Below the pieces are notes generated by a model. It ran no database searches. It was given only the letters and a program-made list of their open reading frames with translations, and was not told where the DNA came from. A DNA stretch of 32,252 nucleotides from Acidobacteriota bacterium (GTDB lineage: Bacteria > Acidobacteriota > Terriglobia > Bryobacterales > UBA6623), in the NCBI GenBank assembly GCA_027624045.1, contig JAQBUE010000048.1, forward strand, positions 1-32,252, given 5' to 3'. Positions 1 through 32,252 of this stretch are shown here, in pieces (the first letter of the stretch is position 1; each line of letters begins with the position of its first letter). The position numbers were made by a program, and so were the translations under genes.

Positions 1-183
1 CTACCGCGACCGTTTTTCGCCCGGTTCGCGCCGGTTTTCGGTTTTCCGGTTTTCCTCCCGGCCGCGGACCTCACAACCGAGGTCCACGCTACGGGTTGCG
101 GTGACGGCCGCCGGGCGAGGTGGGGCGCAGTTCGATGGGGGTGTACCGCCCGTTCCAGGGCTGGCCGCATCAGGCCGCCGAGA

Positions 184-203
184 CCCACGTCTGAAGACGT
201 GGG
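184..203. repeat. Perfect inverted repeat / hairpin CCCACGTCT-GA-AGACGTGGG
   Basis: Read directly: 9-bp arms at 184-192 and 195-203. Confidence 0.8.
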
Positions 204-215
204 CTTCCCTCTATG

Positions 216-230
216 GGCCCCGCTGGGGCC
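216..230. repeat. Perfect inverted repeat / hairpin GGCCCC-GCT-GGGGCC
   Basis: 6-bp arms at 216-221 and 225-230, adjacent to the 184-203 hairpin. Confidence 0.65.
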
Positions 231-428
231 TAATGCGCCGCGCCGGATCGGATAAGGGTATGAGCTCCCGTGGCACTGGTGTCGCGGCGAAGACAAGGCC
301 GTACCGAGTACCGCTCCTTGACGAACCGAGCTTACGGACGGATCTGGGTAAAACGCGTGGCTTAGTTCAACCATGGCCCGTGAACGGGCCAATAGGGGCG
401 ACGAGCATGGACGAGATGCCTCTGCTTT

Positions 429-893
429 TCAGAAGTTCTCTTCGTGGCACGACCCACAGGCGTTGGGGGCGTGTTTTTCTTTATGGCACGCCATGCAGGA
501 ACGCATGTTGTGCTCTACGTCTTTGGTGATCACGTCGCGTTCGCGGACGGGGCCGTGGCACGTTTCGCACGTCGCACCGGCCTTTGTATGCACACGGTGG
601 CTGAAGTAGACGTAGGGCGCGATTTGGTACACGCGCTCCCACTGGATCGGCTCGCCGGCTTTGGCGGCCGCGGCCAGCTTCTGGATGTGCGGACTCTCGG
701 TCTTGATGGCCTGGTGGCAGCTCATACAAAAGCCTTCGGCCGGAAAGCCCATGAACTCGCCGGGGTCGGCGTTTTTGTGGCACGCGCCGCACTCAAGACC
801 GAGAGCCAAGTGCGTCTTGTGGCTATACGGGATTGGCTGGGTCTGGCCGTACAGTGGCGCAGCCAGCAGCAGTAGACCCGCAGCTTGAAGCAT
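429..893 (-). CDS. Secreted pentaheme c-type cytochrome (cytochrome c3/c7-like family)
   Basis: Five CXXCH motifs in the translation (CGACH, CMSCH, CETCH, CMACH, CGSCH) with extra His residues, after a signal peptide MLQAAGLLLLAAPLYGQ. The ORF track begins at 968, but Met26 (893), or GTG at 917, is the more likely start because the longer version overlaps the upstream dehydrogenase. Confidence 0.85.
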   Translation of the reverse strand: MLQAAGLLLLAAPLYGQTQPIPYSHKTHLALGLECGACHKNADPGEFMGFPAEGFCMSCHQAIKTESPHIQKLAAAAKAGEPIQWERVYQIAPYVYFSHRVHTKAGATCETCHGPVRERDVITKDVEHNMRSCMACHKEKHAPNACGSCHEENF

Positions 894-913
894 CCACTTG
901 TGACTCCAGAGGT

Positions 914-2137
914 TCACTTGGGCGTGGCGTGGATCAGAGCCCCCGGGTTGGCGTCTTCCAGGAACCAAAGGGAGCCATCCGGGGCTTGCGTGACATCGCG
1001 AATGCGTTTACCCAAGTCCCAGCGCTCGGCGGCTTTGGTCCCGCCCTTTCCGTCGAAGATGAGGCGAGTGAGGGTGTGGCTGCCCAGACCCGTGACGAAG
1101 CCGTTGCCGTCCCACTGCGGGAAGGCTTTCTTGCCGGTGTAGAAGATCAGGTCGCCCGGCGCGATGACCGGATTCCAGTAGATCACCGGTGGGGTGAACT
1201 CGGGACGCGCGTCGTGGCTGGGGATTGGCACCTCGTTGTAGTTCATGCCGAAGGAGACGACCGGCCAGCCGTAGTTCTTGCCTTTCTCGATAAGGTTGAG
1301 CTCGTCGCCGCCGCGTGGGCCATGCTCGACCTCCCAGAGCTCGCCCGTAGGGGAGAGCGCCAGGCCGTACGGCGCACGGAAACCGCTGGCCCAGGTTTCG
1401 GCGGGCGTCAGATTCCGTTCGGGGAATGTGTAGGTGCTGACCACGGGGGCCGTCTTGGCGAGTTCGGTGTCGCGCGACGGGTCGATCAGCTCGATCGTCT
1501 GAGTGCCGGTCTTGCCGTAGTTGGGATTGCCCGGGGCGGGTTTGCCGTCGAGCGTGAGCCGCAGGATCTTGCCGACGGGTTGGTTCGGGTCCTGGGCCGG
1601 GGTCATGCGTTGCCGGTCGCCGACCGACATGAACAGGTACTTACCGTCGGGCGAGAAGGCGATCTGGCCGCCTGCCTGGCCGCCCATGCCTCTGGGCATC
1701 TGACGCCAGATCACTTCGAAGTTTTCGAGCTTGGGCACGCGCCCGGCGTCCAGCTTGGCGCGGGCCAAGACTTGGCTGCCGCCATATTCGCCCGGCTCGA
1801 TGTAGGTGAGATAAATGCTCTGGTCCGTCTCGTAATGGGGAGAGACGTAAACGCCAAGCATGCCGTTCTGGCGCTGCCAATAGACGGGAGGCGTATTGGC
1901 TAACGGCGCGATCTTTTTCCCCTCGGCGGATACAAGCCAGAGCGGGCCGATCTTTTCGGTCACTAACATGCGCCCATCCGGCAGGAAAGCGATGCGCCAC
2001 GGCAGTCCGAACGTGTCGGTCGTGGTCATGTTGAAGGGCAACGTGGGCTCGGGTTTCTGATCGCCCATGTTGACTTGGGCCCAGACCGGGGCGCACGCCA
2101 GGGTGAGTAGCAGCGATGCTTTCGCGAGCTTGGTCAT
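914..2137 (-). CDS. PQQ-dependent sugar dehydrogenase (glucose/sorbosone dehydrogenase family), secreted
   Basis: Signal peptide, then FGLPWRIAFLPDGRMLVTEKIGPLWLV, GMGGQAGGQIAFSPDGKYLFMSVGDR, ASGFRAPYGLALSPTGELWEVEHGPRGGDELNLIEKGKNYGWPVVSFG. These are characteristic of the GSDH/YliI beta-propeller family. Confidence 0.93.
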   Translation of the reverse strand: MTKLAKASLLLTLACAPVWAQVNMGDQKPEPTLPFNMTTTDTFGLPWRIAFLPDGRMLVTEKIGPLWLVSAEGKKIAPLANTPPVYWQRQNGMLGVYVSPHYETDQSIYLTYIEPGEYGGSQVLARAKLDAGRVPKLENFEVIWRQMPRGMGGQAGGQIAFSPDGKYLFMSVGDRQRMTPAQDPNQPVGKILRLTLDGKPAPGNPNYGKTGTQTIELIDPSRDTELAKTAPVVSTYTFPERNLTPAETWASGFRAPYGLALSPTGELWEVEHGPRGGDELNLIEKGKNYGWPVVSFGMNYNEVPIPSHDARPEFTPPVIYWNPVIAPGDLIFYTGKKAFPQWDGNGFVTGLGSHTLTRLIFDGKGGTKAAERWDLGKRIRDVTQAPDGSLWFLEDANPGALIHATPK

Positions 2138-2150
2138 CGTGTATCTCCTA

Positions 2151-2170
2151 ATGTGTCGTTATGTGTCGTT
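2151..2170. repeat. Exact tandem duplication ATGTGTCGTT x2
   Basis: 2151-2160 and 2161-2170 are identical, just upstream of the minus-strand sugar dehydrogenase start (2137). Confidence 0.85.
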
Positions 2171-2361
2171 GGAAGGCCCAAATTCGGAGCAATCAGAAGC
2201 GGCGTCCCGCAATCGCCAACGGGACCTGACGCTTAGCGATGTGATTCGGAAGAGGCAGTTTGACAAGAGAGAGTGTCACCATGGGCGACATGCCGCATCC
2301 ATTACCCATGGAAGGAGAAACCGGCACGCCTCCACCTTATTCTAGTCGGGTCGTGGGCCCG

Positions 2362-2508
2362 GTGGTGTCACTGGCGGGAAGGCTGACACTGGAGCAAGCG
2401 TTGTGCCTCTATCGGAGAGCACGGTTGATGGTGAGTTGTGACTCCGGGCCGATGCACGCCGCGGCAGCGCTGGGCGTACCAGTCATTGCTTTGTTTGGTC
2501 CAACGTGC
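2362..2508 (+). pseudogene. Remnant of a GT9 (ADP-heptose:LPS heptosyltransferase-like) glycosyltransferase C-terminal region
   Basis: Within ORF 2260..2547, VVSLAGRLTLEQALCLYRRARLMVSCDSGPMHAAAALGVPVIALFGPT matches the GT9 nucleotide-sugar binding core, but the rest of the ~340-aa enzyme is absent on both sides. Confidence 0.8.
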
Positions 2509-2583
2509 CCTTGCGTTTCCTCGGAAGTCAATTCGTCGTTGGGCTAAGATGAATATTCTTTTACCCTTGGAGACGGAAATAAC

Positions 2584-4305
2584 GTGTCGAATCCACTAAA
2601 ACCCCGCAGCCACGCGATCACTGACGGCCGCGATCGCGCACCGGCGCGCTCGATGCTGAAGGCCATCGGTTTCACCGACTCCGACCTTGCCAAGCCGATC
2701 ATCGGCATCGCGAATACGTGGATCGAGACGATGCCCTGCAACTTCAACCTGCGGGAGCTTGCCGTCAAGGTCAAAGAGGGCGTGCGCGCCGCCGGCGGCA
2801 CACCAATGGAGTTCAACACGATCGCTATCAGCGATGGCGTCACGATGGGCACCGAAGGCATGAAGGCCTCGCTCGTGAGCCGCGAGCTGATCGCGGATTC
2901 GATCGAGCTCACATGCCGCGGATATATGTTCGACGCCGTCGTCGCCCTCGTTGCCTGTGACAAGACGATTCCAGGCGCCGCGATGGCGCTTGCCCGGCTC
3001 GACATCCCGTCGGTGCTGCTGTACGGCGGTTCGATCATGCCGGGCCGATTTCACGGCGTTGACGTCACGATCCAGGACGTTTTTGAAGCCGTCGGCAGGC
3101 ACGCAGCCGGTAAGATGAGCGACGCCGATCTCAAGGAACTTGAAGACGTGGCTTGCCCCGGCGCGGGCGCCTGTGGAGGCCAATACACGGCCAACACGAT
3201 GGCCACCGTGATGGAAGCGATCGGCCTTTCTTCGATGGGCAGCGCCAGCACGCCCGCCGTCGATCCCGCCAAAGGTGCTATCGGCATGGAGGCGGGCCGC
3301 ATCGTGATGGATGCCCTAAGGAATGATCTGCGGCCTAGCAAGATCCTGACCCGCAAGGCTTTCGAAAACGCGATTGCGAGCGTCGCCGCGACAGGAGGTT
3401 CGACGAACGCGGTGCTCCACCTGCTGGCCCTCGCACGCGACGCCGGCGTTGACCTCAACATCGACGATTTCGATGAGATCAGCCGCCGCACACCGCTGCT
3501 TGTCGATCTCAAGCCGGGCGGAAATTTCGTTGCGGCGGATGTTTACAATGCCGGCGGCATCCAGCTCATCGTCAAGCGCCTTGTCGAGGGTGGCTACTGC
3601 GACGGTTCGCAGATGACGGTTACCGGACAAACGGTCGCGGAAGCTTGTGCATCCGCCACGGAAGTCAAGAGCAAGAACGAGGTGAATGGCAAGAAAGTCA
3701 TTCACGCCGCCGACGACCCGATTAAGTCGACCGGCGGACTCGTCATCCTCAAAGGCAACCTCGCGCCGGAAGGCTGCGTTCTCAAGGTCGCCGGACATGA
3801 GCGCAACTACCACAAGGGCCCCGCACGCGTTTTCAACAACGAAGAGGAGTCCATGCATGCGGTGACGGAAGGGCGCATCCAGGCCGGTGATGTGATGGTG
3901 ATTCGCTATGAAGGCCCGGCCGGCGGACCTGGCATGCGCGAAATGCTCGGCGTCACGGCGGCCATTGTCGGCAAAGGTTTAGGCGACAGTGTGGCGCTGA
4001 TGACCGACGGTCGTTTCAGCGGCGCAACGCGCGGTTTGATGGTCGGCCACGTGGCACCCGAGGCAGCGCGCGGCGGCCCGATCGCGGCACTGGAAGAGGG
4101 CGACATCATTGTCTTCGACATCGAAAAGCGACGTCTTGATGTCGAACTCGATGACGCCACGATCAAGCAGCGGCTGGTGGCCTGGAAGAAGCCTGTGCCG
4201 CGCTATAAGTCGGGCGTATTTTCGAAGTATGCGGCCCTGGTATCGTCGGCGGCTCAAGGCGCGGTCACTTCCGCAGAGAACGCGGTTACGCCCGCAGAGA
4301 ACTAG
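2584..4305 (+). CDS. ilvD: Dihydroxy-acid dehydratase
   Basis: 573-aa ORF, GTG start with GGAG upstream. [105 protein letters not shown] are IlvD signatures. Confidence 0.97.
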
Positions 4306-4350
4306 GTCCGGCGGGTCGCCTTTTCGGCCGCAGGACCTTGTACCACACAC

Positions 4351-5487
4351 ATGCGCGTCTCGGTTGACTGCTCCCCGCTGCTGATCCGTTGCGCGGGGAT
4401 GAAGAGCTACCTTTACTACTTCGCGCGGAATCTACTGCTGCACAAAGGCCGCCACGAGTTTCGGGCCTTCCCCTTTCTGGACTGGTTCGGAGGCCTCGAC
4501 CTGCTCGATTCGTCAATCGATCACGAGCGGTCGATGATCGGCCGCTACAACACGACGGCGCGCCTTCTGATGGTCAACATGGCCAACAAGGGCAAGCACA
4601 GCCTGCTCGATTGGGCGCTGCCCGGCGTGGACCTTTTCTACGCGACGAATCACGTGCGAAATCCGCCTCGGCGTACAAAGCTCGCGACGACGCTGCATGA
4701 CCTGACGACCTATACCGTCCCGGAATGCCATCCGCCCTCGCATCGCGAGATGGAAAAAAGTTTCATCGAGAACATCGTCCTACGCGCTGACGCCGTCATC
4801 GCCATTTCCGAACACACCCGCCAGGACCTGATCCGTATCTTCGACTTTCCGCCCGAGCGCGTGGAGGTCATCTATCAAGGCATCGCCGACGCCTACTTCG
4901 AAACGACTCCGGAGGGCGCGGCGGCGGTGCGAGCCAAGTACGGACTCGACAAGCCTTACATCCTGCACGTCGGAACGATCGAACCCCGCAAGAACATCAA
5001 CACGCTCTTCGACGCCTATGAACAGCTCAAGCCGTCACTGCGGGAAGAGTTCCCATTGGTTCTCGTCGGTCCGATCGGCTGGGCCGACGAGGCCACCATC
5101 CGGCGAGTTCAATCGCCGCCCGCGGGTGTTCGCTACCTGGGCTATCTCCCGGAGGAAGACCTGCCTTCCCTGACCGCCGGAGCGACGGTGTGCGTCTACC
5201 CATCGCTCTACGAGGGCTTCGGCCTGCCTGTGCCGCAAGCGATGGCAACCGGCGTCCCCGTGCTGACCTCGAACGTGAGTTCACTGCCGGAAGTAGCCGG
5301 CGACGCCGCTGTTCTCGTCGACCCGCGCAGCCAAGCTGAGATTGCGGCCGGCATCGAGCGGCTGCTGACTTCGCCGTCACTACGCGAAGACCTGATAGCG
5401 ACGGGCAGGCAACGCGTCCAGCGCTTCCGCTGGGATCGATCCGCGAAACAGACTTGGGATTATTTTGAGAGGGTCCGCGGCTCGTAA
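4351..5487 (+). CDS. Glycosyltransferase family 4 (GT-B) protein
   Basis: 378 aa; YILHVGTIEPRKNINTLFDAYEQL and YEGFGLPVPQAMATGVPVLTSNVSSLPEVAGDAAVLVDP (EX7E-type motif). Confidence 0.93.
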   Translation: MRVSVDCSPLLIRCAGMKSYLYYFARNLLLHKGRHEFRAFPFLDWFGGLDLLDSSIDHERSMIGRYNTTARLLMVNMANKGKHSLLDWALPGVDLFYATNHVRNPPRRTKLATTLHDLTTYTVPECHPPSHREMEKSFIENIVLRADAVIAISEHTRQDLIRIFDFPPERVEVIYQGIADAYFETTPEGAAAVRAKYGLDKPYILHVGTIEPRKNINTLFDAYEQLKPSLREEFPLVLVGPIGWADEATIRRVQSPPAGVRYLGYLPEEDLPSLTAGATVCVYPSLYEGFGLPVPQAMATGVPVLTSNVSSLPEVAGDAAVLVDPRSQAEIAAGIERLLTSPSLREDLIATGRQRVQRFRWDRSAKQTWDYFERVRGS

Positions 5488-5502
5488 GGACACCACGAAC
5501 AA

Positions 5503-7182
5503 CTAGCCGGTTCGCTGCCACGACTTCCAGGGAACCACGTCCGCCCGCCGCGCCCAAGCCTCATACATCTCGCTGAGCTCGGCGACTTCGTCGGGATGGG
5601 ACTCGGCGAGGTTTATCGTCTCGGTGCGGTCAGCCGCGAGATCGTAAAGTTCCCAAGCACCGCCGGTCGGCTGCCCATAGCGCGAGACAAGCTTGCGGTC
5701 GCCGCGCCGGATCGCGCGGTTGCCCTCATGCTCCCAATAGATCGCCTCGTGGCCTTCGCGCTCGCCACGTTCAAAAACAGGGACGAGGCTCTTTCCTTCG
5801 AGCGGCGTGATCTCGTTGCCGCTGAACGTACTCGGATACTCCGCTCCCGCCACATCGACACACGTCGCCATGATGTCGATCAAGTGACCCGGCGCGTTCG
5901 TAAGCCCGCCCGTGTCACGAATCCGGCCCGGCCAATGCGCGATCAACGGCGTCGCAATGCCGCCTTCATGCACCCAGTGCTTGTAGCGCCGAAACGGAGT
6001 ATTGCTGGCATTGGCCCACGGCAAGCCGTAGCTCTGATAGGTATCCTCCGGCCCTGGCATCACGGCGGGATCATTGCTCGCCTGCACGGGGCGGCCGTCG
6101 CGCGTGATCGGCGGGACAGAAGGCGATCGCGATCGATCGTCGAAGTGAAGCTCTTCGGCGCAGCCACCGTTATCGGCCAGGAACAGCACCAACGTATTCT
6201 CGGCCAGTCCCATCTGCTCGACCTTATTCATCACAGTGCCGACGGCGCGGTCCATCACGTCAATCTGCGCGGCGTACACCTCCATCCGGCGCGCCTGCCA
6301 CGCCTTGTGATCGGCATCGTTCCAGGCGGGAACGTTCGCGTCGCGATCTGTCAGCTTCCACTTGGCATCGACGATACCCATCGCGATCATGCGTTCGTGA
6401 CGCTCGGCGCGCAGGCGGTCCCAGCCGCCGTCGTAGCGGCCTTTGTATTTAGCGATGTCTTCTTCGAAGGCATGAAGCGGCCAGTGCGATGCGGTGAAGG
6501 GCATGTAGAGGAAGAACGGATCGTCGCGACCGCCCTCCTCCTCGATGAACCGTGCCGCGTATTTGCCGATCTCGGTCGTGTAGTAGAAGTCCGGCGCAGC
6601 GGCTGCGATCGGCTCGTTTTCGAGCGTCAGAGACACCGGATCGTAGAAGCTACCCGCGCCATGAATCGTTCCGAAGAAGCGGTCGAAACCGCGCTGCCGA
6701 GGCCAATTGTCTTGCGGGGAACCTATCGGTGTGACGTGCCACTTTCCAGACATCAAAGTCTTGTATCCGGCGGGCTTCAGAGCCTCGGCCATGGTCACGC
6801 ACTGCCGGTTCAAGTTGCCGCGATATCCCGGTAAACCGTAGTCGCTCATCATGTGACCGACACCGGCCTGATGCGGGTAGAGGCCGGTCAGCAAAGACGC
6901 ACGTGTCGGGCAGCAGCGCGCCGTATTGTAGAACTGCGTAAAGCGCAACCCGCCTGCCGCCAGTCTGTCAATGTTCGGCGTCTCGATCTCAGATCCGTAG
7001 CAACCCAGGTCTGAGATGCCGAAATCGTCGGCCATGATGACGATGATGTTGGGACGCACAGCGCCGCCGGAACGGTCTTGCGGCTCGTTACCGCCAGCGC
7101 AGCCCAGGCCGGCCGCGGCCGCGGTTCCTCCCACTGCTTTCAAGAATTCGCGCCGGTTTTGCACAGATTCGCTCATCACCAT
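5503..7182 (-). CDS. Arylsulfatase-type sulfatase with TAT-like leader
   Basis: NRREFLKAVGGTAAAAGLGC leader; PNIIVIMADDFGISDLGCYGSEIETPNIDRLA; formylglycine motif CCPTRASLLTGLYPHQAG; MSGKWHVT; LFLADNGG. The start may be the Met at 7176, overlapping the upstream stop (TGATG). Confidence 0.95.
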   Translation of the reverse strand: MVMSESVQNRREFLKAVGGTAAAAGLGCAGGNEPQDRSGGAVRPNIIVIMADDFGISDLGCYGSEIETPNIDRLAAGGLRFTQFYNTARCCPTRASLLTGLYPHQAGVGHMMSDYGLPGYRGNLNRQCVTMAEALKPAGYKTLMSGKWHVTPIGSPQDNWPRQRGFDRFFGTIHGAGSFYDPVSLTLENEPIAAAAPDFYYTTEIGKYAARFIEEEGGRDDPFFLYMPFTASHWPLHAFEEDIAKYKGRYDGGWDRLRAERHERMIAMGIVDAKWKLTDRDANVPAWNDADHKAWQARRMEVYAAQIDVMDRAVGTVMNKVEQMGLAENTLVLFLADNGGCAEELHFDDRSRSPSVPPITRDGRPVQASNDPAVMPGPEDTYQSYGLPWANASNTPFRRYKHWVHEGGIATPLIAHWPGRIRDTGGLTNAPGHLIDIMATCVDVAGAEYPSTFSGNEITPLEGKSLVPVFERGEREGHEAIYWEHEGNRAIRRGDRKLVSRYGQPTGGAWELYDLAADRTETINLAESHPDEVAELSEMYEAWARRADVVPWKSWQRTG

Positions 7183-8963
7183 CCAATCACGTAGCCGTCG
7201 GTTGCCGGCGCCGCGCCACCCATCAGCACACCTTGACCGGAGTCCACGACAATAGCATTCACGCCACCCATGCCTTTGGCTGAATGGGTCACAACATCGT
7301 GACCGCGCCTCGCCAGATCATTCCGTACCTCGGTGTTGATACGTTCCGAGACGGTAAGCGTCTTCTTGAATTCATGAGGGACCATGGAGTTTGAATAGGA
7401 GTTCGTCACCGCATAGGGCTGCTCGAGAGCCTGCTGCACGTTCATGCCGAACTCAACGAAGTTCAAGAAGAACTGTAACTGCGACTGCCCCTGCGTATCA
7501 CCTCCGGGCGTCCCGAACACCATCAACGGCTTGCCGTCTTTCAGCACCAAAACCGGGTTCAGCGTCTGGCGCGGCCGTTTGCGCGGCGCCACCTGGTTCG
7601 GATGCCCCTCATCAATGTGAAACCGGCCCATCACGTCGTTGATGAAGAAGCCGCCGCCCTCCCCGTCGACATATATTCCGCTCCCGAAGTCCCCGGCGAG
7701 CGAAGCGGTAATCGACACCATATTGCGATCTTTGTCGACCGCGCCGATGTAAGTCGTCAGGTTGTCGACCCAGCCGGGGAAAGCCGCCGCGCCGGCCAGT
7801 ACACGGTGTGACCCTTTGCCGCTCGCGTAGAGCGGCTCGCGGCCGGCGGCCTTCAGCGAACGCGGATCACCCGCGGGCGGCGCACCGTCGAAAGCGCGGT
7901 CTGTTTTGATCAGAGCGCGTCGCCGAGCCGCATACTTACTGGAAAGCAACTCGTCGATCGGAATCCGCTTGATGAAACGTGGGTCGCCGATAAATGCCTC
8001 CCGATCCGCGAACGCCAGCTTCAAAGCTTCGGCGATGTGATGAATATAGTCCGCCGAATTGTGCCCCATGGCTTGCAGGTCGTAGTCTTCCAGGATTTTG
8101 AGAGCCTGCAGCATGACGTGACCCTGCGTCGGCGGCGGCACGCTGTAAACGTCGTATCCCTTGTAGTTCACATGCAGCGGCTTGGCCTGTTCGGCGGCGA
8201 ACTCGCTGAGGTCGGCCAGATCCATGATGCCGCCGTCTTGCCCAAGAAACTCGACGATACGCTCCGCCGTGGTCCCTTCGTAAAAGCCGTCGCGGCCTTT
8301 TGAAGCGATTCTCCGAAACGTTTGGCCCAGATCCTTTTGGACTACGACCCTACCCATCCCGAACGGCTTGCCGTCACGCACCCAGGTACGCCTCGTCGAA
8401 GGAAAAGGCAGCAAGCGGCTCAGGTTCCGGCCGAAGACCCCGTGCAAATTCTCACTCACGACAAAGCCGCGCTCGGCAAGTTTAATGGCGGGAGCGAGCA
8501 GCTTGTCACGGCTCAGCCTGCCGTATTTTTCAGAAGCGAGCAGCAGACCCGCGGGCGCGCCCGGAACAACCGGCCCCAGCGGGCCATCCGCTTGGAGCCC
8601 GCCGTGCTTTCGGAAGAATTCAGCCGTGGCCCGCTGAGGAGCCCAGCCGCCGCCATTGATGAAAAGCACTTCCTTCTCCTCAGCCAAGTAGATGAGGATG
8701 AATGCATCCGCGCCGATGCCCGCCCGGCTCGGCTCGACAACCGTACTCGTGAAGGCGGCCGCCACGGCCGCATCAATTGCGTTTCCCCCTTGGGCCAGCA
8801 TCTTGTGCCCAGCCATCGCGGAACCGTAGTGCGCGGTGGCCACCATGCCATCCGTTCCGAGATAAACAGGTCTCCAGGTCGATGTTTGGGCTCCGGCCAG
8901 TGTGACCCAGAGGCAAGCGAGCAGCCCAAGATGCGTAGCGAGTCTGATTGTGTTGCTTTTCAT
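7176..8963 (-). CDS. ggt: Gamma-glutamyltranspeptidase family protein
   Basis: GNAIDAAVAAAFTSTVVEPSRAGIGADAFILIY, TTYIGAVDKDRNMVSITASLAGDFGSGIYV (catalytic Thr region), RQTLNPVLVLKDGKPLMVFGTPGGDTQGQSQLQF. Confidence 0.93.
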   Translation of the reverse strand: MKSNTIRLATHLGLLACLWVTLAGAQTSTWRPVYLGTDGMVATAHYGSAMAGHKMLAQGGNAIDAAVAAAFTSTVVEPSRAGIGADAFILIYLAEEKEVLFINGGGWAPQRATAEFFRKHGGLQADGPLGPVVPGAPAGLLLASEKYGRLSRDKLLAPAIKLAERGFVVSENLHGVFGRNLSRLLPFPSTRRTWVRDGKPFGMGRVVVQKDLGQTFRRIASKGRDGFYEGTTAERIVEFLGQDGGIMDLADLSEFAAEQAKPLHVNYKGYDVYSVPPPTQGHVMLQALKILEDYDLQAMGHNSADYIHHIAEALKLAFADREAFIGDPRFIKRIPIDELLSSKYAARRRALIKTDRAFDGAPPAGDPRSLKAAGREPLYASGKGSHRVLAGAAAFPGWVDNLTTYIGAVDKDRNMVSITASLAGDFGSGIYVDGEGGGFFINDVMGRFHIDEGHPNQVAPRKRPRQTLNPVLVLKDGKPLMVFGTPGGDTQGQSQLQFFLNFVEFGMNVQQALEQPYAVTNSYSNSMVPHEFKKTLTVSERINTEVRNDLARRGHDVVTHSAKGMGGVNAIVVDSGQGVLMGGAAPATDGYVIGW

Positions 8964-9121
8964 CTAATCCCTCTCTGACCGCGATTGCGCCGAGCGAAGA
9001 CGCGGCGGGCAGCTAGTAATATAGCTCGACAGTGCATGATGGATGCGCGATCCATCGAGCGGGATTCACGAGCGTTGCTAAACTCTTCTCTGACAAACAC
9101 GCGTGAAGCGAGGATACTCCG

Positions 9122-10927
9122 TTGCGACCAAAACTGATTTCCCTTCTCTCCCTGATGCTCTTTCTGATCGCGGGCTCAAGCCTAACCGCGGCTTCCGCCA
9201 ACAAAGTAAAGTTTCCCGACGAACCGCCGCCCCGCAACGACGTCAAGCTCGACAATCGAGTCGCTGTCCCGATGCGCGACGGCGTCATTCTATACGCCGA
9301 CGTCTTCCGCCCGATTGACGACGGCAAATACCCGGTCCTCGTCTCGCGTACGCCCTACAGCACCGAGCGCGCCCCAAGCTCTTACGCGGAGGCTCTGTTC
9401 TACGCCCGCCGCGGTTACGTTTACGTCTTCCAGGACGTTCGAGGGCGTCATGAGTCCGAGGGCAAATGGGAGCCCTTCCGCGACGACATCGAAGACGGAT
9501 ACGACACCGTCGAATGGGCCGCCAAGCAAGACTGGTCAAACGGCAAGGTCGCGATGCAGGGGCACTCCTACGGCGGACATGTCCAATGGCGGGCCGCGAT
9601 GGCCGCGCCACCTCACCTTGTCACGATCTTCCCTCTTGTCGCCTCAACAAGCCTTTACCACGACTGGATCACGCTCAACGGCGGCTGGCGTCTGTCGTTT
9701 AACTTCGGCTGGGGCGCGGTGCGTCAGGAATCGCGCATCATGCAGAACGTCGGGCCGCACACGATGGACGCGGGACCCGAGGCCATCAACTATGACACTG
9801 TGCTGCCGACGCTCCCGCTCAACAAGATGCAGGGGCTTGTCGGGCGCAACGCGCAGTTCTATAAGGACTGGCTGGCGCATCCGGACTACGACGACTATTG
9901 GAAGAAGATCAATGTCGAAGAGGTGTTCGACCAGATCGCCATCCCCGTGCACACATTGGGCGGCTGGTTCGACATTTTCAGCCAGGGCACGTTGCGCGGA
10001 TTCGTCGGCGTGAGCCATCACGGCAAGACCGAACAAGCACGCCGCAAGAGCCACTTAACGATTGGCGCATGGGGACACAGCCCGTCCCGGCGCGTGGGCG
10101 ATCTCGATTTCGGCGAGCACGGGAACGCCAGCCGCGACGCCTTGCAACTGCATTGGTATGACTACTGGCTGCGCGGCGTCGATAACGGACTCGACCGCGA
10201 GCCTCCTGTTCGGCTATTCGTCATGGGGCGCAACGAGTGGCGATACGAGGACGAGTATCCGCTGGCGCGCACCGAGTACAAGAACCTCTACTTCCACAGC
10301 GCCGGCCGCGCCAATAGCGTCCGGAGAGACGGCCGTCTGTCATGGGATGAGCCCTCCGCCGATGCGCGGCCGGATCGCTACACCTACGATCCCGATATGC
10401 CGGTTCCCAGCGTTGGCGGGAATAACTGTTGCGGCACACCGACGCCCGCCGGCCCCAAGGACCAAAAGGACGTCGAGAGCCGCAATGACGTACTGGTCTA
10501 CACCTCCGACTTTATTGAGGAGGAAATCGAGATCACGGGGCCCGTCAAGGTCGTCCTCTACGCTTCATCCGATGCGCTCGACACGGACTTCGTGGCGAAG
10601 CTCGTTGATGTGTATCCCGACGGCAAGGCTTACAACATGGCGGAGGGCATCCTGAGAGCGCGCTATCGAGAGGGGCTCGACCAGCCCAAGCTGCTCGAAC
10701 CCGGCAAGGTTTACAAGCTGGAGATTGATCTGGTCGGTACGAGCGTTGCGTTTCAGAAGGGACATCGGATACGAGTTGATGTAACGAGCAGCCACTTTCC
10801 ACAGTTTGACCGCAACCCGAATACGGGCGAGCCGTTCGCGACGAGTACGACGGTGAAGCGGGCCGTGCAGACCGTACATCACTCGAGCCGGCAGCCGTCG
10901 CATATTGTCCTGCCGGTGATCCCGTAG
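9122..10927 (+). CDS. CocE/NonD family hydrolase (peptidase S15, X-Pro dipeptidyl-peptidase-like), secreted
   Basis: TTG start; signal peptide; VAVPMRDGVILYADVFRP, YVFQDVRGRHESEG, nucleophile GHSYGG, GGWFDIFSQGTLRGF, IGAWGHS, C-terminal jelly-roll VDVTSSHFPQFDRNPNTGE. Confidence 0.94.
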   Translation: MRPKLISLLSLMLFLIAGSSLTAASANKVKFPDEPPPRNDVKLDNRVAVPMRDGVILYADVFRPIDDGKYPVLVSRTPYSTERAPSSYAEALFYARRGYVYVFQDVRGRHESEGKWEPFRDDIEDGYDTVEWAAKQDWSNGKVAMQGHSYGGHVQWRAAMAAPPHLVTIFPLVASTSLYHDWITLNGGWRLSFNFGWGAVRQESRIMQNVGPHTMDAGPEAINYDTVLPTLPLNKMQGLVGRNAQFYKDWLAHPDYDDYWKKINVEEVFDQIAIPVHTLGGWFDIFSQGTLRGFVGVSHHGKTEQARRKSHLTIGAWGHSPSRRVGDLDFGEHGNASRDALQLHWYDYWLRGVDNGLDREPPVRLFVMGRNEWRYEDEYPLARTEYKNLYFHSAGRANSVRRDGRLSWDEPSADARPDRYTYDPDMPVPSVGGNNCCGTPTPAGPKDQKDVESRNDVLVYTSDFIEEEIEITGPVKVVLYASSDALDTDFVAKLVDVYPDGKAYNMAEGILRARYREGLDQPKLLEPGKVYKLEIDLVGTSVAFQKGHRIRVDVTSSHFPQFDRNPNTGEPFATSTTVKRAVQTVHHSSRQPSHIVLPVIP

Positions 10928-11071
10928 GCGAGCTACGTACATCGTTTCCAAGGCTTTCTAACGTATTCGGGGGCTTCGGGCGACGCGAGGAGAGCACGTG
11001 CAGGTTCTCCGCGTTGCCGACAACACGTCAATGTGTAGGAAATGGATCAATGCCGCGCCGTCAGGGCGGAT

Positions 11072-11098
11072 CTATGTGGCATGACCTATGTGGCATGA
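11072..11098. repeat. Tandem direct repeat CTATGTGGCATGA x2 with 14-bp period
   Basis: CTATGTGGCATGA at 11072-11084 and 11086-11098. Confidence 0.85.
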
Positions 11099-11300
11099 TT
11101 GATGGACTGGCAGCGAGAGTGGTAGGATTATCCAGATCAGCCGGTCGGCCCAAATTCGGGAGCGGAGTTAGGGGAACATGACGGAAGTCATTGCAAACGA
11201 ATTGGTCGCTGCCCGGGTTGGGGTCGGCGACTTCGTCTAAGGCCGTCGACCACAGGTTTTATCCAGGTCAGCCTAGACAGGAGTTAGGTGGATTTAGCTC

Positions 11301-12110
11301 GTGCCAAACTTGGTACCACGATCGCGGGAGATGGTCATAGTGGCGTACTTTCTAGCCAGGTGGGGCGAGCCTACGGCACGGGGAGCAACTGTCCCACCGA
11401 AGGAGTTGGGCGCCGACAGTTGGAAGCGTGCCTACTCCGTCTTTTACACCCGCCTAAGTGAAGGACGCTCTGTGCGTACGTTTCGCAATAGTCTCCAGAC
11501 TGCTCGTGCTGTTTACGACGCGCATCTTCCATCAGGGAGAAAAGGTTGGAAACGGGCAGGTGCCGACCGGCCCCCGGCGAAGCTACCGAGCAGGCACCAA
11601 TCCGTATGGGACGATTGGGCGTCCAAGCCACGCGCTGAACTATGGGATCGGATTCAACAGTTTGCAGACCTTGGAGTAAGCAAAATATCGGGCCGAGTCC
11701 TTGACGACCTTGATGTCCAGCTCGGCGAAAGTGAGGAACCACCTAGCCATACAGAAGGCGGAAAGAAGGTGTTCGTGTCTTCTCGCGCGGAGCGTGACCC
11801 AACAGTTCGGGCGGCGGCAATCCGTATCCATGGGACTTCGTGTGCAGTATGTCGACTCGACTTTGGCCGTGCCTATGGAGAATGGGGTGCAGGATACGTC
11901 GAAGTACATCACCTTGTGCCACTCGGAGACAAACTAGGCACACGAGAAACCGACCCTACAATGGACTTGGCCGTTCTCTGTGCGAACTGCCACCGTATGG
12001 TACACCGCAAGACAAACATGGTTCTTACGATTGAGGAGTTACGTTCAAAACTCAACTTTCGCGAGCTCCTAAAGTGGGCGAGGTCGCTCGCAGACGGAGC
12101 ACTATCTTGA
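11301..12110 (+). CDS. HNH endonuclease
   Basis: GTG start, 269 aa. C-terminal HNH/zinc fold: CAVCRLDFGRAYGEWGAGYVEVHHLVPLGD...DLAVLCANCHRMVHR (about 11841..12005). N-terminal alpha-helical region AYFLARWGE...LGADSWKRAYSVFYTRLSEGRSVRTFRNSLQTARAVYDAHLPSGRKGW resembles a recurrent pre-HNH domain. Confidence 0.92.
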   Translation: MPNLVPRSREMVIVAYFLARWGEPTARGATVPPKELGADSWKRAYSVFYTRLSEGRSVRTFRNSLQTARAVYDAHLPSGRKGWKRAGADRPPAKLPSRHQSVWDDWASKPRAELWDRIQQFADLGVSKISGRVLDDLDVQLGESEEPPSHTEGGKKVFVSSRAERDPTVRAAAIRIHGTSCAVCRLDFGRAYGEWGAGYVEVHHLVPLGDKLGTRETDPTMDLAVLCANCHRMVHRKTNMVLTIEELRSKLNFRELLKWARSLADGALS

Positions 12111-12145
12111 AAAACTCCAATGACACAACGCACCGTAAAAGCGCC

Positions 12146-12205
12146 GTCTAACAATCGCATGGCCGGCGACGCGGTAAACCGTGCGGGTCATGCGACTCGT
12201 TGGCC
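12146..12205 (+). other. attC-like (59-base-element-like) imperfect inverted repeat
   Basis: GTCTAAC (12146-12152, fits RYYYAAC) ... TCGCATG (12155-12161) ... TAAA loop (12175-12178) ... CATGCGA (12189-12195) ... GTTGGCC (12199-12205, GTTRRRY with one deviation). The manual fold gives about 17 paired bases, with unpaired bases only on the left arm (G12165, G12166, A12169). Confidence 0.6.
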
Positions 12206-12238
12206 CGCATCTGAAATCCGACGGACCGGAGCAACTGG

Positions 12239-12979
12239 ATGGCATGGCTCAGTGCTGATGAAAGCGGACCCCCGACGGGAGAATTCGCGAAATGGCGAAG
12301 TGGTTGGTTCAAGCTGGCGGAGTACCACGGACGGAATGTGCCGGACGTGGACGCGAGAATCCAGGCGCTGATCGATCTGTGGCGCGTGCCAGTGCCGGGC
12401 AACTGGCAGCGCACCATCGACCCGCAATTGCTTGGGCCGAGCTACAGACGCGGCGATATTAACGCCCCGCACAGTGGTGAACACCGGATAGAGCAGCAGA
12501 TGCTCGCAGACCCAATCTCTGACGTCAGGTGCATGGGTGCAATGGTGGTCGACGGCATTAACGCGATGCCTTTGGTGCGCGACGCGGCAGGTGGACGCAA
12601 CGCCAACGTTGAAGCCGACGTTTTGCTCCTGCTGAGTGACGACGTCGGAGAGTACAGGCTCGCGCTCTTGGAAGTGAAGCACGGAGCAAACAACCCCTGG
12701 TACGCCGCAGTGGAGAACCTGCTACAGATGAAGCTATTGAGCGCCAATCAGGAACAGCGTCGTCTGTTCCACGAGCGAGGAAGGGTTGCGCGGTTGGACG
12801 AAGATCTGCCCGTTGTCGGTCTCGTCGTTGCGCCATCGGCGTACTACCAAAGCCCTGGTCAGAGGAAGGCAGCAGTCCCGCCTGCGCAGCGCCTCCACAA
12901 GCAGTTTCGGAATGATATTGGCATTGATCTCCATCTTGCTACTTGGGATGCCGCCGCCCGCACGGTGACGCCGCACTGA
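12239..12979 (+). CDS. Predicted PD-(D/E)XK-fold nuclease-like protein of unknown function
   Basis: 246 aa; GGAG 7 nt upstream of ATG. HRIEQQM helix, then NVEADVLLLLSDDVGEYRLALLEVKHGANNPWYAAVENLLQMKLL (D...EVK pattern, 12611..12679, then a helix with Q/N). Confidence 0.65.
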   Translation: MAWLSADESGPPTGEFAKWRSGWFKLAEYHGRNVPDVDARIQALIDLWRVPVPGNWQRTIDPQLLGPSYRRGDINAPHSGEHRIEQQMLADPISDVRCMGAMVVDGINAMPLVRDAAGGRNANVEADVLLLLSDDVGEYRLALLEVKHGANNPWYAAVENLLQMKLLSANQEQRRLFHERGRVARLDEDLPVVGLVVAPSAYYQSPGQRKAAVPPAQRLHKQFRNDIGIDLHLATWDAAARTVTPH

Positions 12980-13453
12980 CCGCAGGGGTCGAATCGTGGA
13001 CGCGGAGAACGGGTCGGCCGGATGTGGGAATAGGGCGTGCGGGTGCAGGCTAAGATGACCACTTGGTCGAGATCGTTCCGTTGGCGGAGAGATACGGCTA
13101 CGTCGCAGAAGCCCGCCACGAAGCTCGCGTGGCGAGTAATCTAGCTTGCTACTCCGAATCCGCCACGTCCCAATCTAGTTAGTTTCAGAAGAGGAGCTTA
13201 ACTGGAATCACTGCCGAAGGTGGCTTTCCGGTTGTCAGTCCGAGGCATGTAGAGCTCCCTTTCTCCAACGCAGCCTCGAAGACGACAACGTGTGGCTAGA
13301 TCCTCCCTTGTCGGAGAGTGTGGATTCAGGCCCCGCCCAGAATGAGATGTAACAGCTTTCTCGCGGGAGTTAGATGTTCCGCGGCTCTCGTGCACGCGCC
13401 GCAATACGTGAGCGAACTCCAAGAACGATATGCCAACGCAACGGACGGCCCGC

Positions 13454-14242
13454 TTACGGCTTCCAAGAAATGGCGTTTAGCAGAATCTGGACGAACGTCG
13501 GATTCTGAAAATCTTCGGCGCGGTGGCCCTGCTGGAAGTAGAGGACGTGGCCGCTGTCGGCCGGCATCAACCACCCCGCGCGGTCCTGTGCGTAGGTCTT
13601 GCCATCGACGACGACGCGCGCGCCGAGCAGCACCGTCTTGCGCCGTCCGTCGGTGAAGTGCTGATTGAGAAACATCTCCGTATCGGGCAGCGTGAAGCCG
13701 TCGAGTTGCTGTTCGGTTGACGGCTCGTCGCTGGGCCGGTACGTGACCTTGCCGGGGTACTCGACATTGTGCGTCGTCACGTAATGATGCGGCTGAAGGT
13801 TCACGACTTCGACGTCGCCGCGCAGAACGCGCCACGGGTGAGTCGCGTGGTCCCGCGGGAGGATGGCAATTCCCGCGAAGGGCAGCCAGCGCTTGCTGCG
13901 AACTTTCGCAGACGCGATGCCGTGGTGCAGGATGATCAGCCGGCCGCCCTTCGCCGCGTAGTTGATGAGATCGATCTCGACACCGGACTCGATGTCGCCG
14001 TGGACGTACATGAAGACGGCCTGGGGGGCCGACTGCCTGAGGCGTTCAGCGAACGGCCCCTGCTCGTCGACGGAGACCGTGTAGCCGGCGGCTTCGAGCG
14101 CGGCGGCGAGCGCCTCCATGGGCCCAGTCTCGTCGTGAACGATGTAAACGGGTGGGCCGGCAGCCGGTGTCAGCACTGGCCGGACAAGGGGCAGCAGAAC
14201 GAAAAGGGTGAGGGCGAGCAGACGAAGGGTCAAGAGACGCAT
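13454..14242 (-). CDS. ThuA-like domain protein (trehalose-utilization-type glutamine-amidotransferase fold), secreted
   Basis: Signal peptide; VYIVHDETGPMEALAAALEAAGYTV; INYAAKGGRLIILHHG; HPWRVLRGDVEVVNLQPHHY; MFLNQHFTDGRRKTVLLGARVVVDGKTYAQDRAGWLMPADSGHVLYFQQGHRAEDFQNPTFVQILLNAISW. Confidence 0.85.
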   Translation of the reverse strand: MRLLTLRLLALTLFVLLPLVRPVLTPAAGPPVYIVHDETGPMEALAAALEAAGYTVSVDEQGPFAERLRQSAPQAVFMYVHGDIESGVEIDLINYAAKGGRLIILHHGIASAKVRSKRWLPFAGIAILPRDHATHPWRVLRGDVEVVNLQPHHYVTTHNVEYPGKVTYRPSDEPSTEQQLDGFTLPDTEMFLNQHFTDGRRKTVLLGARVVVDGKTYAQDRAGWLMPADSGHVLYFQQGHRAEDFQNPTFVQILLNAISWKP

Positions 14243-14281
14243 GGGGTTCCCCTTCGAGTTTATGCCAAAGACGCGAGCCTG

Positions 14282-15340
14282 CTAGGCCGTCTGCTGCAGA
14301 GCGTCGGGGTAGGCCTCACGAATGCGGAGCAGGTCGCCGTCCGGTATCAGAAGAAACACGTCTACGAGCGCGGGGTCGAACTGCACACCGCTCATGCGGC
14401 GGATCTCGGTGCGCGCGCTGTCAATCGATTGGGCTTTGCGGTAGGGGCGGTCGGATGTGATGGCGTCCAAGGTATCGACGATTGCGAACATACGAGCTCC
14501 GAGAGGGATACTCTCTCCCTTCAGCCCATGCGGATAGCCGCTGCCATCCCACTGCTCGTGATGTGACTGCACAATGCGCGCTTCTTCGCTGAGTTCCGGG
14601 AACTCGCCGAGCAAACGGTACCCGATCGTCGGATGCTGCTTCATGACGCGCCACTCCTCGCCGTCAAGACTACCCGGCTTGAGCAGGACGTTGCGCGGGA
14701 TACCGATCTTGCCGATGTCGTGAAGCAGCGCACCGGTTTCGAGACGCTCGACCTGATGCTCTGGCAGTCCGTACCTTTCGCCAAACAGGCGGCACGTCGC
14801 GGCGACGCGAGCCGAGTGTTGGAAGGTTTCGTAACGCCTGAAACCAAGCTTGGTGAAAAGGGACCGCAATGTTTCGAGCGAAGCGGAACCGGCGCGCTTG
14901 GTCTCGAGAAACTGGACAAGCGCCTCTTGCGCCTCTTGCACCTCTCGTTCGCCGTCATTGCTCGGTTCCAGATAGCGGCTGACCAGCGCGAGTACATCAT
15001 TCGGCCTGACCGGTTTCTTAAGGTAGTCGTCAGCGCCGGCTTCGAGTGCGTCGACGGCCAGCGCCAGTTCGTAGAGGCCCGAAATCAAAATAACCGGCAT
15101 CTCCGGATCAAGGTGTTTCACCTCGCGCAACAAGTCGATGCCGCCCATGCCCGGCATATTGATGTCGGCTAGCACCAGATCGGCGGGCGGGTTATGGGAG
15201 TTCAGATACGAAAGCGCCGCCAGACTTTCGCTGAAGCAACAGCACTTGTAGCCTTCATGGCGCAGAACTTCCGCGAGGTATTCTCGAATCGACGAGTCAT
15301 CGTCAACGACAAGAACTGTGTTGGGGTGGGTGTGCTGCAC
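14282..15340 (-). CDS. Response regulator with receiver and HD-GYP domains (predicted c-di-GMP phosphodiesterase)
   Basis: REC: VLVVDDDSSIREYLAEVLRHEGY...VLADINMPGMGGIDLL...LKKP. HD-GYP: LLHDIGKIGIPRNVLLKPGSLDGEEWRVMKQHPTIGYRLL...HHEQWDGSGYPHGLKGESIPLGARMFAIVDTLDAITSDRPYR. Confidence 0.95.
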   Translation of the reverse strand: MQHTHPNTVLVVDDDSSIREYLAEVLRHEGYKCCCFSESLAALSYLNSHNPPADLVLADINMPGMGGIDLLREVKHLDPEMPVILISGLYELALAVDALEAGADDYLKKPVRPNDVLALVSRYLEPSNDGEREVQEAQEALVQFLETKRAGSASLETLRSLFTKLGFRRYETFQHSARVAATCRLFGERYGLPEHQVERLETGALLHDIGKIGIPRNVLLKPGSLDGEEWRVMKQHPTIGYRLLGEFPELSEEARIVQSHHEQWDGSGYPHGLKGESIPLGARMFAIVDTLDAITSDRPYRKAQSIDSARTEIRRMSGVQFDPALVDVFLLIPDGDLLRIREAYPDALQQTA

Positions 15341-15558
15341 CGGCTCGGCGGAGTCCGCCTCCTGATCACCTCATCGGCAGGTGAGCGTCGGGCTTGAAGT
15401 AAGCAGCGACTCCGCGACGGTGTATGAAGACCCCGCTGTCAGGCATAGATGGGGCGAGTACGCTTCGAATGGCCCCAAAAAGTAACCTCTGGTAGACTGG
15501 CCAACAACAGGCCCGCGGCCATGCAGGGCGACTTCGCGTACTGAAGCAGAGGACAGCA

Positions 15559-16005
15559 ATGAAACCCACGACCAGGAGAAGCTTACTAGGCGCTCTGGCA
15601 GGAGCCGGCGCAGCCACAGCCGCCTCGGCGCAGAGCGGGCCCGTCAAAGAGGTTCACTATCGCGGCGGGAAGAAACCAGAGTCGCCACCCCTCTACTCTT
15701 CCGCCATTTCTCTCGGCAACCTCGTCTTCCTATCCGGCACCGGCGTCAACGAGCCCCTGGACGCGGCGGGACAGACGGGCCGCGTCCTCGACAGCATCGA
15801 AAAAAGACTTGTACTGGCGGGTTCCTCTATGGAAAAGGTCGTCAAGTGCAACGTCTATCTTCAGGACCTTCGTGACTACGACGCGATGAACGAAGCGTTC
15901 CGTGGCCGCTTCGGACCCGAACCGCCCGTGCGGACAACGGTTGCCGTCGCGGCTATTCCGCTTAAAGACTGTCGTGTCGAGATCGAAGTGATTGGGTATC
16001 GTTAG
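15559..16005 (+). CDS. RidA/YjgF/UK114 family protein with TAT-like signal
   Basis: KPTTRRSLLGALAGAGAATAASAQ leader; LYSSAISLGNLVFLSGTGVN; VLDSIEKRLVLAGSSMEKVVKCNVYLQDLRDYDAMNEAFRGRFG; PPVRTTVAVAAIPLKDCRVEIEVIGYR. Confidence 0.92.
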   Translation: MKPTTRRSLLGALAGAGAATAASAQSGPVKEVHYRGGKKPESPPLYSSAISLGNLVFLSGTGVNEPLDAAGQTGRVLDSIEKRLVLAGSSMEKVVKCNVYLQDLRDYDAMNEAFRGRFGPEPPVRTTVAVAAIPLKDCRVEIEVIGYR

Positions 16006-16044
16006 GCCTGTGACAGGCGGCGGTTCTAGAGAAGGAGGGGACAA

Positions 16045-16194
16045 ATGAGCAGAGATCAGTTTGCGATCAGCCGGCGCCCGTTCATCGCGGCGGGCGCGGC
16101 AGCCACAATGGCTCAGGCGCAGTCTCCCAAGAAGAAGAAAGTGGCGGCGATCGTGACGATGTATACGGAAGGATATTTGTTTCAGAGAACGTAG
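16045..16194 (+). pseudogene. Truncated TAT-signal protein (49 codons then stop)
   Basis: Strong SD (GAAGGAGGGG), then MSRDQFAISRRPFIAAGAAATMAQAQSPKKKKVAAIVTMYTEGYLFQRT*. A complete twin-arginine leader is followed by only ~20 residues before TAG at 16192. Confidence 0.6.
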
Positions 16195-16263
16195 CGTGAG
16201 GCCGCCGTTGTCCGCCGCGTCGCGGTCACACGAACGAGCCTGTACACCATAAGTGAGAAAGAT

Positions 16264-17820
16264 ATGACAAACTTTTTTAGGTTGGTAATTGCTCTAGCTA
16301 TTGCGTCGTCATTCGCCGCTTCGGCCCAAACGAAGAAACCCAGAATCGCGGTTGGCGGCCTCAGCGCCGAGTCCAACTCTCTGTATCCCAAGGCCCGGCC
16401 GATGCGCGAGCGTCAGGGCACCGAGAGCCGCGAAGAATGGATGGAGCAGAATTTGAAAGCCAGCACGACCACCAGTGGCATCGTCGAGGGCGCACAGAAA
16501 GTGGGCCTCGATGTCTACCCGGTTTTGCGGGCCGGCGCCGGCTCGCTGGGGTACGTTGAGAAGGCCTCTTTCGATCGCGTTCTCGACAAGCTTGTCAATG
16601 AGATCAAGACGGCCAACCCTGCGTTCGACGGCGTGATCCTGACGCTGCACGGGGCGATGGTGGTTGACGGCTATCCGCATGGCGACGCGGAGGTCACGCG
16701 GCGTGTTCGCGAGGCGATGGGTAAAGACTTCCCGATCATCGTGACGCACGACTTCCACGCCAACGTGTCCGAAGAGATCGTGAGATACTCCGACGTTCTC
16801 ATCACGTACAAAGAGAACCCTCATCTCGACCCGAAAGAGAGGGGCATTCAGGCCGCCATCATCATGGCGGGCATGGTGCGCGGCGAAATCAAGCCGGTGC
16901 AGTATGTTGCTAAGCCGCCGATGATCGTCAACATCGTTTACCAGAATACTTTTGCCGAGCCCTACAAACACATTACCGATGAAAGCCGGAGGCTCGAGAA
17001 GACCAATCCGAAAATTCTCGCGGTGAGCGTGCCGGGAGGCTACCAGTGGTCGGACGTTCCGGCGATGGGGCCGAGCGTGATCGTCGTGACCGACAACGAC
17101 CCGGCACTCGCCGAGCGCGAAGCGACGCGTCTCAGCAATATGCTCTGGGCGATCCGGGACAAACTGGCGTTCAAAGTTCCCGACGTGCCAACCGCCGTGA
17201 GAGATGCCATTGCGAGCGATAAATTCCCGGTCGTGCTGATGGATACGGGCGACAACATTGGCGGCGGTTCGGCGGGCGATGCGACGTTCATCCTTGCCGA
17301 GCTACTGAAGCAGAAGGCCGAGGGTTGGGTTGTTGTGATATCCGATCGCGAAGCGAACAAGGCGGCGTTCGAAGCAGGAATTGGCGGCGCGTTTGACCAG
17401 CTGGTGGGCGGCAAGACCGACAAGATCCACGGCGACCCGGTGCGCGTCAAAGGCCGCGTCAAGGCAATGCACGACGGCCAATACGTCGAACTGGAAGTAC
17501 GCCATGGTGGTGGCCGGTACAATGGCATGGGGCACACGTCCGTGATCGAAGTTGAAGGCTCCACCCGCGACCTTCCCAACTTGTTGTTGCTGACGAACAG
17601 TCCCACGAGCCCGAACAGCCTGCATCAACTGATCAGCAACGGCGTCTACCCCGAGCGGCAACGGATTCTGGTTGCGAAGGGCACGACAGCACCAAGGGCC
17701 GCCTACGAGCCGATCGCGGCACGAATCGTGGAGGTGAACTCCGGGGGAGCGGCCGACGTCAACCCGAAGCGTTTCACGTTCAAGCACATCCGCCGGCCGT
17801 TGTTCGGAGTCGACGACTAG
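16264..17820 (+). CDS. M81 family metallopeptidase (MlrC/DUF1485-like), secreted
   Basis: Signal peptide; RIAVGGLSAESNSLYP; DGVILTLHGAMVVDGYPHGDAEVTRRVREAMGKDFPIIVTHDFHANVSEEIVRYSDVLITYKENPHLDPKERG; MDTGDNIGGGSAGDATFILAELL; C-terminal GRYNGMGHTSVIE. Confidence 0.92.
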   Translation: MTNFFRLVIALAIASSFAASAQTKKPRIAVGGLSAESNSLYPKARPMRERQGTESREEWMEQNLKASTTTSGIVEGAQKVGLDVYPVLRAGAGSLGYVEKASFDRVLDKLVNEIKTANPAFDGVILTLHGAMVVDGYPHGDAEVTRRVREAMGKDFPIIVTHDFHANVSEEIVRYSDVLITYKENPHLDPKERGIQAAIIMAGMVRGEIKPVQYVAKPPMIVNIVYQNTFAEPYKHITDESRRLEKTNPKILAVSVPGGYQWSDVPAMGPSVIVVTDNDPALAEREATRLSNMLWAIRDKLAFKVPDVPTAVRDAIASDKFPVVLMDTGDNIGGGSAGDATFILAELLKQKAEGWVVVISDREANKAAFEAGIGGAFDQLVGGKTDKIHGDPVRVKGRVKAMHDGQYVELEVRHGGGRYNGMGHTSVIEVEGSTRDLPNLLLLTNSPTSPNSLHQLISNGVYPERQRILVAKGTTAPRAAYEPIAARIVEVNSGGAADVNPKRFTFKHIRRPLFGVDD

Positions 17821-17863
17821 GCTCTTGCAGACCGGCTTCTTGTTGTACACCTGTTCACACAGC

Positions 17864-19546
17864 ATGTTCCTTCGCTCCTGGACTCTGATCGCCGTTTGTG
17901 TCGCGGCTGCGTCGGCGGCCGAACCGGCTGTTCTGTTTGAGGACCATCGGGAACGAGCGGGCATCGACTTCGCGCACCAAGCGAGCCGCACAAACGAGAA
18001 ATTCCTGATCGAGACTATGGGCGGCGGGGTTGGCCTGCTCGACTATGATGCCGATGGACTACTGGATATTTTCTTGCTCAATGGCGGCGGGCTAAACATC
18101 CAAGAGGACAAGAGCGTCAAAGTCGACCGCTCAGGCCCCAAGTACCTCAACAAGCTGTATCGCAACCAAGGCGACGGCAGCTTCCGCGACGTTACGGAAA
18201 AAGCGGGAGTCTCCGGCGAAGGGCACACCGGCTACGGCATGGGCGTCGCGGCCGGTGACTTCGATAACGACGGCTTCGTGGATCTCTACGCGACTCATTT
18301 CGGCCCCAATGTGCTGTACCGCAACCGGGGCGACGGCACGTTCGAGGACGTAACATTGAAGGCCGGTGTCGCGGCCGGCGGTTGGTCCGTCAGCGCCGGC
18401 TTCCTCGACTATGACAACGACGGAGACTTGGACCTGTTCGTTGTGCGCTATCTCGATTGGGACTTCTCGAAAAACGTTCGTTGCGGCAAGGAGATTCAAG
18501 TCTATTGCAGCCCGAAGAGGTTTCAGCCCGTCTCCAACCTGCTTTACAGCAACAACGGCGACGGAACGTTCCGTAATGTCTCCGAGTCGTCCGGCGTTGG
18601 GCGTGTCTTAGGGAAGTCACTCGGGGTGGCTTTCAACGATTACGACGGCGACGGTTGGACGGACATCGCTGTCGCGAATGATTCAGTGGCGCAGATTCTT
18701 TTTCACAACCAGGGCAATGGGAAGTTTTCGAACGAGGCGCTCGTCGCGGGTGTGGCCTACAACGAAGACGGCGGTAGCTACGCCGGCATGGGGATCGATT
18801 TCAACGACTACAACAACGATGGGCAGCCCGATCTCATCATCACGAACCTCGCCAAGGAACTCTACGCGCTTTACAGGAACGACGGCGGCGGTTTCTTCTC
18901 GTACCAAACGCGGCAGTCGAACCTGGCGCGCATCACGAACTTCATGTCCGGTTGGGGGACGCGGTTCTTTGATGCCGATCATGACGGCTGGAAAGACTTG
19001 TTCGTCGCGCAAAGCCACGTACTCGACAACGTCGAGCAGATGGACCCTTCCATCCCTTACGTCCAGCCCCCTTTGCTGCTTCGCAACCAGGACGGCAAGT
19101 TCACGAACATCTCGAAGGGCGCGGGCGGCGTTTTCGAGCAGAATCTCGCGGGCCGCGGCGCGGCCTTCGGAGACCTCGACAATGACGGCGACATCGATAT
19201 CGTCATGACCGCCCTCGACGATCAGCCGCGTTTGCTCTACAGCAATAGCTCACGGCTGTCGGCCAACTGGATTGCGTTCAAGGTCGTGGGAACGGCGAGC
19301 AATCGCGACGCGCAGGGAGCGCGCCTGCATATTCGCACTCCCTCGGGCCGCGAGCAGTGGGGCTACGTCACGACCGCTGGGAGTTATGTTTCGGCTAACG
19401 ATGCACGCGTCCATTTCGGCCTTGGGGGAGAGAAGGTGATTGAATGGTTAGAAGTTCGCTGGCCGAGCGGGGCGACGAAGACCATGCGGAATATTAAAGG
19501 CGGTCAAATTCTGACACTGACCGAGCCAGAGGAGACGGCCCCCTAG
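17864..19546 (+). CDS. CRTAC1 family protein (FG-GAP/VCBS repeats plus ASPIC/UnbV C-terminal domain), secreted
   Basis: Seven DxDxDG-type blades (DYDADGLLDIFLL, DFDNDGFVDLYAT, DYDNDGDLDLFVV, DYDGDGWTDIAVA, DYNNDGQPDLIIT, DADHDGWKDLFVA, DLDNDGDIDIVMT) and C-terminal NWIAFKVVGTASNRDAQGARLHIRTPSGREQWGYVTTAGSYVSANDARVHFGLG. The ORF track begins at 17825; the ATG at 17864 gives a proper signal peptide. Confidence 0.92.
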   Translation: MFLRSWTLIAVCVAAASAAEPAVLFEDHRERAGIDFAHQASRTNEKFLIETMGGGVGLLDYDADGLLDIFLLNGGGLNIQEDKSVKVDRSGPKYLNKLYRNQGDGSFRDVTEKAGVSGEGHTGYGMGVAAGDFDNDGFVDLYATHFGPNVLYRNRGDGTFEDVTLKAGVAAGGWSVSAGFLDYDNDGDLDLFVVRYLDWDFSKNVRCGKEIQVYCSPKRFQPVSNLLYSNNGDGTFRNVSESSGVGRVLGKSLGVAFNDYDGDGWTDIAVANDSVAQILFHNQGNGKFSNEALVAGVAYNEDGGSYAGMGIDFNDYNNDGQPDLIITNLAKELYALYRNDGGGFFSYQTRQSNLARITNFMSGWGTRFFDADHDGWKDLFVAQSHVLDNVEQMDPSIPYVQPPLLLRNQDGKFTNISKGAGGVFEQNLAGRGAAFGDLDNDGDIDIVMTALDDQPRLLYSNSSRLSANWIAFKVVGTASNRDAQGARLHIRTPSGREQWGYVTTAGSYVSANDARVHFGLGGEKVIEWLEVRWPSGATKTMRNIKGGQILTLTEPEETAP

Positions 19547-19548
19547 TC

Positions 19549-20670
19549 ATGCGGTTCCTCGGCCTAGCTGGCGCGACGCTCGTCCTGCTTTTGCAGGCCA
19601 CAGCCCTTTTTGCGCAGGCCGAGTTCTCGCCCGAAGCGTGAGCCCATGCGCAGCGCGGTGTCGAGGCTCGCCAAGAGAATCGCCTCGACGACGCCGCGCG
19701 CGAGTTCGAGGCCCTGGTCCGCCTCGCCCCCGGCCTGGCGCCGGCGCACGTCAACCTCGGACTAGTGCGCCATGGGCAGAGAGATTGGGAAGCAGCCATT
19801 CAGTCGTTTCAAAAGGCGCTCGATATTCAGGCTGACCTGAAAGGAGTGCGCGGCTTCGTCGGCTACGACCTGCTGCTGATGGGGCAGGTTCCGGCAGCGA
19901 TTGAGCAACTGCGCCGTGCCCTTAAAGAGGACCCTTTGAGCGCCGACGTCAATGGCTGGCTAGGATTAGCCTATTCTCAGTCCGGCGATTTCGCAAACGC
20001 CATCACCCATCTCGGCAAGGCCCGCGACGCCAAACCGAAAGACGAGGATTTGCTCTACCATCTCGCTGAGGCCCACGCGCAACGCTCGGGGGAACTGCAC
20101 GAAGAGTTGTCTACGATCGCACCCGATTCCTACCGCACACACTTGGCGCGCGCCCAGACCTACGACGTCCAGGGCCGCGTGCAAGAGGCCATCGAGGCTT
20201 ATAGCATGGTCCTCCAGCGCAGACCGGGCATCACGGGCGTCCATGCGGCGATCGGCGATCTGTACGTCAAGAGCGGCAACTATGTCGGCGCGGAGAAAGC
20301 CTACGGCGAAGAGCTGAAGTTAGCCCCTACCAATCCTGTGATCCTATTCCGCTATGGGGCGTCACTGCTGAAATTGGGTAAGTCAGCCGAAGCGCTCAGA
20401 CACTTGCAGCGGGCTCTCGAACTTGACTCGGCCAATGAGGGAATCTACTTCGACCTTGGCAAGGCCTTGTTCGACGAAGGCCGGCTCGCCGAAGCGGAGA
20501 AAGTCTTTCAGAAAGCGATCGCGGTGCGCGCGCCCGACAGCGCGCTGATGATGGCCCACTATCACCTCGGCCAGATCTATCGCCGCTCCGGCGAAGCGGA
20601 GAAGGCGAAGCACCATCTCGGGGCGTTTTCGAAGCTAAAGGGCGAGTCGGGTGATTCCGGAACGCCCTAA
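19549..20670 (+). pseudogene. Secreted TPR-repeat protein interrupted by in-frame TGA at codon 31 (19639-19641)
   Basis: From ATG 19549: MRFLGLAGATLVLLLQATALFAQAEFSPEA*AHAQRGVEARQENRLDDAAREFEALVRLAPGLAPAHVNLGLVRHGQRDWEAAIQSFQKALDIQ..., continuing in the same frame into ORF 19765..20670. Multiple TPR units follow (AIEQLRRALKEDPLSADVNGWLGLAYSQSGDFANAITHLGKA etc.). Confidence 0.85.
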
Positions 20671-20729
20671 TACCGAACCTCGGCCCCCCGGGCGCTGGGC
20701 TATGGGCGATAATAGTCCCGAATCCTTAA

Positions 20730-22982
20730 GTGAGAACTCCCGTGAGCCTTTCCCTGCTCAGCCCTGGTTGTCGAGCGTTGATTCTCGCCGTTCTCTTGGG
20801 CGCAACGCCTGCCTTGCTAAGCACCGCTGAAGCCCCCGACGGTCATCAGATGATGCTCGCGGTGCTCAAGAAGATCGAGGCCCGCACGGGAGTTGAGAAT
20901 CATTATCTCGGTGATGGCGGCCTGCGGCGCATCGAAGAGCAACTAGCGGCCTCACCAGAGTCCTCCACCGACTTGGACCGCTTCCGGCTGCTCGTGCTGG
21001 CTAGATTCCATAACCTTCGCCTCGGGCGCACGGCCGAGTCGATCACTCGTTATCTCGAAGCGGACAGACTGCTCCCCTCGATCGAAAGCCAAGTGCCGCG
21101 CGAATTTGTTGACGAAGCCATCCTGCAGTTGGCGGTGGCGTATCTGCGGATGGGCGAGAACGACAACTGTGTTCATGGCTCAACCAATCAGAGTTGCCTG
21201 CTGCCGATCCGCGGCGGAGGCATACACCGCAAGCAGGAAGGGTCTCTCAAAGCGATCGAACACTTAACAAGACTCGTTGAGCGCAGCCCCGATCACGCCA
21301 CGGGCCGCTGGCTGCTGAATCTCGCCCATATGACTGTCGGCAGCTATCCCGAGAAAGTTCCCGAGAAGTTCTTGATCCCGCCCGAACGCTTCGCCTCCTC
21401 CGAGAAATTTCCGCGCTTTTTGAACGTCGCGCCCAACCTCGGGCTCGATGTAATGAGCATGTGCGGGGGAGCGATCGTGGACGATTTCGACAACGATGGG
21501 TTTCTTGACATCGTCGTTTCGGGTTGGGGGACGTCGGAGCAGATTCGGTACTTCAAGAACAACGGCGACGGCGGCTTCACTGAGAGAACGGAAGAAGCTG
21601 GATTGACAGGTCTCTACGGCGGACTGAATCTCGTTCAGGCCGACTATGACAACGACGGGGATATCGATGTTCTCGTGCTGCGTGGGGCGTGGCTTGATCG
21701 CGCCGGACGCCACCCCAATTCCCTGCTCCGCAACGACGGCAAAGGCTATTTCCGCGATGTTACAGCCGAGAGCGGACTCGGACGTGTTCACTATCCGACT
21801 CAAACGGCCGGCTGGGCCGATTACGACAACGACGGCGACCTCGATCTCTATATCGGCAACGAGACTTTTCCGTCGCAATTGTTCCGGAACAACGGCAAGG
21901 GTCTCTTCAGCGATGTCGCCGGCGCCGCCGGAGTGACCAACGATCGCTTCGCGAAGGGCGTTACTTGGGGCGACTACGACGGCGACCGCTTCCCTGACAT
22001 CTACGTTTCGAATATTGACGGTGACAACCGGCTGTATCACAACAACGGCGACGGCACGTTTACCGACATGGCACCGGCAGCGGGCACGACGGGCCCGAAG
22101 AAGAGTTTTCCAACTTGGTTTTGGGACTTCAACAATGACGGCGCACTCGACATCTACGTATCGAGCTACGAGGCCGGCGTGATTTATATTGCTTCCGACT
22201 ACATGGGTACGCCGCTCCTGGTTGAGCCCGACCACCTCTATCAGGGTGACGGTAAGGGCGGCTTTCGCGAAGTTTCCAAAGAGATGGGTATGACGAGGAT
22301 CACGCAACCGATGGGTTCGAACTTCGGTGACGTGGACCACGATGGCTACCCGGATTACTACCTGGGCACCGGTTACCCGGCCTATGAAGGCCTCATGCCT
22401 AACCTGCTTTTTCACAACCAGCGCGGAAAGGGTTTCGCGGATGTCACTGCCGCCGCCGATGTGGGGCACCTTCAGAAGGGTCACGGCGTGGCCTTCGCGG
22501 ACCTCGATAATGACGGCGACGAAGACATCTACGCCGAGCTGGGTGGATCATTCTCCGGCGACGCGTTCATGAACGCCCTTTTTGAGAACCCCGGCTTCGG
22601 GAATCATTGGCTCACGGTGCGGCTAGCCGGCAAGAAATCGAATCGCTTCGGCGTCGGCTCCCGCATTCGCGCCGAGATTACCGAAGACGGTGAAAAACGC
22701 TCGGTCTACAAATGGGTGAACAGCGGCGGAAGTTTCGGCGCGAATCCGCTACGCCTCCAGATCGGCCTCGGCAAAGCTGACACGATCGATCTACTGGAAG
22801 TCTTCTGGCCGGCAACGGGCGAGACGCAGCGTTTCGAAAACGTACCCGCCGATCAGTTCATCGAGATCACCGAAAGCGAGAAGGACTTCCGTCAGATGGA
22901 GTGGCGCACAGCACCCTTCAAGGCATCCGCAAACAAAGCCGCAGGCCACGATACCCACAACCAACAGCCTCCAACTCCGTGA
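20730..22982 (+). CDS. CRTAC1 family protein (FG-GAP/VCBS repeats plus ASPIC/UnbV domain) with long N-terminal helical extension, secreted
   Basis: GTG start. N-terminal ~220 aa helical/TPR-like region, then seven DxDxDG blades (DFDNDGFLDIVVS ... DLDNDGDEDIYAE) and NHWLTVRLAGKKSNRFGVGSRIRAEITEDGEKRSVYKWVNSGGSFGANPLRLQIGLGKADTID. Confidence 0.92.
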   Translation: MRTPVSLSLLSPGCRALILAVLLGATPALLSTAEAPDGHQMMLAVLKKIEARTGVENHYLGDGGLRRIEEQLAASPESSTDLDRFRLLVLARFHNLRLGRTAESITRYLEADRLLPSIESQVPREFVDEAILQLAVAYLRMGENDNCVHGSTNQSCLLPIRGGGIHRKQEGSLKAIEHLTRLVERSPDHATGRWLLNLAHMTVGSYPEKVPEKFLIPPERFASSEKFPRFLNVAPNLGLDVMSMCGGAIVDDFDNDGFLDIVVSGWGTSEQIRYFKNNGDGGFTERTEEAGLTGLYGGLNLVQADYDNDGDIDVLVLRGAWLDRAGRHPNSLLRNDGKGYFRDVTAESGLGRVHYPTQTAGWADYDNDGDLDLYIGNETFPSQLFRNNGKGLFSDVAGAAGVTNDRFAKGVTWGDYDGDRFPDIYVSNIDGDNRLYHNNGDGTFTDMAPAAGTTGPKKSFPTWFWDFNNDGALDIYVSSYEAGVIYIASDYMGTPLLVEPDHLYQGDGKGGFREVSKEMGMTRITQPMGSNFGDVDHDGYPDYYLGTGYPAYEGLMPNLLFHNQRGKGFADVTAAADVGHLQKGHGVAFADLDNDGDEDIYAELGGSFSGDAFMNALFENPGFGNHWLTVRLAGKKSNRFGVGSRIRAEITEDGEKRSVYKWVNSGGSFGANPLRLQIGLGKADTIDLLEVFWPATGETQRFENVPADQFIEITESEKDFRQMEWRTAPFKASANKAAGHDTHNQQPPTP

Positions 22983-23092
22983 CCCTCTCGCCCGTGGCTC
23001 GCGACTTCGTCCGCGGTCGACGATGACCAATCCCTCGGCGGTTGGGCATGAGATAGTAGGGAAGAGCCTGTTGTGCGACAGGCGGTGTCCAC

Positions 23093-23689
23093 ATGGCGAT
23101 CCGAAAGCTACTTCGTGAGAATGCCACGCTCGTCGTCGGGATACTGTTGCCGGTAGTTGTGGTCGTACTCTTCCTGCTGGCGACATATATTCCGCGCCTG
23201 CTGGTGGACCCCCCGCGGCACGACCTTTTATTCGCACAGGATTACGGCTACTCCAATCAGCAGTCCCTTTGGCGCCATGAAATAGACATCGACACGCAGG
23301 GCAAGCTCCGTGTTCGTGCGTTTCGAACCGAGCCCGACAAGTACGCTCCTCGCCCCCGGCTGTTCCTCTACGAGCACTTGGGTAGCACTGTTCGGGAAAT
23401 CAGCCTGCCGTTGCCCGAAACGGCCGCGGACGCCGAGGCCGGCGTCGTGGTTGAAGTTTCCGAGTTCAAGGGTCAAGTTATTGACACACGTCACGTCGCG
23501 CCCGACGGATACGAACTCGTCGAGTCCCGCCGCGGCGGAGGCAACTTGCTCGGCCTGTTCTATCGAGGGAGTCGCCACGGCCTCGCGATCGGCAAGAACG
23601 GCGCTGTCGTGGCGCTGCCGTCAGGCGATAACTCCGACTGGAACAGCGCTCGGTTTCTGGGCTGGATCGTCAGCCCCACCAATCAGTAG
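23093..23689 (+). CDS. Conserved hypothetical membrane-anchored protein
   Basis: 198 aa with N-terminal TM segment LVVGILLPVVVVVLFLLATYIPRLL. Ends 6 bp before the next membrane-protein ORF, in the same orientation. Confidence 0.75.
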   Translation: MAIRKLLRENATLVVGILLPVVVVVLFLLATYIPRLLVDPPRHDLLFAQDYGYSNQQSLWRHEIDIDTQGKLRVRAFRTEPDKYAPRPRLFLYEHLGSTVREISLPLPETAADAEAGVVVEVSEFKGQVIDTRHVAPDGYELVESRRGGGNLLGLFYRGSRHGLAIGKNGAVVALPSGDNSDWNSARFLGWIVSPTNQ

Positions 23690-23695
23690 GCCCCT

Positions 23696-24631
23696 ATGAC
23701 CGCGAAAGAGCAGGCGCTCAAGCAAATCACCGACATCGCCCGCAGCCACGACCTGTCGGCCTCGGAAATACTGGCGGAGCTCTCTCCAGGAATAGAAGCT
23801 ACTCCCGATGGGAAGTCATCGATCCTAACCCGTCTGTTCGCCTACCTGGGTGGAATCTTCGTCCTCGCCGGCCTGGGTATCTTCATCACCATGCAGTGGG
23901 ACGACATGAATTCGATCGCCAGAATTACCGTCACGCTGGGTTCCGGCATCGCGGCATTTGTGATGGCGCTTTTCGCCTCCGCTGATGAACGCGCGGAAAA
24001 AGCGGCAACGCCCCTCTTCTTGGTGGCGGCACTGCTCCAGCCTACGGGCATCCTGGTGGCCCTTGACGAGTTCTCGACGGGCAGCGACGAGCGTTACGCG
24101 TTCCTGCTGACATCAGGCGTCTTGCTCATTCAACAGGCTCTGATTTTCCTCAAAACGAGGCGTACAGCGCTGCTCTTCATGACTCTTATTTTCGGGACGT
24201 GGTTGTACGGCACCGCCATGGACATGCTGGACCTGGACGAAGACTTGATCGTCTTCAGTCTCGGACTTTCAGTCTTTTTCGTCAGCTACTCAATCGACAA
24301 GACACGTCACGCGGCGATCGCGCCTTTCTGGTACTTCGTGAGTTCGAGCGCGATGTTGGCGGCACTATTTTCGCTTATCAAACACTCTATTCTGGAAATC
24401 TTGTTCTTGGGCGCCGCCTGCGGCGTGGTTTTCCTGAGCGCCTGGGTCAAGAGCCGCGGCCTGTTGGCCGTCGGTACGGTGGCGATTCTAGGCTACGTCG
24501 GCTATTACACTTCCGAGAACTTTTCCGACGTAGTTGGCTGGCCCATCGCCCTCATGTTGTTCGGCCTGCTATTGATCGGCCTCAGTACCGTCGCGTTCCG
24601 TATCGACCGCAAGTACATCGCCACGAAGTAG
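23696..24631 (+). CDS. DUF2157-like polytopic membrane protein
   Basis: SILTRLFAYLGGIFVLAGLGIFITMQWDDMNSIARITVTLGSGIAAFVMALFA followed by multiple hydrophobic segments, in a two-gene operon with 23093..23689. Confidence 0.75.
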   Translation: MTAKEQALKQITDIARSHDLSASEILAELSPGIEATPDGKSSILTRLFAYLGGIFVLAGLGIFITMQWDDMNSIARITVTLGSGIAAFVMALFASADERAEKAATPLFLVAALLQPTGILVALDEFSTGSDERYAFLLTSGVLLIQQALIFLKTRRTALLFMTLIFGTWLYGTAMDMLDLDEDLIVFSLGLSVFFVSYSIDKTRHAAIAPFWYFVSSSAMLAALFSLIKHSILEILFLGAACGVVFLSAWVKSRGLLAVGTVAILGYVGYYTSENFSDVVGWPIALMLFGLLLIGLSTVAFRIDRKYIATK

Positions 24632-25493
24632 AGGCTGACTTTGGATCCTTCAAACCGCAGGTGGCGCAATAGGGGGCTTCGATCGCCTCAAACGTCATCG
24701 GATTAAAATCGTACAGTTCGGTTTCAGCGATCAATCCGCTCGATTTGATCCCCGCGCGGAAGAGCTTGCCGTCCCGAGCCCAAACCACGCTCTTCCCGTC
24801 AACGTCCGCCCATTCCCATTCGGGGCAATCGACTTCGGCGCCCGACTTGGCGTGGATCAGCTGGTGCTCATCCCAGTAACAGCCTTTGCCTTCGGGAGAA
24901 CCGGATCCGGAGTTTGCAATCTTGCGGAGGAGCCATCCATGATTAAGAGGTTTTTCAAAGATGTCTTTGCGGTCCCATTTCGTCACTTTGACGCGCTCGG
25001 CAAGCCGCCAACCGTCACGTAGCAGCCGCAGGTAGTAGACGCCGGTGCATTCACCGCCGAAATACTCTGACGGCTGAAAGCTCTCGTCACGACGAACCTC
25101 TTTTGTGTCTCGCAGCACGGAATGACCGTAGCCGTCATTGATCCAATAGTCTTTTCGGCCTGTCCACAAGCCGCCGCCATGCCAGCAGTCGCCCTTCGGA
25201 AACATCGCCAACGCTTTCAAATACGGAGATCGCGAAACGGCTGTCCAAGAGCCTTTCGACTCAGAACCCCAATGGCCGTTCATCGCAAAATAGATGAAGT
25301 AGTCGCCGTACGGTGAGAGGTCGCAGCGGCGTTCGTAGATCCGTCCCTTGAGCCATTGGCCCAACTCAAAACTATCTCGGTGGCGATTCCACAGGATTGT
25401 GGCAACGCTGTTCGAAGGGCCGCGCCGGATCACAAGACCAAGCGGCGCGTGGCTCGCAAGCAGTACGTGGATTCTGGCCGGAAACTTTGCCAT
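24582..25493 (-). CDS. Conserved hypothetical protein
   Basis: 303 aa; IHVLLASHAPLGLVIRRGPSNSVATILWNRHRDSFELGQWLKGRIYERRCDLSPYGDYFIYFAMNGHWGSESKGSWTAVSRSPYLKALAMFPKGDCWHGGGLW resembles a recurrent uncharacterised family. Tail overlaps the convergent gene by ~50 bp. Confidence 0.75.
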   Translation of the reverse strand: MAKFPARIHVLLASHAPLGLVIRRGPSNSVATILWNRHRDSFELGQWLKGRIYERRCDLSPYGDYFIYFAMNGHWGSESKGSWTAVSRSPYLKALAMFPKGDCWHGGGLWTGRKDYWINDGYGHSVLRDTKEVRRDESFQPSEYFGGECTGVYYLRLLRDGWRLAERVKVTKWDRKDIFEKPLNHGWLLRKIANSGSGSPEGKGCYWDEHQLIHAKSGAEVDCPEWEWADVDGKSVVWARDGKLFRAGIKSSGLIAETELYDFNPMTFEAIEAPYCATCGLKDPKSASTSWRCTCGRYGTRRY

Positions 25494-25558
25494 GTATTAG
25501 AACACCTGAGTTCCCATTTAAGCAGGCCTGGGACAAGCCCGTCCGGGCATTCGAACAC

Positions 25559-25984
25559 TCATGTCGACCGCTGCCAACCGCCGGGCGTGTACTCGATCCT
25601 CACGTGATCCTTGAAGTCCGCCATGCACTGAATCAACTCGTCAACCGTCGCGCCAGCAGATAGGCCCCGCCGCCACGCTCGCGGGTCGACCGTGCCAAGC
25701 ACCAAGTACGTCGGCTTGGCCGCCGTTGTCTGATCGACGAAGGCTGCTATCAATGGCTCGATCTCGGCCTGCTGCACAATTACGAGGTCGCAGTCGGTGC
25801 ACAGACGGCACGTCTTCCGGAGAACGAATAGTCCGGCTTCATCGACGTGAATGACAAACGGAACCTTACGGACTCGCGTTTTGATGCTGCATCGGGGGCA
25901 CGTCGTGAAGCGGGCGTGAAGGTGCGGATTGAGCGCGAATGAATAGCGGGCAGGTAACACACCCATGCGATCTTTCCCTGACAT
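25559..25984 (-). CDS. Conserved hypothetical protein with zinc-ribbon-like cysteine pairs
   Basis: MGVLPARYSFALNPHLHARFTTCPRCSIKTRVRKVPFVIHVDEAGLFVLRKTCRLCTDCDLVIVQQAEIE; CxxC ... CxxCxxC spacing. True start may be the Met at 25963. Confidence 0.7.
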   Translation of the reverse strand: MSGKDRMGVLPARYSFALNPHLHARFTTCPRCSIKTRVRKVPFVIHVDEAGLFVLRKTCRLCTDCDLVIVQQAEIEPLIAAFVDQTTAAKPTYLVLGTVDPRAWRRGLSAGATVDELIQCMADFKDHVRIEYTPGGWQRST

Positions 25985-26163
25985 TGGGACTGATGTCCTT
26001 TCAAGCCCGCATTACGTATACGGAACTTCAGCCGCTCGAATAGGCCAGTGCAGCCTCCAGCGTCAGCACCGAGAATACTGCAAATCCGATCACCTGCACT
26101 TGGCCTGTCCACCATAATACAGGGCTGGAAGCCTTGCAAATCGCGCATAATGAAAAGCCGCTC

Positions 26164-27621
26164 ATGCTCATCCGCCTCGTCACCTTTCTAGCCCTGACCT
26201 TCCCAATACTCGCCGCCGCGCCGCCGAACATCGTCTTCATCCTTGCCGACGACATGGGCTATGGCGATGTCCAGGCTCTCAATCTCGATTCCCACATCCC
26301 GACGCCGAATCTGGATCGTCTGAGTCGCCAAGGCATGACCTTCACCGACGCTCACACACCCTCCGCCGTCTGTACGCCGACCCGCTACGGCTTACTAACC
26401 GGACGTTACGCTTGGCGGGGGCGTCTCACAAAGGGCGTCCTCAACGGCTACGGCGAGCCGTTGATCGAGTCCGGCCGGCCAACCGTGGCGTCGTTCCTGC
26501 AACGTCACGGTTACCACACGGGCATGGTCGGCAAGTGGCACCTCGGACTCGGCTTCGCGAAGACAGCCGACGGCGCTTTCGACTTCTCGAAGCCGGTTAC
26601 TGACGGTCCGCACACGAGAGGCTTTGATGATTCGTTCATCATCCCGGCGTCTCTCGATTTCCCGCCCTACGTCTACATTCGCAATGGCGTGATCGAGCGC
26701 TTTCCCTTGGTGCGGCAGGCCGCTCAGAAGTTTCCGGCCTTTCTCCGCGAAGGCGAACGTCAGTCCGACCTCATCATGGAGAATGTACTCGATGAGCTCG
26801 CCCGCGAGGCCGGGCGGTACATCAAACAGCGCGCGTCAGTTGACCGACCGTTCTTTTTATACCTAGCGCTCACGGCCCCTCACAAGCCCGTCCTGCCGCA
26901 TCCGCGTTTTCGAGGCAGCACCGCCCTGGGCCCGTACGGCGACTTCGTGACGCAGGTTGACGCGACCGTCGGCGACGTGCTCAAAGCACTGGATGACTCC
27001 GGCGCCCGGGACAACACACTCGTGATTTACAGCAGCGACAATGGCTCATTCATGTACCGTCTCGACGATGACAATGAACCGGATCACGTGGATGACGAGA
27101 CGATTCAGGCCTACCGCGCTAATCGCCATCGCGCGAATCACGTCTTCCGGGGCACCAAGGCCGACATCTGGGAGGCCGGACACCATGTGCCATTCTTTGC
27201 ACGCTGGCCAGGGACAATCGAACCGGGCTCAAGAAATAGCAGCACCATCTGCCTGACCGACTTCTTCAGCACCGTGGCCGGCGTCATTGGGCGCGAACCG
27301 CCGGACGAGGGCGCCGAGGATAGCTTCAGCTTCCTGCCTCAGCTGCGCGGTGAAAAGCCAACAGCGCCCCGCCCACCCGTCATGCACCACTCAGTGGACG
27401 GCATGTTCGCGATTCGTGACGGCGACTGGAAGCTCGTCCTCGGCAATGGCTCGGGAGGCCGTGAGAAACCTGCCGGCGCACCGTTCCAGAAACCGTATCA
27501 ACTCTTCGATTTGTCAGCCGATCCATCGGAACACAGAAACGTGATTGAAGAGCATCCAGAGATAGCGGTCCGGCTAGAGCAGGCCGTGGATCATGCCCGC
27601 AGCGGCAGCCACAGCCGATGA
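26164..27621 (+). CDS. Arylsulfatase-type sulfatase, secreted
   Basis: Signal peptide; PNIVFILADDMGYGDVQALN; formylglycine motif VCTPTRYGLLTGRYAWR; MVGKWHLGLG; YSSDNGSF; KLVLGNGSGG...YQLFDLSADPSEHRNV. ORF track starts at 26134; Met11 (26164) is preferred. Confidence 0.95.
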   Translation: MLIRLVTFLALTFPILAAAPPNIVFILADDMGYGDVQALNLDSHIPTPNLDRLSRQGMTFTDAHTPSAVCTPTRYGLLTGRYAWRGRLTKGVLNGYGEPLIESGRPTVASFLQRHGYHTGMVGKWHLGLGFAKTADGAFDFSKPVTDGPHTRGFDDSFIIPASLDFPPYVYIRNGVIERFPLVRQAAQKFPAFLREGERQSDLIMENVLDELAREAGRYIKQRASVDRPFFLYLALTAPHKPVLPHPRFRGSTALGPYGDFVTQVDATVGDVLKALDDSGARDNTLVIYSSDNGSFMYRLDDDNEPDHVDDETIQAYRANRHRANHVFRGTKADIWEAGHHVPFFARWPGTIEPGSRNSSTICLTDFFSTVAGVIGREPPDEGAEDSFSFLPQLRGEKPTAPRPPVMHHSVDGMFAIRDGDWKLVLGNGSGGREKPAGAPFQKPYQLFDLSADPSEHRNVIEEHPEIAVRLEQAVDHARSGSHSR

Positions 27622-27680
27622 ACCGATTCGATGCCCACGCAATTACCTAACGAACTCATCCGGCTCAACCTGCTTCACCG

Positions 27681-28709
27681 TCACGGTACGACGACGACCT
27701 TGCCGAACTGTTCTTTGTTTTCAAGGTATTCGTGCGCCGCGCGCAGCTCGGCAAGGGGGAACACTTTGTCGACCACGGGTTTCAGGAGGCCGCGCTCGAA
27801 GAACCGCAGGACCTCGTGCAACTCGCCGAGCGTTCCCATGAAAGAGCCATTAAGAGACAACTGACGGAAGAACAGATGGGTGACGCTGAGGTCAACGTCG
27901 CCGCCCGTTGTCGCCCCGCATGTCACAAGCCGGCCGTGACGCGCCAGACTCGAAACGGAATGCTTCCAGGTCGCCTGGCCGACGTGCTCGAAAACGATGT
28001 CGACGCCGCGTTTCTTGGTGATCTCTCTGACCTCGGCGCGGATGTCTTGCTTATAGTGGTCGATGACGTGGTCGGCGCCTAGCGCTTTGGCCTTGGCCAT
28101 CTTTTCCTCTCCACCCGCCGTCGCGATGACGCGGCAGTGGAACAGTTTTGCGATTTGAATGGCCGCGATGCCGACGCCGGAACTTCCACCGATGATGAGG
28201 ACGTCTTCGAGCATCTTCATCTTTGCAACCGTGACCAGCATATGCCACGCGGTGAGGAAGACGAGCGGGATCGATGCTGCTTCTTCGTAGCTCAGGTTGC
28301 CCGGGATCGGGATGGCGTTGGATTCGGGGACAGCGACGAATTCGGAGTTGAGACCATTATGCTGGTAGCCAAACACTCCGTAGTCGGGGCTCAGGTTGTC
28401 AAGGCCCGCGGCCGCGAGAGCCCCGCGGCGGGAGCTCTTTCCCGGCGCAATCAACACGCGTTCGCCGACCTTGGCCGATTCACACAGAGAGCCGGCTTCC
28501 ACAATTTCACCGGCCGCGTCGCTGCCGAGGGTGTGGGGCATGTCGAGTTTGAGGCCGGGCAGGCCGCCGCGGATAAACAGATCGAGGTGATTCAGGCCGC
28601 ACGCTCCGACCTTGACGAGTACCTCGTTGGCTCGGAGAGTGGGGTCCGGCGCATCCTCGTAACGCAGAACTTCCGGCCCACCGTGCTCATGAAGACGGAC
28701 AGCTTTCAT
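27681..28709 (-). CDS. Zinc-binding dehydrogenase / quinone-oxidoreductase-like MDR family
   Basis: MKAVRLHEHGGPEVLRYEDAPDPTLRANEVLVKVGACGLNHLDLFIRGG...LGSDAAGEIVEAG...VLIIGGSSGVGIAAIQIAKLFHCRVIATAG. ATG at 28709 is preceded by AGAGGAG on the minus strand; the ORF-track N-terminal extension to 28844 is not supported. Confidence 0.93.
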   Translation of the reverse strand: MKAVRLHEHGGPEVLRYEDAPDPTLRANEVLVKVGACGLNHLDLFIRGGLPGLKLDMPHTLGSDAAGEIVEAGSLCESAKVGERVLIAPGKSSRRGALAAAGLDNLSPDYGVFGYQHNGLNSEFVAVPESNAIPIPGNLSYEEAASIPLVFLTAWHMLVTVAKMKMLEDVLIIGGSSGVGIAAIQIAKLFHCRVIATAGGEEKMAKAKALGADHVIDHYKQDIRAEVREITKKRGVDIVFEHVGQATWKHSVSSLARHGRLVTCGATTGGDVDLSVTHLFFRQLSLNGSFMGTLGELHEVLRFFERGLLKPVVDKVFPLAELRAAHEYLENKEQFGKVVVVP

Positions 28710-28760
28710 TGATCGACTCCTCTCGTGCGCGAACCCGCAGGCCGCAAAACAGCCCCGTAT

Positions 28761-28766
28761 TATAAT
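28761..28766 (+). promoter_or_regulatory. Candidate -10 box TATAAT for the xdhC-mocA operon
   Basis: Perfect TATAAT in the divergent MDR/XdhC intergenic region; no convincing -35 at 17 bp. Confidence 0.4.
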
Positions 28767-28788
28767 GAGCCTTCGAGAGACCGCGTTT

Positions 28789-29766
28789 ATGGGCCGCCCG
28801 ACAGACGTATACGAAGAGCTTGTGCATTTGCGCCGCTGCGGCAAGAAGGCAGCCCTAGCGACGATCGTTGAGGTCTCTGGCTCGATCCCCAGCTTTCAGA
28901 GCGCCAAGCTGCTCGTTCGCGAGGATGGATCGATGGTCGGCACCATCGGCGGCGGCTGCACCGAAGCCGAAGTGTGGAACGCGGCGCGCGAGGTGATGGA
29001 AACCGAGCAACCGCGTATGCTGAGCTTTAACCTTGGCCAGGAAGCCGCCTACGACCAGGGGCTCATTTGCGGCGGACAATTGAACGTCTACGTGGAACCA
29101 ATCCTACCCATCCCCACTTGCTATATCTTCGGCGCGGGACACATCTCGAAAAGCCTCTCGAAGGTCGCCACCCTCGCCGGTTTTCGGACGATTATCGTCG
29201 ATGACCGTGAGACCTACGCCAACAGTGAACGCTTTCCAGAAGCAGTGGAGGTGTACGCCGACGAGTACGAAACTGTCTTCCCGAAACTCGACGTGAACGA
29301 GGCAAGCTACATCATCATCGTCACGCGCGGTCATCGCGACGATATGCGTGTGCTGCGCTGGGCCTCCTCAAGCCCCGCTCGCTACATCGGCATGATCGGC
29401 AGCAAACGCAAGACGCTCGAAGTCGCGAAACAGCTCATGAAAGACGGCGTCCCTGTCGAGAAGCTTTCACGCCTACATGCACCGATGGGCTTCGACATCG
29501 GCGCGGTCACGCCCGAGGAGATTGCCGTCGCCGTGGTCGGCGAGATGATCAACCGCCGCCGCAATCCCGGCAACACCTGGAACCCGATCTCGAAATCGAT
29601 CTTCACCGAAGGAATCCCGAAGGCCCTCGAAATCCACGAGCCCACGCAAGTCGAAGGCTCGACGCCAACCACCTCGGGAGCGCCAACCACCATCGAAGCG
29701 CCAACCATGGAACCGGTGGCGGCGGAAGCGGCGGCCGCGAAGTTGCCGCCTCTTCGCAGAAACTAG
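28789..29766 (+). CDS. XdhC/CoxI family protein
   Basis: GRPTDVYEELVHLRRCGKKAALATIVEVSGSIPSFQSAKLLVREDGSMVGTIGGGCTEAEVW; CYIFGAGHISKSLSKVATLAGFRTIIVDDRETYANSERFP; IIVTRGHRDDMRVLRWA; YIGMIGSKRK. ORF track starts at 28765, but TATAAT overlaps that ATG. Confidence 0.92.
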   Translation: MGRPTDVYEELVHLRRCGKKAALATIVEVSGSIPSFQSAKLLVREDGSMVGTIGGGCTEAEVWNAAREVMETEQPRMLSFNLGQEAAYDQGLICGGQLNVYVEPILPIPTCYIFGAGHISKSLSKVATLAGFRTIIVDDRETYANSERFPEAVEVYADEYETVFPKLDVNEASYIIIVTRGHRDDMRVLRWASSSPARYIGMIGSKRKTLEVAKQLMKDGVPVEKLSRLHAPMGFDIGAVTPEEIAVAVVGEMINRRRNPGNTWNPISKSIFTEGIPKALEIHEPTQVEGSTPTTSGAPTTIEAPTMEPVAAEAAAAKLPPLRRN

Positions 29767-29770
29767 TCTC

Positions 29771-30361
29771 TTGCCTTCGACCCGGAAACCCGCGGGCATC
29801 ATCCTATCGGCCGGCGAGTCGCGCCGGATGGGCCGTGATAAGGCCCTTCTCGAGTACCGCGGAACAACCTTCCTTGGACATCTGATCGCAGTGCTCGAAA
29901 CGCGTGTCGACCCCCTGATCGTCGTCTTGGGTCACCACGCGGACGCCATCGGCGAGACACTCCCAGCCGGCCTTCGAATCGTCGTCAATGCCGACTACAA
30001 ATCGGGCATGCTGACATCCCTGCAGGCAGGCATTCGTGCCCTGCCCCCCGGCACGGACGCCGCACTGTTCACGCTGGTCGACCACCCGGCCGTTCAAGGC
30101 GCTACGGTCGATCGCTTGATCTCGCAATTAGCCGAGCAGCAAGCTCTGCTCGCCATCCCACGCTACGGCGACCGCCGCGGCCACCCGGTCATCGCTCGTC
30201 GTTCGATCCTCGACGAAATCCTCTCTCTTTCTCCCGACTCGTCCGCCAAAGCGGTGATCGGCGCACACCGCCCGGAAACTCTGTTTGTTGACGTTGACGA
30301 TGCAGGCATTCTGCGCGATGTCGACCTGCCCGAGGAGTACGACGAACTTGTGTCACCGTAA
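29771..30361 (+). CDS. Nucleotidyltransferase family protein (MocA/MobA-like molybdenum cofactor nucleotidyltransferase)
   Basis: TTG start 5 nt after the XdhC stop; AGIILSAGESRRMGRDKALLEYRGTTFLGHLI; GMLTSLQAGIRALPPGTDAALFTLVDHPAV; RRGHPVIARRSI; VDVDDAGILRDVDLPEEY. Confidence 0.92.
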   Translation: MPSTRKPAGIILSAGESRRMGRDKALLEYRGTTFLGHLIAVLETRVDPLIVVLGHHADAIGETLPAGLRIVVNADYKSGMLTSLQAGIRALPPGTDAALFTLVDHPAVQGATVDRLISQLAEQQALLAIPRYGDRRGHPVIARRSILDEILSLSPDSSAKAVIGAHRPETLFVDVDDAGILRDVDLPEEYDELVSP

Positions 30362-30510
30362 CCTGCCGCCGACGGCCTGCGAAGTTAGATTTGTAAAGGC
30401 GCTGTCAACGAGGTTTTACTTGGATTTAACTTGTTGCGGCTAACCATCGCGAAACCCCTGCGTCAATTCAGTGTTAGATCAAGCAGAAGCAGAGAAAGAG
30501 GAGAACCCTG

Positions 30511-30639
30511 ATGGAGAATCTGATCCTGGTGCTGTTCATGTCGGCCATGCTGAGTTTGAGTGGAGGGTTGTGGTCTTTGAGCGTGGCGGTACGAGAAAGC
30601 CAGAACAACCGAGCCTCAACTAGGGAACACCGTCTGTAG
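30511..30639 (+). CDS. Small single-TM protein (42 aa), not in the supplied ORF track
   Basis: MENLILVLFMSAMLSLSGGLWSLSVAVRESQNNRASTREHRL*, preceded by AAAGAGGAG 7 nt upstream of ATG. Confidence 0.55.
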   Translation: MENLILVLFMSAMLSLSGGLWSLSVAVRESQNNRASTREHRL

Positions 30640-30686
30640 GCTGCTCGTATCAACTGGCAGTCCAACTGAAAAAGGAGCACCAAGCT

Positions 30687-30806
30687 ATGTTCGAGAACGC
30701 GCTACAAGCCGAGCACAAAGGCACACACTGGGGCGCTATCGCCGGGGCCTTCGCTTTCGCGACCTTGATGGTCGCGGGCTACTTCCTGGTCAACCCTGTC
30801 ATGTAA
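30687..30806 (+). CDS. Small single-TM protein (39 aa), not in the supplied ORF track
   Basis: MFENALQAEHKGTHWGAIAGAFAFATLMVAGYFLVNPVM*, preceded by AAAAAGGAG 9 nt upstream of ATG. Convergent 28-bp overlap with the hemH 3' end. Confidence 0.6.
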   Translation: MFENALQAEHKGTHWGAIAGAFAFATLMVAGYFLVNPVM

Positions 30807-31852
30807 GACCGCGTTGCGGGCCGGCCCGGTTGCATGACGCCGGGCTGCTGTGGGCGGGGACAGCAATCCGCCGCGCAGACATCGGGCCGCAGCCCGAGTT
30901 CCCCTAGAAACCGGCGCTCCCGATTCTCTTCCAGCCTTTCGAGCACCAACTCCCGAATCATCGCTACAAACTTGGGATGGCTGCCGGCAGCCGACGCACG
31001 CACCATCCGAATCCCTAACTCGCGGCACAAGTCTTGCGCTTCGGTATCGAGATCGTAGAGCACTTCCATGTGATCGGACACGAAACCGATCGGCATCACG
31101 ACAACATTGCGAATACCTGTCGCCTGAAGCTGCCTCAGGTGATCGCAAATGTCCGGCTCGAGCCAGGGCTGCGATGGCGGTCCGCTACGGCTTTGGTAGA
31201 CCAACGTTCCCCGGCTTCGCCCGACGCCGGCGGCGACCAACCCGCATGCCTCCTCAAGTTGCTCGACGTAGCGCGAAGTTTCCGCCATCGAAAGCGGCAC
31301 GCTGTGGGCCGTGAAAACGATGGGGACCTCGCGACGAACATCCTCGGAAAACTGCGCGAGAGCCTTGCCGACGTTCTCGATCATGGGCTCGATGAAGCCG
31401 GGGTGATTGTAGAAGACTCTAAGCTTGTCGACCTCGGGCGCGCCGGGACCGACCTGTTCGCGCGCCCGCGCAACGTCGTCGAGGTATTGGCGGCAACTCG
31501 AGTACGAACTGTAGGCGGAGCTGACAAAGCCGAGCGCTCGCCGAACACCGTCCTTTTGCATTTGACGCAGCGTGTCAGCGAGCAGAGGATGCCAGTTGCG
31601 ATTGCCCCAATAGATCGGCAGGTCCGGCCCCTTGGCCGCAAATTCCTTCTTGAGGGCGGCGACCAGCTCGCGGTTCTGAGCGTTGATCGGGCTCTTGCCA
31701 TCGAAGTGATAGTAGTGCTCGGCAACTTCGAGCATCCTCTCGCGAGGAACGTCCTTTCCACGCAGCACGTTCTCTAGGAAAGGGATCACCTCTTCCCTGC
31801 TCTCGGGCCCACCGAAGGAGAGGATCAGCAAGGCATCGTAGGTCGTCGACAT
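30779..31852 (-). CDS. hemH: Ferrochelatase
   Basis: YDALLILSFGGPESREEVIPFLENVLRG; GKSPINAQNRELVAAL; YWGNRNWHPLLADTL; VFTAHSVPLSM; YQSRSGPPSQPWLEPDICDHL; MPIGFVSDHMEVLYDLDTEA; C-terminal CAADCC. Confidence 0.95.
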   Translation of the reverse strand: MSTTYDALLILSFGGPESREEVIPFLENVLRGKDVPRERMLEVAEHYYHFDGKSPINAQNRELVAALKKEFAAKGPDLPIYWGNRNWHPLLADTLRQMQKDGVRRALGFVSSAYSSYSSCRQYLDDVARAREQVGPGAPEVDKLRVFYNHPGFIEPMIENVGKALAQFSEDVRREVPIVFTAHSVPLSMAETSRYVEQLEEACGLVAAGVGRSRGTLVYQSRSGPPSQPWLEPDICDHLRQLQATGIRNVVVMPIGFVSDHMEVLYDLDTEAQDLCRELGIRMVRASAAGSHPKFVAMIRELVLERLEENRERRFLGELGLRPDVCAADCCPRPQQPGVMQPGRPATRSYMTGLTRK

Positions 31853-32252
31853 GATTGTTCTAGTATCGGACCTGCGACGGTGCTTATTGGTAGCAAGGTG
31901 CGGCGAAGAGGTTTGGTTGGGGCATTTTGCCGCCGCCGTGGCCGGCGTATTGGGGCGGATGTGGGGATGGTTGATTCGCCGGTGCGTGCCTCACTTTGCA
32001 TCATTTTGCAACACGCGTGGGCTATTCGGTTCGCTCGGGATATTTGGTAACTAGTTTGTTTGTAACGACTTGAGGTTGAGGGGCGATTGTGGCTGCGTTT
32101 GCACTGTGGCACTTGCTTTTCATGTCGAATTTGCCCCCTTCCAAGGCCGTCGCCCAAGTCGTGAACGGCTCAAGCCTGTTGGGGTAAGGCCGCTCAACCG
32201 GCCTAGATTGCCGCAAGGTGAGCAGCGATACCAGCCTTGCAACGGCTGGCCT

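Follow-up and report, generated by a model that had tools for sequence, protein, structure and literature searches.

An EcoKMcrA-like nuclease gene between an attI-like and an attC-like site, a probable integron relic in an acidobacterial draft genome

EcoKMcrA is a type IV, 5mC-specific, HNH restriction enzyme. Restriction and toxin-antitoxin genes are common cargo of integron cassettes (PMC8618304), and integrons have been reported as antiphage libraries in Vibrio and among mobile integrons (works cited in PMC12444791). The locus described here resembles the sedentary chromosomal integrons treated there as antiphage stores in that defence-type genes are kept as cassettes; unlike them, it is reduced to one cassette, lies in an acidobacterial draft genome, and is known from sequence alone. 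With CALIN and chromosomal integron relics it shares an attC-bearing cassette with no detected intI, and arrays lie on other contigs of its genome. However, the usual threshold for a CALIN is at least two attC sites, whereas this locus has one, plus a retained attI-like site. In all likelihood, its HNH nuclease gene is the sole remaining cassette of an integron relic consisting of an attI site, one cassette, and an attC site, with no integrase. It is called a relic rather than an integron because no intI gene is adjacent to it or was detected in the genome.

The window, that is, the whole stretch of 32,252 nucleotides that was analysed, makes up the whole of contig C188 (JAQBUE010000048.1) of a 5.5 Mb Acidobacteriota draft genome (GCA_027624045.1; 342 contigs, 93% complete). 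The region between an X-Pro peptidase gene and a ThuA-like gene holds two open reading frames, 11301-12110 and 12239-12979. An earlier note on this DNA had described them as two same-strand ORFs with nuclease motifs, set between unusually long intergenic gaps of about 370 and 470 bp; both ORFs and the quoted motifs are present, and the gaps measure about 373 and 474 bp. An Rfam scan of the region gave no relevant match. Its features are as follows:

ending at 10927: X-Pro peptidase gene, left neighbour of the two-ORF region
11216..11289, plus strand: attI-like recombination site, its core ending in ...CCTAGACAGGAGTTAGGT; predicted crossover point directly behind the G in the GTT at 11283
11284..12199, plus strand: inferred HNH cassette, the unit between the crossover points (attI-like GTT at 11283, attC R' GTT at 12199)
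11301..12110, plus strand: HNH endonuclease gene, 269 aa, GTG start, C-terminal half EcoKMcrA-like
12146..12205, plus strand: attC-like site; R'' GTCTAAC, L''/L' stem TCGCATGGCC/GGGTCATGCGA, R' GTTGGCC
12239..12979, plus strand: rare 246-aa gene, possible PD-(D/E)XK nuclease, ATG start; motifs GEHxIE, EAD, and ExK
13454..14242, minus strand: ThuA-like gene, right neighbour of the two-ORF region

The GTTAGGT at 11283, which the earlier note had matched to GTTRRRY, is present and is the sole GTTRRRY between 10928 and 11400; what that note had missed is that the 74 bases ending in it are a repeated attI-like site. In a DNA search of the genome with 10928-13453, 64 bp (11225-11288) proved 86% identical to C120 7313-7250 on the minus strand (E=1.7e-13), immediately before an array of four attC sites in the same orientation, and a weaker copy (78% identical) was found at C128 4259-4187, also on the minus strand. 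All three copies end in GTTRRRY. A profile built solely from four attI-like sites of a sister family (genomes G018 and G020) and run over 117 kb of the window's own genome recovered the C120 copy at E=7e-10, 11225-11288 of the window at 3e-5, and the C128 copy at 5e-4, the next match, which is not an attI, having an E of 0.62. In G018 and G020, the attI-like sites have intI remnants on their 5' side and cassettes on their 3' side, all pointing in one direction. Those on G020:C383 and G018:C803 follow an intI 3' remnant, and at these two sites, as on C120, the terminal GTTRRRY is complementary at 7 of 7 positions to the R'' of the next attC. When aligned with class 1 attI1, the window core CCTARACARRAGTTAGGY is similar to CCTAAAACAAAGTTAGGC, whereas the outer part is not clearly conserved in the window site and no intI1 lies alongside. 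Of the parts of a complete integron platform, the locus retains a recognisable attI-like site.

The attC-like element that had been claimed behind the HNH gene, 36 nt past its stop codon and 33 nt before the second ATG, was borne out by a covariance-model search, a kind of check that the same note had proposed. The model (R1) was trained on 16 attC sites, drawn from class 1 cassettes, from integron arrays of the same bacterial class, and, in three cases, from C120/C171; the window's own element was excluded from this set. Run over the whole window with filters off, R1 matched 12146-12205 along its full length (model positions 1-70) at 24.4 bits (E=0.0013). With the next-best place at 10.0 bits (E 2.4), this is the only good match, and only one attC is found in the window. 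In 3 Mb of Markov sequence, a simple attC scanner reached the score of 12146-12205 just twice. A pattern search of the whole genome returned it together with three other long-stem sites, two on C120 and one on C171; its stem score is 11.25, those of the other three are 14.5-15.75, and six chance matches in the genome score 7.5 or less. The site scores below nearly all attC sites that were in training or found in G018/G020, and its plain folding energy does not stand out (z about -0.5). It is termed divergent because its R' (GTTGGCC) falls outside GTTRRRY and because the best R1 alignment does not place its two extrahelical bases in the usual T-N6-G spacing. Extrahelical bases of this type bear on likely mobility, as they favour recombination without being a strict requirement for an attC call (PMC3053210). 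By its model and scanner scores, 12146-12205 is attC-like beyond chance, though divergent. As another explanation of the hairpin, a terminator was rejected, there being no T-run terminator.

A cassette start of the GTTRRRY type is present upstream of the HNH gene, namely the GTTAGGT at 11283. Against it, the R'' GTCTAAC of the window matches at 5 positions by Watson-Crick and at 2 by wobble pairing, short of 7/7; in the arrays of G215 and G222, which lie next to an integron integrase, 14 of 15 cassettes follow the junction rule at 7/7 and the remaining one at 6/7. Such a junction would fit a decayed cassette without proving one. One point against the cassette reading is that the AGGTGG at 11287-11292 may be no more than a ribosome-binding site. 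On the other side, an integron origin is also backed by the other attC and attI-like sites of the genome, by the GC3 of the HNH gene (0.53, the lowest among 20 window genes, the others having 0.64-0.83), and by its absence from genus mates, neither of which has a homologue. The ORF at 11301-12110 is very probably an integron cassette, and from the two flanking sites we infer past integrase action at this locus and the boundaries of the cassette. An empty site was sought in the genus mates by way of the flanking peptidase gene, and none was demonstrable, as the neighbourhoods of that gene are not syntenic with the window.

The HNH protein matches the Pfam HNH family above cut-off (E=1.3e-4) and PADLOC mREase_IV (E=6.6e-10), and its residues 105-252 match EcoKMcrA (6ghc; E=1e-7). 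Across 11 aligned proteins from the order, the HNH residues and the zinc cysteines do not vary. Genes of this family occur in 13 of 151 genomes of the order and are also found on plasmids. What the protein shares with EcoKMcrA is the C-terminal half, including the HNH and zinc cysteines, whereas the NEco reader domain of EcoKMcrA has no detectable similarity to its N-terminal half; residues 1-104 matched no family, and the N-terminal half holds no recognised modified-base reader. The PADLOC and EcoKMcrA matches place the family among the restriction type, in keeping with the restriction or defence nuclease that had been claimed. These similarities suggest that a type IV-like (modification-dependent) restriction role is likely; taken on its own, restriction activity of this protein seems slightly better than an even bet. 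A defence or anti-phage role is conceivable for either gene.

The proposed origin of the locus is that an integrase, acting in cis or in trans, would once have joined a circular cassette, consisting of the HNH gene and its attC, to the attI at 11216-11289. The integrase gene would later have ceased to lie beside the attI-like site, and because it is no longer there, the cassette would have become fixed. The product of the HNH gene is most likely a stand-alone, type IV-like restriction endonuclease, of which the N-terminal half would read DNA and the McrA-type HNH domain would cut it; cutting would protect against phage or other incoming DNA.

No intI was found in the window, none passed the TIGR02249 cut-off in the 93% complete genome, and a search ahead of the attI-like site in the window gave no intI stub or remnant; as the genome is a draft, its missing sequence may hold an intI. 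Other integron parts are present. On C120 (5064-7322, minus), an attI-like site precedes four attC sites spaced at about 420-710 bp, forming an integrase-less array beside folP/folK and an M81 peptidase gene. This array has the two or more close attC sites without intI by which a CALIN is defined, whereas the window locus, with its one attC, does not. On C337 (13-1003), an attC is followed by a gene for an Mrr-type restriction endonuclease (Mrr_N + Mrr_cat), and a second attC lies at 2333-2429, behind further ORFs. On C261 (2941-3607, minus), genes for a HigB toxin and a HigA-like antitoxin are followed by an attC, as in a toxin-antitoxin cassette. Like the HNH cassette, the Mrr and HigBA cassettes join restriction or toxin-antitoxin genes to attC sites; in contrast to it, their protein families are unrelated to the HNH protein and their attC sites score higher.

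Twenty-one genomes were scanned with R1, with 150 candidates scored per genome. Among these candidates, which do not include the window element, attC sites at E<=1 came from the window's own genome and from G018 and G020, of another family; none was found among the 150 scored candidates of each of the 18 other genomes. The G018 bin is 81% complete and the G020 bin 64%, and both may be mixed. On the contigs of these two genomes that were examined there are about 50 attC matches, and G018:C681 carries a near-complete integron integrase gene. Many attI-like sites occur on contigs C374, C803, C20, C919, C120, C861, and C141 of G018, several of them behind intI 3' stubs and ahead of attC cassettes. 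This suggests either that one genome can hold many defunct integron platforms or that the bin is mixed.

In all, attI-like sites number three in the window's genome and at least eight in one sister-family genome. A tentative and rather doubtful extension of the relic reading is that of a distributed integron in this acidobacterial order, in which attI sites would have grown in number and scattered, unaccompanied by functional integrase genes, and would serve as docking points for one trans-acting integrase. If true, many docked cassettes would be restriction, toxin-antitoxin, or other conflict genes, with no single array. The repeated sites make the idea of one integrase and many sites testable, and offer a way to locate cassette entry points even in genomes that have lost the integrase.

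Another account has the cassette enter the chromosome not through an attI but at some random, secondary site (attG-like). Insertion at sites that are neither attI nor attC is documented (PMC10127599, PMC12901181), and a single cassette without intI would suit it, but the upstream site belongs to a repeated family that stands behind intI remnants and ahead of cassettes in the sister family, which makes this origin unlikely.

The second ORF, 12239-12979, had been paired with the HNH gene as a possible PD-(D/E)XK nuclease in a second cassette. Its 246-aa product (P0002) carries GEHRIE, EAD, and LLEVK motifs in the order of a PD-(D/E)XK core (E81/E85, D127, and ExK at 145-147); the helix after ExK carries a glutamine, and the order of strands and helices fits that core. 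No significant match was found in Pfam, NCBIfam, PADLOC, or PHROGs, and an AlphaFold model from a two-row alignment has a pLDDT of 40, its Foldseek matches being meaningless. Of the nuclease claim, the motifs in order stood and a profile or fold match did not emerge; a PD-(D/E)XK identity is plausible. Believable relatives number two in 258 genomes of the order, in G081 and G186, and both are damaged. The G081 relative, whose contig (LNFE01000074.1) was the only match in a scan of the genome collection, is missing its N-terminal portion and shows ExN or else a displaced lysine, and the G186 relative (G186:C809 4031-4314, minus) is a pseudogene with a frameshift, from which the whole putative catalytic core is deleted. 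None was found in plasmids, viral contigs, or phages. Matches in G102, antisense to a response-regulator gene, and in G812 and G760, both weak, were judged to be chance.

Two adjacent cassettes forming a mobile two-nuclease defence module would accord with the position of the second gene, which shares the strand of the attC-like site and begins 33 nt beyond it; the attC of a terminal cassette could also have been lost. Against this, R1 found no attC behind 12979 and scored no other place in the window above about 10 bits, no GGCCAAC partner for the R' GTTGGCC was found behind the second ORF, and the GTTGGCC before it does not fit a cassette start, leaving that unit without TTRRRY at its start. 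The GC3 of the second ORF (0.687) is near the window's range. The earlier note had also looked to co-occurrence of the two nucleases as a check: in the stretches compared, neither the G081 nor the G186 relative has an attC or HNH gene beside it, and the search for HNH homologues reported none in G081. A cassette pair is quite improbable on these grounds, and the wider proposal of integron-derived or otherwise mobile nucleases holds for the HNH gene, with an attI-like site in front and an attC behind, and is not supported for the second ORF. As read from its flanks, the second ORF lies outside the cassette on present evidence. Because no attC follows it and its relatives show no attC or HNH gene in the stretches compared, it is best seen as, and probably is, a chromosomal neighbour of the attI site. 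With the cassette taken out, the junction would read GAG^TTGGCC, which closely resembles the GAG^TTGGCT at the attI-like site of G018:C374.

Coincidence, in which an ordinary horizontally acquired HNH gene would happen to lie between an upstream ribosome-binding site and an unrelated downstream hairpin, can draw on an attC that is single and sub-canonical and on an HNH family that is a common accessory in the order and on plasmids, but independent tests of the two flanks agree (attI-like, E=1.7e-13 and 3e-5; attC, E=0.0013) and the same genome has other attC sites, which leaves it the least probable account.

An integron relic holding the HNH cassette would extend the antiphage-integron picture to an uncultured acidobacterial lineage, through a cassette for an McrA-like nuclease that is held at an orphan attI-like site, and the locus is a concrete case for telling a cassette gene from a chance neighbour. 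Elsewhere in the genome, on C128 (781-4259, minus), where no attC was found, the attI-like site ends in GTTAGAC and immediately precedes a VWA - PP2C - protein kinase gene triad, which we take to be TerY-P-like. In the window itself, a tandem 14-bp repeat (GATCTATGTGGCAT/GACCTATGTGGCAT) lies at 11069-11096, past the peptidase gene and ahead of the attI-like site.
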